Assembly: GCF_009176725.1 (NCBI RefSeq)
Contig: NZ_AP020337.1
Coordinates: 1,736,001 to 1,800,000 of the forward strand
Origin: Pseudomonas sp. KUIN-1
GTDB taxonomy: Bacteria; Pseudomonadota; Gammaproteobacteria; Pseudomonadales; Pseudomonadaceae
Length of the DNA stretch: 64,000 nucleotides
Reading direction: 5' to 3'
The notes below the pieces were generated by a model. That model was not told the origin of the DNA. It saw only the letters and a list, made by a program, of their open reading frames with translations, and made no database searches. Shown in pieces: positions 1 to 64,000 of this stretch. How positions within the stretch are numbered: position 1 is the first letter of the stretch; the number at the start of each line of letters is the position of its first letter. A program made the position numbers and the translations under genes.

Positions 1-1
1 G

Positions 2-514
2 TTCATCTCGCCGCCGCGGCTGGCCTATGACCTGATCAGGCGCAGCCATTTCCACGCAATGGTCTGTGCCCAGGGAAGGGTGCCTCACACCCAGCTTCTT
101 TCTGCACGCCTGCAACCTGCTTCAGCGATGATCTGTGAAATGCTGGAACTGCCGGCGCTGTCGAGCGTGATCCAGATCTGTCGCGCGCGGCGAATCGATC
201 AGCGCCTGGTGCTGTATGTCGAGCACTACCTGAGGCCGGAGTTGTTCCCCGGCATTCTCGAACACGATCTGAACGAATCGCTGACCGCACTCTACGCCCG
301 CTGCTACGACATTCACTGCGGCCGGGTGCGCTTCGACATGGTTCCCACGTCTTTGCACAGCGAAGCATCCGCAGCACTGAAGGTTTCACTGGGTAGTCCG
401 GGCCTGCGCATTGCACGAGTCAATTACGACCGCAAAGACCGGTTGATCGATTGCGATCTCGAATACTGGCGTCATGATGCTATTTATGTGCGCGCTGAGG
501 TGCATGGCGACTGA
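2..514 (+). CDS. GntR-family transcriptional regulator, C-terminal UTRA domain (5' truncated by window edge)
   Basis: The reading frame is open from base 2 and ends with TGA at 514, so only the C-terminal 170 residues are present; the DNA-binding winged helix lies off the window. The visible part looks like a UTRA effector-binding domain. It opens with the RSHFHAM motif and an H-T-Q-L-L-S stretch, then LPALSSVIQI, VEHYLRPELFPGI, and a closing run in which an Arg-Val-Asn strand is followed by the acidic D-C-D-L-E-Y-W-R-H-D-A motif. These resemble PhnF-type phosphonate regulators, but the ligand cannot be told from this fragment. It is followed by an AT-rich gap before the ice-nucleation gene and is probably not co-transcribed with it. 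Confidence 0.75.
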   Translation, partial: FISPPRLAYDLIRRSHFHAMVCAQGRVPHTQLLSARLQPASAMICEMLELPALSSVIQICRARRIDQRLVLYVEHYLRPELFPGILEHDLNESLTALYARCYDIHCGRVRFDMVPTSLHSEASAALKVSLGSPGLRIARVNYDRKDRLIDCDLEYWRHDAIYVRAEVHGD

Positions 515-973
515 ACGCCTGTATTTAAAACCTGCTTGCCAGGCACGGTCTGCACCGTCGTTAGTTGCCTGTTTTCTATAAGTAAATGCTCATTTCAGTG
601 GTCGGAAACTTGCGAGGTGCAGGGCCTGTTTAATAGGCTCTGTGTAACGCATGCGTTTAACTAACAAAAAAAATCAATGAAGATAACGCTGTTGTCTCTT
701 GGGGCGTGGGCGTAGATTAGTTGGTTTTTGTCATCAGGATTTTCAGAGTAATTATTCTAATCTTTCATGAAGAATTTACAAAAAAGTTAGTATTAATTAA
801 TGTTTTTTAGTGGGGTGTGGTAGGTTTTTTAGTGCGGAAGGATGTGCGCTGTTAGTGGCTGTTTTGTGCACCATCGTTCCACATTGGATTAAGGCTGACA
901 TGGCGGTTGTCCTGTAAAGCAATGCTTGATAAGTGCAGCTGCTTTTATTTAAAGGATCTATGAGGATGCTGTA
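515..973. other. AT-rich intergenic region upstream of the ice-nucleation gene
   Basis: This is 459 bases without a convincing gene. Bases 640-830 are clearly richer in A and T than the surrounding genes. A perfect 12-base palindrome, AACGCATGCGTT, lies at 646-657 and is a possible operator. Just before the ina start there is a good Shine-Dalgarno sequence, GAGGA at 962-966, seven bases from the ATG. The region should hold the ina promoter, but I could not pick one -35/-10 pair with confidence. Confidence 0.6.
646..657. promoter_or_regulatory. 12-bp perfect palindrome, possible operator
   Basis: AACGCATGCGTT is self-complementary over all 12 bases. It sits about 320 bases upstream of the ina start, in the AT-rich gap after the UTRA regulator. 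Whether any regulator binds it is unknown. Confidence 0.3.
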
Positions 974-3900
974 ATGAATCTCGACAAGGCGTTGGTGCTG
1001 CGTACCTGTGCAAATAACATGGCCGATCATTGCGGCCTTATATGGCCCGCTTCCGGGACGGTTGAATCCAAATACTGGCAGTCAACCAGGCGTCACGAGA
1101 ATGGTCTGGTGGGTTTACTGTGGGGCGCTGGAACCAGCGCTTTTCTAAGCGTGCATGCCGATGCGCGATGGATTGTCTGTGAAGTCGCCGTTGCAGACAT
1201 CATCAGTCTGGATGAGCCGGGAATGGTCAAGTTTCCGCGCGCTGAGGTGGTTCATGTCGGCGACAGGATCAGCGCGTCACACTTCATTTCGGCGCGTCAG
1301 GCCGACCCTGCATCAACGCCCCCGCCCACGTCAATGACCACGGCCACGCTCCCGCCCCCGCCCACGCCTGCGGCAGCACATGTCACATTACCTGTGGCGG
1401 CAAGTGTCACGTTACCGGTGGCCGAACAGGCCAGTCATGAAGTGTTCGATGTGGCGTTGGTCATCGCAGCGGCCCCCTCAGTAAATACCCTGCCGGTAAC
1501 GACGCCGCAGAATTTGCAGACCGCCACTTACGGCAGCACGTTGAGTGGCGACAACCACAGTCGGCTCATTGCCGGTTATGGCAGTAACGAGACCGCTGGC
1601 AACCACAGTGATCTGATTGCCGGTTATGGAAGTACAGGAACCGCCGGTTCCGACAGCTCGCTGGTCGCAGGCTATGGAAGCACCCAGACTGCCGGAGGGG
1701 ACAGCGCGCTGACGGCGGGTTACGGCAGCACCCAGACCGCCCGCGAAGGCAGCAACCTGACGGCAGGGTATGGCAGTACGGGAACAGCTGGCTCGGATAG
1801 TTCGTTGATCGCCGGTTACGGCAGTACTCAGACTTCCGGAGAAGACAGCTCGCTCACAGCGGGTTACGGCAGCACGCAGACGGCCCAGGAAGGCAGTAAT
1901 CTGACGGCCGGGTACGGCAGCACCGGCACGGCGGGCTCCGATAGCTCGCTGATCGCCGGTTATGGCAGTACACAGACCTCTGGAGGTGACAGCTCGCTGA
2001 CGGCGGGTTACGGCAGCACGCAGACGGCCCAGGAAGGCAGTAATCTGACGGCCGGGTACGGCAGCACCGGCACGGCGGGCTCGGATAGTTCGTTGATCGC
2101 CGGTTACGGCAGTACACAGACTTCCGGAGAAGACAGCTCGCTCACGGCGGGTTACGGCAGCACGCAAACGGCTCAGGAAGGCAGCAACCTTACCGCTGGG
2201 TACGGCAGCACCGGCACGGCGGGCTCGGATAGCTCGTTGATCGCCGGTTACGGCAGTACCCAGACTTCGGGCGGCGACAGTTCGCTGACCGCGGGCTACG
2301 GCAGTACGCAGACGGCTCAGGAAGGCAGCAACCTGACCTCCGGGTACGGCAGCACTGGTACCGCAGGTGCCGACAGCTCGTTGATCGCCGGCTATGGCAG
2401 CACGCAGACTTCGGGAAGCGACAGCGCCCTGACCGCCGGCTACGGCAGCACGCAAACGGCTCAGGAAGGCAGCAATCTCACTGCTGGGTATGGCAGCACC
2501 GGCACGGCAGGTTCCGACAGCTCGCTGATCGCCGGTTACGGCAGCACGCAAACCTCGGGCAGCGACAGTTCGCTCACGGCGGGTTACGGCAGTACGCAGA
2601 CGGCCCAGGAGGGCAGCAATCTGACGGCGGGGTACGGCAGCACGGGTACAGCAGGTGTCGACAGCTCTCTGATCGCGGGATACGGCAGCACGCAGACCTC
2701 GGGAAGTGACAGTGCGCTGACAGCAGGTTACGGCAGTACGCAGACGGCCCAGGAAGGCAGCAATCTGACGGCGGGCTACGGCAGCACTGGCACGGCTGGT
2801 GCCGACAGCTCGTTGATCGCCGGATACGGCAGCACGCAGACCTCGGGAAGTGACAGTGCGCTGACAGCAGGTTACGGCAGTACGCAGACGGCCCAGGAAG
2901 GCAGCAACCTGACTGCGGGTTATGGCAGCACGGGTACGGCAGGTGCCGACAGCTCGTTGATCGCCGGATACGGCAGCACGCAGACCTCAGGCAGTGAAAG
3001 TTCGCTCACCGCGGGTTACGGCAGTACCCAGACGGCCCGTGAAGGCAGCACGCTGACAGCCGGGTATGGCAGTACGGGAACAGCTGGCGCCGACAGCTCG
3101 TTGATCGCCGGTTACGGCAGCACGCAAACCTCTGGCAGTGAAAGCTCGCTCACGGCAGGTTATGGCAGTACCCAGACCGCACAGCAGGGCAGCGTACTTA
3201 CATCCGGCTATGGCAGTACGCAAACGGCGGGGGCTGCCAGTAACCTCACCACCGGTTATGGAAGTACCGGCACTGCGGGTCATGAAAGCTTCATCATCGC
3301 CGGTTACGGGAGTACACAGACAGCGGGCCACAAAAGTATCCTGACCGCGGGCTATGGGAGTACTCAGACTGCCAGGGACGGTAGCGACCTGATTGCGGGC
3401 TATGGCAGTACAGGAACCTCAGGCTCAAGCAGTTCGCTGATCGCAGGTTATGGCAGCACCCAGACCGCGAGTTACAAAAGCATGCTGACCGCCGGTTATG
3501 GCAGTACTCAGACGGCCAGAGAACACAGTGACCTTGTCGCAGGCTATGGCAGCACGTCAACGGCAGGTTCAAACAGTTCGCTGATCGCCGGATACGGCAG
3601 CACCCAGACGGCGGGCTTCAAAAGCATACTGACCGCCGGTTATGGCAGTACCCAGACGGCACAGGAGCGCAGTGACCTGGTCGCAGGTTATGGCAGCACG
3701 TCGACTGCGGGCTACTCCAGTTCCTTGATCGCCGGCTATGGCAGCACGCAGACGGCAGGCTACGGGAGCACGTTGACGACCGGTTATGGCAGTACGCAGA
3801 CCGCGCAGGAAAACAGCTCGCTCACCACCGGTTACGGAAGTACCTCCACTGCGGGCTATTCCAGCTCGCTGATCGCGGGTTACGGCAGTACGCAGACGGC

Positions 3901-5032
3901 AGGCTACGAGAGCACGTTGACCGCCGGTTACGGCAGTACGCAAACCGCACAGGAGCGCAGTGACCTGGTGACAGGTTATGGAAGTACTTCCACTGCCGGC
4001 TATGCGAGTTCGTTGATTGCAGGTTATGGCAGCACGCAGACGGCAGGCTACGAGAGCACCTTGACCGCCGGTTACGGCAGCACGCAAACCGCACAGGAAA
4101 ACAGCTCGCTCACCACAGGCTACGGGAGCACTTCCACCGCCGGCTTTGCCAGCTCGCTGATCGCCGGTTACGGCAGTACGCAAACGGCCGGCTACAAAAG
4201 TACCCTCACGGCCGGCTATGGCAGTACTCAGACCGCAGAGTACGGAAGTTCACTCACTGCGGGCTATGGCAGCACTGCAACGGCCGGGCAGGACAGCTCG
4301 TTGATCGCCGGTTATGGCAGCTCCCTGACCAGCGGAATCAGAAGTTTTCTGACGGCAGGCTATGGCAGTACGCTGATCGCCGGACTTCGCAGTGTTTTGA
4401 TCGCCGGTTATGGCAGTAGCCTTACATCGGGCATTCGCAGCACATTGACTGCGGGTTATGGCAGTAACCAGATTGCAAGTTACGGCAGCTCGTTGATTGC
4501 AGGCCATGAAAGCATTCAGGTCGCCGGAAATAAAAGCATGCTGATCGCCGGCAAGGGCAGCTCGCAGACCGCAGGTTTTCGCAGCACGCTGATTGCCGGT
4601 GCGGGCAGCGTACAACTGGCGGGTGATCGCAGCCGTTTGATTGCCGGTGCAGACAGTAATCAGACCGCGGGTGACCGCAGCAAACTACTGGCCGGTAATA
4701 ACAGTTATCTGACCGCCGGCGATAGAAGCAAACTCACCGGCGGGCATGACTGCACCCTGATGGCGGGCGATCAAAGCAGATTGACCGCTGGAAAGAACAG
4801 TATCTTGACGGCCGGCGCGCGGAGCAAACTTATTGGCAGTGAAGGCTCGACGCTCTCGGCTGGAGAAGACTCCACGCTGATTTTCAGGCTCTGGGACGGG
4901 AAGAGGTACAGGCAACTGGTTGCCAAAACGGGTGAGAACGGTGTTGAAGCCGATATACCGTATTACGTGAACGAAGATGACGATATTGTCGATAAACCCG
5001 ACGAGGAAGATGACTGGATAGAGGTAGAGTAG
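974..5032 (+). CDS. inaZ: Ice-nucleation protein (InaZ/InaK type), 1352 aa
   Basis: This outer-membrane-associated protein orders water and triggers freezing at warm sub-zero temperatures. The N-terminal domain (about 1-182) begins MNLDKALVLRTC and ends in a Pro/Thr-rich linker, as in InaZ. The central solenoid (about 183-1302) is roughly 70 sixteen-residue coils of AGYGSTQT type, with a 48-residue super-period (TGT, TQT, TQT). TxT water-organising motifs run to about residue 1103. The last 12 or so coils lose TxT and gain Arg/Lys (IRS, LRS, DRS), the R-coils needed for multimer assembly in this family. A 50-residue acidic cap rich in D/E ends in WIEVE. At 1352 aa it is longer than the 1200-aa InaZ, consistent with extra 48-residue units. 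The gene appears monocistronic. Allele names differ between strains (inaZ, inaK, inaV), so the symbol is approximate. Confidence 0.97.
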   Translation: MNLDKALVLRTCANNMADHCGLIWPASGTVESKYWQSTRRHENGLVGLLWGAGTSAFLSVHADARWIVCEVAVADIISLDEPGMVKFPRAEVVHVGDRISASHFISARQADPASTPPPTSMTTATLPPPPTPAAAHVTLPVAASVTLPVAEQASHEVFDVALVIAAAPSVNTLPVTTPQNLQTATYGSTLSGDNHSRLIAGYGSNETAGNHSDLIAGYGSTGTAGSDSSLVAGYGSTQTAGGDSALTAGYGSTQTAREGSNLTAGYGSTGTAGSDSSLIAGYGSTQTSGEDSSLTAGYGSTQTAQEGSNLTAGYGSTGTAGSDSSLIAGYGSTQTSGGDSSLTAGYGSTQTAQEGSNLTAGYGSTGTAGSDSSLIAGYGSTQTSGEDSSLTAGYGSTQTAQEGSNLTAGYGSTGTAGSDSSLIAGYGSTQTSGGDSSLTAGYGSTQTAQEGSNLTSGYGSTGTAGADSSLIAGYGSTQTSGSDSALTAGYGSTQTAQEGSNLTAGYGSTGTAGSDSSLIAGYGSTQTSGSDSSLTAGYGSTQTAQEGSNLTAGYGSTGTAGVDSSLIAGYGSTQTSGSDSALTAGYGSTQTAQEGSNLTAGYGSTGTAGADSSLIAGYGSTQTSGSDSALTAGYGSTQTAQEGSNLTAGYGSTGTAGADSSLIAGYGSTQTSGSESSLTAGYGSTQTAREGSTLTAGYGSTGTAGADSSLIAGYGSTQTSGSESSLTAGYGSTQTAQQGSVLTSGYGSTQTAGAASNLTTGYGSTGTAGHESFIIAGYGSTQTAGHKSILTAGYGSTQTARDGSDLIAGYGSTGTSGSSSSLIAGYGSTQTASYKSMLTAGYGSTQTAREHSDLVAGYGSTSTAGSNSSLIAGYGSTQTAGFKSILTAGYGSTQTAQERSDLVAGYGSTSTAGYSSSLIAGYGSTQTAGYGSTLTTGYGSTQTAQENSSLTTGYGSTSTAGYSSSLIAGYGSTQTAGYESTLTAGYGSTQTAQERSDLVTGYGSTSTAGYASSLIAGYGSTQTAGYESTLTAGYGSTQTAQENSSLTTGYGSTSTAGFASSLIAGYGSTQTAGYKSTLTAGYGSTQTAEYGSSLTAGYGSTATAGQDSSLIAGYGSSLTSGIRSFLTAGYGSTLIAGLRSVLIAGYGSSLTSGIRSTLTAGYGSNQIASYGSSLIAGHESIQVAGNKSMLIAGKGSSQTAGFRSTLIAGAGSVQLAGDRSRLIAGADSNQTAGDRSKLLAGNNSYLTAGDRSKLTGGHDCTLMAGDQSRLTAGKNSILTAGARSKLIGSEGSTLSAGEDSTLIFRLWDGKRYRQLVAKTGENGVEADIPYYVNEDDDIVDKPDEEDDWIEVE
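1520..4880 (+). repeat. Tandem 48-bp coils in a 144-bp higher-order period within the ina gene
   Basis: The coding DNA repeats every 48 bases (one 16-residue coil) and more strongly every 144 bases (three coils). Some neighbouring 144-bp units are identical over long stretches: 1859-1938 equals 2005-2082 apart from the frame shift of one unit, and 2678-2763 equals 2822-2907. Units toward the 3' end are more diverged. The repeat also keeps long frames open on the opposite strand; those are not genes. Confidence 0.93.
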
Positions 5033-5064
5033 CCAGCGATATTCAAGCACTCCACTACTGAATC

Positions 5065-5110
5065 ATCGACAGGGTGTGTCGATGGAGTTCGGGACATGAA
5101 GTCCCTTTAT
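5065..5110 (+). terminator. Candidate terminator hairpins after ina
   Basis: Two perfect hairpins follow the ina stop codon: ATCGACA/TGTCGAT (5065-5071 with 5077-5083) and GGGAC/GTCCC (5091-5095 with 5101-5105), the second followed by TTTAT. The T-run is short, so termination efficiency is uncertain. Confidence 0.45.
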
Positions 5111-5283
5111 AAACGAATGATCTTTTGTTGCGTAAGATATGGCTCAGGATCATGCAGGCAAAAGCAGCTTTTTTATCGTTGTGATTAGAGAGGTTTTATT
5201 TTTTTCAATGGCGTTTACCGGGGTCAATACTGACACGCGAGAGCAGCAGGCCGCTCCCGCGTTACCGATGATCGCCTCAGTCG

Positions 5284-6573
5284 TTATGGCAGCTCGTGGC
5301 TGGCATAGAACGCGCTCAATACCTTGACCAGATGCGCCAGGTCATGGCTGCCGGCCAGTTCGCGGATCGAGTGCATGGCGAACGTTGGCAAGCCGATATC
5401 TACCGTGCGGATGCCCAGATGGCTGGCAGTGATCGGTCCGATGGTCGAGCCGCAACCCATGTCGCTGCGTACCACAAAGCTCTGCACCGGGACTTCTTCG
5501 GCCATGCACAGATGGCGGAAGAAACCGGCGGTTTCGCTGTTGGTGGCGTAACGCTGGTTGCTGTTGACCTTGATCACCGGCCCGGCGTTGAGCTTGGGGC
5601 CGTGATTGGCGTCGTGCTTGTCAGCGTAGTTGGGATGAATGCCGTGGGCGTTGTCGGCTGAGATCAGCAGCGACTTCTGAATCGTGCGCACGTAGTCTTC
5701 GCTGCTTGGCAACAGGCGCTGGACGATCTGCTCAAGCATCGCGCCGTCTGCGCCACAGGCAGAAGACGAGCCAACCTCTTCGTGATCGGTGCACACCAGC
5801 AGGGCGGTTTCGTCGCTCTCGGTGTTGAGCAGTGCCTGCATCCCGGCGAAACACGACAACAGGTTGTCAAGGCGTGCGCCTGCCAGGAAATCCCCGTTGA
5901 GGCCGACCACAGCGGCGCCCTGGGTGTCGTAGAAGCTCAGCTCGTAATCGAGCACCACATCGGCATTGAGCCCGTGTTCGCGGGCCAGTTGGTCGGTCAG
6001 CAGCGCACGGAAGTCCGCGCGCTCGTCACCGGCTACCTGCGCCAGGATGGGCGGCAGTTCGTTTTGCGCGTTGATCGCCCAGCCTTCGTTGGCAGTGCGG
6101 TTCAGGTGAATGGCCAGATTGGGAATCACGGCGATCGGCAGCTTGAAGTCGATCAGTTGGCTTTCGACCTTGCCATCGCGGCGGAAAGTGACGCGCCCGG
6201 CCAGCGACAGATCACGATCGAACCAGGGAGCCAGCAAGGCGCCGCCGTAGACTTCGACGCCCAGTTGCCAAAAACCCTGGCGTTGCAGTTCCGGTTGCGG
6301 CTTGACCCGCAGGCACGGGCTGTCGGTGTGCGCACCGACCATGCGGATGCCGCCACTGAGTGGCGACTGACGGCCCATGCGGAAAGCGACAATGGAGGAG
6401 TCGTTACGGGTGACGAAGTAACGACCTCCGGTTTCTACTGCCCACGTATCACGTTCGTCCAGCCGCTGAAAACCTGCGGCTTCAAAGTGTTGCACGAGGG
6501 TGGCAGTGGCGTGGAATGGGGTAGGAGAAGCCTTCAGGAAATCAATAAGGCCTTTGTTCAACTCTGCGCGCAT
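5284..6573 (-). CDS. apeB: M18-family aminopeptidase ApeB, 429 aa
   Basis: A cytosolic zinc aminopeptidase that removes N-terminal residues from peptides. M18 signatures are present: the metal-ligand segment [26 protein letters not shown], the catalytic/metal region [11 protein letters not shown] with paired glutamates, and a late HSIRELAG segment. The frame stays open about 127 codons further upstream, but the start was set at 6573 because [22 protein letters not shown] is the usual M18 N-terminus and is preceded by GGAG eight bases away. The upstream extension is only the translated REP/structured repeat. Length matches Pseudomonas ApeB. Confidence 0.95.
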
Positions 6574-6670
6574 AAATAGCTCCAGACAACAATGGCGCGA
6601 GTTTACCGTATTGGATGATTTGCTGCCTTCGGTTGCGCTCATCGCGCAGCTCTCGTGCCGATGCGCTGTG

Positions 6671-6714
6671 TGACGCAGAGCGTCACGAACTGCATGCCGA
6701 CGCGGAGCGTCGGC
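6671..6714. repeat. REP element, paired hairpins
   Basis: Two short palindromes with GC-rich stems: TGACG-CAGAG-CGTCA (6671-6685) and GCCGACG-CGGAG-CGTCGGC (6696-6714), followed by ACGATA. The shared loop CGGAG/CAGAG and CGTC stems match the dispersed REP family of P. syringae. From memory, translated copies of such REPs give the short repetitive frames known as DUF1534. Confidence 0.75.
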
Positions 6715-6813
6715 ACGATAATCAAAACCGCAGTCATTGCCGCAAAAGCGCTTCTCAACCACGATGTCACTGACGACGCAGAGTGCGACGTTAGTGACGG
6801 CTGAGTCCTGGTG

Positions 6814-6973
6814 CTGATCCGGGGGTAGCCTGGCAGGACGCCAGGCTAGCCGCACCGCGCCATGGATGGCGCGTTGCGGCGACCCCCGGATCAGTGTCAG
6901 GGCGAAGGAACCCGACGAAGTCGGGCCGGAAACAGGAGCGGGGACTTTGCTCACTTTGGTCCCTCAAAGTGAG
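6814..6973. repeat. Structured multi-hairpin dispersed element (candidate)
   Basis: A perfect 13-bp outer stem, CTGATCCGGGGGT (6814-6826) with ACCCCCGGATCAG (6882-6894), encloses two inner hairpins: GCCTGGC/GCCAGGC (6828-6834 with 6840-6846) and GCGCCAT/ATGGCGC (6857-6863 with 6866-6872). Two more follow: CCCGA/TCGGG (6911-6915 with 6921-6925) and CTCACTTTG/CAAAGTGAG (6950-6958 with 6965-6973). I recall similar sequence recurring in Pseudomonas genomes as short repetitive frames, so it is likely a mobile or dispersed non-coding repeat. No transposase is present. Confidence 0.6.
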
Positions 6974-7008
6974 TCGCCGAGGGGCGAAAAGGTGACCTGA
7001 GCGGAACC

Positions 7009-7050
7009 CCAATCCACCTGACATCACAGAACCGCTGTGTGACGCGGAGC
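7009..7050. repeat. 42-bp direct repeat, copy 1 (copy 2 at 7104-7145)
   Basis: The segment beginning CCAATCCACCTGACATC occurs at 7009-7050 and again at 7104-7145, 95 bases later, with one mismatch. Each copy runs into the first arm of a REP, so the REP plus its left flank has been duplicated in tandem. Confidence 0.8.
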
Positions 7051-7081
7051 GTCACGAACGGCATTACCACGCGGAGCGTGG
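7039..7081. repeat. REP element, second paired copy
   Basis: GTGACG-CGGAG-CGTCAC (7039-7055) and CCACG-CGGAG-CGTGG (7067-7081), followed by GAACGATAG. Same family as the pair at 6671-6714. A degenerate single-module copy follows at about 7133-7160. Confidence 0.75.
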
Positions 7082-7175
7082 GAACGATAGTCGGGCCCGA
7101 ACGCCAATCCACCTGACATCACAGAACCTCTGTGTGACGCGGAGCATAGGGACGATAGTCAGCGCGTCATTTAAA

Positions 7176-7811
7176 TCAGAACGGCGCAGCACACTCGAAG
7201 GTCATTCGCTCGCCAGTCCCGGGATGCGTGAAGCTCAGCATGCTGGCATGCAGACACAGACGTGGATAGGCCGCCAGCGCTTCCGGATGCGCGTACAGCC
7301 CATCACCCAACAGCGGATGCCCGATCGACAGCATGTGCACACGCAACTGATGCGAGCGGCCAGTGATCGGCGTGAGCTCGACGCGACAATAAGTGTCATG
7401 CCGCTCGACAACCTTCCAGAACGTCAGCGCGTGTTTGCCACCCTCGTGGTCCACCACATGCCGGGGCTTGGTAGGCGGGTCGTAGCGCAACGGCAGATCG
7501 ATGCTGCCGCTGTCCAGGGACGGTTGGCCCCAGCACAGCGCGGTGTAGGCTTTCTCGGTTTCGCGGTCATGAAACTGACGCGACAGTTCGCGATGCGTAT
7601 CGGCATCGCGGGCCAGCAGAATGATGCCCGAGGTTTCCCAGTCCAGACGATGGACGATACGCGCTTCGGGGTAACCGTTTTCCTGCAGGCGGGTAATCAG
7701 GCAATCCTTGTTGTCGTCGGCACGACCGGGAACGGAAAGCAGCAGGGTAGGCTTATCGATCACCAGAACGGCGGCGTCCTGATGAATGATGCGGATGTTC
7801 GACAACGGCAT
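7176..7811 (-). CDS. RluA-family pseudouridine synthase, 211 aa
   Basis: Converts uridine to pseudouridine in RNA. The catalytic motif HRLDWETSG is present, with the nucleophilic Asp at about residue 57, followed by the RluA-family GRSHQLRVH motif and a G-D-G-L-Y-A segment near the end. There is no N-terminal S4 domain and the protein is short, which resembles RluA (23S/tRNA) rather than RluC/RluD. The start at 7811 was chosen over one 13 codons upstream because GAGG lies seven bases before it. It is downstream of minE in the same orientation, with about 90 bases between. The RNA target is not determined. Confidence 0.88.
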   Translation of the reverse strand: MPLSNIRIIHQDAAVLVIDKPTLLLSVPGRADDNKDCLITRLQENGYPEARIVHRLDWETSGIILLARDADTHRELSRQFHDRETEKAYTALCWGQPSLDSGSIDLPLRYDPPTKPRHVVDHEGGKHALTFWKVVERHDTYCRVELTPITGRSHQLRVHMLSIGHPLLGDGLYAHPEALAAYPRLCLHASMLSFTHPGTGERMTFECAAPF

Positions 7812-7901
7812 GCAACGGCCTCGAAACGCTAGAAACGCCGACGGCGGCAAGGGCGCAGCTTCCGGAGAAGTGCGCCGATACCGCCGCGAGCGACTGCCTG
7901 A

Positions 7902-8156
7902 TCAGCGATCGGGCAGGGTGATATTGAGTTCCAGAATAGAACAGCTGCCCTGGCTTTCCAGAGCGACCTGTACCTGATCAGACTCGATATTGACGTATTT
8001 ACGGATCACTTCCACCAGCTCTTTCTGCAGCGCAGGAAGGTAGTCCGGGGTACTGCGTTGGCCGCGTTCGTGAGCAACGATGATCTGTAGACGCTCTTTC
8101 GCTACCGAGGCCGTGCTTCCTTTTTTGCGGTCACGAAAGAAGTCAAAAATATTCAT
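7902..8156 (-). CDS. minE: Cell division topological specificity factor MinE, 84 aa
   Basis: Drives the pole-to-pole oscillation of MinCD and so confines FtsZ-ring assembly to midcell. The N-terminus [12 protein letters not shown] is the amphipathic membrane/MinD-contact segment. [13 protein letters not shown] is the MinD-binding strand/helix, and the C-terminal dimerisation domain is complete. The ATG overlaps the minD stop codon by one base (TAATG on the coding strand), so the two are translationally coupled. Normal length. Confidence 0.98.
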
Positions 8157-8968
8157 TAATTACCCCCGAACAGGCGTTCAAAGAATCCTTTCTTATGCAC
8201 ATCCAGAAACCGGTGCTCAAGTGTTTTGCCCAGCAGGCGGTCGACCGCATCGCTGTAGGCCTGACCCGCGTCGCTCTGGTCATCGAGAATGACCGGCACG
8301 CCCTGGTTGGAAGCTTTCAGTACAGCCTGGGATTCGGGAATCACGCCGAGCAGGGTAACGGCAAGGATTTCCTTGACGTCTTCCACGCCGAGCATTTCGC
8401 CCTTGCTGACGCGCTCAGGGTTGTAGCGGGTCAGCAGCAAGTGTTCCTTGATCGGGTCTTCGCCGCGTTCGGCGCGACGCGATTTGCTGGCCAGCAGGCC
8501 CAGCATGCGGTCGGAGTCACGCACCGACGAGACTTCAGGGTTGGTCACGACGATGGCTTCGTCGGCGAAGTACATGGCCAGGTGAGCACCGGTTTCGATG
8601 CCGGCCGGCGAATCGCAGACGATGTATTCGAAGGATTCCTTCAGCTCCATGAGGACTTTTTCAACGCCCTCCTTGGTCAGTGCTTCCTTGTCGCGGGTCT
8701 GGCTGGCGGCCAGCACGAACAGGCCTTCGATCTTCTTGTCCTTGATCAGCGCCTGTTGCAGGTTGGCTTCACCATTGACCACGTTGACGAAGTCATACAC
8801 GACACGACGTTCGCAACCCATGATCAGGTCGAGGTTACGCAGACCGACGTCGAAGTCGACGATGACTGTCTTGTGGCCGCGCAGTGCGAGGCCGGTACCG
8901 ATGGCGGCGCTGGTGGTGGTCTTGCCCACACCACCCTTGCCGGATGTAACAACGAGAATCTTGGCCAA
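8156..8968 (-). CDS. minD: Septum-site determining ATPase MinD, 270 aa
   Basis: A membrane-cycling ATPase that recruits MinC and responds to MinE. The deviant Walker A motif GKGGVGKTT is at residues 10-18 with the signature lysine. [10 protein letters not shown] is the Walker B region, and the C-terminal FFERLFGG segment is the amphipathic membrane-targeting helix. It is second in minC-minD-minE, with 231 bases separating it from minC. Confidence 0.98.
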
Positions 8969-9199
8969 GGTGTATCACCCCTAGAGGAAAAGGACATTGA
9001 GTCCCTGAAAGGCATCTCCTGGCGCCGCGCACGCCGAAGCATTCTGGAAGCCCTGGGGTCTGATTCCGGAAAGCTAGCACTAAGCTATTACTTTCGACTC
9101 ATATACCCGCTGAAAAGCAGTGCTTTTCAGAACTTCCTGCCGCCTTCACGACAATTTCGCGACGAATCAGAGATGCTTTGAAAATTGCGGCAGTATCCG

Positions 9200-9940
9200 T
9201 TAAAGACGAATGATGTTCAACACATCACCTGACAAGCTGATCTGGACCGGCGAGCCCCATAACGGGTCCCTGCGCAAGTCCTCGGACACCTTGTATTGTC
9301 CGGCAATCGAAATCAGCTCGGCGCTCAACTGCTGACAGAAGATGCGTGCCTTGGTATCGCCCTTTATTCCCGCCAGTGCCCTGCCACGCATCGGGCCGTA
9401 GACATGGATGTTTCCATCGGCGAGAAGTTCCGCACCAGGACTGACCGGCGCGACTACCACCAGGTCGCCGCCCTGAGCGTAGATCTGCTGCCCGCCGCGT
9501 ACCGGAGCGGTTATCACGCGGGTCGGCTTGATCAGTGGCTCGGGTGGTTTTTCCGGTATTTTTTTCGGTGCTTCGGCCTCGACCGGGTCGATCACGCGTT
9601 CACGTGCGCCGGACGGCGGCAGGACCGGGAGGTCGACGGCAATCGCCGCAGCAATGTCTTCGATGCGGTTGGCGCGGATCGCCAGGGTGCGCAGGCCATG
9701 CTGGCGACAGATGCGCACCAGACCCGGGAGATCCACCGGCCCCTCGTTCGGTGCGAGTTTGTCCAGAGCCAGGATCAACGGCGTATTGCTGAAGAAGTTG
9801 GGGGCTTGTGCCACCTTGGCGGCCAACTGCCTGTCGAGCGCTTCAAGGTTGGTTCGGGCCAGCTCCATCACGGTGATGGCGAGCATGCTGCCCTTGAGCT
9901 GAAATACAGGTTCCGGGTTTTGCGATTCAATCTGGCTCAT
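9200..9940 (-). CDS. minC: Septum-site determining protein MinC, 246 aa
   Basis: Inhibitor of FtsZ polymerisation, activated by MinD at the membrane. An N-terminal FtsZ-inhibiting domain (about 1-110) is joined by a Pro-rich linker to a C-terminal beta-helix domain. The C-terminal RGGQQIYA and [16 protein letters not shown] motifs bind MinD and dimerise. The frame is open 52 codons further upstream, but [11 protein letters not shown] at 9940 fits the family N-terminus and leaves a 120-base divergent promoter region with lpxL. First gene of minCDE. Confidence 0.96.
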
Positions 9941-10060
9941 GGTTGATATACACAACAGCTTGTCGCTAAAAGTGCCGAGACTTATAGCGAGAACGCCCGC
10001 GAGCCGCAAGCGGCCAGAACCGTTGTAGAATGCGCGGCCTTTGTTCTGACGGAAGCCCAA

Positions 10061-10993
10061 ATGGATCGCCCGCGTCTTAAAGCCAGTTTCCTTCACCCCC
10101 GTTTCTGGCCGCTATGGCTGGGGCTGGGGCTCTTGTGGCTGATTGTTCAATTGCCATTTTGTGTTCTGCTGGTCATCGGTCGGGCACTGGGCGCCATCAT
10201 GTACCGTGTGGCCACTGATCGAAAAAAAATCGCGTCGCGCAATCTGGAGCTGTGCTTCCCGCATTTGTCCGCGGCCGAGCGCAAGCGTCTGCTCAAGGAA
10301 AACTTCGCCTCCACCGGGATTGCCTTTTTCGAGATGGCGATGAGCTGGTGGTGGTCGAAAAAACGTCTGGCCAGGCTTGCCCACGTCGAAGGGCTCGAGC
10401 ATTTGCAGAATGCCCAAAAAAAAGGCGAGGGCGTGATTCTGATGGCGCTGCATTTCACCACGCTGGAAATCGGCGCGGCGCTGCTGGGCCAGCAGCACAC
10501 CATCGACGGCATGTATCGCGAGCACAAGAGCCCGCTGTTCGACTTCGTCCAGCGTCGCGGGCGCGAGCGCCATAACCTTGATTCGCTGGCTGTCGAGCGC
10601 GATGACGTGCGCGGCATGCTCAAGTTGCTGCGCGCCGGCCGGGCCATCTGGTATGCGCCGGATCAGGACTATGGCGCCAAGCAAAGCATTTTTGTGCCGC
10701 TGTTCGGCATCCAGGCCGCGACCGTGACCGCCACCAGCAAGTTCGCCCGCCTGGGCCGTGCGCAGGTTGTGCCCTTCACTCAGCGGCGTCTGGCAGACGG
10801 CAGTGGTTACCGGCTGGTGATCCATCCGCCGCTGGATAACTTTCCGGGGGAAAGCGACGAAGCCGATTGCCTGCGCATCAACCAATGGGTGGAAAAGGCC
10901 GTCACTGAATGCCCGGAACAATATCTTTGGGCCCATCGACGCTTCAAAAGTCGACCGCCAGGTGAACCGAAGCTATACAACAAGCATAAATAA
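10061..10993 (+). CDS. lpxL: Lipid A lauroyl acyltransferase LpxL/HtrB, 310 aa
   Basis: Inner-membrane enzyme adding a secondary acyl chain from acyl-ACP to KDO2-lipid IVA. One N-terminal membrane anchor (about 15-45) is followed by the acyltransferase motif HFTTLEIG (H-x4-E) and the YAPDQDYG block with downstream IFVPLFG. The late segment [11 protein letters not shown] is diagnostic of the LpxL/LpxM family. It is divergent from minC. A patatin-like gene follows 32 bases downstream, likely in the same transcript. LpxL is favoured over LpxM or LpxP by general similarity only. Confidence 0.92.
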
Positions 10994-11025
10994 AACGCGT
11001 CTTCGATCACCGAGGTCAGTTGTAG

Positions 11026-12210
11026 ATGCCAGATCCTGCTGTTGCGATCAATGCTGTGAGGAGTCCGGTCGAACCGGTAACCGGGCTCATTCTTTCAGGT
11101 GGTGGTGCACGTGCCGCCTATCAGGTCGGGGTGCTTGCAGGCATTGCCGACCTGTTGCCTGCCGGGGCGCCCAACCCTTTTCCGGTCATTGTCGGCACGT
11201 CGGCAGGGGCGATCAATGCAGTGAAACTGGCCAGCGGTGCGCTGCACTTTCGCATTGCCATTCACCAATTGACCGAGTTCTGGCAGTCATTTCGCAGTCA
11301 TCAGGTTTTACGCAGCGACTGGTCGGGTGTGATCCACCAGGCCAGCCGGTTTTTTGGCCGCAGCCTGATGGGCTTCGGACGAAACATTCCCGTTGCCTTG
11401 CTCAACAGCTCACCGCTGCGTGAACTGCTCAACGAGCGGCTGGACCTTTCCGGGATCGAAGCGGCGATCAATGCTCACCACCTGCGCGCGGTGGCGGTGA
11501 CAGCCTTTGGCTACGAGTCGGGGCAAGCGGTCACGTTTTATCAAGGGCGGGGCACCATCGAGCCGTGGTTACGTCATCGGCGTATCGGTCGTCCGACGCA
11601 ACTCACCGTGGATCACCTGCTTGCCAGCTCGGCTATCCCGTTGCTGTTCGCTCCAGTGATGCTCGATAAGGAATACTTTGGTGACGGAGCCGTGCGTCAA
11701 TCTGCACCGATCAGCCCGGCGCTGCATCTAGGGGCCAATCGGGTGCTGGTCGTGGGTGTCAGCGGCAATCCGCGCGGGCTTAAAAGCGAACGACCCGCAC
11801 CACGTCCACCGAACGGCATGCAGCCGAGTCTGGCGCAGATCAGCGGGCACATGCTCAACAGCACCTTTATTGATAACCTGGAAAGCGATATCGAATTGCT
11901 TGAACGACTGAACACGGCCAGCGCGTTGCTGCCCGATGAGCAGATCAGGCAGCCGGGCATGGAGCCGGTGGAAGTGCTGGTGATTTCGCCGAGCCGTCCG
12001 CTGGATGAAATCGCGGCCCGCCACCGCCGTGAACTGCCCCCCGCACTGCGCACGTTCCTGCGCGGGCCGGGCGCGACCAGGAGCAGCGGTGCCAGTGTGC
12101 TGAGCTATCTGCTGTTCGAGTCAGGTTATTGCAGCGAATTGATCGAGCTGGGGCGTCACGATGCGATTGCTCAGGGTGCCGAACTGAAGCGCTTTTTGCG
12201 TCTGACCTGA
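11026..12210 (+). CDS. Patatin-like phospholipase family protein, 394 aa
   Basis: A predicted lipid acyl hydrolase with a Ser-Asp dyad. The oxyanion-hole motif SGGGARAAYQ (about 24-33), the nucleophile elbow GTSAG with Ser59, and the catalytic Asp in YFGDGAVRQ (about 220) are all intact. The C-terminal third, after about residue 280, is less conserved. There is no signal peptide, so it is probably cytosolic. It lies 32 bases after lpxL and ends convergent with the Rieske gene. Substrate unknown. Confidence 0.88.
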   Translation: MPDPAVAINAVRSPVEPVTGLILSGGGARAAYQVGVLAGIADLLPAGAPNPFPVIVGTSAGAINAVKLASGALHFRIAIHQLTEFWQSFRSHQVLRSDWSGVIHQASRFFGRSLMGFGRNIPVALLNSSPLRELLNERLDLSGIEAAINAHHLRAVAVTAFGYESGQAVTFYQGRGTIEPWLRHRRIGRPTQLTVDHLLASSAIPLLFAPVMLDKEYFGDGAVRQSAPISPALHLGANRVLVVGVSGNPRGLKSERPAPRPPNGMQPSLAQISGHMLNSTFIDNLESDIELLERLNTASALLPDEQIRQPGMEPVEVLVISPSRPLDEIAARHRRELPPALRTFLRGPGATRSSGASVLSYLLFESGYCSELIELGRHDAIAQGAELKRFLRLT

Positions 12211-12215
12211 CGTCG

Positions 12216-12242
12216 CCACGGCAGGAGCGAGCCCTGCCGTGG
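12216..12242. terminator. Hairpin between convergent genes
   Basis: CCACGGCAGG (12216-12225) pairs perfectly with CCTGCCGTGG (12233-12242) around a 7-base loop. It separates the patatin-like gene from the end of the quorum-linked operon. No T-run follows on either strand, so it may be a transcript-end stabiliser rather than a classical terminator. Confidence 0.45.
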
Positions 12243-12251
12243 AGCGCGCTG

Positions 12252-12488
12252 TTATCTCACTCGGCGTACCTGCAACTGACCGCACGGCGGACCGCTCAGT
12301 TGCTCCCCGGTTTCGAGGCTGAACACCGAAAAGTGCAGGGGACAGGTGATGGACCGGCGTTTCTCGTTGACCACTCCATGCTCCAGCCATCCTTCACGAT
12401 GCGGGCAACTGCTCGGTATCAGGTATTGCTCCTGGCCAATGCGTACGGTGAACGTGTCGGGACGACGAAACTCAGCAGGCTCGTTCAA
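12252..12488 (-). CDS. Small Rieske [2Fe-2S] ferredoxin-like protein, 78 aa
   Basis: Both halves of a Rieske cluster-binding site are present: a CPH at about residue 28 (S-C-P-H-R-E-G) and CPLH at about 49 (T-C-P-L-H-F-S-V-F). There is little beyond the cluster fold, which suggests a soluble electron carrier rather than an oxygenase subunit. It is the last gene of the five-gene operon and overlaps the diiron-protein gene by 17 bases. The likely role, by inference, is to reduce the adjacent heme-oxygenase-like diiron enzyme. Confidence 0.85.
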   Translation of the reverse strand: MNEPAEFRRPDTFTVRIGQEQYLIPSSCPHREGWLEHGVVNEKRRSITCPLHFSVFSLETGEQLSGPPCGQLQVRRVR

Positions 12489-13329
12489 GGCTGACCTCCT
12501 TGTTGAAATGCTTGAGCCGACGGGCTTTTTCTACCGCCAGGTCGAACGCCAGGTTGGTGATCTCGCGTCCCATGCAGATGCCGCGCCAGGCTTTTACCGG
12601 ATCCAGATCCCCGCTGACGTCCATGGCCTTGAGCAGGCGCTGGCCCTCGATGGCGTGGAAAACGTCGATATGAACGTGTTCTGAATAGTAGGTATGAGCC
12701 TTGATCTGCAAGCGCTCGCAAAGCTGCGTGTAGCACTCGAAAAAGAACGGTACCACGGTCTCGAAGTAGGTGATGACGCCGGCAAACCATGACGCATCGT
12801 CCGCCCGCATCGCCAGCCAGCAGAACATATTGGGAAAGGTGAAACCGGCGCTGGAGTTGGCGTCTACGTAAAACTGCAGGTCCAGCGGCATTTCCAGTTC
12901 GCGCAACAGGTCCTGATAGAGCGTGGTATGCGAGCGTTTGAGGTTCCCCGAGCCGAACTCGTCGATCATCATGCGCAGCATGGGCATCTGTGCGGGAAGG
13001 CTGAGCCTGGGCATCAGGTGATAGAACACCTGTGCTTCGGTCAGGCCATCCAGTGCAAACTCCTGAACCAGAATCCGGAATTCGTCGAGGGTCATGTCGT
13101 TGGCGACATACTGTGCGCTGGGCGGTACTTCGCTGCTCTCCTGTTCGACCAGCTCGGCCAGCATTCTGCGCAGACCGGCAAGGTCATCAGGCGCATCTGC
13201 CGTCATGCTGCGTTCGATGGCATCCTCGATCCAGTGTTGCTCGAACGCCAGAATCGCCTGTGGCATGGGCACCCGCTTTTCGATAAGCGCACGGTTGGCC
13301 AGAAACAGTTGCTTGTGCAGGTCTTCCAT
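12472..13329 (-). CDS. Heme-oxygenase-like diiron oxidase (HDO) family protein, 285 aa
   Basis: Belongs to the iron-containing heme-oxygenase-fold family (UndA, BesC, SznF central domain, MgoB), which uses two irons and O2 for C-C or N oxidation. Likely ligands and motifs are visible: DEFGSG at 123-128 followed by H134 (the D-E-x-G-x-G-x5-H pattern), E190 in a helix, and YYSEHVHIDVFH at 214-225 (the x-H-x3-D-x2-H pattern). It overlaps the DapA-like gene by one base and the Rieske gene by 17, so it is translationally coupled to a lyase upstream and an electron carrier downstream. The reaction is unknown; an oxidative step on an amino-acid-derived intermediate is inferred. Confidence 0.82.
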   Translation of the reverse strand: MEDLHKQLFLANRALIEKRVPMPQAILAFEQHWIEDAIERSMTADAPDDLAGLRRMLAELVEQESSEVPPSAQYVANDMTLDEFRILVQEFALDGLTEAQVFYHLMPRLSLPAQMPMLRMMIDEFGSGNLKRSHTTLYQDLLRELEMPLDLQFYVDANSSAGFTFPNMFCWLAMRADDASWFAGVITYFETVVPFFFECYTQLCERLQIKAHTYYSEHVHIDVFHAIEGQRLLKAMDVSGDLDPVKAWRGICMGREITNLAFDLAVEKARRLKHFNKEVSLERAC

Positions 13330-14126
13330 CAGGCAGCCTCCTCGGTGACGACACGCTCGCTGTTGATCACGCCCCTGGCTCTGAGCTCGCGCTTGATATG
13401 CGCGTACCAGTCCGGGGCATTGAGCAGATAACGCTGGTTAAGCGTGGCGACTTGCTGGCTGAGTGCCGGCTGCTGCCGGGCAGCCGCTGTCCGGCACAGC
13501 AGCGGTTCCAGATTGGCCAGGGAAACCACATTGCCGTCGGACTCCAGGTCTCCGGCCAGCTGCATTTCCCAGCCGATGAAGTAGTCGACGCCCTCCTGTC
13601 GAATGGCATCTACCTGATCCTGCGGGCGCGACAGCGAGGGCGAGTCCTTCAGGCCAATGACTCTGGGTAACTGCGCGATGGCCTTGAGGGTGGCGAAGGA
13701 CTTTTCGTTGCCCGACAGGGCGGCCTCGTTGTACATGAAGATATCCATGTGCGTCGCGTCATGAATGGTCTGGTAATGCTCGATGATCGCCTGCTGGCTG
13801 ATACCGGGCGTCAAGGGTGAGGTAAACATCACTGCTTGAGCACCGGCATCCTGAGCCAGGAGGGCAAAGTCCAGCACCTCCTGCGTCGAATGGCGTTCGA
13901 TCCCGGCGATGACGCTGCGCTCGCCCGCGTGCCTGAGGGTCAGCGTCAGCATCTGCAGCCATTGCTGACGCGACAGCCGCCAGCCCTCTCCGGAGGTCAG
14001 GCATGGAATGTAGCCATCGACATGGGGCGCGAGGCTACCCAAAAGGCGTTCGAGGCTGGCTTCGCAGACTTGCTCCTGCGCGTTCAGAGGCGTTATCAGG
14101 GGGACCAGAATGCTTTTACCAGACAT
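13329..14126 (-). CDS. Dihydrodipicolinate synthase (DapA)/N-acetylneuraminate lyase family protein, 265 aa
   Basis: A class I (Schiff-base) aldolase/lyase of the DapA superfamily. The Schiff-base lysine is K160 in VIGLKDS, the catalytic tyrosine is Y132 in FMYNEA, and a variant of the TTGE loop is T44-S45-G46-E47. At 265 residues it is shorter than DapA (about 292), and the C-terminal helices look divergent, so it is unlikely to be the lysine-pathway enzyme. It overlaps the PIN-like gene by 11 bases. The family condenses pyruvate with an aldehyde or runs the reverse; the actual substrate here is unknown. Confidence 0.85.
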   Translation of the reverse strand: MSGKSILVPLITPLNAQEQVCEASLERLLGSLAPHVDGYIPCLTSGEGWRLSRQQWLQMLTLTLRHAGERSVIAGIERHSTQEVLDFALLAQDAGAQAVMFTSPLTPGISQQAIIEHYQTIHDATHMDIFMYNEAALSGNEKSFATLKAIAQLPRVIGLKDSPSLSRPQDQVDAIRQEGVDYFIGWEMQLAGDLESDGNVVSLANLEPLLCRTAAARQQPALSQQVATLNQRYLLNAPDWYAHIKRELRARGVINSERVVTEEAA

Positions 14127-14634
14127 GTTGAAAGTCCTCGTTGCTGATCACCATGGCGCAGGACTGGTCATAGAGACGCTGGAGCATCTTCGGGAACGTC
14201 TGCCGTCGAATGGTGCTTTCGAATGGTTGAAGGAAAGGCTGCAGCACTTGCAGGCGCAGCAACTCCGGATCGTGGGTATAAAACGGGATTTCCTGCTCCA
14301 GCACTTGAGCAGCCAGCAGTTTCTTGTCGGCCGGCAGACCTCTGAACAGCGTTTCACCTGCTGCGCGCTGGAGCACCTGTTCGCTATAGCCCTCACGCTG
14401 TATTGCCATGTCGGTGTGCAAGACATCCATGAACGGGTAATAGGCGTCCTGCAGGGCACGGCCTTTCTTCCAGATGATGGCGTCGCAAATGCCTATCTGG
14501 GCGAAATTCATCTGCACGCTGCTCTCGTAGAACCGGGAGAAGAACTCCAGGGATTTGTCACGCACGCCGGGATCGGCATGGTGCATGCCCATGAAAACCG
14601 TGGCATCGATCATCGGCAGGTCGAAGTCAGACAT
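14116..14634 (-). CDS. PIN-domain-like protein of unknown function, 172 aa
   Basis: I do not recognise a named family with certainty. The architecture resembles a PIN-like fold: an early acidic strand motif (P-M-I-D-A-T-V-F-M, D10), a second acidic residue around 52 in G-I-C-D-A-I-I-W, a helical middle, and an end strand C-A-M-V-I-S-N-E-D-F like the 'xTNDxDF' close of PIN domains. No antitoxin gene accompanies it. The start at 14634 was preferred to an upstream one because the upstream codons lie inside the aminotransferase gene and GGAG precedes MSDFDLP. It overlaps its neighbours by 8 and 11 bases. Its role in a biosynthetic operon (nuclease, regulator or scaffold) is open. Confidence 0.6.
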   Translation of the reverse strand: MSDFDLPMIDATVFMGMHHADPGVRDKSLEFFSRFYESSVQMNFAQIGICDAIIWKKGRALQDAYYPFMDVLHTDMAIQREGYSEQVLQRAAGETLFRGLPADKKLLAAQVLEQEIPFYTHDPELLRLQVLQPFLQPFESTIRRQTFPKMLQRLYDQSCAMVISNEDFQHVW

Positions 14635-15823
14635 GGAGGTTCTCCAGTGCCTGCGCAATTGCCTGAACGGCGGCCTCGAATTCGTCCGGCTTGCGTGCCA
14701 GTGCCAGGCGTATGTAGCGCTGGCCTTTTTCCGGCTGGCTCCAGTAGAAATACTTGCCCGGCAGTACGTAGACGTCCGATTGCAGCAGATAAGCCTGCAA
14801 GTCATCGGCGTTCACGCCGGCGGGTAGAATCTCGAACCAGGCCACGCTGGTATCGATCATCGGTTGCACATACTTCAAGACCTTGCCCTCAAGGCAGGCA
14901 CGCGCCTTGCTGCGGTTGAGGTCCAGCACCGAGCGCACGGAGTCGAAGTCATCGTCGTTGCTGTCCTCGATGTAGCGGGTCACGACGTTGAGGATGAACG
15001 GTGAGACATTCAGCAGGACGCTGGTGACAATGCTGTAGATATCGGCGTTGATGTCGCGGCTGGCCATGAGCGTGGCGCATTTGGTGTCCTGCAGGGGCCA
15101 GGTCTTGCCCGTATCTTCCATGACCAGGTATTGAGTGCCGATGTCGTCGAGAATCGCGTAGGCATCCACGCGCTGCTTGCCGGCGGCTTTGAAGAACGAG
15201 GCGAAACAGAAATCGAGGATCAGCAGCTTGTTGTAATCCCGGCAGTAGCGGGCCACTTCGACAAACGTGTCCGGCCCCTCGGCAAACAGGCTGGAACCTG
15301 TCGGGTTGTTGGGATCGACCAGAAAGATTGCGTCCAGTCCGATGGCGGCCTTCTGTAACTTTGCGTACACCTCGGTCGATGACCTGAACAGGCTTTCATC
15401 CAGTGCCGACATGGGCACTTCCATGTGTTTCAACAGGTCATGCAGGTTGTCGAAACAGGGCTCGATCAGCCCGACGCTCATGTTCTTTTTGCGCAAGTAG
15501 GTCGCAGTGATATGCATGGCGATGGACGCGGCGTAGACGAGATAGATTTCGTCGTGGCGTTTCAACGCATGATGCTGGCCGTGGAAGGTGAAGAAGGCCT
15601 GAATGAACGTCTGTTCACTCTGATACTGCGTCTGGTTCTGTGCCCGATACCACAGCTCGGGCAGGCTGGCGACGATCATGCGCTGGGTCTCGCTCTGATC
15701 CTGGTGCGTGTGGGCATCGGCCAGATTGAAGCGGGTCTTGAGGGCAGAAATTTCGTGTTGGGTAATATCGTCCAGAACAGGAACTGCGTTCAAGGTGTCG
15801 ATACCGGCATACAGACTATTCAT
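14627..15823 (-). CDS. PLP-dependent class I/II aminotransferase, 398 aa
   Basis: A fold-type I aminotransferase. Visible signatures are the DPNNPTGS motif (170-177), the PLP-ring aspartate in LILDFCFASF (about D204), the Schiff-base lysine K240 in MEDTGKTWP, and the carboxylate-binding arginine in YIRLALAR (R372). The N-terminal 90 residues are unlike common aspartate or aromatic aminotransferases, suggesting a dedicated substrate. It is the first gene of the five-gene operon, divergent from ahlI across 219 bases that contain two lux-box-like dyads. Substrate and product are not predicted. Confidence 0.87.
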   Translation of the reverse strand: MNSLYAGIDTLNAVPVLDDITQHEISALKTRFNLADAHTHQDQSETQRMIVASLPELWYRAQNQTQYQSEQTFIQAFFTFHGQHHALKRHDEIYLVYAASIAMHITATYLRKKNMSVGLIEPCFDNLHDLLKHMEVPMSALDESLFRSSTEVYAKLQKAAIGLDAIFLVDPNNPTGSSLFAEGPDTFVEVARYCRDYNKLLILDFCFASFFKAAGKQRVDAYAILDDIGTQYLVMEDTGKTWPLQDTKCATLMASRDINADIYSIVTSVLLNVSPFILNVVTRYIEDSNDDDFDSVRSVLDLNRSKARACLEGKVLKYVQPMIDTSVAWFEILPAGVNADDLQAYLLQSDVYVLPGKYFYWSQPEKGQRYIRLALARKPDEFEAAVQAIAQALENLHV

Positions 15824-15919
15824 ACCATTATCCCTGTGGCGTCATTATTGTTTGGGAAGCCGCCGTCCTGGATATCCAGAACGCCGGAGCAGATTTCCTT
15901 ATTTTCGGCGCCAATGACA

Positions 15920-15935
15920 CTGTACCTAAGTGCAA
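15920..15935. promoter_or_regulatory. lux-box-like dyad, operon-proximal
   Basis: CTGTACCT|AAGTGCAA is an imperfect dyad sharing 12 of 16 positions with the site at 15968-15983. It lies about 97 bases upstream of the aminotransferase start, so an AhlR-AHL complex could act on the operon from here. Inferred from sequence only. Confidence 0.45.
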
Positions 15936-15967
15936 ACAGCAGGGCGTTAGTGTTTCAGCGTGTTGAC

Positions 15968-15983
15968 CTGTTCTTAAGTACAG
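15968..15983. promoter_or_regulatory. lux-box-like dyad upstream of ahlI
   Basis: CTGTTCTT|AAGTACAG is a 16-base dyad, perfect except for one T-T pair, centred about 67 bases upstream of the ahlI ATG. Size and form suit a LuxR-type operator. AhlI is known to be AhlR-dependent in P. syringae; that this is the site is inference. Confidence 0.65.
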
Positions 15984-16042
15984 TAGATTTGCCTATTTAA
16001 ATAAGTAATGCTTCACGCTGGTGACGCCGGGTGGGTTTTAGA

Positions 16043-16723
16043 ATGTCGAGCGGGTTTGAATTTCAGGTAGCCAGTTACAGCAAAGTGCCCGTCACGTTGC
16101 TGGAAACGCTGTATGCCCTGCGCAAGAAGATCTTTTCGGATCGGCTTGAATGGAAGGTTCGCGTCAGTCAGGCGTTCGAGTTCGATGACTATGACAGTGC
16201 CGCTGCGACTTACCTGATAGGCAGCTGGAACGGGGTTCCGCTGGCCGGGCTCAGGCTGATCAACACCTGTGATCCGTACATGCTGGATGGACCGTTTCGC
16301 AGTTTTTTCGACTATCCGGCGCCCAGAAATGCTGGCATGGCGGAGTCGAGCCGGTTCTTTGTCGACACGGAACGTGCCCGGTCGCTGGGTATTCTGCACG
16401 CGCCACTGACCGAAATGCTGCTGTTCTCGATGCACAATCACGCTGCCTCGGCTGGTCTGGAGTCCATCATCACGGTGGTCAGCAAGGCGATGGCGCGGAT
16501 CGTGCGCAAGTCCGGGTGGGAGCACCGTGTTCTGGCAACGGGGGAGGCTTCACCAGGCGAGACGGTATTGTTGCTGGATATGCCTGTGAGCGCCGACAAC
16601 CATCAACGGCTGCTCGGCAGCATTGCTCTCAGGCAGCCCGTCACGGATGACCTGTTGCGCTGGCCAATACCGCTCGATGCATCAGCATCCTTGCAGCGAG
16701 CACGCATGGACAGCGCAGCCTGA
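16043..16723 (+). CDS. ahlI: Acyl-homoserine-lactone synthase AhlI (LuxI family), 226 aa
   Basis: Makes the quorum signal (3-oxo-hexanoyl-HSL in P. syringae) from acyl-ACP and S-adenosylmethionine. Conserved LuxI residues are in place: R27 with KKIF, LEW at 35-37, the D48/D51 acidic patch (FDDYD), GLRL with R71, and ESSRFFVD around 101-108. The ATG at 16043 (MSSGFEF) was chosen over a GTG four codons upstream. It ends one base before the converging ahlR stop. The tail-to-tail ahlI/ahlR order is typical of P. syringae. Confidence 0.96.
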   Translation: MSSGFEFQVASYSKVPVTLLETLYALRKKIFSDRLEWKVRVSQAFEFDDYDSAAATYLIGSWNGVPLAGLRLINTCDPYMLDGPFRSFFDYPAPRNAGMAESSRFFVDTERARSLGILHAPLTEMLLFSMHNHAASAGLESIITVVSKAMARIVRKSGWEHRVLATGEASPGETVLLLDMPVSADNHQRLLGSIALRQPVTDDLLRWPIPLDASASLQRARMDSAA

Positions 16724-16724
16724 G

Positions 16725-17468
16725 TCAGACCATGCCCATATTAATGGCTTTGTACACGGCCTGTTTGGCAGTGCGCACTTCGAGTTTGCTGGAAACGTTG
16801 GACATGTGAAATTTCACGGTGCGTTCCGAAATGGAAAATATCTCGGCGATTTCGCTGTAGGCCTTGCCCATGGCTACCCATTTCAGCACGCCTATTTCGC
16901 GGCTGGATAATTTGCATCGGGTGGGCTGCGGGAAGAGTTCGTGGGGCGCCTGTGTCTTGGTCAAACGGTCATGAAAGCGGATGAGGCTCATCTGGATATC
17001 AGCGGCCTTGTCGCGGATTCGCTGATCGAAGTCAGTCTGTTGCCTGGCATTGCAAAGACTCAGAGCGGCAAAAAGCCCGCTTGCATCGTGCAGGGTGAAA
17101 GTGGCCCCGGAGGACAGCTGGTATTTGGCCGAGCGCTTCAGGAAGTCATCGGTCTCGACGCCCTGAATGGCATGCCGGGCCTCTCTCCAGAAAAATGGCG
17201 TAATGCTATGCCAGGCATGTTTGATGATGGGATCGATAAGGTGATAGTTGGAGGCAATATACGACTTCAGCCAGGAATCAGGATAGTTGGACAGGATGAC
17301 CGGTTTGACAGTGCGTGTCTTTGGGCTGGAAAAGTAGGCATAGGTGAAATCGCCAATACGATGCAGATCGTTTTCGAAGTCTTCAATCAATTGACGCAGC
17401 GGAGCAGGGGCTGCGTTGATCTTGAGGGGCGGGCAGTCAAGTTGGGTGTGCACGGTACGAACCTCCAT
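16725..17468 (-). CDS. ahlR: AHL-responsive LuxR-family regulator AhlR, 247 aa
   Basis: The cytoplasmic receptor for the AhlI signal. The N-terminal autoinducer-binding domain has the invariant Trp/Tyr/Asp/Pro set in YPDSWLKSYI and YHLIDPIIKHA, with W and G in the later part. The C-terminal LuxR helix-turn-helix is LSSREIGVLKWVAMGK followed by ISERTVKFHMSNV. It converges with ahlI (one base apart). Its promoter lies in a 287-base divergent gap shared with the E1-like gene. Confidence 0.96.
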   Translation of the reverse strand: MEVRTVHTQLDCPPLKINAAPAPLRQLIEDFENDLHRIGDFTYAYFSSPKTRTVKPVILSNYPDSWLKSYIASNYHLIDPIIKHAWHSITPFFWREARHAIQGVETDDFLKRSAKYQLSSGATFTLHDASGLFAALSLCNARQQTDFDQRIRDKAADIQMSLIRFHDRLTKTQAPHELFPQPTRCKLSSREIGVLKWVAMGKAYSEIAEIFSISERTVKFHMSNVSSKLEVRTAKQAVYKAINMGMV

Positions 17469-17685
17469 GTAATACCTTGTCTATTGTTTGTTTGCGGCCT
17501 GGCCGTCTTCATTATCCTCATTTGTATTTTCCGCAGTACATGAAAACATGGACTGCGTGTGTCTTTTGTCTTTGAACAAGGGCTTAGCCGTTGAAAATAA
17601 TACGCTCATCGACCTGCCGAGTTGCGAGCGCACGCATGTTCGGGGACTGGCCATCGCGCTGCGATGAGGCGTGTCAGTGATTTTT

Positions 17686-17702
17686 ATTGCGATTGCAATC
17701 AT
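17686..17702. promoter_or_regulatory. Palindromic operator candidate, copy 1 (MarR-type)
   Basis: ATTGCGATTGCAATCAT contains the perfect palindrome GATTGCAATC (17691-17700). It sits about 55 bases before the E1-like gene start at 17756 and shares a 15-base core, with one change, with the palindrome at 19383-19398 next to the marR-type gene. A common regulator is inferred. Confidence 0.55.
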
Positions 17703-17755
17703 ATTCTTGGTTCCATCAAGGTGCAAGGATGCTTGTCCGACAGCAAGGAGTAGTG

Positions 17756-18859
17756 ATGAACAGCGCAAACAGTCATTCGTTGGCACCCCAGACCCGGTTC
17801 GCGGCGTTGGCCTGCATGGACAAGATTCAGGCGGTCACGGGGCTTGCGCTGCGTGGGTGTTGTTCACCCCTGTTCGCGATGGCCGATATCGTCGAGCGTC
17901 TGACCAGAGATCCGTCCACCTCGCGGCGGATATCGGTGGTACGGGCCAGCAAACACATGTCACGCGGACAGGAAGGCATGCTCGCCAGCGCCTGGCCGCT
18001 GAGATTTGCTGCGCAGGCTGGCGCGGTGGAGTTGCCGCTGATTTACATGATCAGCAGCGAAACCTCCGCCGAGTTGAGCGCGCTCGCATCGGAGTCGTTC
18101 CAGCGGGGCATCTTCTGCAACGATATCGAGACGCTGCCGTCACGCTGGCCCAAGGGTGCCCATCCCTGGTTACCGCTGTGGCTGCTGTCGAACCGCAAAT
18201 GCCAGCCGTTTGACCCTGCGGATGCTGCCGAAGCGCGGGCGATCACACTGCACGCCCTGCACAGTCTGTATGTCGAAGGCCGGAGCGGCTTCTATTACAT
18301 GGCCTTGCACGACGAGTCCAATGAGGAAGTCAGTGAACTGAGCGATGCTCAGGCTGTGGCGGCCGTACAGGGCATGTACCGGATTGGCGACGCCGTTTGC
18401 GGTCATGAAGGCCGTCGCGTACGCCTTCTGGGGGCGGGTCTGGCGCTGCGCTCGGTACGCCAGGCTGCCCGCCTGCTCCGTGAACACTGGGACGTCGATT
18501 GCGAAATCTGGAGCTGCCCCAGCTATACCCGAGTGGCCCGCGATGCCGCAGCCGCACGACGCTGGAATCGTTTCCATTCTGCACAACCCGCACGATCCTG
18601 GCACCTGCGCGATTGCCTGGGCGAGGGGCAGGACGCGGTGGTAGCCGTCACCGGCTACCCGCAGGCCGTGGTTGAACAGCTGCGTGAGCATGTCCCGGGG
18701 CGGTTCGTCGGGCTGGGTGCCGATTCCGCGGCCCCGCAGGGTACGCCTGCAACCCGTCCGGAGTGGATCGTCGTACAGGCCCTGACTGCGCTTGCGGAAG
18801 GCGGGCAACTGGGCTACGAGCCGCTGAAACTCGCCTTGCGACGCTATCAGCTGGTCTGA
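17756..18859 (+). CDS. Pyruvate dehydrogenase E1-like protein lacking the ThDP-binding half, 367 aa
   Basis: The sequence aligns by eye with the second half of AceE. G-F-Y-Y-M-A-L-H-D-E-S-N-E matches the I-Y-Y-Y-I-T-L-L-N-E-N segment of the neighbouring E1, GMYRI matches GMYPL, CEIWSCPSYTRVARD matches SEIWSVTSLTELRRE, and the closing RYQL matches RYKI. The GDG...NCN thiamine-diphosphate motif found in the N-terminal half of E1 is absent and no upstream frame supplies it. The start at 17756 has AAGGAG five bases upstream; an open frame extends 23 codons further without a better site. It could be a regulatory or partner subunit, or a degenerate paralogue still under selection. It converges with the marR-type gene. 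Confidence 0.75.
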   Translation: MNSANSHSLAPQTRFAALACMDKIQAVTGLALRGCCSPLFAMADIVERLTRDPSTSRRISVVRASKHMSRGQEGMLASAWPLRFAAQAGAVELPLIYMISSETSAELSALASESFQRGIFCNDIETLPSRWPKGAHPWLPLWLLSNRKCQPFDPADAAEARAITLHALHSLYVEGRSGFYYMALHDESNEEVSELSDAQAVAAVQGMYRIGDAVCGHEGRRVRLLGAGLALRSVRQAARLLREHWDVDCEIWSCPSYTRVARDAAAARRWNRFHSAQPARSWHLRDCLGEGQDAVVAVTGYPQAVVEQLREHVPGRFVGLGADSAAPQGTPATRPEWIVVQALTALAEGGQLGYEPLKLALRRYQLV

Positions 18860-18861
18860 TG

Positions 18862-19314
18862 TCAGCCTTTTCCACCGCTTTGCCGGGCGGCCAGTGCGGC
18901 ACGCTCCAGCGCGTCGGCGAACACGCGGCGCTGCTGGTCGTCGAATTGCGTCAGAAACAGCTCGTCGACTGCCGTTTCGTAAACCTGCCACATCTGTTTG
19001 CGCAGGGTCCGGCCCTTGTCGGTGATCGCTGCCACGGCGCCTCGTCCATCGCTGTCGGACCTGTGGCGCGCCACCAGCCCTTCGCTTTCAAGCCGGTCGA
19101 CCAGGCGAGTCAGGTTGTAGCGTTCAATGGCCATGACGTCGGCCAGCTCATGCATGCGGCGCATGCCTTGCGGGCCGCTTTCAATGCCCCAGAGCGCGTC
19201 ATACCACGCATAGGCAGGCAGCCCGGCCGCCGCCAGACGTCGTTCGATTTCGCGAATCAGACAGCGGTGTGCCCTGACGAATCTGAACCACGTATCCGGT
19301 TCGGCTGACGACAT
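18862..19314 (-). CDS. MarR-family transcriptional regulator, 150 aa
   Basis: A winged-helix dimer regulator. The recognition region MHELADVMAIERYNLTRLVDRL is followed by EGLVAR and the beta-wing DSDGRGAVAAIT, then a C-terminal dimerisation helix pair. It lies between the half-E1 (converging, 2-base gap) and the full E1 (diverging, 144-base gap), and a perfect 16-bp palindrome lies in the divergent gap. Autoregulation and control of both E1-type genes is inferred. Ligand unknown. Confidence 0.9.
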   Translation of the reverse strand: MSSAEPDTWFRFVRAHRCLIREIERRLAAAGLPAYAWYDALWGIESGPQGMRRMHELADVMAIERYNLTRLVDRLESEGLVARHRSDSDGRGAVAAITDKGRTLRKQMWQVYETAVDELFLTQFDDQQRRVFADALERAALAARQSGGKG

Positions 19315-19382
19315 GATTCACCTTTGTCTGAAATTCTTGAGGGTTGCAATAGTAACCGAGCGCGGGATAAATTCCGGTATTT

Positions 19383-19398
19383 GATTGCAATTGCAATC
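19383..19398. promoter_or_regulatory. Perfect 16-bp palindrome, candidate MarR operator (copy 2)
   Basis: GATTGCAATTGCAATC is fully self-complementary. It lies between the divergent marR-type and aceE-type starts. A half-site TTGCAAT occurs nearby at 19344-19350, and the related operator candidate lies at 17686-17702. Confidence 0.65.
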
Positions 19399-19458
19399 AG
19401 ATTTTTCAAGGCAGACGCCTGTCCGGCGTCCACTGCCGCATCACAGTAGGAGACGACG

Positions 19459-22128
19459 ATGGCACAGCAACCCCGGTTTCTTGACGAGGATCCGCAAGAA
19501 ACCCGCGAATGGCTCGAATCGATTGAGTCGGTACTCAACACTGAAGGGCGCCCGCGCGCGCACTATCTGATCGATCAGTTGCTGGACTTCGACGTCGCCC
19601 AACATGGCGATTTCTACGGTCGGGTCACCACGCCTTACGTCAACACCATCCCCAGTGACCGCCAGCAGCCTTATCCGGGCGACCTTCAGGTTGAAAAACG
19701 TATCAACGCGTTCATCCGCTGGAACGCCCTGGTGATGGTGCTGCGTGCCGGCAAGCATTCCGGCGTGGGCGGCCATATCGCTTCCTACGCATCTGCTGCC
19801 GTGCTTTACGACGTCGGGTTCGACCACTTCTTCCGGGGGCGTACCGAGCAGTTTGCCGGTGACCTCGTCTATATTCAGGGTCATTCTTCGCCGGGCATTT
19901 ACGGCAGGGCGTATCTGGAAGGTCGTCTGAGCGAAGAGCAACTGGACAACTTCCGTCGCGAAACCGATCGTGACGGCATTTCTTCCTATCCGCACCCGCG
20001 CCTGATGCCGGACTTCTGGCAGTTCCCCACCGTCTCCATGGGGCTGGGGCCCATCACTGCGGCGTATCAGGCACGCTTCATGCGCTACCTGGAGAATCGC
20101 GGACTCAAGGAGCATCAAGGACGCAAGGTCTGGGCGTTCCTGGGCGATGGCGAGATGGATCAGCCTGAGTCACAGGCAGCCATTGCTCTGGCCGGGCGCG
20201 AGAAACTCGACAACATCATTTTCGTCGTCAACTGCAACCTGCAACGCCTTGACGGACCGGTACGCGGCAACAGCAAGGTCATTCAGGAGTTCGAAAGTCT
20301 GTATCGCGCCGCAGGCTGGAACGTGATCAAGGTCATCTGGGGCGGCGGTTGGGATGCGCTGCTCGAGAGGGACAAGAGCGGGCTGCTGCGTCAGCGCATG
20401 ATGGAATGCGTGGATGGCGAGTACCAGAACTACAAATCCCAGAATGGCGCCTACGTTCGCGAGCATTTCTTCGGCAAGTACCCGGAGCTGCTGGAACTGG
20501 TCAGCGACATGAGCGATGACGACATCTGGAAGCTCTCGCGTGGCGGCCACGATCCGGAAAAAGTCTACAACGCCTATGCTGCCGCGATGCGCCACAAGGG
20601 TGGGCCGACCGTGATCCTGGCCAAGACCGTCAAAGGTTTCGGCATGGGCGAGGCGGGTGAGGGGCAGAACATCAACCACCAGTTGAAGAAGCTTGGGGCA
20701 GAGGCGATCAAGGCCTTCCGCGACCGCTTCTCGCTGGACATCACCGATGACCAGCTGGGCGACATGCCGTACCTGAAACCGGCCGAGGGCAGTACCGAAG
20801 CGCTGTACCTCAAGGCCCGCCGGGCTCAACTGGGCGGTTACATTCCGGCCCGTTTCAGTGACGCTGCCACCCTGCAGATTCCGCCGCTCTCGGTGCTGGA
20901 TACCCAGCTCAAGAACACCGGCGATCGCGGCATATCCACGACCATGGCCTTTGTGCGCATCCTCTCGACGCTGCTCAAGGATCCGAACATCGGCAAACTG
21001 ATCGTGCCGATCGTGCCGGATGAGTCACGAACCTTCGGTATGGAAAATCTGTTCCGTCAGATCGGTATTCATTCCCACGTCGGTCAGTTGTACACGCCGC
21101 AGGATGCAGGGCAACTGAGCTACTACAAGGAGAGCACCGACGGGCAGATCATGCAGGAAGGGCTGAATGAGTCAGGTGCGATTTCTTCCTGGATCGCGGC
21201 CAGTACTTCCTACGCCAACCACGGTGTGATGACCGTGCCGTTTTATATCTTCTACTCGATGTTCGGCTTCCAGCGGGTGGGCGATCTTGCCTGGGCCGCG
21301 GGAGACGCCAGGGCGCGGGGTTTTCTGCTGGGCGCCACGTCAGGCCGAACCACGCTGATGGGCGAGGGGCTGCAGCATGACGACGGGCACAGCCATGTCA
21401 TGTCGTCGACGATACCGTGCTGCGTGTCTTACGACCCGACGTTTGCCTTCGAGCTGGCGGTGATCATTCAGGACGGCATGCGTCGTATGTTTGCCGAAAA
21501 TGAGGATATCTATTACTACATCACCTTGCTCAACGAGAACTACCCGCACCCGGATCTGCCCGAAGGCGCAGAAGCCGGCATTCTCAAGGGGATGTACCCG
21601 TTGCAGGCCAGTGCATCGATCAATACCGGCAAGCACGTGCAGTTGATGGGCTGCGGGTCGATCCTGCTGGAAGTCATCGCGGCCGCCAGCTTGCTCGAAG
21701 ACGACTTTGGCGTGAGCAGCGAAATCTGGAGTGTTACCAGCCTGACCGAACTGCGTCGTGAAGGTCAGGATGCCGAACGCTGGAACCTGCTGAATCCCGA
21801 GCAGGAGCCGCGTCTGAGCTACGTGGAAAGCTGTCTGGCAGACAGGGAAGGGCCGGTGATTGTGGCGACCGATTACATGAAAATCTTCGCCGACCAGATC
21901 CGTCCCTTTGTACCCATGCGCCGTTTCGTGGCACTGGGCACTGACGGTTTTGGCCAGTCCGATACGCGTGAGTCGCTGCGCCACTTCTTCGAAGTGGACC
22001 GTTACTTCGTGGCGGTGGCTGCACTCAAGGCGCTGGCCGATGACGGCAAGGTCGAGCGCAAGGTGGTGGCGCAGGCCATAGAACGTTACAAGATCGACCC
22101 AGGCAAGCAGAACCCTGTGCTGGTCTGA
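19459..22128 (+). CDS. aceE: Pyruvate dehydrogenase E1 component, homodimeric type (AceE family; possible MdeB-like), 889 aa
   Basis: A thiamine-diphosphate 2-oxoacid dehydrogenase E1. The ThDP motif starts at GDGEMDQPE (229-237) and closes with the NCN near 258. H-S-S-P-G-I-Y-G-R-A and GGHIASYAS are the active-site and cofactor segments, and GLQHDDGHS is the second-half His/Asp loop. Full length for homodimeric E1. No E2 or E3 gene is adjacent, whereas housekeeping aceE is usually followed by aceF, so this is probably a second, inducible E1 that borrows E2/E3. P. putida MdeB (2-oxobutyrate dehydrogenase E1) is a precedent for such a paralogue. Probably controlled by the MarR protein upstream. 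Confidence 0.85.
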   Translation: MAQQPRFLDEDPQETREWLESIESVLNTEGRPRAHYLIDQLLDFDVAQHGDFYGRVTTPYVNTIPSDRQQPYPGDLQVEKRINAFIRWNALVMVLRAGKHSGVGGHIASYASAAVLYDVGFDHFFRGRTEQFAGDLVYIQGHSSPGIYGRAYLEGRLSEEQLDNFRRETDRDGISSYPHPRLMPDFWQFPTVSMGLGPITAAYQARFMRYLENRGLKEHQGRKVWAFLGDGEMDQPESQAAIALAGREKLDNIIFVVNCNLQRLDGPVRGNSKVIQEFESLYRAAGWNVIKVIWGGGWDALLERDKSGLLRQRMMECVDGEYQNYKSQNGAYVREHFFGKYPELLELVSDMSDDDIWKLSRGGHDPEKVYNAYAAAMRHKGGPTVILAKTVKGFGMGEAGEGQNINHQLKKLGAEAIKAFRDRFSLDITDDQLGDMPYLKPAEGSTEALYLKARRAQLGGYIPARFSDAATLQIPPLSVLDTQLKNTGDRGISTTMAFVRILSTLLKDPNIGKLIVPIVPDESRTFGMENLFRQIGIHSHVGQLYTPQDAGQLSYYKESTDGQIMQEGLNESGAISSWIAASTSYANHGVMTVPFYIFYSMFGFQRVGDLAWAAGDARARGFLLGATSGRTTLMGEGLQHDDGHSHVMSSTIPCCVSYDPTFAFELAVIIQDGMRRMFAENEDIYYYITLLNENYPHPDLPEGAEAGILKGMYPLQASASINTGKHVQLMGCGSILLEVIAAASLLEDDFGVSSEIWSVTSLTELRREGQDAERWNLLNPEQEPRLSYVESCLADREGPVIVATDYMKIFADQIRPFVPMRRFVALGTDGFGQSDTRESLRHFFEVDRYFVAVAALKALADDGKVERKVVAQAIERYKIDPGKQNPVLV

Positions 22129-22150
22129 GTCGCGCTCGTATCTGCTCTGA

Positions 22151-22179
22151 CACCAGCAAAGCGGTCCGCCTTGCTGGTG
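22151..22179. terminator. Strong hairpin between convergent aceE-type and pirin genes
   Basis: CACCAGCAAAGCGG (22151-22164) and CCGCCTTGCTGGTG (22166-22179) form a 14-bp stem with one G-U type mismatch around a single base. It sits between two converging stop codons. No T-run follows, so its terminator role is likely but not certain. Confidence 0.45.
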
Positions 22180-22225
22180 AAGGGGCCGCTACAGACGAAG
22201 GGAAGTCTGACGGTCCGAACCGGGT

Positions 22226-23080
22226 TCACGCCGTCAGACGATCTTCCCGGAAGTCACGAATCGCCTGCTCGATCTCTTCCTTGGTGTTCATCACGAAGGG
22301 GCCGTATTGCACGATCGGCTCACGCAAGGGCTTGCCTGCAATCAGTAACAGCCGTGCACCCGCGGTGCTGCTGATCTGTACGGCACCGCTGTCGGACAGC
22401 CTTGCCATATGGCGTTTGCCGATCGGCTGGGCGCTGCCTTCCAGCTCGACACTGCCTTCATAGACGTACAGCAACACAAGGTGCCCGTCGGGTACGTGCG
22501 GGCTGATACGACTGCCGGCAGGCATATCAAAGTCAAAGTACAGAGGCTCGGTATCCGGGCGCTGTACTGCCCCGGCCTGTTGAACCTGACCATCGTCGAA
22601 ATGCCCTGCCAATACCACCACCTGCACACCGGCCTGAGTGGTGATACTCGGAACGTTTTCCGGCTGGATGTCCTGATAGCTGGCGTCGCTCAGCTTGTTC
22701 TTGCCCGGTAGGTTCAGCCAGAGCTGAAAGCCGCGCATGGTGCCTTCTTCCTGTTCGGGCATTTCGCTGTGAATGATCCCGCGTGCTGCGGTCATCCACT
22801 GCACACCGCCGCTCTGCAGAAGGCCGACATTGCCCATATGGTCTTCATGACGCATACGGCCTTCAAGCATATAGGTCACCGTTTCGAAGCCACGGTGCGG
22901 GTGAGGTGGAAAGCCGGCGATGTAGTCATCCGGCTTGTCCGATCCGAACTCGTCCAGCATCAGAAACGGGTCGAACTGCTCCACACCACGCCCGCCGAAG
23001 ACGCGCGTCAGTTTGACGCCCGCGCCATCGGACGCTGGCTGACCCGTTTGAATGGACAGGACTTTACGAAATTGAGTCAT
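22226..23080 (-). CDS. Pirin family protein, 284 aa
   Basis: A bicupin metalloprotein. The N-terminal cupin has the pirin metal-binding pattern PPHPHRGFETVTY with later H residues in MRHEDHMGN and RGIIHSEMPE. A second cupin follows, and the C-terminal KPLREPIVQYGPFVMNT is the standard pirin end. Pirins act as quercetinases or as redox-sensing partners of other proteins; in Pseudomonas-like bacteria one has been reported to bind pyruvate dehydrogenase E1, which is notable next to an E1 gene. The start at 23080 (MTQFRKVLS) was chosen over an implausible 61-codon extension. Converges with aceE. Confidence 0.9.
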   Translation of the reverse strand: MTQFRKVLSIQTGQPASDGAGVKLTRVFGGRGVEQFDPFLMLDEFGSDKPDDYIAGFPPHPHRGFETVTYMLEGRMRHEDHMGNVGLLQSGGVQWMTAARGIIHSEMPEQEEGTMRGFQLWLNLPGKNKLSDASYQDIQPENVPSITTQAGVQVVVLAGHFDDGQVQQAGAVQRPDTEPLYFDFDMPAGSRISPHVPDGHLVLLYVYEGSVELEGSAQPIGKRHMARLSDSGAVQISSTAGARLLLIAGKPLREPIVQYGPFVMNTKEEIEQAIRDFREDRLTA

Positions 23081-23270
23081 GGGAGAGGGAGCACTCCTTA
23101 TCAGATGATACGAAGTGTCATGGTATGCCTGTCTATTCGATAAATTGATTCGAATGCCGGGACTTAATGATCGTATTGATCGATGTGTTGCGCGGTGTGG
23201 CGTATTGGCGCGGGGTGACAGGCAACCTGCCCGGAATGACCTCCGGAGCAGGCTTGAAGCCAAAGGATGC

Positions 23271-23681
23271 TCAGTGCTTGCTGCCCTGCGTCGACATGCT
23301 CAGCAGCTGTTTCTCCTGATTCCAGTCAAACGGTTCTTCGTTCTGCTCGGCGTCGTAGCGGCGCTCTTCCAGCGCCTGATACAGCTCGATTTCATCATCC
23401 GGCATGAAATGCAGGCAGTCACCGGCGAAGAACCACAGCAGGTCGCGCGGCACCAAGTGCGCGATTTGCGGGTAGCGCTGGATGACCTGGCAGAGGATGT
23501 CCTGACCCAGGTACTGGCTTTCGATGGGGTCCTGCGGCAGCAGCTCGACCAGTTCGTCGAAACGCTCCATGAACAGCGCGTGGCTTTCTTCCGGAACCTG
23601 CTCGGCCTCGCCCAGCGCGACCAGAATGCTGCGCAGGTGTGCCAGCAGGCCAAGTTGGTGATCGAGAGTGGCGTCGGCCAT
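23271..23681 (-). CDS. Conserved Pseudomonas protein of unknown function (PA2817 type), 136 aa
   Basis: A small acidic, probably soluble helical protein with no recognisable catalytic motif. The most distinctive segments are QDILCQVIQRYP, VPRDLLWFFAGDCLHFMPDDEI and the C-terminal E-E-P-F-D-W-N-Q-E-K. It lies 76 bases after fadE, separated by a terminator hairpin, and has its own start with a good family-like N-terminus. I recall it as conserved next to fadE in Pseudomonas; function unknown. Confidence 0.75.
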   Translation of the reverse strand: MADATLDHQLGLLAHLRSILVALGEAEQVPEESHALFMERFDELVELLPQDPIESQYLGQDILCQVIQRYPQIAHLVPRDLLWFFAGDCLHFMPDDEIELYQALEERRYDAEQNEEPFDWNQEKQLLSMSTQGSKH

Positions 23682-23699
23682 TGGGTAATCCTCAAATGC

Positions 23700-23736
23700 A
23701 AAAACAGGCGCGAGAGTATAAAGCTCTACGCGCCTG
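23700..23736 (-). terminator. Rho-independent terminator after fadE
   Basis: On the minus strand CAGGCGCG and CTCT/AGAG arms (23736-23724 with 23716-23705, one bulge) form a stem followed by TTTTTGC. It sits directly downstream of the fadE stop. Confidence 0.7.
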
Positions 23737-23757
23737 CTGTGTGGTGCGACCTGACTA

Positions 23758-26205
23758 TCAGCGAATCTTGCCGGCTGCCAGGGTCAGTTCTTCCTTGTCG
23801 AAATCATCCACATCGATCACCTTGCGGCGGGCTGCCTCGGCGGTACGCAGGGTCTGCGCTTCGTCGGCCTGCAACACACCGAGGCGCAGCGCGGCGTCGA
23901 TGACCGGCTCGCCAGCGTCCGGCTTGACCTGACCACTCTTGAGGGCCACTTGCAGCTTCTTGTGCAGCGGATACGCAGCGCTGAGCAGGTCGATGGCCTG
24001 TTGCAGCGCGCCGACCGGATCGTCTGCTGATTGCGGGCGATAGCAGCCTGCCAGCAACTCTTCCAGCGTCGGATCGCCCTTGGCGCGGCCCAGTACCTGG
24101 GCAACTTCGGCATCCAGTCTGTCCGAAGGCCCCTTGTGTCGGCGACCGAACGGGAACACTACGGCACGCAGCACCCCGCCCAGTATCCGGTTGGGGAAGT
24201 TGCTGAGGATCTCGTCCATTGCCCGTTCCGAATGCCCGAGGCTTTCTTCCATGGCCCAGCGGAACAACGGGCTCATGTGGTCCGGTGATCCGAGGTCGTG
24301 ATAACGCTTGAGCGCTGCCGAGGCCAGGTACATGTGGCTGAGCACGTCGCCCAGGCGGGCCGACAGGCGTTCGCGGCGTTTCAGCTCGCCGCCGAGCAGC
24401 ATCATGCTCAAGTCGGCGAGCATCGCGAACGCTGCTGCCTGGCGGTTGAGCGCCCGGAAGTAGCCCTGGCTCAGGCCGTTGCCCGGCGCTCTTTCGAAAT
24501 GGCCAAAACCCAGGTTGAGGATAAAGGTGCTGGCGGCATTGCTCACCGCAAAGCCGATGTGTTTGAGCAGCAGGCTGTCAAACTCGATCAGCGCCTGCTG
24601 TTTGTCCTCACGCCCGGCCAAGGCCATTTCCTTGAGTACGAACGGATGGCAGCGAATCGCGCCCTGGCCGAAGATCATCAGGTTGCGCGAGAGGATGTTG
24701 GCGCCCTCGACAGTGATGAAGATCGGCGCACCTTGCCAGTTGCGACCCAGGTAATTGTTCGGGCCCATGATGATGCCCTTGCCGCCATGCACGTCCATGG
24801 CGTGACCGATACACTCGCGGCCGCGCTCGGTCAGGTGATATTTGAGGATCGCAGAGAGCACTGAAGGCTTCTCGCCCAGGTCGACCGCATTGGCCGTCAG
24901 CATGCGCGCACTGTCCATCAGCCAGGCATTGCCGCCGATGCGCGCCAGTGCTTCCTGGATGCCTTCGAATGCCGAGAGAGGCACATTGAATTGCTCACGC
25001 ACCTTCGCGTACTGGCCGGTGACCAGGCTGGTGTACTTGGCAGCGCCGGTGCCGACGGCCGGCAGCGAGATCGAACGACCCACCGACAGGCAGTTCATCA
25101 GCATCATCCAGCCCTTGCCCAGCATCGGCTGACCGCCGATCAGGTAGCTCAGCGGGACGAACACGTCCTTGCCGGAGTTGGGACCGTTCATGAACGCTGC
25201 TCCCAGAGGCAGGTGACGGCGGCCGATCTCCACGCCGGGCGTATCGGTCGGAATCAGCGCCAGGCTGATGCCCAGATCTTCTTTTTCGCCGAGCAGGTGC
25301 TCAGGATCGTGGGCCTTGAAGGCCAGGCCGAGCAGGGTGGCGACCGGGCCGAGGGTGATGTAGCGTTTTTCCCAGGTCAGGCGCAGGCCGATGACTTCTT
25401 CACCCTGCCACTGACCTTTGCAGATGATCCCGGTGTCGGTCATCGCGCCAGCATCGGAACCGGCCAGCGGACCGGTCAGCGCGAAGCAGGGAATGTCTTC
25501 GCCGCGTGCCAGACGTGGCAAGTAGTGATTGCGTTGCTCGTCGGTGCCGTAATGCAGCAGCAATTCGGCAGGGCCGAGGGAGTTGGGCACCATCACCGTG
25601 GAGGCCAGGTCGCCGCTGCGGGTGGCCAGCTTCATGGCCACCTGAGAGTGGGCGTAGGCCGAGAAGCCCTTGCCACCGAATTCCTTGGGGATGATCAGCG
25701 CGAAGAAGCCGTGCGCTTTCATGTGCGCCCAGGCTTCGGGCGGCAGGTCCATGGCCTGGCCGATTTCCCAGTCGCTGACCATTGCGCAGAGTTCTTCGGT
25801 CGGCCCGTCGATAAAGGCCTGTTCCTCTTCGGTCAGCTGGACTTTCGGGTAGGCCAGCAGCTTGTCCCAGTCCGGACGACCGCTGAACAGCTCGCCATCC
25901 CACCAGACCGTGCCGGCATCGATCGCATCGCGCTCGGTCTGCGACATCGGCGGCAGGACTTTTTGAAACCAGCTGAACATCGGTGCAGTGAAATGCTTAC
26001 GGCGCAGATCGGGCAGCATTACCGGTACGAACACTGCCAGCCAGAGCAACCAGAACACCGTCAGCAGCCATCCTGGCGCGTGACTGAAAATACCCATGGC
26101 CAGCAGGTAGACAGCTACCACGCCAAGCGCCGGGAGCGGGGCGGTTCGCCGATGAGCCAGCCAGGCAATGCCGACGACCAGCACAACAATCCACAACAAC
26201 AGCAT
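23758..26205 (-). CDS. fadE: Acyl-CoA dehydrogenase FadE, 815 aa
   Basis: A flavoenzyme catalysing the first step of fatty-acid beta-oxidation. The N-terminus has two hydrophobic segments (about 1-20 and 28-60) that anchor it to the inner membrane, as in E. coli FadE. The dehydrogenase core has P-K-E-F-G-G-K-G-F-S, F-A-L-T-G-P-L-A-G-S-D-A-G-A, HGGKGIIMGPNNYLGR and TVEGANILSRNL. The C-terminal third is the FadE-specific extension. The start at 26205 has GGAGG nine bases upstream; a longer frame of 68 codons overlaps the divergent promoter region. Length equals E. coli FadE (about 814). Confidence 0.96.
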   Translation of the reverse strand: MLLLWIVVLVVGIAWLAHRRTAPLPALGVVAVYLLAMGIFSHAPGWLLTVFWLLWLAVFVPVMLPDLRRKHFTAPMFSWFQKVLPPMSQTERDAIDAGTVWWDGELFSGRPDWDKLLAYPKVQLTEEEQAFIDGPTEELCAMVSDWEIGQAMDLPPEAWAHMKAHGFFALIIPKEFGGKGFSAYAHSQVAMKLATRSGDLASTVMVPNSLGPAELLLHYGTDEQRNHYLPRLARGEDIPCFALTGPLAGSDAGAMTDTGIICKGQWQGEEVIGLRLTWEKRYITLGPVATLLGLAFKAHDPEHLLGEKEDLGISLALIPTDTPGVEIGRRHLPLGAAFMNGPNSGKDVFVPLSYLIGGQPMLGKGWMMLMNCLSVGRSISLPAVGTGAAKYTSLVTGQYAKVREQFNVPLSAFEGIQEALARIGGNAWLMDSARMLTANAVDLGEKPSVLSAILKYHLTERGRECIGHAMDVHGGKGIIMGPNNYLGRNWQGAPIFITVEGANILSRNLMIFGQGAIRCHPFVLKEMALAGREDKQQALIEFDSLLLKHIGFAVSNAASTFILNLGFGHFERAPGNGLSQGYFRALNRQAAAFAMLADLSMMLLGGELKRRERLSARLGDVLSHMYLASAALKRYHDLGSPDHMSPLFRWAMEESLGHSERAMDEILSNFPNRILGGVLRAVVFPFGRRHKGPSDRLDAEVAQVLGRAKGDPTLEELLAGCYRPQSADDPVGALQQAIDLLSAAYPLHKKLQVALKSGQVKPDAGEPVIDAALRLGVLQADEAQTLRTAEAARRKVIDVDDFDKEELTLAAGKIR

Positions 26206-26365
26206 AAGTATTCCTCCGTGATGACCGCCGCTGTGGCAGCGATCAAACTGGTCGCCAGGCAGTGGTGAGGCGACATCGATAGTGACCCCTGGTTGACGAG
26301 GAAGTTGCCGCCGCTTAGGGGTAGACTGTGAGCCTTTATTTATCAGCGACTGCGAGGGGAACGCA

Positions 26366-26989
26366 ATGCTCAAGATCTGGGGACGGAAGAATTCCAGCAA
26401 TGTGCGCAAGGCACTCTGGATTGCCGAGGAAGTGGGCGTACCCTACGAGACGCAGGACGCCGGTGGTGCATTCGGCCTGGTCAACGAAGCGGCCTATCGC
26501 GCGAAAAACCCTAACGGCCGGATTCCGATGATCGAAGACGGCGACTTCGTGATGTGGGAGTCCAACGCCATCGTGCGCTATCTGGCCGCCCGGCATGCCC
26601 CCGATTCTGATTTATACCCCGCAGACCTGCAGGCCCGCGCCAATGCAGACAAGTGGATGGACTGGACCACCTCGACCATCGCCGCGCCGTTCAGCCCGGT
26701 GTTCTGGGGCGTAGTACGCACGCCGGCCGAGAAACAGGACTGGCCGGCCATCAAGCAAGGCATCAAGACGCTGCACAGCCTGCTGCTGGTGGCCGACGAG
26801 GCGCTGTCGCGACAGCCCTGGCTGTCTGGCGATGCTTTCGGCATGGGCGATATTCCCCTGGGATGCTTCGCCTACGGCTGGTTTGAAATGCCGATTGAAC
26901 GTCCGCCGCTGCCTCACCTCCAAGCCTGGTATGAGCGTCTCAAGACGCGCCCGGCTTATCGCAAGGCGGTCATGACCCCGTTGACCTGA
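26366..26989 (+). CDS. Glutathione S-transferase family protein, 207 aa
   Basis: A two-domain GST: the thioredoxin-like N-terminal domain has S-S-N-V-R-K-A near the catalytic position, NPNGRIPMIE (cis-Pro loop) and the glutathione gamma-glutamyl contact WESNAIVRYLA. The C-terminal helical domain carries a G-D-A-F-G-M-G-D-I-P N-capping box. Divergent from fadE over 160 bases. Substrate not predicted. Confidence 0.92.
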   Translation: MLKIWGRKNSSNVRKALWIAEEVGVPYETQDAGGAFGLVNEAAYRAKNPNGRIPMIEDGDFVMWESNAIVRYLAARHAPDSDLYPADLQARANADKWMDWTTSTIAAPFSPVFWGVVRTPAEKQDWPAIKQGIKTLHSLLLVADEALSRQPWLSGDAFGMGDIPLGCFAYGWFEMPIERPPLPHLQAWYERLKTRPAYRKAVMTPLT

Positions 26990-27172
26990 GCATGTGATGT
27001 GAACAGGTGAAAGGGCTGATCGGGCGCATGTCCGGCGCTCGATATTTACTATTAACAGATGTGTCTGTACTTGAACGACGCAGCCGAGCACCATTGCGCG
27101 GCTGGGGCGTCACGGCAGGCGGCTGGTGACAGTCATCTTCAATTCCTTTTTCTGATGAGTACCTTTCCCGAT

Positions 27173-28101
<929 letters not shown>

Positions 28102-28105
<4 letters not shown>

Positions 28106-28890
28106 CCGTACCCAACGGCGAGTTGCGCCCCAATCTGATCGCCCTGAAAACCATCGTCTACCGTGAAGTGCACCGCTTCATGCGGATCTGGCCGCAGACC
28201 CTGCTGCCGCCAGCCATCACCATGGTCCTGTACTTCGTGATTTTCGGTAACCTCATCGGTCGCCAGATCGGCGACATGGGCGGCTTTACCTACATGCAGT
28301 ACATCGTGCCGGGGCTGATCATGATGTCGGTGATCACCAACTCCTACGGCAACGTGGTCTCGAGCTTCTTTGGTGCCAAGTTTCAGCACTCCATCGAAGA
28401 ACTGATGGTGTCGCCGGTCTCGCCGCACACCATTCTGGTCGGTTACACCCTGGGCGGTGTATTGCGTGGTCTGATGGTCGGTTTCATCGTCACCATGCTG
28501 TCGATGTTTTTCACCGACCTGCAAGTGCACCATTTGGGCGTGACCATTATCGTGGTGGTGTTGACCGCGACGATTTTCTCGCTGCTGGGCTTCATCAACG
28601 CAGTGTTTGCGCGCAACTTCGATGATATCTCGATCATCCCGACCTTCGTCCTGACCCCGCTGACTTATCTGGGCGGCGTGTTCTACTCGATCAACCTGTT
28701 GCCACCGTTCTGGCAGACCGTGTCGCTGGCCAACCCGGTCCTGCACATGGTCAATGCCTTCCGCTACGGCATTCTGGGCGTCTCCGACATCAAGATCAGC
28801 ATCGCCCTGGCGTTCATGATCGTGGCGACCTTCGTGCTGTATATCGGCTGCGCCAGGTTGCTGGTGAGCGGCCGCGGTATGCGTCAGTAA
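28102..28890 (+). CDS. yadH: ABC-2 type transporter permease, YadH family, 262 aa
   Basis: A membrane permease with about six transmembrane segments. The ABC-2 pattern L-M-V-S-P-V-S-P-H-T-I and the late YLGGVFYSINLLPPFWQ segment are present, matching YadH. It partners the ATPase upstream (ATGA overlap). A hairpin follows the stop. The system probably exports a lipid-like or glycan substrate, but this is not established. Confidence 0.92.
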
Positions 28891-28900
28891 CACATTGGCT

Positions 28901-28925
28901 TCGACCCGCCAGGCTGGCGGGTCGA
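28901..28925 (+). terminator. Hairpin after yadGH
   Basis: TCGACCCGCCA (28901-28911) pairs with TGGCGGGTCGA (28915-28925) around GGC, an 11-bp perfect stem ten bases after the yadH stop. There is no T-run, so it may stabilise the 3' end rather than terminate alone. Confidence 0.5.
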
Positions 28926-29026
28926 GCGCTGGCCGGGACCGGCCGTTCAGATTCTGCAACACACCACCCCTTCCGACATTTCCCCTGTGCGCTGATTCTT
29001 GAGGCTTTCCGCTGCAAGGAACCGTC

Positions 29027-31243
29027 ATGCGCACAGGGATGATCGCGCTCGCGCTCGGGCTGCTTGCCCTGCGTTTTCTACCGGCCCTGCCGCCGACCTG
29101 GCTACTGCTGCTGATGCCGATACTGGCGTTGATGTTGCTGCCGTTCCGTACCTATCCGCTGGCGTTCTTTCTGCTCGGTTTCACCTGGGCCTGCGTTTCG
29201 GCGCAGTGGGCATTGAGTGACCGCTTGGCGCAGCGTCTCGATGGTCAGACGCTGTGGGTGCAGGGCAAGGTGGTCGGTTTGCCCAGTGTCGCCGAAGGTG
29301 TGGTGCGCTTTGAACTGGAAGATGCCTGGTCACGACGTGCCAGGCTGCCGGCGCGAATCCGCATGGCGTGGTACGGCGGCCAGCCCGTAAACAGCGGCGA
29401 GCGCTGGCGCATGGCGATCAAACTCAAGCGGCCGGCCGGGCTGGTCAATCCGGATGCTTTCGACTACGAAGCCTGGCTACTGGCGCAGCGCATCGGTGCG
29501 ACCGGCACGGTAGTGGATGGTCAGCTATTGGCACCCGCGCGTGCCGCCTGGCGCGATGCCATTCGTCAGCGCCTGCTGGCGGTCGATGCGCAGGGCCGGG
29601 AGGGCGGTCTGGCGGCGCTGGTGCTGGGCGATGGCTCAGGGCTGTCGAGCACCGACTGGCAGGTGTTGCAGGATACTGGCACTGTGCATCTGCTGGTCAT
29701 TTCCGGCCAGCACATCGGTTTGCTGGCCGGCGTGATCTACGCGCTGGTCGCAGGCCTGGCGCGCTGGGGGCTGTGGCCACGCTTTTTGCCCTGGCTGCCG
29801 TCGGCGTGTGCACTGGCGTTCAGTGCTGCACTGGGCTACGGACTGCTGGCCGGTTTCGAGGTGCCGGTCCGGCGAGCCTGTGTGATGGTCGCGATGGTGC
29901 TGCTGTGGCGCTTGCGTTTTCGTCACCTGGGCGTGGTCTGGCCTTTGTTGCTGTCCTTCAACGCGGTGCTGATCTTCGAGCCGCTGGTGACGCTGCAGCC
30001 GGGTTTCTGGCTGTCCTTCGCGGCGGTCGGCATTCTGATCCTGATTTTCAGCGGGCGTCTTGGCGCCTGGAGCTGGTGGCAAAGCTGGACACGGGCGCAA
30101 TGGCTGATCGCCGTTGGCTTGTTGCCGATCCTGCTGGCGCTGAACCTGCCGATCAGCCTCAGCGGCCCGTTTGCCAACCTGCTTGCGGTGCCTTGGGTCA
30201 GCGTGATTGTCCTGCCGCCGGCATTGCTCGGAACGCTGTTGCTGCCAGTCCCCGTGGTCGGGGAAGGTCTGCTCTGGCTGGCGGGCGGGGCGCTGCAGGG
30301 GCTGTTCGTATTCCTCGGCGCGGTGGCCGCCGCATTGCCGGCCTGGCTGCCCAGTGCCGTGCCGGTCTGGGCATGGTGGTTGAGTCTGCTCGGAGCCTTG
30401 CTCCTGTTGCTGCCCAAGGGCGTGCCCCTGCGTCCGCTGGGCTGGCCGTTGCTGTTGCTGTGCGTTTTTCCGCCGCTCGAATCAGTGCCTGAAGGTCAGG
30501 TCGATGTGTTGCAACTGGATGTGGGGCAGGGCCTGGCGATTCTCCTGCGCACCCGCAATCACACACTCCTGTATGACGCAGGCCCACGTTTCGGTGAGTT
30601 CGATATCGGTCAGCGCGTGGTCGTGCCCGCCATGCGCAAGGCGGGTGTCCGCCATCTTGACCTGATGTTGATCAGCCATTCCGACGCAGACCATGCCGGA
30701 GGTGCAGCAGCGGTTCATCAGGCCTTTCCGGTGGCCCGCGTGCTAGGCGGTGAGCTGGCCCGCCTCGCGCCGCAACTCGACGCCCGACTGTGCGAGAGCG
30801 GTGCACGCTGGGAGTGGGATGGCGTGGTGTTTTCCACGTGGCGCTGGGAGCAGGGGCCTGACGGCAATCCGGCCTCCTGCATCCTCAGCGTCGACGCCAG
30901 GGGCGAGCGTCTGCTGCTGGCGGGCGATATCGACGTGCACGCCGAGCGTGCGGCGATCGACAGCGGGTTCGACCTTCGTGCCCACTGGTTGCAGTCGCCG
31001 CATCACGGCAGCCGTACCTCGTCGTCCAAAGCATTTCTGCGCGCCGTGGCACCGGTTGGCGTGCTGATTTCCCGTGGTCGCAACAACGCGTTCGGTCACC
31101 CGCATCCGTTGGTCATGGCGCGCTATCGAGGCCTGGGCATCGCCAGTTACGACAGTGCCGAGCTGGGCGCGGTCCGTCTGCAACTGGGGACATTCGGAAC
31201 GCCACAGGCCGAGCGCGCGCAACGGCGCTTCTGGCGTGATTGA
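29027..31243 (+). CDS. comEC: DNA internalization-related competence protein ComEC/Rec2, 738 aa
   Basis: Inner-membrane channel for single-stranded DNA uptake. An N-terminal hydrophobic and DUF4131-like region (1-200) leads to the Competence domain (about 215-480) with the family start L-V-I-S-G-Q-H-I-G-L. A C-terminal metallo-beta-lactamase-like domain carries LDVGQG and HSDADHAGG (predicted metal ligands) and a later HHGS. Complete length for Pseudomonas ComEC. A small-subunit exbB-like gene follows about 80 bases downstream. Confidence 0.93.
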   Translation: MRTGMIALALGLLALRFLPALPPTWLLLLMPILALMLLPFRTYPLAFFLLGFTWACVSAQWALSDRLAQRLDGQTLWVQGKVVGLPSVAEGVVRFELEDAWSRRARLPARIRMAWYGGQPVNSGERWRMAIKLKRPAGLVNPDAFDYEAWLLAQRIGATGTVVDGQLLAPARAAWRDAIRQRLLAVDAQGREGGLAALVLGDGSGLSSTDWQVLQDTGTVHLLVISGQHIGLLAGVIYALVAGLARWGLWPRFLPWLPSACALAFSAALGYGLLAGFEVPVRRACVMVAMVLLWRLRFRHLGVVWPLLLSFNAVLIFEPLVTLQPGFWLSFAAVGILILIFSGRLGAWSWWQSWTRAQWLIAVGLLPILLALNLPISLSGPFANLLAVPWVSVIVLPPALLGTLLLPVPVVGEGLLWLAGGALQGLFVFLGAVAAALPAWLPSAVPVWAWWLSLLGALLLLLPKGVPLRPLGWPLLLLCVFPPLESVPEGQVDVLQLDVGQGLAILLRTRNHTLLYDAGPRFGEFDIGQRVVVPAMRKAGVRHLDLMLISHSDADHAGGAAAVHQAFPVARVLGGELARLAPQLDARLCESGARWEWDGVVFSTWRWEQGPDGNPASCILSVDARGERLLLAGDIDVHAERAAIDSGFDLRAHWLQSPHHGSRTSSSKAFLRAVAPVGVLISRGRNNAFGHPHPLVMARYRGLGIASYDSAELGAVRLQLGTFGTPQAERAQRRFWRD

Positions 31244-31324
31244 GTGAATGGATATCGATCTCGGCGTTCGGCACTTGGCGACCCTATGGTAGAGTGGCGC
31301 CAATTTTTCGAGGGAGTGATCACT

Positions 31325-32002
31325 GTGTGGGAACTGGTCAAATCTGGCGGCTGGATGATGCTGCCGATTATTCTGAGCTCCATCGCCGCCGCCGGCATCA
31401 TCATCGAGCGCTTGTGGACGTTGCGTGCCAGCCGTATCACGCCACCGCACCTGCTCGGGCAGGTCTGGCAGTGGATTCAGGAACAGAAGCTGGACAGCGA
31501 AAAGCTCAAGCAGCTGCGCGCTGACTCGCCGCTGGGCGAAATCCTTGCCGCAGGGCTGGCCAATTCCAGGCATGGTCGCGAGATCATGAAGGAATGCATC
31601 GAAGAAGCCGCTGCCCGGGTCATTCATGAACTGGAGCGCTACCTCAGCGCACTGGGCTCGATCGCTGCCATGGCGCCGTTGCTTGGTTTGCTCGGCACGG
31701 TGCTGGGCATGATCGATATCTTCGGCTCGTTCAACAGCTCCGGGGCCACCGCCAATGCCGGTGTGCTGGCAGGTGGTATTTCCAAGGCGCTGATCTGTAC
31801 CGCGTCGGGTCTTATCGTAGCGATCCCGGCGATTTTCTTTCATCGCTTTCTGCAGAGCCGCGTCGATGAGCTGGTAGTCGGCATGGAACAACAGGCCATT
31901 CGTCTGGTTGAAGTGGTGCAGGGCGACCGCGATGTCGATCTGATCGACGCCAAGATCGATCTCAAGTCGCTGGCCAGAGCGGGCGGGGGCAAGAAGAAGT
32001 GA
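31325..32002 (+). CDS. exbB: ExbB/TolQ-family proton channel subunit, 225 aa
   Basis: MotA/TolQ/ExbB domain protein with three transmembrane segments: about 9-28, then a long cytoplasmic stretch, then the pair in S-I-A-A-M-A-P-L-L-G-L-L-G-T-V-L-G-M and L-I-V-A-I-P-A-I-F-F. The start is set at the GTG at 31325 (V-W-E-L-V-K-S-G-G), preceded by GAGGGAG eight bases away, matching the Pseudomonas homologue. Upstream codons (from 31244) look like leader. It overlaps the exbD-like gene by four bases. It has no tonB neighbour, so its outer-membrane partner is unclear. Confidence 0.9.
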   Translation: MWELVKSGGWMMLPIILSSIAAAGIIIERLWTLRASRITPPHLLGQVWQWIQEQKLDSEKLKQLRADSPLGEILAAGLANSRHGREIMKECIEEAAARVIHELERYLSALGSIAAMAPLLGLLGTVLGMIDIFGSFNSSGATANAGVLAGGISKALICTASGLIVAIPAIFFHRFLQSRVDELVVGMEQQAIRLVEVVQGDRDVDLIDAKIDLKSLARAGGGKKK

Positions 32003-32430
32003 AATTTCGCCGTCGCAGACCCCGGGAAAACATCGACATCAATCTGGTCTCTCTGATTGATGTGGTGTTCATCCTGCTGCTGTTCTTCATTGTGACGACC
32101 ACCTTTACCCGTGAAACCCAGTTGCGGGTGGATCTGCCCCAGGCCGTCACCGGAACGCCGGACGTGGACGCCAGCGCCAAACAGCTGGACATTGCCATCA
32201 ACGCCGACGGGATTTTCTCGCTGAACAATCAGTTGTTGCCGAAAAACGACCTGGCGACGCTGATCGAGGCGCTGCAGCGCGAGTCGGGGGGCGATACCAG
32301 CCTGCCGCTGTCGATCAGCGCCGACGGCAAGACCCCGCACCAGTCGGTCATCACGGCCATGGATGCGGCGGGCAAGCTGGGCTTCAGTCATCTGCGCATG
32401 ACCACTGTCGAGGCCACACCGGCTAACTGA
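31999..32430 (+). CDS. exbD: ExbD/TolR-family protein, 143 aa
   Basis: Single transmembrane helix at about 15-35, preceded by [14 protein letters not shown] with the essential membrane aspartate, and a periplasmic domain. Energy-transducing partner of the upstream ExbB. ATGA overlap with exbB. Its stop (TGA at 32428-32430) touches the lpxK ATG, so the pair is embedded in the lipid A/KDO operon. Confidence 0.92.
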
Positions 32431-33425
32431 TGGCATTCACTGACCGTTTGCTCGACGCCTGGTACAAGGGCCACCCTGCGCTGGCGCTGTTGCGCCCGCT
32501 CGAAGGTCTTTACCGGCGTGTCGTAGAGCGCAAACGGGCGCGGTTTCTGGCGGGCGAAGGTGATATCTATCGAGCGCCGGTGCCGGTCATTGTGGTGGGT
32601 AATATCACCGTCGGTGGCACGGGCAAGACGCCGTTGATTCTCTGGATGATCGAGCATTGCCGCCGTCGCGGTTTGCGTGTCGGTGTGGTCAGCCGTGGCT
32701 ACGGCGCCAAACCGCCAAGCCTGCCGTGGCGTGTCCTGCCTGAACAAAGTGCCAGCGAGGCGGGGGACGAGCCGTTGCTCATCGTGCAGCGCTGCGGTGT
32801 GCCGCTGATGATCGATCCGGATCGCAGTCGCGCCGTACAAGCCTTGCTCGCTGCCGAATCGCTGGATGTGATTCTTTCCGACGACGGCTTGCAGCATTAC
32901 CGGCTGGCCCGCGACCTGGAACTGGTGCTGATCGATGCCGCCCGTGGTCTGGGCAATCGCCGTTGTCTGCCTGCCGGGCCGTTACGCGAACCGGCCGAGC
33001 GGCTGAACAGTGTCGACGCCTTGCTTTATAACGGTGCCACGGCTGACAGGGACGACGGCTATGCCTTCAGGCTCAAGCCTTCGGCACTGATCAATCTGCG
33101 CAGTGGCGAACGTCAGCCAGTGGATTATTTCCCGGCCGGGCAGGCGCTGCATGCGGTCGCCGGAATCGGCAATCCCCGACGTTTCTTCAATACCCTCGAA
33201 GGATTACACTGGCGACCGGTGCCTCACGCGTTCGCCGACCATGCTGTCTACAGTGCTCAAGCGCTGACATTTGCACCCGCGCTGCCCTTGGTCATGACCG
33301 AGAAGGATGCGGTGAAGTGTCGTGCCTTTGCCGCTGATGACTGGTGGTATCTGGCAGTGGATGCAGTACCTTCCGATGCCTTTGTCGGTTGGTTCGACCA
33401 GCAACTGCTACGTCTTTCTCCATGA
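32430..33425 (+). CDS. lpxK: Tetraacyldisaccharide 4'-kinase LpxK, 331 aa
   Basis: Phosphorylates the lipid A precursor at the 4' position at the inner membrane. P-loop [13 protein letters not shown] near residue 50-62, [10 protein letters not shown], and the S-D-D-G-L-Q-H-Y motif with the catalytic Asp (about 150) are present. Full length. Overlaps exbD by one base and is followed 17 bases later by ycaR. Confidence 0.96.
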
Positions 33426-33442
33426 TTGCTTCAGGATCTCCT

Positions 33443-33628
33443 ATGGACACCAAACTACTCGATATCCTCGCTTGCCCTGTCTGCAAGGGACCATTGAAGC
33501 TTAGCGCCGACAAGACCGAGCTGATCAGCAAGGGCGCAGGCCTTGCCTATCCGGTGCGCGACGGCATCCCGGTGATGCTCGAAAGCGAAGCTCGCACCCT
33601 GAGCACCGACGAGCGGCTGGAAAAATGA
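33443..33628 (+). CDS. Trm112/YcaR-family small protein, 61 aa
   Basis: Small zinc-binding-type protein: [16 protein letters not shown] with a CPxC knuckle, then [11 protein letters not shown]. Between lpxK and kdsB, as in most gammaproteobacteria, and often listed as ycaR. An upstream ATG overlapping lpxK is discarded because the family starts at this Met. It overlaps kdsB by four bases. In bacteria its exact role is not known. Confidence 0.94.
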
Positions 33629-34389
33629 CCGCAGCGTTTACCGTTGTCATTCCTGCGCGCTACGGCTCCAGCCGCTTTCCGGGCAAGCCGCTGAAAACCA
33701 TTGCTGGCAAACCCATGGTTCAATTGGTCTGGGAGCAGGCCTGCAAGAGCAGCGCCGAACGCGTGGTGATTGCCACCGACGATGCGCGCATTGTCGAAGC
33801 CTGTCAGGCTTTTGGTGCCCAAGTGCTGCTGACGCGCGACGATCACAACTCCGGCACCGATCGTCTGGCCGAGGTGGCCGCGCAATTGGGCCTGGCGGCT
33901 GACGCGATTGTCGTCAATGTGCAGGGCGACGAGCCGATGATCCCGCCTGCGGTGATCGATCAGGTGGCGTCCAATCTGGCCGCCCATCCCGAAGCCGGCA
34001 TGTCCACGCTGGCCGAGCCTATCGACGACGTGGCCGCGTTGTTCAACCCCAATATCGTCAAGGTGGCTACGGACATCAACGGCCTGGCGCTGACGTTCAG
34101 CCGGGCTCCCTTGCCGTGGGCGCGCGATGCGCTTGCAGCAAATCGCGACCAGCTGCCTGCCGGCGTGCCTTATCGTCGGCACATCGGGATCTACGCTTAT
34201 CGTGCGGGTTTCCTGCATGACTTCGTCAGTTGGGGCCCGTGCTGGCTGGAAAACACCGAAAGCCTGGAACAATTGCGGGCGCTGTGGAATGGCGTGCGAA
34301 TTCACGTTGCCGACGCGCTTGAAGCGCCACCCGGTGGCGTCGATACCCCCGAAGACCTGGAGCGCGTAAGGCGCTTGCTGGAGGGTTGA
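33625..34389 (+). CDS. kdsB: 3-deoxy-manno-octulosonate cytidylyltransferase KdsB, 254 aa
   Basis: Activates KDO as CMP-KDO for lipopolysaccharide. The nucleotidyltransferase start [17 protein letters not shown], the TDD motif after [21 protein letters not shown] and RHIGIYAYR are conserved. ATGA overlap with ycaR. Its TGA overlaps the start of a 12-codon remnant, where ptpA is expected in other Pseudomonas. Confidence 0.97.
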
Positions 34390-34427
34390 TGCGCTTCGTC
34401 CAGTGTTCCGGGAAGGCGAGGGCATGA
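34389..34427 (+). pseudogene. ptpA: Likely remnant of ptpA (low-molecular-weight protein tyrosine phosphatase), 12 codons
   Basis: A 12-codon frame beginning MRFV and ending GKARA starts with an ATG that overlaps the kdsB TGA (TGATG) and ends with a TGA that overlaps the murB ATG (ATGA). Exact coupling at both ends is what an in-frame internal deletion of a full gene would leave. In related Pseudomonas the gene here is ptpA (starts MRVLFVCLGNICRS). Inference only; the sequence keeps at most the first and last codons. Confidence 0.45.
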
Positions 34428-35443
34428 GCTTGCAGGTGCAATCAGCGATTTCCCTCAAGCCGTTCAATACGTTCGGTGTGGATGTTCAGGCCCGGTTGTT
34501 TGCCGAAGCGCACAGCGATGATGATGTTCGCGAGGCGCTGGCCTACTCGGCCAGGCATGACGTGCCGCTGCTGGTGATTGGTGGTGGCAGCAACCTGCTG
34601 CTCAGCGCTGACGTGCAGTCATTGGTGGTGCGCATGGCCAGCCGCGGCATTCGCATCGTGCACGAGGACTGTCTCGAGTCGATTGTCGAGGCAGAAGCTG
34701 GCGAGCCCTGGCATCCGTTCGTGCAGTCCTGTCTGGAGCTGGGGCTGGCGGGGCTGGAAAACCTCAGTCTGATCCCAGGCACCGTTGGCGCGGCACCCAT
34801 GCAGAACATCGGTGCTTATGGCGTCGAGATCAAGGATGTCTTCCATAGCCTGACTGCGCTGGATCGTGAAACCGGCGAATTGCGCGAGTTTTCTCTGCAG
34901 GACTGTGCGTTCGGCTACCGCGACAGCGTGTTCAAGCATCAGGTCGCGCGCTGGTTGATCCTGCGTGTGCGTTTCAAGCTCAGTCGCGTAGCTCGCCTGC
35001 ACCTCGAATATGGCCCGGTTCGTCAGCGTCTCGACGAGCAGGGTATCGATCGGCCGACGCCGTTCGATGTCAGCCGTGCGATCTGCGCCATTCGCAGTGA
35101 AAAGCTGCCTGACCCAGCAATGCTGGGCAATGCCGGCAGTTTCTTCAAAAACCCGATTATCACTGCCGAACTGTACGCAACGATCAAACAGCAGCACCCA
35201 GGCGTCGTCGGCTACCCGCAGGACGATGGTCGAGTGAAGCTGGCGGCCGGGTGGCTGATCGAGCAGGCAGGCTGGAAGGGCTATCGCGATGGTGACGCCG
35301 GCGTGCACAAGCTCCAGTCGCTGGTGCTGGTCAACTATGGGCAGGCCAGTGGCTTGCAGCTACTAAGTCTGGCGCGCCGTATACAGACCGACATCGCTGA
35401 ACGTTTTGGTGTCGAGCTGGAAATGGAGCCGAACCTCTACTGA
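34424..35443 (+). CDS. murB: UDP-N-acetylenolpyruvoylglucosamine reductase MurB, 339 aa
   Basis: FAD enzyme making UDP-N-acetylmuramate for peptidoglycan. N-F-N-T-F-G-type start (LKPFNTFGVD), the FAD-binding GGGSNLLL, G-T-V-G-A-A-P-M-Q-N-I-G-A-Y-G, and the C-terminal G-S-F-F-K-N-P with catalytic Ser/Glu. The start at 34424 was chosen because it gives the known family N-terminus and overlaps the upstream remnant by ATGA; a start seven codons earlier is also open. Last gene of the lpxK-ycaR-kdsB-murB string; a bidirectional terminator follows. Confidence 0.96.
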   Translation: MSLQVQSAISLKPFNTFGVDVQARLFAEAHSDDDVREALAYSARHDVPLLVIGGGSNLLLSADVQSLVVRMASRGIRIVHEDCLESIVEAEAGEPWHPFVQSCLELGLAGLENLSLIPGTVGAAPMQNIGAYGVEIKDVFHSLTALDRETGELREFSLQDCAFGYRDSVFKHQVARWLILRVRFKLSRVARLHLEYGPVRQRLDEQGIDRPTPFDVSRAICAIRSEKLPDPAMLGNAGSFFKNPIITAELYATIKQQHPGVVGYPQDDGRVKLAAGWLIEQAGWKGYRDGDAGVHKLQSLVLVNYGQASGLQLLSLARRIQTDIAERFGVELEMEPNLY

Positions 35444-35545
35444 TAGCCTGGGGATGGTCTCTTGTGAGAGGGAGCTCGCTCGCGAAGAGATCAGATCAAG
35501 CGCCGCGTATTGAAGATGAGCGTGGTGCAAGCCTCAATCAACGGA

Positions 35546-35589
35546 CATGAAAAAGCCCCGCCTGTTTGCACAGGCGGGGCTTTTTCATG
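35546..35589. terminator. Bidirectional Rho-independent terminator between murB and rne
   Basis: A 19-bp perfect stem, CATGAAAAAGCCCCGCCTG (35546-35564) with CAGGCGGGGCTTTTTCATG (35571-35589), six-base loop. A and T runs flank the GC core, so it serves both converging genes. Confidence 0.93.
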
Positions 35590-35597
35590 GGCCGGGG

Positions 35598-38500
35598 TTA
35601 GACGAGGGGTTTAGGCTCGTTTTCTTTCTCGGCTTCATGTTGCGGTTTAACTGCTGGTTGCTCAGTTGCCGCTTCTTCGGTCTTTTCCTCGGCTGCCGGT
35701 GAAGGCTGGGCCGATTCTGCTTCAGCGGCAGCAGGCGCCGCCTCGACGACTGGAGCGCTGGCAGCAGCGGCTTCCTGTTGACGACGTGCTTCTTCTTCAC
35801 GCTTGCGGCGACGAACTTCACGAGGATCGTTCGGTGCGCGGCCCGTGCTGCTGACCACTGGTGCAGGCGCTGCTTCTACCGCCGCAGGTGCCTGCTCTTG
35901 TGGGGCCGGAGCCTGTTCTTCAACGACCGGCTGAGGCGCGACGTAAGGAGCAGGTTCTTCTTTCAGCGCTACCGGCTCGACGACAGCAGCAGGTGCAGGC
36001 GTTGGCAGTTCGGATGATTCAGTGGCTGGCACTTCCTCATGAGCCGCTGCTTCGACCGGCGCCTGTGGTGCTGGCTCTGGCGTCGGCTTGAACGGCACTA
36101 CGCGTTCTGCGTGAGGTGCTTCGAACAGTTCGGACTGTGCAGCAATCGCAGGTGCTTCGACCGCTGCCGGCTGAACTTCAACCTCTGGAGCAGGCTGCGC
36201 TACAGGAGCATCGTCTGCCACAGGGGCTTCAACGGCCGGTGCTTCGACAGTCGGCTCGGCAACGGTCTGTGCTTTTTCGGCAACCGGTGCTTCGGTGGCT
36301 GGCGTTTCAGCTACTGACGTTTCAGTCACAGGCGCTTCGGCAGCAGTTTCCTGATGCACAGGCTCGGCGTCCGCAGTGGCTGCGTTGCTGTTGGCACGTT
36401 CGGCCTGCTGATGCGCGTCGGCTTCGGCAGGCGCGCTGATCACGCTGCTGGCAGCGGAAGCTGCGGCGGTGAAGCCCAGACCCGCCGACAGGTCGGTGGC
36501 GCTGCCTTCTTCTTCGTTGCCGTTCTCTTCGGAGCCTTCGATCACGTTGCCATTGGCATCGCGCTGACGCTCACGACGATTGCTGCGACGACGCTGGCCA
36601 CGCGAGCGGCGGCGAGGGCGGTCGCCTTCGCTACCGTCGTTGCCTTCCTGGTTCTCGTCGTTGGTCTGCTCTTCGTTGAGCAGCACTTCCTCTTCTTCGC
36701 TCACGGCAGCCGCGGCCTGTTCGGCGCGTGGTTGACGTTCTTCACGAGGTGCGCGCGGCTGGCGCTCTTCGCGTGGTGCGCGTTCAGGGCGCTCCTCACG
36801 AGCGAGGCTCACCGCAGGTGCTGCATCCAGAGGCTCGCGCAGTTCGCGAACCGGGCGATCTTCGCGCGCTTCACGTGGCTTGCGCTCGCGGGTGGTACGG
36901 GCTGGACGCTCTTCGCGCGGTGTCGACTCCTCGCGGGCTTCACGCGGTTCGCGAACGGTGCGCTCTTCACGAGGTGCACGTTCCTCACGCGGCGCACGCT
37001 CTTCGCGAGGTGCGCGCTCTGCACGTTCTTCGCGGGGGGCGCGTTCTTCACGAGGCTTGCGCTCTTCGTCGCGGCGATTGTTGCGGCCACGGCTCTGCTG
37101 GCGGCCGTTGCGGCGTTCTTCGTTGCGGGCTGGACGCTGTTCTGCAACAGGTTTCTCGACCACGACCGGAGCAACAGGCTCTTCCTTGGTCGCGAACAGG
37201 CTGACCAGGGATTTCACCAGACCCTTGAACAGGCTTGGCTCGTGAGCGGCGGGTGCCGGTGCAGGCGTTGGTGCAGGGGCTGCGGCTTCTACCGGGACCG
37301 GAGCATTGGCACGAGCCGGGGCAGTCTTGACGGCTGCTTCCTGACGAACCAGGGTGCGGGTTGCGGCGGCCAGCGGGGCAATTTCTTCCACTTCGGCAGC
37401 GGCAGCAGCGATTTCGTAGCTGGTCTGGCTGCTGTGCGCTTCAGGGCTGTCATCACGCAGACGCTGAACTTCGAAGTGCGGCGTTTCCAGCTGATCGTTC
37501 GGCAGAATGATGATGCGGGCACGGGTGCGCAGTTCGATCTTGGTGATCGAGTTGCGTTTTTCGTTGAGCAGGAAGGCGGCGACCGGGATCGGCACCTGAG
37601 CGCGCACTTCGGCAGTGCGGTCTTTCAGGGCTTCTTCTTCGATCAGGCGCAGGATGGCCAGCGACAGCGATTCAACATCACGGATGATGCCGGTGCCGTT
37701 GCAGCGAGGGCAGACGATGCCGCTGCTTTCGCCCAGCGATGGACGCAGGCGCTGACGGGACATTTCCAGCAGGCCGAAGCGCGAAATACGACCGATCTGC
37801 ACGCGGGCACGGTCGGCTTCCAGGCTTTCGCGGACTTTCTCTTCCACGGCGCGCTGGTTCTTGGCCGGCGTCATGTCGATGAAGTCGATGACGATCAGGC
37901 CGCCGATGTCACGCAGACGCAGTTGACGGGCGATTTCCTCAGCCGCTTCAAGGTTGGTCTGCAGGGCAGTTTCTTCGATGTCGCTGCCTTTGGTGGCGCG
38001 CGCCGAGTTGATGTCGATGGACACCAGGGCTTCGGTCGGATCGATGACGATGGAGCCGCCGGAAGGCAGTTCGACAACGCGCTGGAAGGCGGTTTCGATC
38101 TGGCTTTCGATCTGGAAGCGGTTGAACAGCGGGACGCTGTCTTCGTAAAGCTTGATCTTGCTGGCGTACTGCGGCATCACCTGACGGATGAAGGTCAGTG
38201 CTTCTTCCTGGGCTTCGATGCTGTCGATCAGGACTTCACCGATATCCTGACGCAGGTAGTCGCGGATAGCGCGGATGATGACGTTGCTTTCCTGGTAGAT
38301 AAGGAAAGGGGCGGAGCGATCGAGGGACGCTTCCTTGATGGCGGTCCACAGTTGCAGCAGGTAATCGAGGTCCCACTGCATTTCTTCGCTGCTGCGGCCC
38401 AGGCCTGCAGTACGAACGATCAGACCCATGTCGGCTGGCGCGATCAGGCCATTGAGGGCTTCACGCAGTTCGTTGCGCTCTTCACCTTCGATACGACGCG

Positions 38501-38912
38501 AGATGCCGCCGGCACGAGGGTTGTTGGGCATCAGAACCAGGTAGCGGCCGGCAAGGCTGATGAAGGTGGTCAGGGCTGCGCCCTTGTTGCCACGTTCTTC
38601 TTTCTCGACCTGAACGATGACTTCCTGGCCTTCGCTCAGGACGTCCTTGATGTTGACGCGGCCTTCAGGGGCTTTCTTGAAGTACTCGCGGGAGATTTCC
38701 TTGAGGGGCAGAAAGCCGTGGCGCTCAGAGCCGAAATCGACAAAGGCAGCCTCAAGGCTGGGTTCGATGCGAGTGATTCGGCCTTTATAGATGTTGGCCT
38801 TCTTCTGCTCGCGTGCACCTGACTCGATGTCCAGGTCGTAGAGGCGCTGGCCGTCTACCAGTGCAACACGCAACTCTTCGGGTTGAGTTGCGTTAATCAG
38901 CATTCTTTTCAT
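35598..38912 (-). CDS. rne: Ribonuclease E, 1104 aa
   Basis: Essential endoribonuclease and degradosome scaffold. S1 RNA-binding domain around 35-120, catalytic Asp300 and Asn302 in [10 protein letters not shown] and Asp343 in VIDFIDM (three positions before the E. coli D303/D346 numbering), and the zinc-link C401/C404 in CPRCNG. Residues beyond about 520 are a disordered scaffold: a basic REER-type repeat region, then a Pro/Ala/Val/Glu-rich tail. The start at 38912 ([10 protein letters not shown]) matches the family; 16 upstream codons are excluded. A 700-base leader precedes it. Antisense frames across this gene are artefacts of the biased composition. Confidence 0.97.
36730..37080 (-). repeat. 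Degenerate Arg/Glu-rich hexa/heptad repeats in RNase E scaffold
   Basis: The minus-strand protein reads [17 protein letters not shown] and variants over roughly 110 residues, from imperfect 12- to 21-base repeats such as CGCTCTTCGCGAGGTGCG. This is the arginine-rich RNA-binding region typical of the Pseudomonas RNase E C-terminal half. Tandem repeats there are prone to copy-number change between strains. Confidence 0.7.
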
Positions 38913-39629
38913 GTAGTACCGTCGGTTTCCGGGCTGCCGGAAACGGCGTTCGGCACACACGACTTCTCACGGTCGGTGTCAGGGCACGTCAGGAGTGGTT
39001 GGACACTCCAGTGTCTAGCGAGGTCCTCGCCCAGAGGGGGCGGAGGGTCGCGACGACGTTTCCTGCTTGCTGTGGTGGCATAAGACACCCCTTTCAGCAA
39101 AAGCTTTGTCAGGAGGAGGAATCGACCATCGGTAGCGGACGAGATGAAGCGTCTAGAACAAGCCTTGTGCTACACAGTCCGATGGTTGTGCGTCTCCACC
39201 CTACACGTATCCCTGATAATTCGGGTGCTGCCGCGCGCAGAATCCGCAGCGGGTTGGCATTTACCGCGACCTTCGATAGGGAAGGTCGCGCATCATGGCT
39301 TGAGGCGTTGTTCCCGAAGCATTCGCTCGTAGCGTCTGAAAGCGACTGCACTTTGTGAACTGGCCATGAACTGTCCGCACTGGCCACGAGCTGTCTGCTC
39401 TGCTGTCAGGCGTGTTTCCGGCCTCATGTCACCTGCGCTTGTTACGTTTTCAGCGTGCTCCGTTGTCACCGAACACCGCGTAGGACGGCCTCCCGTCCTT
39501 GTGAATTGCGTTGGTCAGGGCCGGTTGTCAACCGTTGGTCCGCTGTCCGGCCGCTTTTGGCGGCGTTCGCGACTATAGCAGCAATCATTAAGTGCTTCAA
39601 ATCCATAAAAAATTGTTATCATTTGCGGC
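38913..39629. other. Long divergent leader region of rne and rluC
   Basis: This 717-base gap has no gene. On the minus strand it should hold the rne 5' untranslated region, which is autoregulated in other bacteria. A perfect 10-bp stem with a 6-base loop lies at 39265-39290, and a shorter GACACT-CCA-AGTGTC stem lies near 39003-39017. The rluC promoter is close to 39570-39620. No -10/-35 pair was assigned with confidence. Confidence 0.6.
39265..39290 (-). promoter_or_regulatory. Perfect stem-loop in the rne 5' leader
   Basis: CGCGACCTTC (39265-39274) pairs with GAAGGTCGCG (39281-39290) around GATAGG. On the rne transcript it sits about 350 bases upstream of the start codon, where autoregulatory stem-loops occur in enterobacterial rne leaders. 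Functional parallel is inferred. Confidence 0.5.
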
Positions 39630-40586
39630 ATGACGAATATTGCCCCTCCAACCCCCGGCGTCCAGCTGGTTGAGGTTGCCCCGGAACTTGCCGGTCAACG
39701 CATCGATAACTTTCTGATCACTTATCTCAAGGGTGTGCCCAAAACCTTGATTTACCGCATTTTGCGCAAAGGCGAAGTGCGTGTGAACAAGGGGCGGATC
39801 AAGCCGGAGTACAAGTTGCAGGCAGGCGATATCGTGCGCATTCCTCCTGTGCGCGTGCCTGAGCGCGACGAGCCCGTGCCGGTTGCGCAGGCGCTGCTGC
39901 AGCGTCTCGAAGCGGCGATTGTCTATGAAGACAAGGCGCTTATCGTGCTCAACAAGCCTGCAGGTATTGCCGTGCATGGCGGCAGCGGCCTGAGCTTTGG
40001 CGTGATCGAAGCGTTCCGCCAGTTGCGCCCGGATGCCAAGGAGCTCGAGCTGGTGCACCGCCTTGATCGCGATACATCCGGTCTGCTGATGATCGCCAAG
40101 AAACGCAGCATGCTGCGGCATCTGCACGAAGCCCTGCGCGGCGACGGCGTCGACAAGCGCTACATGGCGCTGGTCCGCGGTAACTGGGCAACGGCGCTGA
40201 AGCAGGTGCGTGCGCCATTGATGAAAAGCAACCTGCGCTCCGGCGAGCGCATGGTCGAAGTGAATGAAGAGGGCAAGGAAGCCCTGACGATTTTCAAGGT
40301 GCTGCGTCGTTTCGGTGACTTCGCCACCATGGTCGAAGCCAAGCCGGTCACCGGGCGGACTCACCAGATCCGTGTGCACACCTTGCATGCGGGGCATGCC
40401 ATAGCAGGTGACACCAAGTACGGTGACGAGAATTTCAGTCGCGAAATTCGCGATCTGGGCGGCAAGCGTCTGTTTCTGCATGCCTACATGCTGACGGTGC
40501 CGATGCCCGATGGCAGCAAACTTAATGTGCAGGCGCCTGTCGATGACATGTGGGCCAAAACAGTGGAGCGTCTGAGTGCGCCGTGA
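39630..40586 (+). CDS. rluC: 23S rRNA pseudouridine synthase RluC, 318 aa
   Basis: Modifies helix 39 region uridines in 23S rRNA. N-terminal S4 domain (about 20-90, [15 protein letters not shown]), then the catalytic HRLDRDTSG with Asp146, and G-R-T-H-Q-I-R-V-H. The rne-divergent position is the classical one for rluC. It overlaps the HAD phosphatase gene by 11 bases. Confidence 0.96.
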
Positions 40587-41238
40587 TTACGATCTGTTGA
40601 TTTTCGACTGGGACGGCACACTGGCCGACTCGGTCGGGCGCATCATCCTGTCGATGCGCACGGCGGCCATCGAGACCGATCTTGAAGTGCGCGACGATAC
40701 GGCGATCAAGGGGATTATCGGTCTGGGGCTGCCCGAGGCGATTCGAACCCTGTATCCGCAGATCAGTGGCAATCAGTTGATCGAATTTCGGCAGCACTAC
40801 GCGGACAGTTACATGGCAATGGATAGCGTGCCGTCGCCGCTGTTCGACGGTGTGGTGGAATCGATACAGGCGTTTCGCGAGGACGGCTATCGTCTGGCGG
40901 TCGCTACCGGCAAGGCGCGTCGCGGGCTCGATCGGGTGCTGAAGGCCAATGGCTGGCTGGATTACTTCGATGCTACCCGCGCGGCCGACGAGACCGCCAG
41001 CAAGCCTGATCCGCTGATGTTGAACGAGATCATGGCGCACTGCGGGGTTACGCCGCAGCGTTCGCTGATGATCGGCGATGCTTCGTTCGATCTGCTGATG
41101 GCTCGCAACGCGGGTATGGATTCGGTTGCGGTGGGTTATGGCGCTCAGCCGCTGGAGTCGCTGCGCCAGTTCGAGCCGCGGCTGGCTATCGAGCATTTTT
41201 CCGAGCTGCGCACCTGGTTGAACGGGCGCAGCGTCTAG
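40576..41238 (+). CDS. HAD-family phosphatase (phosphoglycolate-phosphatase-like), 220 aa
   Basis: Haloacid-dehalogenase hydrolase. Motif I is [10 protein letters not shown] with the nucleophile Asp, motif II the Ser/Thr in V-A-T-G-K-A-R-R, and motif III-IV K-P-D-P...G-D-A-S-F-D-L-L. Initiation is at a GTG (40576), within the rluC 3' end, and the short overlap suggests coupling. Substrate undetermined. Confidence 0.9.
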
Positions 41239-41262
41239 TTTTCGGGTTGGAGTGATTGGAAC

Positions 41263-42261
41263 ATGTCTGACGAATGGAAGGCACCCGTTTCGCAAAGCGC
41301 GGACGAGGGCATCAATGGCAGGGAAGAGGCTAAAAGCTGGAAGCTTCTTGAAAAGACGCTGCTGGCCAGTGTTCAGGAACAGCGCCGCGCGCGTCGCTGG
41401 GGGATCTTTTTCAAGCTGCTGACGTTCGCGTTCCTGTTTGTTGCAGTGATCGTTCCGATGCTGGATTTCGAGGGCGGCACTTCGCGCCGTTCCAGTCACA
41501 CTGCGCTGATCGATGTGCAGGGCGTGATTGCCGACAAGGAGGCGGCCAGTGCCGAGAACATCGTCACTGCGCTGCAGAAGGCCTTCGAGGATGAAAAGAC
41601 CAAGGGTGTGATTCTGCGTATCAACAGCCCGGGCGGCAGTCCTGTGCAGTCGGGCTATGTCTACGACGAAATCCGTCGCCTGCGCGCGGCGAAGCCGGAC
41701 ATCAAGGTGTATGCGGTCATTACCGATCTCGGTGCTTCGGGCGCTTATTACATCGCCAGCGCCGCTGACCAGATCTATGCCGACAAGGCCAGTCTGGTGG
41801 GGTCGATCGGTGTGACGGCAGCAGGTTTCGGCTTTGTCGGAGCCATGGACAAGCTCGGCGTTGATCGTCGTACCTATACCTCCGGCGAGCACAAGGCGTT
41901 CCTTGACCCGTTCCAGCCACAGAAGGCTGACGAAACGCAGTTCTGGCAGGGTGTGCTGGACACGACTCATCGCCAGTTCATTGCCAGTGTCAAACAGGGT
42001 CGTGGCGACCGCTTGAAGGACAAGGACCACCCAGAGCTGTTCTCCGGGCTGATCTGGACCGGCGAGCAGGCTGTTGCGCTCGGTCTGGTGGATGGGTTGG
42101 GCAGTGCGAGCTATGTCGCGCGGGATGTGATCAAGGAGAAGGACATCGTCGAGTACACCGTCGAAGAGTCGCCTTTTGATCGCTTTTCGAAAAAGCTGGG
42201 CACCAGCATCGCCGAGCGAATTGCCATGCTGGTCGGTTTCAACGGCCCAAGCCTGCGTTGA
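41263..42261 (+). CDS. S49-family signal peptide peptidase (SppA-like), 332 aa
   Basis: Inner-membrane serine protease that digests cleaved signal peptides. A single transmembrane anchor at about 47-66 follows a 45-residue cytoplasmic part. The catalytic serine is in the DLGASGAYYIAS segment, and a lysine base is expected further on (around the VGSIGV-TAAG to Y-T-S-G-E-H-K region). The short, single-domain length fits SppA2/SohB-type proteins. A terminator follows. Confidence 0.9.
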   Translation: MSDEWKAPVSQSADEGINGREEAKSWKLLEKTLLASVQEQRRARRWGIFFKLLTFAFLFVAVIVPMLDFEGGTSRRSSHTALIDVQGVIADKEAASAENIVTALQKAFEDEKTKGVILRINSPGGSPVQSGYVYDEIRRLRAAKPDIKVYAVITDLGASGAYYIASAADQIYADKASLVGSIGVTAAGFGFVGAMDKLGVDRRTYTSGEHKAFLDPFQPQKADETQFWQGVLDTTHRQFIASVKQGRGDRLKDKDHPELFSGLIWTGEQAVALGLVDGLGSASYVARDVIKEKDIVEYTVEESPFDRFSKKLGTSIAERIAMLVGFNGPSLR

Positions 42262-42278
42262 TGGCTTGATGCAGATAT

Positions 42279-42307
42279 AAAGAACCCGGCCACTGGCCGG
42301 GTTCTTT
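42279..42307. terminator. Bidirectional terminator between the S49 peptidase and maf
   Basis: A 13-bp perfect stem, AAAGAACCCGGCC (42279-42291) and GGCCGGGTTCTTT (42295-42307), loop ACT, flanked by A/T runs on both sides. Confidence 0.92.
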
Positions 42308-42316
42308 GTCTGAGTG

Positions 42317-42895
42317 TCAGGGTACGCTGACGCCTTCCTTTATTAGCATGTCCACCAGACGTATCAGGGGGAGACCGATCAGGCTGGTCGCGTCGCTGCC
42401 TTCGGTGCTGCGAAACAGGCTGACGCCAAGGCCTTCTGCCTTGAAGCTGCCCGCGCAGTCATAGGGCTGTTCGGCATGCAGGTAGCGTTCGATGCTGGCC
42501 CGGTCGAGTTCGCGCATGTGCACTGTAAAAGGCACGCAGTCGACCTGGCACTCGCCGGTCGAGCTGTTGAACAGGGCCAGGCCGGTCAGGAAGGTCACGC
42601 TTTTGCCGCTCGCCGCCGTCAGCTGTTCCAGTGCGCGTTCGAAGCTGTGCGGCTTGCCCAGGACCTGTTCGTCAAGGACGGCGACCTGGTCGGAGCCGAT
42701 GATCAGGTGGTGATGATGCTCTGCAGTGAGTGCTTCGGCTTTCTCCCGGGCAAGGCGCTGTACGAGGTCGAATGCGGCCTCGTCCGGTCGCCGGCTTTCA
42801 TCGATATCCGGAGACCTGCAGGTGAATGGCAGGCGCAGGCGGGCGAGCAGTTCGCGGCGGTATGAGGAGCTGGAAGCGAGGAGCAGGGATGGCAT
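42317..42895 (-). CDS. Maf-family nucleotide pyrophosphatase (YceF type), 192 aa
   Basis: House-cleaning enzyme that hydrolyses modified nucleotides such as m7GTP. The Maf N-terminus L-L-A-S-S-S-S-Y-R-R-E-L-L, the later catalytic-region DQVAVLD, and F-K-A-E-G-L-G are present. The start at 42895 (MPSLLLASSS) excludes 25 upstream codons that lie in the divergent promoter region. Divergent from yceD, the usual partner. Confidence 0.93.
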   Translation of the reverse strand: MPSLLLASSSSYRRELLARLRLPFTCRSPDIDESRRPDEAAFDLVQRLAREKAEALTAEHHHHLIIGSDQVAVLDEQVLGKPHSFERALEQLTAASGKSVTFLTGLALFNSSTGECQVDCVPFTVHMRELDRASIERYLHAEQPYDCAGSFKAEGLGVSLFRSTEGSDATSLIGLPLIRLVDMLIKEGVSVP

Positions 42896-43001
42896 GCGGT
42901 TCTCCGTAGGCTGAGCGTTGATTCTAAAGAGTGGTCGGAGTGACGAACAGGCCTGAATTTCCTTTGACATGCCCGGGGGGCATCCCTAGAATGCTGCGCC
43001 T

Positions 43002-43529
43002 ATGTTGAATGACCCGATTCCATCTCACGTTGACCCGCGCAAATTGTCCGATCGCGGCACTACCCTTCAGGGTGAAGTGCTGCTGGGCGATCTGAAGAGA
43101 CTCTGCGACCCGCTTGCCGACACTGTCGGTACGGTGCAGGCGAAATTCGTTTTTGAGCGTGACGAACGCCGTTCTGTGGTTATCCACAGTTCGATAGACG
43201 TCCCGGTCAAGATGGTTTGCCAGCGTTGTCTTGAGCTGGTGACCCTGCCGATCCACAGCGAATGCAGTTACGTTGTGGTGAAGGAGGGTGCGAATACCCA
43301 GTCGTTACCGAAAGGTTATGACGTGCTGGAACTGGGCGAAGATCCTTTGGATCTGCTGGCATTGATCGAGGAGGAGCTATTGCTCGCCTTGCCCATTGTG
43401 CCTGCTCATCATCCTGAAGAATGCCAGCAACCGGCGGGTCTCGATGAGCCCGAACCGAGCGTGGACGAGGTAACGCGGTCCAACCCGTTCAGTGTATTGG
43501 CGCAGTTAAAGCGTGACCCAAACGTTTAG
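43002..43529 (+). CDS. DUF177/YceD-family protein, 175 aa
   Basis: Conserved protein with the CQRCLE motif near residue 75-80 and an acidic C-terminus. YceD is always beside rpmF and in plants and bacteria affects 23S rRNA accumulation. First gene of the rpmF-plsX-fab cluster, 13 bases before rpmF. Confidence 0.92.
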   Translation: MLNDPIPSHVDPRKLSDRGTTLQGEVLLGDLKRLCDPLADTVGTVQAKFVFERDERRSVVIHSSIDVPVKMVCQRCLELVTLPIHSECSYVVVKEGANTQSLPKGYDVLELGEDPLDLLALIEEELLLALPIVPAHHPEECQQPAGLDEPEPSVDEVTRSNPFSVLAQLKRDPNV

Positions 43530-43542
43530 GAGTTAATCAATT

Positions 43543-43725
43543 ATGGCTGTTCAGCAGAACAAAAAATCCCGCTCTGCCCGTGACATGCGTCGTTCGCACG
43601 ACGCTCTTGAGGCAAGCACTCTGTCGGTAGAAAAGACCACTGGTGAAATTCACCTGCGTCACCACGTATCGCCAGAAGGCGTATACCGTGGTCGTAAAGT
43701 GATCGACAAGGGCGCTGACGAGTAA
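43543..43725 (+). CDS. rpmF: 50S ribosomal protein L32, 60 aa
   Basis: Full-length L32: [20 protein letters not shown] with the L32p signature, and a lysine-rich end. It lies in the conserved yceD-rpmF-plsX order; plsX follows four bases later. Confidence 0.98.
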
Positions 43726-43729
43726 TTTC

Positions 43730-44752
43730 TTGTCCGCTCCGATCATCGCGATCGACGCAATGGGCGGGGACTTCGGTCCCCGCAACATTGTTCAGGCAAG
43801 CCTCGCGTGCCTGACAGCTACTCCCTCGCTTCACCTGGCCCTTGTCGGCCAAGCCTCCCTTATTGAAGAACTCGTCTCTGCTCATGAAGCCGTGGATCGT
43901 TCGCGCCTGCGTGTCATTCATGCCAGTGAAGCGATTGCGATGGACGAGCGTCCGTCTCAGGCGTTGCGTGGCAAGCCTGACTCTTCCATGCGCGTTGCTC
44001 TCGAGCTGGTGGCCAGCGGTCAGGCCCAGGCATGTGTCAGTGCCGGCAATACCGGTGCGCTGATGGCGCTTTCGCGGTTTGTGCTCAAGACCTTGCCAGG
44101 GATCGACCGCCCGGCAATGATCGCAGCTATTCCTACTCGCTCGGGTCATTGCCAGTTGCTGGACCTGGGGGCGAACGTCGATTGCAGCGCCGAGGCGCTC
44201 TATCAGTTTGCGGTAATGGGCTCGGTGCTTGCCGAGATCCTTGGTGTCGCAACGCCCAGAGTGGCCTTGCTCAATGTGGGCACTGAAGACATCAAGGGCA
44301 ATCAGCAGGTCAAGCGTGCTGCCGGTCTTTTACAGGCTGCCTCGGGGCTTAACTACATTGGCTATGTCGAAGGCGACGGGTTGTACAGGGGAGAGGCTGA
44401 CGTGGTGGTGTGTGATGGTTTCGTCGGCAACGTGTTGCTCAAGTCGAGTGAGGGTCTGGCGACCATGATTGCGGCCAGAATCGAGACGCTGTTCCAGCGC
44501 AATCTGCTCAGCAGAGCGGTCGGCGCGCTGGCGTTGCCCTTGTTGAGGCGTTTGCAGACCGATCTGGCGCCCGCCCGTCATAATGGTGCGAGCCTGCTCG
44601 GATTGCAGGGGGTCGTGGTGAAAAGCCACGGTTCTGCAAGTGTTTCAGGTTTTCAGAGTGCGATTCAGCGAGCGGTCGTCGAATCCCGTGAAAACCTGCC
44701 ACAGCGTTTGAAGGGGCGGCTTGAGACGATGTTTCAGGACGGCCGAACCTGA
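43730..44752 (+). CDS. plsX: Phosphate acyltransferase PlsX, 340 aa
   Basis: Makes acyl-phosphate from acyl-ACP for phospholipid synthesis. Starts with TTG at 43730 (read as Met), giving the family N-terminus [16 protein letters not shown]. Later signatures [19 protein letters not shown] and [17 protein letters not shown] are present. The gap to fabD is 116 bases and may hold a second promoter. Confidence 0.95.
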
Positions 44753-44868
44753 AAATGTGACGCATCAGACTGGTCAGTCATCCAACCGATCAGTCATGTA
44801 CATTAGAATTCCCGCGTTCGGCCTGTCCGGACGCCCATTTTGGCGACAATAATTCAGAGGCTTGTCAA

Positions 44869-45807
44869 ATGTCTGCATCCCTCGCATTCGTCTTTCCGGG
44901 TCAAGGATCGCAATCGCTCGGTATGCTCGCCGAGCAAGGCGCGCACCATCCGCTGATCCTCGACACTTTCGAGCAGGCTTCCGAAGCCCTCGGCTACGAC
45001 CTGTGGGCATTGACTCAGAACGGTCCTGCCGAGCTGCTCAACCAGACCGACAAGACCCAGCCGGCCATTCTGACCGCTTCCGTTGCCTTGTGGCACGTGT
45101 GGCTGGCCGAGGGCGGTGCGGTTCCTGCATTCGTCGCCGGTCACAGTCTGGGTGAATACAGCGCACTGGTAGCCGCGCAAAGCCTGAGCCTGGCCGACGC
45201 CGTAAAGCTTGTCGAGCGTCGCGGCCAGTTGATGCAGGAAGCGGTGCCGGCGGGTCAGGGCGGCATGGCCGCCATTCTGGGTCTGGATGATGCTGACGTT
45301 ATTGCAGCCTGCGCCGAAGCGGCACAGGGTGAAGTCGTCAGCGCGGTGAATTTCAACTCGCCGGGTCAAGTGGTGATCGCCGGTTCCGCCGAGGCCGTCA
45401 AGCGTGCCATGGAGCTGTGCAAGGCCCGTGGCGCCAAGCGCGCCTTGCCATTGCCGGTCAGCGTGCCATCGCACTGCGAACTGATGCGCCCGGCCGCCGA
45501 GCGTTTCGCCGAGGCCGTTGAAGCCATCGAATGGCAAGCGCCGGAAATTGCGCTGGTACAGAACGTCAGCGCCAGTGCCGTCAGTGATCTGGCGACGCTC
45601 AAGCGTGATTTGCTGGAGCAGTTGTACAAGCCGGTGCGTTGGGTCGAGTCCATTCAATGCCTGGCGAGCCGCGGTGCGACCCAGCTCGTGGAATGCGGTC
45701 CGGGCAAAGTGCTGGCCGGTCTGAACAAACGTTGCGCCGACGGCGTGATGACCTACAACCTTGATACCCCGGACGCCTTTGCCGCCGCGCGCGCGGCACT
45801 GGCCTGA
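44869..45807 (+). CDS. fabD: Malonyl-CoA-ACP transacylase FabD, 312 aa
   Basis: Loads malonyl groups onto ACP. Nucleophile Ser in GHSLGEYSAL (about 92), catalytic His in PSHCELM (about 201) and the Gln in F-P-G-Q-G-S-Q are present. 15 bases before fabG. Confidence 0.97.
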   Translation: MSASLAFVFPGQGSQSLGMLAEQGAHHPLILDTFEQASEALGYDLWALTQNGPAELLNQTDKTQPAILTASVALWHVWLAEGGAVPAFVAGHSLGEYSALVAAQSLSLADAVKLVERRGQLMQEAVPAGQGGMAAILGLDDADVIAACAEAAQGEVVSAVNFNSPGQVVIAGSAEAVKRAMELCKARGAKRALPLPVSVPSHCELMRPAAERFAEAVEAIEWQAPEIALVQNVSASAVSDLATLKRDLLEQLYKPVRWVESIQCLASRGATQLVECGPGKVLAGLNKRCADGVMTYNLDTPDAFAAARAALA

Positions 45808-45822
45808 TTAGGAGAAGCCTGC

Positions 45823-46566
45823 ATGAGCCTTCAAGGTAAAGTGGCACTGGTAACCGGTGCAAGTCGCGGCATTGGCCAAGCCATTGCTCTGGAATTGGGA
45901 CGCAACGGTGCTGTTGTCGTGGGTACCGCGACGTCAGAGTCCGGCGCCGAGCGCATCAGTACGACGTTCAAGGAAAACGGCATCGAAGGCTTTGGCCTGA
46001 TGCTGGATGTCTGCGACGCCGAGTCTGTGAATTCGGTTCTGTCCACCATTCAGGAGCGCGTCGGCGCACCGTTGATTCTGGTCAATAACGCCGGTATCAC
46101 CCGTGATAACCTGATGATGCGCATGAAAGATGACGAATGGTATGACGTCGTCAACACCAATCTGAACAGCCTTTTCCGTCTTTCCAAGGGCGTTTTGCGT
46201 GGTATGACCAAGGCGCGTTGGGGGCGTATTATCAGCATTGGTTCGGTTGTGGGTGCCATGGGCAACGCCGGTCAAGTAAACTATGCTTCCGCGAAGGCCG
46301 GTCTGGAAGGCTTCAGTCGGGCTCTGGCCCGTGAAGTGGGCTCGCGGGCGGTCACCGTGAATTCGGTGGCACCGGGTTTTATCGATACCGACATGACGCG
46401 TGAGCTGCCTGAGGCTCAGCGTGAGTCACTGATTACCCAGATACCCCTGGGCCGTTTGGGGCAAGCCGAAGAGATTGCGCACGTAGTCGCTTTTCTTGCG
46501 TCCGAAGGCGCAGGCTACGTTACCGGGGCCACAATCCCTGTTAACGGCGGCATGTACATGAGCTAA
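45823..46566 (+). CDS. fabG: 3-oxoacyl-ACP reductase FabG, 247 aa
   Basis: NADPH-dependent short-chain reductase of fatty-acid elongation. GASRGIGQ cofactor motif, NNAG, catalytic Ser in I-I-S-I-G-S-V-V-G and Y-x3-K in NYASAKAG, and PGFIDTDMT are complete. A 193-base spacer with a promoter follows, before acpP. Confidence 0.97.
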   Translation: MSLQGKVALVTGASRGIGQAIALELGRNGAVVVGTATSESGAERISTTFKENGIEGFGLMLDVCDAESVNSVLSTIQERVGAPLILVNNAGITRDNLMMRMKDDEWYDVVNTNLNSLFRLSKGVLRGMTKARWGRIISIGSVVGAMGNAGQVNYASAKAGLEGFSRALAREVGSRAVTVNSVAPGFIDTDMTRELPEAQRESLITQIPLGRLGQAEEIAHVVAFLASEGAGYVTGATIPVNGGMYMS

Positions 46567-46679
46567 TGTGACGACCTGTTTCAAAAAAATGTCATACGAG
46601 CTGTCTAAAATCCGTTATAAAGCTGCAATCTATGAATGGGCAAAGGTACGGTTGGGCATAAAAGGGGAGAGCGTTAAGC

Positions 46680-46707
46680 TTGAAATTCGCAAAACCTCTT
46701 CTATACA
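46680..46707 (+). promoter_or_regulatory. Sigma-70 promoter candidate for acpP
   Basis: TTGAAA at 46680-46685 and TATACA at 46702-46707, 16-base spacing, in the fabG-acpP gap. A strong extra promoter for the highly expressed acpP is expected. Confidence 0.6.
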
Positions 46708-46759
46708 CTTACCCACTGGCCAGATGCCTGAACATTTCCACTAGGAGTTAAAACTAGGT

Positions 46760-47002
46760 ATGAGCACCACATCCATCGAAGAGCGCGTCAAGAAAATCGT
46801 TGCAGAGCAACTTGGCGTCAAACAAGAAGAGGTTGTCAACACTGCTTCTTTCGTTGAGGACCTGGGCGCTGACTCCCTGGACACCGTCGAGCTGGTAATG
46901 GCTCTGGAAGAGGAATTCGAGACCGAAATCCCTGACGAAGAAGCGGAAAAGATCACTACCGTTCAAGCAGCAATCGACTACGTCACTAGCCATCAGGCTT
47001 AA
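46760..47002 (+). CDS. acpP: Acyl carrier protein AcpP, 80 aa
   Basis: Small acidic carrier. The DSL motif in [13 protein letters not shown] holds the serine for 4'-phosphopantetheine. Length and composition are standard. A strong RBS (TAGGAGTT) precedes it and an internal terminator follows. Confidence 0.98.
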
Positions 47003-47031
47003 GATTTGTAATCGCTGACTGCTGTCACGGG

Positions 47032-47067
47032 AAAACCGCACTGCTTTAACCGGCGTGCGGTTTTTTC
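47032..47067 (+). terminator. Internal terminator/attenuator between acpP and fabF
   Basis: AAAACCGCA (47032-47040) pairs with TGCGGTTTT (47056-47064), followed by a T-run. It probably lets acpP be produced in excess of fabF. Confidence 0.75.
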
Positions 47068-47116
47068 TTTAAAAAACGCTGTGATTGTTCCGTAAACAAG
47101 AGAGAAGGAGAGTCCT

Positions 47117-48360
<1,244 letters not shown>

Positions 48361-48361
<1 letters not shown>

Positions 48362-49176
48362 TGCCCGACTGGGTCGATGGCTGCCCCGCAGACGCCTTGT
48401 CCCTCAAGGACCGAGGGCTGGCCTACGGCGATGGACTGTTTGAAACCATCGTCGTCAAGGCCGGGCAGCCATTGCTTCTGGAGCGTCATCTGCAGCGTCT
48501 CGAAAGCGGCTGCGCGCGCTTGTCGATCGCAACCGATCACGCGCTGATCCGTGCTGAAATGACCCGCTTCGCTGCAGAGCTTGGTGATGGGGTCATGAAG
48601 CTCATCCTGACCCGTGGCGACAGCCAGCGCGGCTACGCTCCTGCCCCCAATGCCCAATCGCGTCGAATCCTGCAGGGCGGCCCTGCGCCAGCCTATCCGG
48701 GTGTGCATGCCGAGCAGGGCGTGCGCCTGTTTGCCTGCCAGACGCGTCTGGCGGAACAACCGCTTCTGGCCGGCCTCAAGCACCTCAATCGTCTGGAGCA
48801 GGTACTGGCCCGCTCCGAGTGGAGTGACAGCGAGCACGCCGAGGGCTTGATGCGTGACACGTCAGGACGACTGATAGAGGGTGTCTACAGCAACCTGTTT
48901 CTGGTCAGTCAGGGCCGTTTGCTGACTGCTGATCTCAGCCGCTGCGGGGTCGCAGGTGTGATGCGTGCCGAATTGCTGGATCAGGCACCAAAGCTGGGGC
49001 TGACTGTCGATATCCGTGACCTGCACATGTCTGACCTTGAATCGGCAGACGAAGTGTTTCTATGCAACAGCGTGTACGGCGTCTGGCCGGTTTGCAGCTT
49101 TGCAGCGTTGAACTGGCCGGTCGGGCCGCTCACCCGTAAACTGCAAGGTATTGCTCGCACCCTTCTGGATATCTGA
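48361..49176 (+). CDS. pabC: Aminodeoxychorismate lyase PabC, 271 aa
   Basis: PLP fold-type IV enzyme forming p-aminobenzoate for folate. D-R-G-L-A-Y-G-D-G-L-F-E-T start and the PLP lysine in GLKHLNRLEQ (about 140) are present. Coupled to fabF; mltG follows two bases after the stop. Confidence 0.95.
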
Positions 49177-49178
49177 TT

Positions 49179-50312
49179 TTGATCCGAAAAATATTGGTGT
49201 TGCTGGAAACAGCGGTTGTCCTGGCAGGTTTGCTGTTCGGCTTTGCGTTCTGGCAGCAGTACCAGGCGCTGAACCAACCGCTCGAGGTGGCTCAGGAACA
49301 ACTGCTGGACGTTCCGGCCGGTTCGACGCCGACCGGCGTACTCAATCGATTGCAGGCCGATGGCGTAATCAAGGACGCTTTCTGGTTGCGTCTCTACTGG
49401 CGTTTCAACCTGTCCGGGCAGGCCCTGCACAGCGGTGAATACCGCATGGTGCCGGGGATGAACGTCAAAGGCCTGTTCGACGTCTGGAAGCGCAAGGAAG
49501 TCGTGCAATACAGCCTGACGCTGGTCGAAGGCTGGAATTTCCGCCAGGTGCGTGCTGCGCTGGCCAAACAGGCCAAGCTCGATCAAACGCTGGCAGGTCT
49601 GTCCGACAGTGAGCTGATGGCGAAAATAGGCCATCCCGATGTGTTGCCTGAAGGCCGTTTCTTTCCGGACACCTATCGCTACGTGCGCGGCATGACCGAT
49701 GCCGAATTGCTCAAGCAGGCTTATAGCCGTCTGGAAGAAGTACTCGACGAGGAGTGGAATGCGCGGTCGCCAGAGGCGCCGTATTCAAACCCTTACCAGG
49801 CGCTGATCATGGCGTCGCTGGTCGAGAAGGAGACTGGCGTACCTCAGGAGCGCGGCCAGATAGCCGGCGTGTTCGTGCGTCGCCTGAAGCTGGGCATGCA
49901 GTTGCAGACCGACCCGACCGTGATCTACGGCATGGGCGAGCGCTACAACGGCAAGTTGACGCGCGCCAACCTCAAGGAAGCCACGCCCTACAACACCTAC
50001 GTGATCGCTGGCCTGCCGCCGACGCCCATTTCGCTGGTAGGGCGTGAAGCGATTCATGCTGCTCTTAACCCGGTGGACGGCAGCAGTCTGTATTTCGTGG
50101 CCAAGGGCGACGGCAGCCATGTGTTCTCGGACGATCTGGATGCCCATAACGCGGCCGTGCGTGATTATCAGCTCAAGCGCCGTGCGGATTATCGCTCCAG
50201 CCCGGCACCTGCCGCACCTGCCACACCGGCACCCGTAACTGACTCGCCCCCTTCGGAAAGCGTGCCTGCGGATACTCCGGATGCGCCGCAGTCCGAGCCG
50301 AATGCACAATGA
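49179..50312 (+). CDS. mltG: Endolytic murein transglycosylase MltG (YceG), 377 aa
   Basis: Inner-membrane lytic transglycosylase that cuts nascent glycan strands. One N-terminal transmembrane helix (about 4-24), a LysM-like middle and the catalytic Glu in SLVEKETG, followed by Q-T-D-P-T-V-I-Y-G. Translation begins at a TTG two bases past the pabC stop. The Pro/Ala-rich C-terminal 40 residues are typical of Pseudomonas. Confidence 0.94.
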   Translation: MIRKILVLLETAVVLAGLLFGFAFWQQYQALNQPLEVAQEQLLDVPAGSTPTGVLNRLQADGVIKDAFWLRLYWRFNLSGQALHSGEYRMVPGMNVKGLFDVWKRKEVVQYSLTLVEGWNFRQVRAALAKQAKLDQTLAGLSDSELMAKIGHPDVLPEGRFFPDTYRYVRGMTDAELLKQAYSRLEEVLDEEWNARSPEAPYSNPYQALIMASLVEKETGVPQERGQIAGVFVRRLKLGMQLQTDPTVIYGMGERYNGKLTRANLKEATPYNTYVIAGLPPTPISLVGREAIHAALNPVDGSSLYFVAKGDGSHVFSDDLDAHNAAVRDYQLKRRADYRSSPAPAAPATPAPVTDSPPSESVPADTPDAPQSEPNAQ

Positions 50313-50328
50313 TGACGATTAAGGATGA

Positions 50329-51943
<1,615 letters not shown>

Positions 51944-51977
51944 ACTCTGCGTTATCCGGAACCGTTGAGGTGTTGTC

Positions 51978-52334
51978 ATGAGTCTGCCGCCGAGCACAGG
52001 TCCACGTAATGGCATTCTGTCCCTGACCATCAAGGACAAATCCGTTCTTTACGCTGCTTATATGCCGTTCATCAGAAACGGCGGGCTGTTCATTCCGACC
52101 AGCAAAAGCTACAAGCTGGGCGATGAAGTGTTCATGCTGCTCAATCTGATGGACGAACCGGAGAAGGTTCCGGTTGCCGGCCGCGTGGCCTGGATCACGC
52201 CAAAAGGCGCACAGGGCAATCGCACCGCTGGCGTTGGCGTGCAGTTCAATGACGGCGACAACACCGCCCGCAATCTGATCGAAACTCACCTGGTCGGCGC
52301 TCTCAAGTCCGATCGTCCAACCCATACGATGTAG
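51978..52334 (+). CDS. pilZ: Type IV pilus biogenesis PilZ-domain protein, 118 aa
   Basis: Small PilZ domain protein in the position of P. aeruginosa PilZ (between holB and tatD). Core sheet motif A-G-R-V-A-W-I-T-P-K and G-V-G-V-Q-F. The N-terminal RxxxR c-di-GMP-binding motif is absent, as in PilZ itself. Required for twitching pili in P. aeruginosa. Confidence 0.93.
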   Translation: MSLPPSTGPRNGILSLTIKDKSVLYAAYMPFIRNGGLFIPTSKSYKLGDEVFMLLNLMDEPEKVPVAGRVAWITPKGAQGNRTAGVGVQFNDGDNTARNLIETHLVGALKSDRPTHTM

Positions 52335-52348
52335 TTGTGTTTTAAGCC

Positions 52349-53134
52349 ATGCTTGTAGATTCCCATTGTCACCTCGATCGCCTTGACCTTGCCCAGCACG
52401 ACGGCTCTCTGGATGCCGCACTCGACGCCGCGCGCGGCAGAGGGGTCGGGCATTTTCTCTGCATCGGTGTCAGCGCCGACAATGCGGGGGCGGTCAAGGC
52501 ACTCGCCGAACGCTACGCGGATGTCGATTGCTCGGTGGGCATTCATCCGCTGGACGTGAAGCCCGGCGAAATGCCGCCCCTGGACTGGTTGCTCAAGGAA
52601 CTCGATCACCCGCGGGTGGTGGCCATTGGCGAGACCGGTCTGGATTATCACTACGAACCTGAAGCGGCCGAGATTCAACAAGCGTCTTTCCGTGTTCACC
52701 TCGAGGCGGCCAGAATCACTGAAAAACCGGTGGTCATCCACACTCGGGGCGCACGTGCCGATACGCTCAGCCTGCTGCGTGAGGCTGCCTTGCCCCACGC
52801 CGGTGTCCTGCACTGTTTCACCGAGGACTGGGAGATGGCCAAGGCCGCGCTGGACCTGGGGTACTACATTTCGCTGTCCGGCATCGTGACGTTTCGTAAT
52901 GCCGATGCCCTGCGCGACGTTGCAAGGCAGGTGCCCGCCGATCGTCTGCTGGTCGAGACCGATTCCCCGTACCTCGCGCCGATCCCTTACCGGGGCAAGC
53001 CGAACCTGCCCCAGTACGTACGTGAGGTTGCCGAGTTTCTGGCAATGCTGCGAGGCGAGTCCTACGAGCACTTTGCCGAGCAGACCACCGCCAACTTTGC
53101 CCGCCTGTTTCCGCTGGCGCACGTTCAGCGCTGA
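52349..53134 (+). CDS. TatD-family metal-dependent hydrolase (YcfH type), 261 aa
   Basis: TIM-barrel amidohydrolase/DNase. N-terminal DSHCHLD, IGETGLDYHY, VIHTRGA, H-C-F-T and the final ETDSPYL are all in place. 14 bases after pilZ and the last gene of the fab-to-tatD string. Precise substrate unknown; the subgroup is associated with DNA repair/quality control. Confidence 0.94.
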   Translation: MLVDSHCHLDRLDLAQHDGSLDAALDAARGRGVGHFLCIGVSADNAGAVKALAERYADVDCSVGIHPLDVKPGEMPPLDWLLKELDHPRVVAIGETGLDYHYEPEAAEIQQASFRVHLEAARITEKPVVIHTRGARADTLSLLREAALPHAGVLHCFTEDWEMAKAALDLGYYISLSGIVTFRNADALRDVARQVPADRLLVETDSPYLAPIPYRGKPNLPQYVREVAEFLAMLRGESYEHFAEQTTANFARLFPLAHVQR

Positions 53135-53170
53135 CGGATGCTCAAATCCGCGGGCAGACAAATCGCAGGC

Positions 53171-53290
53171 AAAAAAAACCCGGATTCTGGGGGGTGAAGC
53201 CGGGTCAAGACCATTAGGAGTAAAACAAAGGCGCGCGAGTCCTTTGGCACCTCTACTGCCGAGTCATTTGGGGAATGATGACGCGTCAGC
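53171..53290 (-). ncRNA. rgsA: Probable RgsA small regulatory RNA (RpoS-dependent)
   Basis: The tatD-LysE gap has no gene on the plus strand, but the minus strand carries a small transcription unit. A -10 box CAATACT (53303-53297), one change from the RpoS CTATACT consensus, is followed by a start near 53290. A terminator hairpin GACCCGG...CCGGGTTTTTTTT ends it near 53171, giving about 120 nt. RgsA in P. aeruginosa and P. fluorescens is about that length and, from memory, sits in the same tatD-adjacent gap and is RpoS/GacA-dependent. I could not compare sequences, so the name rests on position and architecture. Confidence 0.7.
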
Positions 53291-53296
53291 AGCTTA

Positions 53297-53303
53297 AGTA
53301 TTG
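53297..53303 (-). promoter_or_regulatory. RpoS-type -10 box for the minus-strand small RNA
   Basis: CAATACT on the minus strand, followed by TTAA, resembles the RpoS -10 consensus CTATACT(TAA). Confidence 0.55.
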
Positions 53304-53438
53304 TTCAGGACGGCGTAGCGTCCAGTGTCTTTTGATCGTTTTTTAAACAGTTTTGGAATACTAAAGCCCTCCTTGAGTGCTCGATGAACACTTTGTATCG
53401 GGCGAAATGCGGGGGCGCTGCAGTCATGGAGTGGTGGG

Positions 53439-54092
53439 GTGGAGTTTTCCAACGGTTTTCTGCTGAGTCTGTCCTTGTGTCTGGACATTGGTCTGGCCAA
53501 CATCGCCATGATCACGCTGTCCATGCAGCGCGGTTTTTCCAGGGGGCTCTGGCTGGGGCTGGGAACCTGCGTCGGTGATCTGGCCTACGCAATCCTGGCG
53601 ATGCTCGGCATGGCCGTGCTGCTGCAATATGAAGCCGTGCGCTACGTGCTGTGGATTGGCGGCACAGCAGTGCTGGCCTGGTTCTGCTTCAGGATGATCA
53701 TCAGTGCCACTACCGTCAGCACCGGTCTCGACAGTCAGAAGGTTGAATCGGAAAAATCCAGCCTGGCGCTGTTCCTGCGCGGGATCTTTCTGGCGATGTC
53801 CTCGCCCAGCGCCATCCTCTGGTTCGCCGCAGTCGGCGGGGCGCTGATTGCCCGGCAAGGCTCTGATCTTGTCAGCGCTTCGACCTTTCTCGCCGGGTTC
53901 GTCGCTGCGGGCGTGGTCTGGTCGACCTCGCTGTGTGCGCTGGCTCATCAGGGTGGGCGATTCATGGGCGAACGAATGTTGCGCTGGTCATACATTGCCT
54001 CGGCGCTGATCTTTGCCTACTTCACGTTGTATGTGGTGATCACGGGTTATCTGGAGTTTGTCGTTGCCTCTCCAGCGTTGCCGGCGCACTAG
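53439..54092 (+). CDS. LysE-family translocator, 217 aa
   Basis: Amino-acid exporter of the LysE/RhtB family with about six transmembrane helices. The N-terminal helix has a G-L-A-N-I-A pattern, the middle a M-S-S-P-S-A-I-L-W-F segment equivalent to the family's N-P-K-A motif. Initiates at GTG 53439. It is upstream of a TetR gene in the same direction; a common operon is uncertain because 146 bases separate them. Substrate unknown. Confidence 0.85.
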   Translation: MEFSNGFLLSLSLCLDIGLANIAMITLSMQRGFSRGLWLGLGTCVGDLAYAILAMLGMAVLLQYEAVRYVLWIGGTAVLAWFCFRMIISATTVSTGLDSQKVESEKSSLALFLRGIFLAMSSPSAILWFAAVGGALIARQGSDLVSASTFLAGFVAAGVVWSTSLCALAHQGGRFMGERMLRWSYIASALIFAYFTLYVVITGYLEFVVASPALPAH

Positions 54093-54238
54093 GTTGCCAC
54101 CGCACTGGAACGGTATCGGGCGCCCGGGCTGACCGGTGCGAATCGTTCATGCAGGTCGACAAGTATGGATGAACCGTGCAATTTAGCGCCGATTGGGCAT
54201 AATACCCGGCTTCGATTTCGATCCTGACAGACCTCTCT

Positions 54239-54901
54239 ATGCAGAAAGAACCTCGTAAGGTCCGTGAATTTCGCCGCCGTGAGCAGGAAATTCTCGACAC
54301 CGCGCTAAAGCTGTTTCTCGAGCAAGGCGAAGACAGCGTCACTGTCGAGATGATCGCGGACGCCGTCGGCATTGGCAAAGGCACCATCTACAAGCACTTC
54401 AAGTCCAAGGCGGAAATCTACCTGCGCCTGATGCTCGACTACGAGCGGGACCTGAACGAGCTGCTGCATTCGGCCGACGTCGACAAGGACAAGGAATCGC
54501 TCTCGCGCGCCTACTTTGAATTCCGTATGCGTGACCCGCAGCGCTATCGTCTGTTCGACCGTCTGGAAGAGAAGGTGGTCAAGGGCAATCAGGTGCCTGA
54601 GCTGGTCGAAGAGCTGCACAAGATCCGCGCCTCCAACTTCGAACACCTGACGCTGCTGATCAAAGGCCGCATCAGCGAAGGCAAGCTCGAAGATGTCCCG
54701 CCTTACTACCATTACTGCGCTGCCTGGGCGCTGGTACATGGCGCCGTTGCGCTGTATCACTCGCCGTTCTGGAGCAACGTGCTGGAAGACCAGGAAGGCT
54801 TCTTCCACTTCCTCATGGACATCGGCGTACGCATGGGCAACAAGCGCAAGCGCGACGGCGACGTCAGCGCCGAACCCACGCCAGATCCCGCCGCCGAATA
54901 A
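54239..54901 (+). CDS. TetR/AcrR-family transcriptional regulator, 220 aa
   Basis: N-terminal helix-turn-helix: ILDTALKLFLEQGEDSVTVEMIADAVGIGKGTIYKHFKSK, standard TetR. A C-terminal helical ligand domain follows. Similar to the regulator found near pilZ/tatD in P. aeruginosa (PA2957). Neighbours are a LysE exporter and an outer-membrane lipoprotein. Targets not predictable. Confidence 0.93.
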   Translation: MQKEPRKVREFRRREQEILDTALKLFLEQGEDSVTVEMIADAVGIGKGTIYKHFKSKAEIYLRLMLDYERDLNELLHSADVDKDKESLSRAYFEFRMRDPQRYRLFDRLEEKVVKGNQVPELVEELHKIRASNFEHLTLLIKGRISEGKLEDVPPYYHYCAAWALVHGAVALYHSPFWSNVLEDQEGFFHFLMDIGVRMGNKRKRDGDVSAEPTPDPAAE

Positions 54902-55024
54902 CGCGCCGCCCCGGTCTTGAGCATCAGCTTAAAGGCTTTGGCGTCGGCTGCGCCAGAGATGGCGCGGAAGCTGCATCCGACGACCATTCGCCGGTTTTCC
55001 GTCACCGGTATTTGGGAGGGGATA

Positions 55025-55627
55025 ATGCGTAGCCTGGTTATGCTGCTCGCGCTTCTGGCGTTGAGTGGCTGCATGAAAGTCAGTGACATGGGCGAAGGTG
55101 TTCGCGAGCAATTCAGCGATGCGGGTCTGCTTGACCATAGCGAAACCCGTCGTACTGCCAACTGGCGCGTGCAGCCTGACTCGTTCATTTACATCGCTCA
55201 GGGCGCCTTCGTACCGCCGGGCAACGTCTATCCGCGGCCTAACGTGGTGGCTGAAGAAGCCTTCAAGGGCTTTATCGAGTACTTCCCGATGGTCCGTCGT
55301 GCCCGCGGCCCGCTCGGGCTGGATGAAGCCATGGTCGAGGCGCGTGCTGCGGGCGCGCATTATTTGCTCTATGCACGTTTCGCCAAGGCTGACGACCGCA
55401 TCGGCAATGTCGATCAATGGGCCGATCAGGAAGCGGTGGACCGTCTGGGTGTCGACAGCGGTGTCATTCAGCTGATGCTGATCGAGACCGGGACCCGTTA
55501 CCTGATCGACAGCGCACGCATTCGCAGCCGTGGCGGATTGCTGACGCTTTACGACAAAAGCCCCGAGGATTTGCTGGGTCCGCCGCTTGAGGACTACGCT
55601 CGTACCTTATTGGGTGTCGAACGCTAG
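55025..55627 (+). CDS. DUF4823-type lipoprotein, 200 aa
   Basis: Signal peptide type II: a short hydrophobic run ends with the lipobox LSGC (Cys at about 17). Mature protein is small and mixed alpha/beta, with no catalytic motif. The ATG at 55025 was chosen because GGGAGGGG lies just upstream and it gives a proper signal; the frame is open 36 codons further but without such features. Function unknown; conserved next to the following gene in Pseudomonas. Confidence 0.82.
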   Translation: MRSLVMLLALLALSGCMKVSDMGEGVREQFSDAGLLDHSETRRTANWRVQPDSFIYIAQGAFVPPGNVYPRPNVVAEEAFKGFIEYFPMVRRARGPLGLDEAMVEARAAGAHYLLYARFAKADDRIGNVDQWADQEAVDRLGVDSGVIQLMLIETGTRYLIDSARIRSRGGLLTLYDKSPEDLLGPPLEDYARTLLGVER

Positions 55628-55648
55628 GGCCCGCATCAGGAGAATGGA

Positions 55649-56209
55649 GTGACCGATTCAAACAAGGCGGGTGATCTGTTCGCGCAGATCCCCAAAACCA
55701 AAGGGTTGCCGCCTGTTCATTTGTGGAATCCGGACTTCTGCGGCGATATCGACATGCGTATCGCCCGCGACGGTACCTGGTATTACCTGGGCACGCCGAT
55801 CGGCCGCAAACCGATGGTTCGGTTGTTCTCGACCATCATGCGCCGTGACGGCGATGACTATTTCCTGATCACTCCCGTCGAAAAGGTCGGCATCACGGTG
55901 GATGACGCGCCTTTTGTCGCCGTCAGCCTTGAGGTGCTGGGGGAGGGCGAGTGCCAGGTGTTGCGCTTTCTGACCAATGTAGAGGATCAGAGCGAAGCGG
56001 GACCGGAACACCCTTTGCGGGTTGTCACCGACCCTGATACCCAGGAACCGGCGCCGTACATTCACGTGCGGAGCAATCTGGAAGCGCTGATTCACCGCAA
56101 TGTTTTCTATCAGTTGGTCGAGCTGGCCGTTTCCCGCGATATGGACGGACAGCGCTGGCTGGGCGTCTGGAGCCATGGCGTGTTCTTCCCGATAGGGCTC
56201 GAGCCTTGA
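55649..56209 (+). CDS. DUF1285 domain-containing protein, 186 aa
   Basis: Soluble protein with the DUF1285 pattern: L-W-N-P-D-F-C-G-D-I-D-M-R-I, G-T-W-Y-Y-L-G-T-P-I-G-R-K-P-M-V, and P-Y-I-H-V-R-S-N-L-E-A-L. GTG start. Follows the lipoprotein by 21 bases, probably one operon. Function unknown. Confidence 0.9.
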   Translation: MTDSNKAGDLFAQIPKTKGLPPVHLWNPDFCGDIDMRIARDGTWYYLGTPIGRKPMVRLFSTIMRRDGDDYFLITPVEKVGITVDDAPFVAVSLEVLGEGECQVLRFLTNVEDQSEAGPEHPLRVVTDPDTQEPAPYIHVRSNLEALIHRNVFYQLVELAVSRDMDGQRWLGVWSHGVFFPIGLEP

Positions 56210-56294
56210 AATACACACCTGATTGCCGGCTTGAATTGCCTGTCGGCAATGCGGCGGTTAAAGTGCCGCTCCCTGATTTTCCTGAGGTTTTTGC

Positions 56295-57308
56295 ATGAGC
56301 CAGTCCTTTGATATCGCCGTAGTCGGCGCAACCGGTACTGTCGGCGAAACCGTTGTGCAGGTTCTGGAGGAGCGCAATTTTCCGGTGGGCAATCTGTACC
56401 TGCTGGCCAGCATCGAGTCCGCAGGCCACTCGGTGCCGTTTCGAGGCAAGAATGTGCGCGTACGTGAAGTCGACGAATTCGATTTCAGCACGGTGCGCAT
56501 GGCGTTTTTCGCTGCGGGGCCTGCGGTCAGTCGCAGTCACGCCGAAAAGGCGGTAGCGGCGGGGTGCACGGTCATCGACCTGTCGGGGACATTTACCTCA
56601 ACCCAGGCGCCGAATGTGGTGCCGGAAATAAATGCTACGCTTTTGCACAGCCGTGGCGTCGCTCCCTGTCTGGTTGCCAGCCCAAGTGCTTCTGCCACTG
56701 CGGTTGCCCTGGCTCTGGCGCCGTTGCGCGGCCTGATCGATATCCAGTCGGTGACGGTAACGGCGTGTCTGGCGGTATCGGCACTGGGGCGTGAAGGCGT
56801 CAGTGAGCTGGCACGTCAGACCACCGAGCTGTTGAATGTCCGTCCGCTGGAAACCCGGTTTTTTGATCGCCAGATGGCGTTCAACCTGCTGGCTCAAGTG
56901 GGTACTCCAGATGTGTCGGGGCACCTGCCGCTGGAAAGGCGTCTGGTCGAAGAATTGCGCGAACTGCTGGCGCTGCCATCGCTCAAAGTGTCTGCGACCT
57001 GCATTCAGGTACCGGTGTTCTTTGGTGACAGCTTCACTGTAGCGCTGCGCACGGCCGGAGCGGTCGACGTGGCGGCGGTCAATGCTGCACTCGAGTCTGC
57101 AGACGGGGTCGAACTGGTCGATGCGGGTGATTACCCTACGCCGGTGGGCGATGCGGTGGGCCAGGACGTGGTTTATGTGGGACGCGTCAGGACGGGAACC
57201 GACGATTCCGAGCAGCTCAATCTGTGGCTGACCTCGGATAATGTGCGCAAAGGCGCTGCGCTCAACGCTGTGCAGGTTGGCGAATTGTTGATAAAAGACT
57301 ATGTGTAA
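56295..57308 (+). CDS. usg: Usg-type paralogue of aspartate-semialdehyde dehydrogenase (probably non-catalytic), 337 aa
   Basis: N-terminal Rossmann motif VVGATGTVGETV and the dimerisation domain match Asd. At the catalytic segment the protein reads P-C-L-V-A-S-P-S-A-S-A-T-A-V, with Ser/Ala at about 131-132, so the active-site Cys of Asd (N-C-T) is missing. The second-half His/Arg signatures are also changed. This is Usg-1 family. It precedes fimV by 109 bases. Role unknown. Confidence 0.87.
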   Translation: MSQSFDIAVVGATGTVGETVVQVLEERNFPVGNLYLLASIESAGHSVPFRGKNVRVREVDEFDFSTVRMAFFAAGPAVSRSHAEKAVAAGCTVIDLSGTFTSTQAPNVVPEINATLLHSRGVAPCLVASPSASATAVALALAPLRGLIDIQSVTVTACLAVSALGREGVSELARQTTELLNVRPLETRFFDRQMAFNLLAQVGTPDVSGHLPLERRLVEELRELLALPSLKVSATCIQVPVFFGDSFTVALRTAGAVDVAAVNAALESADGVELVDAGDYPTPVGDAVGQDVVYVGRVRTGTDDSEQLNLWLTSDNVRKGAALNAVQVGELLIKDYV

Positions 57309-57417
57309 AAGATACTTGGCAACAATTTGAATAATTGTTTTAGCGGCGATACGCCTTACACCCAAATGCAGGACTACCTCCCCGGATCTCGGGGAATCTT
57401 TAAACAAGGGATGGGCT

Positions 57418-60252
57418 ATGGTTCAGGTTCGTAAACTGGTATTAGCAATCGCTGCGGCATCAGCGCTGTCATCGGGTATGGCGCAGGCGCTGGGGCTCGG
57501 GGAATTGTCGGTCAAGTCGACCCTGAATCAGCCATTGGTAGCGGAAATCGAGTTGACCGAGGCTCAGGGGCTCAACGCAACGCAAGTTGTGCCCAGCCTG
57601 GCCACCACGGCCGACTTCGCGCAGGCGGGGGTGACCCTTCAGGCATTTCTCAACGATCTCACCTTTACCCCGGTTATCAATGCCAGCGGTAAAAGTGTCC
57701 TGCGCATTACATCCAGCAAGCCGGTGCGCGAGCCTTATGTGAAGTTTCTGGTTCAGGTGCTCTGGCCCAATGGCCGGTTGCTGCGTGAATACAGCCTTCT
57801 GCTCGATCCGCCGAAATTCTCTCCCGAGGCAGCCGCTGCGGCCGCTGCCCCGGCCCCGGCCCCCGCTGCCGCGCCCGCCGCGCCTGCGCAACTGGCAACA
57901 GTAGCCCCTTCGGCAGAAGCGCCGGCAGCCGAGGCACCGGCACCGGCTGCCAACCCAGCCGCAGTGCCGCCGCCAGCCGCCGACAAGCAGTCGCAGTACG
58001 TCACCGCCAATAACGACACCTTGTGGGAAATCGCTGCCAAGGTGCGTACGGGCGGGACTGTCCAGCAAACCATGCTGGCGATTCAGGCGTTGAATCCGGA
58101 TGCGTTCATTGGTGGCAACATCAACCGCCTGAAAAAGGGGCAGGTGCTGCGTCTTCCAACGCCGCAACAGACCACCGCGCTGCCGCAATCACAGGCAGTG
58201 GCAGAAGTTTCCCGCCAATACAGCGCCTGGCGTGAAGGTCGCCGTCTGCCGGCCGGTACCCGTCAGGTCGATGCTACCCGTCGTGACCGTGCGGGCGCGG
58301 CGCCTTCCAAAGTCGATACCTCCGACAACCTCAGCCTGGTTTCGGCAAGCGGCAAGCCTGCGGCGAAAGGTGCGGCGGGCGACGGTGACCTTGGCAACAA
58401 GCTGGCCGTGGCTCAGGAAGCGCTGGATACCACACGTCGCGACAATGCCGAGCTGAAAAGCCGCATGAACGACCTGCAAAGCCAGCTCGACAAGTTGCAG
58501 CGTCTGGTCGAGTTGAAAAACGGTCAGTTGGCCAAGATGCAGGCCGCTGGCGCCGCCGTGCCTCCTCCTGCCGCCACTCCTGATGTCGCGACGCCTGCCA
58601 ATGCGGCAGTGCCTGCCTCGCTGGTCGACGCTAACGGTGCGCCGGTCAAACCGGCCGGCGAGATCGCGCCTGAAGATGCGCTGCCTGCAGGTGCTGCCGA
58701 AGTTGCGACGCCGGCGCCAGAGCAGCCGCTGGCGGTGGAGCCGGTTGCTGCAACTGACGAGGATGAGGATGCACTGCAGAAAATCATCAACAACCCTGTG
58801 CTGCTTGGCCTGATCGGCGGTGCGGTACTGCTGATTCTGGCCTTGCTGCTGTTGTTCCTGGCGCGTCGTCGTGCGGCGAAGGCCGAGGCCGAGAAGCACA
58901 AGCGCATGGCACGTGCGCTGGCCGAGGAGTCTGATTTCGTCTCTGACATGGACATGAATGCACCGCCCGCCAGCTTCGACGGGCTTGATGTGCCGCCGCC
59001 CAACGTGCGTATGGGCGGCGCCGCAGCCGCCGCTGCCGGTCGTGAACGTCCTGCCGATCCGCTGGTTCAGGCCGAGATCCATATCGCTTACGGGCGTATG
59101 AATCAGGCGATCGAGTTGCTGGAAGAAGCCGTCAACGAAGACCCCAAGCGCGACGATATCCGTCTGAAACTGATGGAAATCTACGCCGAGCAGGGTAACA
59201 ACAAAGCCTATGCCGCCCACGAACGTAAACTGGTGGCTGCGGGAAAGCTTGAAGCTGAGGTCGAGCAGCGGGAAGAACTTAACTCGACCATGAAGCCGGT
59301 GGCACCTGTTGCTGCGCCGCTGGCTTCTGAAGCCTCATCGGCTGCTCCTGCCGTCGCTGCAGCCGCCGCGGCGGCTACAACAGCCGCACTGGTTGCAGAG
59401 CTTGATGCCAAATATCTCGAAGAACTGCTGGCCGATGATGCGGCAGAGCAGGATGCCGAGCCTGAGCCCGAGCCCGAGCCCGAAATTGTTGCTACACCTG
59501 AACCTGAGCCGGCAGTAGTCGCGCCGCTGGCCGCAGAGCCTGTTGAAGAGGCAGACCCGTTCGATAACGATTTTGACTTGAGCCTGGACGAGTTCGAAGA
59601 ACCGTCTGTGCCTGAAGTCTCTACTGTGAATGACATCGATGACCTGATGCTCGACGAGCCCAAGGTATCGGCGGTAGCCGATGACGAAGAGCTGAGCTTC
59701 GAGTCGGTCATGCAGCAGCAGGAAGAGGCCCGTGCAGCGACAACGCCGCAAGACCTTGCCGACTTCGACCTCGATCTGTCCGAGGAAGACCCGGCCCTCA
59801 AGAGCGAAGATGATTTCCTGCTCGGTCTTGGCGAGGATCCACTGGATTTGGGTGAAACCTCGCCTGTACCGCCGGTCAGTGATGACCTGGAGCTTCCAGA
59901 GGATTTCGACCTGTCGCTGGCGGACGAGATTGAGACCGATCAGGCAAGTCAGGCGTTCGCGACTGAAATCGATGACGTCAATGCCGAGCTTGAGCGTCTT
60001 TCGCAGAATCTTGAGCATCCGCCGCTCGATGAGCCGAGATTCACTGCCGAGGATGCGGCAGCGCTGGATGACGAGCCGGACTTCGACTTCATGGCCGGTA
60101 CTGACGAAGCGGCGACCAAACTCGATCTGGCGCGTGCCTACATCGACATGGGCGATGCGGACGGCGCTCGGGATATTCTTGATGAGGTCGTCACCGAGGG
60201 CGATGACGGTCAGAAAAGCGAAGCGCGGGAGATGCTTTCGCGGCTGGCCTGA
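57418..60252 (+). CDS. fimV: FimV, pilus assembly and polar-organising protein, 944 aa
   Basis: Inner-membrane hub for type IV pili and the cell pole. Signal peptide (1-25), FimV N-terminal domain (LGLGELSVKSTLNQPLVAEI), LysM-like peptidoglycan-binding segment around 185-250, coiled coil (about 330-370), one transmembrane helix at about 460-482, then a very acidic cytoplasmic region and a C-terminal TPR-like FimV motif (T-K-L-D-L-A-R-A-Y-I-D-M-G-D). The middle is Pro/Ala-rich. A hairpin follows the stop. Complete. Confidence 0.96.
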   Translation: MVQVRKLVLAIAAASALSSGMAQALGLGELSVKSTLNQPLVAEIELTEAQGLNATQVVPSLATTADFAQAGVTLQAFLNDLTFTPVINASGKSVLRITSSKPVREPYVKFLVQVLWPNGRLLREYSLLLDPPKFSPEAAAAAAAPAPAPAAAPAAPAQLATVAPSAEAPAAEAPAPAANPAAVPPPAADKQSQYVTANNDTLWEIAAKVRTGGTVQQTMLAIQALNPDAFIGGNINRLKKGQVLRLPTPQQTTALPQSQAVAEVSRQYSAWREGRRLPAGTRQVDATRRDRAGAAPSKVDTSDNLSLVSASGKPAAKGAAGDGDLGNKLAVAQEALDTTRRDNAELKSRMNDLQSQLDKLQRLVELKNGQLAKMQAAGAAVPPPAATPDVATPANAAVPASLVDANGAPVKPAGEIAPEDALPAGAAEVATPAPEQPLAVEPVAATDEDEDALQKIINNPVLLGLIGGAVLLILALLLLFLARRRAAKAEAEKHKRMARALAEESDFVSDMDMNAPPASFDGLDVPPPNVRMGGAAAAAAGRERPADPLVQAEIHIAYGRMNQAIELLEEAVNEDPKRDDIRLKLMEIYAEQGNNKAYAAHERKLVAAGKLEAEVEQREELNSTMKPVAPVAAPLASEASSAAPAVAAAAAAATTAALVAELDAKYLEELLADDAAEQDAEPEPEPEPEIVATPEPEPAVVAPLAAEPVEEADPFDNDFDLSLDEFEEPSVPEVSTVNDIDDLMLDEPKVSAVADDEELSFESVMQQQEEARAATTPQDLADFDLDLSEEDPALKSEDDFLLGLGEDPLDLGETSPVPPVSDDLELPEDFDLSLADEIETDQASQAFATEIDDVNAELERLSQNLEHPPLDEPRFTAEDAAALDDEPDFDFMAGTDEAATKLDLARAYIDMGDADGARDILDEVVTEGDDGQKSEAREMLSRLA

Positions 60253-60273
60253 TTCAACCCCGGCAACCTTCAC

Positions 60274-60300
60274 ACGGCCGCTTATGCGGCCGTTTGCATT
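60274..60300 (+). terminator. Hairpin between fimV and truA
   Basis: ACGGCCGC (60274-60281) pairs with GCGGCCGT (60286-60293), loop TTAT, followed by the weakly T-rich TTGCATTT. Partial termination is plausible. Confidence 0.5.
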
Positions 60301-60381
60301 TCAGATGTCCCGCTTGAGTAGCGTGTTTTTTTTGCGGCCGTATAATGGCCGACTTTTCGCGAACCGACAGGCTGTACCACT

Positions 60382-61236
60382 TTGGCGAATATAGATAACC
60401 CGGCCGCCGAGATGGCGGCCGAGGGCTTTTCCCGAATCGCGCTGGGCGTTGAATACAAGGGCTCGCGCTATTGCGGCTGGCAGCGTCAGGCGTCCGGCGT
60501 GCTGACCGTGCAGGAAACCCTTGAAGACGCGTTGTCAAAAGTGGCCGCGTCACCGGTTTCACTGATGTGTGCCGGTCGCACGGACGCGGGCGTGCATGCC
60601 TGCGGTCAGGTGGTGCATTTCGACACCCAGGCCGAGCGCAGCATGAAGGCCTGGGTCATGGGCGCCAATATCAATCTGCCCCATGATGTCAGTGTCACCT
60701 GGGCCAGAGTCATGCCCGCCACCTTTCATGCGCGCTTCAAGGCCATTGCCCGGCGTTATCGTTACGTGATCTACAACGATCAGATCCGTCCGGCGCACCT
60801 GAACCAGGAAATTACCTGGAACCACCGCCCGCTGGATGTCGAGCGCATGGCGCAGGCTGCCGAATATCTGGTGGGTACTCACGATTTCAGCGCCTTTCGC
60901 GCCGGTCAGTGTCAGGCCAAGTCGCCGGTCAAGCAGTTGCACCATCTGCGCGTGACCCGTCACGGCAAGATGATCGTCATTGATGTGCGCGCCAATGCCT
61001 TTCTTCATCATATGGTGCGCAATATCGCCGGTGTACTGATGACCATCGGTACCGGAGAGCGACCGATCGAGTGGGCGCGGGAGGTGCTGGAAAGCCGGAT
61101 TCGGCGCACCGGTGGTGTCACGGCCCATCCTTACGGGTTGTATCTGGTCGGGGTTGAGTACCGTGATGAATTCCCGCTGCCCGAGCGCTATATCGGCCCC
61201 CATTTTCTTACGGGCTTTGCGGAATTGGACGGCTGA
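60382..61236 (+). CDS. truA: tRNA pseudouridine(38-40) synthase TruA, 284 aa
   Basis: Modifies the anticodon arm of tRNAs. The catalytic Asp is in AGRTDAGVHA (D68 from the chosen start; 58 if translation begins at Met11). The start at TTG 60382 is only one option: an ATG at 60412 (MAAEGFSRIA) would fit the E. coli numbering better. Conserved order fimV-truA-trpF-accD-folC. Confidence 0.94.
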   Translation: MANIDNPAAEMAAEGFSRIALGVEYKGSRYCGWQRQASGVLTVQETLEDALSKVAASPVSLMCAGRTDAGVHACGQVVHFDTQAERSMKAWVMGANINLPHDVSVTWARVMPATFHARFKAIARRYRYVIYNDQIRPAHLNQEITWNHRPLDVERMAQAAEYLVGTHDFSAFRAGQCQAKSPVKQLHHLRVTRHGKMIVIDVRANAFLHHMVRNIAGVLMTIGTGERPIEWAREVLESRIRRTGGVTAHPYGLYLVGVEYRDEFPLPERYIGPHFLTGFAELDG

Positions 61237-61297
61237 CGATCCGGGCCGCATTTGCTAACATCCGGGACTTTCCGAAAGGCCTGAGGTTACTCACGAC

Positions 61298-61918
61298 ATG
61301 TCAGCCGTTCGCAGCAAGATCTGCGGGATTACCCGCATAGAAGATGCACTGGCTGCCGCCGAGGCAGGTGCCGACGCGATCGGCCTGGTGTTCTACCCGA
61401 AAAGCCCGCGTGCGGTGACGGTATTGCAGGCGCGTGCCATTATTGCCGCGCTGCCGCCGTTCATCACCACGGTGGGCCTGTTCGTCAACGCCAGTCGCTG
61501 CGAGCTCAACGAGACACTGGATGCGGTTGCGCTGGACATGCTGCAGTTTCATGGCGATGAGACACCCGAGGAATGCGATGGGTATCATCGCCCGTACGTC
61601 AAGGCGCTGCGGGTCAAGGCCGGTGATGACATTGCCGGGGTCTGCCGGACCTATCGCAATGCACGCGGCGTGCTGCTCGATACCTACGTCGAAGGGGTGC
61701 CCGGCGGTACCGGAGAAACCTTCGATTGGGCATTGATTCCGGACGACCTGGACAAGCCGGTCATTCTGGCAGGCGGGCTGACGTCGGCCAATGTGGCGCA
61801 GGCCATCGCTCAGGTCCGGCCCTATGCAGTGGATGTCAGCGGCGGCGTTGAAAAGAGCAAGGGCATCAAGGATCGGGAGAAGATCCTGGCGTTCATGAGT
61901 GCGGTGCACGGCACCTGA
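61298..61918 (+). CDS. trpF: Phosphoribosylanthranilate isomerase TrpF, 206 aa
   Basis: Third step of tryptophan branch. N-terminal KICGITR with the catalytic Cys, L-Q-F-H-G-D-E-T-P, and L-L-D-T-Y with the acid Asp. Final I-L-A-G-G-L-T and V-D-V-S-G-G-V-E phosphate-binding loops. Complete. 252 bases separate it from accD. Confidence 0.97.
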
Positions 61919-62170
61919 TGTGACGGCTATTGATCGGCCGCCGTCCATAAGCCTGTCCGCGCCAAGAGGCACGCGGGTCGAATCGAGTAAGCGGTGGTGC
62001 CACTGAGCAACGCCGTCGTTGTGAAAAATCGGGGTGAGGGGTGCGCAGGTCCGGCCGTGAGTCGATCGCTATCCTTTCATCGTCGTCCATATACGAATTT
62101 ATCCGAGGGCATGCGACTGGCGTTTGATTTGTCAGTCGTTCGAGCCACACCGGTACTGGAGATATAAAGC

Positions 62171-63091
62171 ATGAGCAACTGGTTGGTAGACAAACTGATC
62201 CCATCGATCATGCGTTCCGAGGTCAAGAAGAGCTCGGTTCCCGAAGGCCTCTGGCACAAATGCCCGTCCTGTGAGGCGGTGCTGTATCGCCCTGAGCTGG
62301 AAAAGACCCTGGACGTCTGCCCCAAGTGCAACCACCACATGCGTATCGGCGCACGTGCACGACTGAACATTTTTCTGGACGTCGAAGGGCGCGAAGAGCT
62401 GGGTGCCGATCTTGAGCCGGTCGACCGTCTGAAATTCCGCGACGGCAAGAAGTACAAGGATCGCCTGACCGCTGCGCAGAAGCAGACCGGTGAAAAGGAC
62501 GCGCTGATTTCCATGAGTGGCACCTTGCTGGGCATGCCGGTGGTGGCTTCGGCATTCGAATTCTCGTTCATGGGCGGTTCGATGGGTGCCATTGTCGGCG
62601 AGCGTTTCGTACGTGCCGCCAACTACGCGCTGGAAAATCGCTGTCCGTTCGTCTGCTTCGCCGCTTCCGGCGGTGCGCGGATGCAGGAAGCGCTGATCTC
62701 GCTGATGCAGATGGCCAAGACGTCTGCCGTTCTGGCGCGCCTTCGCGAAGAAGGGCTGCCGTTCATCTCGGTGCTGACCGACCCGGTCTACGGTGGCGTT
62801 TCCGCCAGCCTGGCCATGCTGGGTGACGTTATCGTCGCCGAGCCCAAGGCGCTGATCGGTTTTGCCGGTCCGCGGGTCATCGAGCAAACTGTTCGCGAGA
62901 AGCTGCCTGAAGGCTTCCAGCGCAGCGAATTCCTGCTGGATCACGGCGCTATCGACATGATCGTCTCGCGCAGCGAGCTTCGTCCGCGCCTGGGTAACCT
63001 GCTGGCACAGATGATGAACCTGCCGACCCCTCGTTTTGTCGCCCCCGTTATCGAGCCAATCGTCGTCCCGCCGGCCCCTGCGACGATATGA
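62171..63091 (+). CDS. accD: Acetyl-CoA carboxylase carboxyltransferase subunit beta AccD, 306 aa
   Basis: Transfers carboxyl from biotin to acetyl-CoA. N-terminal zinc ribbon, four Cys (C27, C30, C46, C49), followed by the crotonase-like core with [12 protein letters not shown] and [11 protein letters not shown] strong upstream gap of 252 bases should carry its promoter. ATGA overlap with folC. Confidence 0.97.
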
Positions 63092-64000
63092 CTTCTACGT
63101 CCCTGAGCGACTGGCTCGCTTACCTGGAGCAACTGCATCCGTCTGCCATCGACATGGGGCTGGACCGGTCTCGACAGGTGGCGCTGCAGCTGGGGCTTAC
63201 CCGCCCGGCGCGCCGGGTGATCACGGTGACGGGCACCAACGGCAAGGGTTCAACCTGCGCCTTTGTCGCCGCCTTGTTGCAGGCTCAGGGCCTGAAGGTC
63301 GGTGTCTACAGTTCCCCGCATCTGATTCGCTATAACGAGCGGGTAAAGGTGCAGGGCGTCGAGGCAACCGACCTGGAGTTATGCGATGCCTTCGCTGCGG
63401 TCGAAGCGGCACGCGGCGACGTCACCCTGACTTATTTCGAAATGGGCACGCTGGCGGCATTCTGGCTGTTCGAGCAGGCCCGGCTCGATGCGGTCGTTCT
63501 GGAAGTCGGTCTGGGCGGTCGCCTGGATGCGGTCAATCTCGTCGATGCGGATATGGCGCTGGTCACCAGTATCGGGGTCGATCATGCCGAGTACCTGGGC
63601 GACACCCGTGAGTCGGTCGCCTTCGAGAAAGCCGGGATCTTTCGCGCAGGTTGTCCTGCGCTGTGCGGTGATCCGGCGCCACCCGAGCCGCTGCTGGCCA
63701 AAGCCCGCGAGCTGGGCTGTCCGTTGTTGTTGCGTGGCCGGGATTTCGATCTTTCCATAGGCGATGACAGCTGGGACTGGCGCGGTGTCGCTCACGGCGA
63801 ACAGATCGAGCTGCGCGGTCTGCCGCTGCTCGACCTGCCCATGCAGAATGCAGCGCTGGCGCTTCAGGCCTTCGCCCTGCTGGGGTATCCATTGCAACCG
63901 GATGCGACAGGCAAGGTACTTGCCGAGACCCGGCTCGCCGGTCGTCTCGATCGCAGGGTCGTCAAGTGGCACGGCAAGTCGCTCAACCTGCTGCTGGATG
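63088..64000 (+). CDS. folC: Folylpolyglutamate synthase/dihydrofolate synthase FolC, 5' part (truncated by window edge)
   Basis: The frame is open to the window end, about 304 residues. Mur-ligase-type ATP site [10 protein letters not shown] (about 47-56), [12 protein letters not shown] folate loop, [13 protein letters not shown] and the H-A-E-Y-L-G-D segment with metal-binding His identify FolC. Starts with ATG overlapping the accD stop by four bases. Its normal partner order (accD-folC) is kept. The C-terminal domain is missing from the window. Confidence 0.95.

Follow-up and report, generated by a model that had tools for sequence, protein, structure and literature searches.

Two oppositely facing LuxR-type sites between ahlI and the azomycin operon of Pseudomonas sp. 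KUIN-1 as probable lux boxes of AhlR

A 219-base divergent gap in the genome of the plant-associated bacterium Pseudomonas sp. KUIN-1, running from the ATG of rohP at 15823 to the ATG of ahlI at 16043, contains two lux-box-like dyads, one for the AHL synthase gene ahlI and the other for the azomycin (2-nitroimidazole) genes rohPQRST. Positions are those of the window, the whole 64,000-nt stretch of DNA that was analyzed. The sequence evidence for paired, oppositely facing regulator sites is strong, and we consider it likely that the dyads are lux boxes of AhlR at which AhlR-AHL activates both ahlI and rohPQRST, with one dimer per box; one signal receptor would then probably turn on both the signal and the antibiotic. 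The features of the region are:

15968 to 15983, plus strand: lux-box-like dyad for ahlI, one mismatch to CTGTACYTARGTACAG
15920 to 15935, minus strand: lux-box-like dyad for rohPQRST, two mismatches to CTGTACYTARGTACAG
16043 to 16723, plus strand: ahlI, AHL synthase (PF00765, E 1.1e-44)
16725 to 17468, minus strand: ahlR, LuxR-type receptor (PF03472 and PF00196)
14627 to 15823, minus strand: rohP, PLP enzyme of the MppP family (PDB 6c3a and 5dj1, MppP; TIGR04462 below cut-off)
14116 to 14634, minus strand: rohQ, cyclodehydratase, DUF6190 (PF19689; PDB 9c5w and 9oq8, RohQ)
13329 to 14126, minus strand: rohR, DHDPS-family aldolase (PF00701; named by position)
12472 to 13329, minus strand: rohS, haem-oxygenase-like N-oxygenase (PF14518; PDB 9pfw and 9pfx, PbrRohS)
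12252 to 12488, minus strand: rohT candidate, 78-residue Rieske protein (PF00355; named by position)

Judged by its gene content, the minus-strand operon is rohPQRST, as the five genes P, Q, R, S, and T are present in that order, the names of R and T being based on family and position. RohP belongs to the same family as the arginine hydroxylase MppP, and RohS matches PbrRohS plus one still closer entry. The small Rieske gene at 12252–12488 (minus strand), whose start codon is TTG and which overlaps the end of rohS, is easy to overlook and is likely rohT. The ahlI gene is 85% identical to a P. caricapapayae gene and 84% identical to a P. amygdali gene, which suggests that KUIN-1 probably belongs to the P. 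syringae group. The genome also encodes two other proteins that carry an autoinducer-binding domain (G000:C1 4912936–4913403 and 2068872–2069270), and cross-talk between these and the boxes is possible.

The adjacency of luxRI and roh has been noted before, with a suggestion of possible regulation by quorum signals (PMC12713392, J Bacteriol 2025), and the rohPQRST-luxRI region of P. syringae B728a shown in the accessible part of that paper is the same operon in the same luxRI neighborhood as in the window. The available text of the paper describes no binding sites. It reports azomycin production by the biocontrol strain DF41, where it was abolished in a deletion mutant, and by CMR5c, and no detection of azomycin in LB for the roh-bearing strains B728a and DC3000, so that further inputs may be required. 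The inducer of roh in P. syringae is a question raised in the same paper, and two defined 16-bp sites make a direct test possible. The portions available of a psyI RNA-seq study in pv. tabaci (PMC5458577) name no roh gene. In the accessible literature on azomycin, lux boxes, AhlR, and the promoter of ahlI, no published description of these boxes was found, and the ahlI box may already be in print.

The first-pass annotation of this DNA had claimed two related dyads at 15920–15935 and 15968–15983, and these coordinates proved correct, with 12 of 16 positions identical between the two. Both are imperfect dyads of the CTG...CAG type lying next to a luxR-luxI pair. The lux box of Vibrio fischeri is a CTGTA...TACAG dyad immediately before the -35 region of the luxI promoter, with the gene for a LuxR-type activator adjacent. 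The window shares with V. fischeri a dyad of the CTGTA...TACAG type near the luxI promoter and a LuxR-type gene next door; unlike V. fischeri, it has two boxes, one for each of two divergent promoters, and its second transcription unit is an antibiotic operon.

Within the window the two dyads are the only matches to CTGTACYTARGTACAG at up to three mismatches (shuffled windows gave a mean of 0.15 matches, and 2 of 100 shuffles reached two). A motif search of the genome, as the earlier annotation had proposed, likewise returned only the two dyads in 6.03 Mb at up to two mismatches, and the reversed pattern had no match under the same conditions; the expectation from base composition alone is approximately 3.4 matches per genome and 0.0001 per gap. 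We predict from this that, in KUIN-1, the strongest AhlR sites control only two transcription units, one for the strain's own signal and one for an antibiotic with additional phytotoxic activity. However, the CTGTACYTARGTACAG pattern was derived from related loci that had already been inspected and is not an independent prior, and comparison among loci is therefore fairer evidence than the genome count. When each 16-mer was searched for in the genome at three mismatches, the numbers were roughly those of chance: 12+10 matches for the ahlI box vs. 6+7 for its control, two of these being the box itself and eight one recurrent word, and 10+5 for the roh box vs. 13+6.

DUF6190 (RohQ) was present in 21 of 398 Pseudomonas genomes, including that of the window, and in all 20 others tblastn located rohP, Q, R, and S together. 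Loci L014 and L015 coincide with L048 and L050 and were counted once, and a second genus-level draw yielded 19 genomes that were all already in the sample. A class-wide, out-of-sample search of 369 genomes gave, besides the window's genome, a single weak match below the cut-off. By tblastn, 11 of the 21 roh genomes have luxR-luxI at the locus, eight a LuxR gene only and two neither, which differs from the accessible text of PMC12713392, which describes luxRI as adjacent in every case. In the window and 10 of the 20 other loci luxR and luxI are convergent and rohP is divergent from luxI, and in the eight LuxR-only loci the LuxR gene directly precedes rohP in the same orientation. In two of the LuxR-only loci (L049 and L062) the rohP match is split into two pieces in different frames and looks frameshifted.

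The boxes follow these architectures. Two are found in the luxI-rohP gap of all 11 luxR-luxI loci, which bears out the earlier proposal that one dyad lies nearer each transcription unit, and a single box precedes rohP in all eight LuxR-only loci. In both loci that lack LuxR and luxI (L065 and L067), no box-like word occurs within approximately 450 bases upstream, and no box with up to two mismatches was found on the locus contig (G309) or in the whole genome (G171). Boxes at the two-box loci, 22 in all, have one or two mismatches, except for three boxes with three (G010 on the roh side, G308 and G051 on the luxI side). In a comparison of the window with its two nearest relatives, 37 of 40 columns are unchanged in the boxes vs. 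119 of 176 in the remaining gap. These counts are to be read with the ancestry of the loci in mind, as the three architectures can be explained by two changes on a tree of rohP (into which L049 and L062 were entered shortened at the first stop). The 21 loci thus appear to represent about three clades and not 21 independent events, because of which the architecture counts and Fisher p values overstate independence.

The conclusion that the two dyads are LuxR-type sites, one per transcription unit, is further supported by what lies downstream of each box. In the window the predicted elements are:

16007 to 16012, plus strand: predicted -10 of ahlI, AATGCT, offset 39 from the box start, predicted transcription start near 16019
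15891 to 15896, minus strand: predicted -10 of rohP, AAATCT, offset 39 from the box start, predicted transcription start near 15884

Excluding the boxless loci L065 and L067, 28 of 30 box-promoter pairs have a hexamer with A and T at its second and sixth positions at offset 39 from the start of the box; in the remaining two, both on the roh side (L063 and L066), the hexamer is at offset 40, one base further away. In 2000 shuffles the best shared offset averaged 5.7 pairs, with a maximum of 9, and the offset also held in a set with fewer near-copies (17 of 18). It is almost certainly wrong, then, to regard the dyads as chance look-alikes: such a reading could point to the chance-like numbers of other genome matches at three mismatches and to an exact match in G309, judged by eye to lie just before a merR-like gene, but the boxes are conserved across loci whose gaps are mostly non-alignable, and the fixed -10 distance already contradicts it. 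The G309 match (L070, 1501–1516, directly upstream of the merR-like gene) is likely a false positive of the motif.

With the hexamer taken as the -10 element, the box centre would be at approximately -43.5, an activator position. Class II activation by LuxR occurs from a position close to -43.5. Each box would thus lie beside the -35 region of the promoter it would control, as placed from the predicted promoter. A plain sigma-70 scan of the ahlI-rohP gap found no promoter, consistent with a requirement for an activator, and the predicted -10 of the window's rohP is a poor one. The boxes also have a polarity, in that the promoter-near half carries 13.5 bits of information vs. 10.8 bits for the other half and is closer to the consensus in 18 of the 22 boxes from loci with two (two are equal and two, in L063 and L066, are worse). 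In both window dyads the half-site nearer the consensus points to the box's own promoter, although the roh box is the weaker of the two, with its two mismatches and a distal half matching at five of eight positions. A -10-like element at a fixed distance in both directions and, in the window, a better half turned toward the box's own promoter support one site per unit.

The same geometry bears on whether both boxes might be a tandem operator of ahlI alone, with roh under other control. Both boxes are indeed upstream of ahlI, but the LuxR-only loci retain exactly one box before rohP with no luxI adjacent, and in 17 of 19 loci a separate -10 lies at the same distance from the roh-side box toward rohP (one base off in the other two), leaving this arrangement very improbable. 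The spacing between the centres of paired boxes varies (32, 35, 37, and 48 in two loci each, and 47, 59, and 78 in one each), which argues against an obligatory contact between dimers. The original suggestion that one AhlR dimer pair could switch both directions is therefore retained as to two LuxR-type sites, one per unit, and amended as to the pair, for which one dimer per box appears the better description.

The mechanism we favor is that AhlI-made AHL would bind AhlR, an AhlR dimer on 15968–15983 would activate ahlI in a positive feedback, and a second dimer on 15920–15935 would activate rohPQRST, such that the azomycin genes are turned on together with signal production. Each box would serve the activator-dependent promoter immediately downstream of it. 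The activating sign at ahlI derives from published work, since reviews and papers, in the parts accessible, have AhlR-AHL as an activator of ahlI and of AHL production; at roh we infer the same sign. AefR and GacA are additional activators of the AhlI-AhlR system according to the available text of PMC7691447.

Conversely, AhlR might act on both boxes in the opposite sense, in the manner of EsaR/ExpR, with the AHL-free form active and AHL releasing it. The convergent, abutting arrangement of ahlI and ahlR resembles the convergent luxR-luxI pairs of these regulators, and overlapping convergent pairs are common among AHL-antagonized regulators in the accessible portion of PMC3658600. However, ahlI and ahlR abut without overlapping, and, unlike the EsaR/ExpR type, the published sign of AhlR on ahlI is activation in the literature available, and we regard action in the opposite sense as improbable. 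It is also feasible, though decidedly more doubtful, that the boxes are real and a different LuxR-family protein is the main binder on the roh side, for which the two further autoinducer-binding-domain proteins would be candidates; against this, AhlR is encoded adjacent to the boxes and a LuxR gene adjoins the box in all 19 box-bearing roh loci.

In the LuxR-only clade the single box is perfect or near-perfect. Six of the eight LuxR-only genomes yielded no member of the AHL synthase family, and the other two (G080 and G416) each have two such members elsewhere in the genome. Both LuxR domains were matched in all three of the LuxR-only regulators examined (of eight), and in an alignment of 22 LuxR proteins, three of them from roh-free loci, these regulators presumably retain AHL-pocket-type residues, as judged by eye. 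Whether one LuxR-box module serves two modes of azomycin control, self-signaled where the locus has its own luxI and dependent on neighbors' AHL where it has LuxR only, is a suggestion to which we give slightly less than an even chance. If true, the six strains without a synthase may make the antibiotic only upon their neighbors' AHL. The LuxR-only clade makes eavesdropping control of an antibiotic testable. The LuxR solos of fluorescent pseudomonads (PMC8546723) are likewise luxI-less and adjoin a probable target operon, like the LuxR genes at 8 of 21 roh loci, but none of the solo subgroups in the accessible part of that paper is described as flanked by roh genes.

Across the 21 roh genomes, 43 sites match the box at up to two mismatches (the reversed pattern gives 34), of which 27 are inside the gaps described here, two precede a second luxI (in G010 and G289), and the other 14 are not above chance expectation. 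The related but roh-free luxI-luxR loci L087–L089, the only semi-independent test of the geometry, also have two boxes between luxI and a divergent operon, at spacings of 48 to 52 bases. In these loci two of six pairs keep the -10-like element at exactly the same offset, and in the other four it is one base nearer; a second luxI in L090 fits the -10 geometry as well. The first gene of the divergent operon is FabF-like in L087, the one locus of these examined for families, and the two-box module seems to be used with operons other than roh too.
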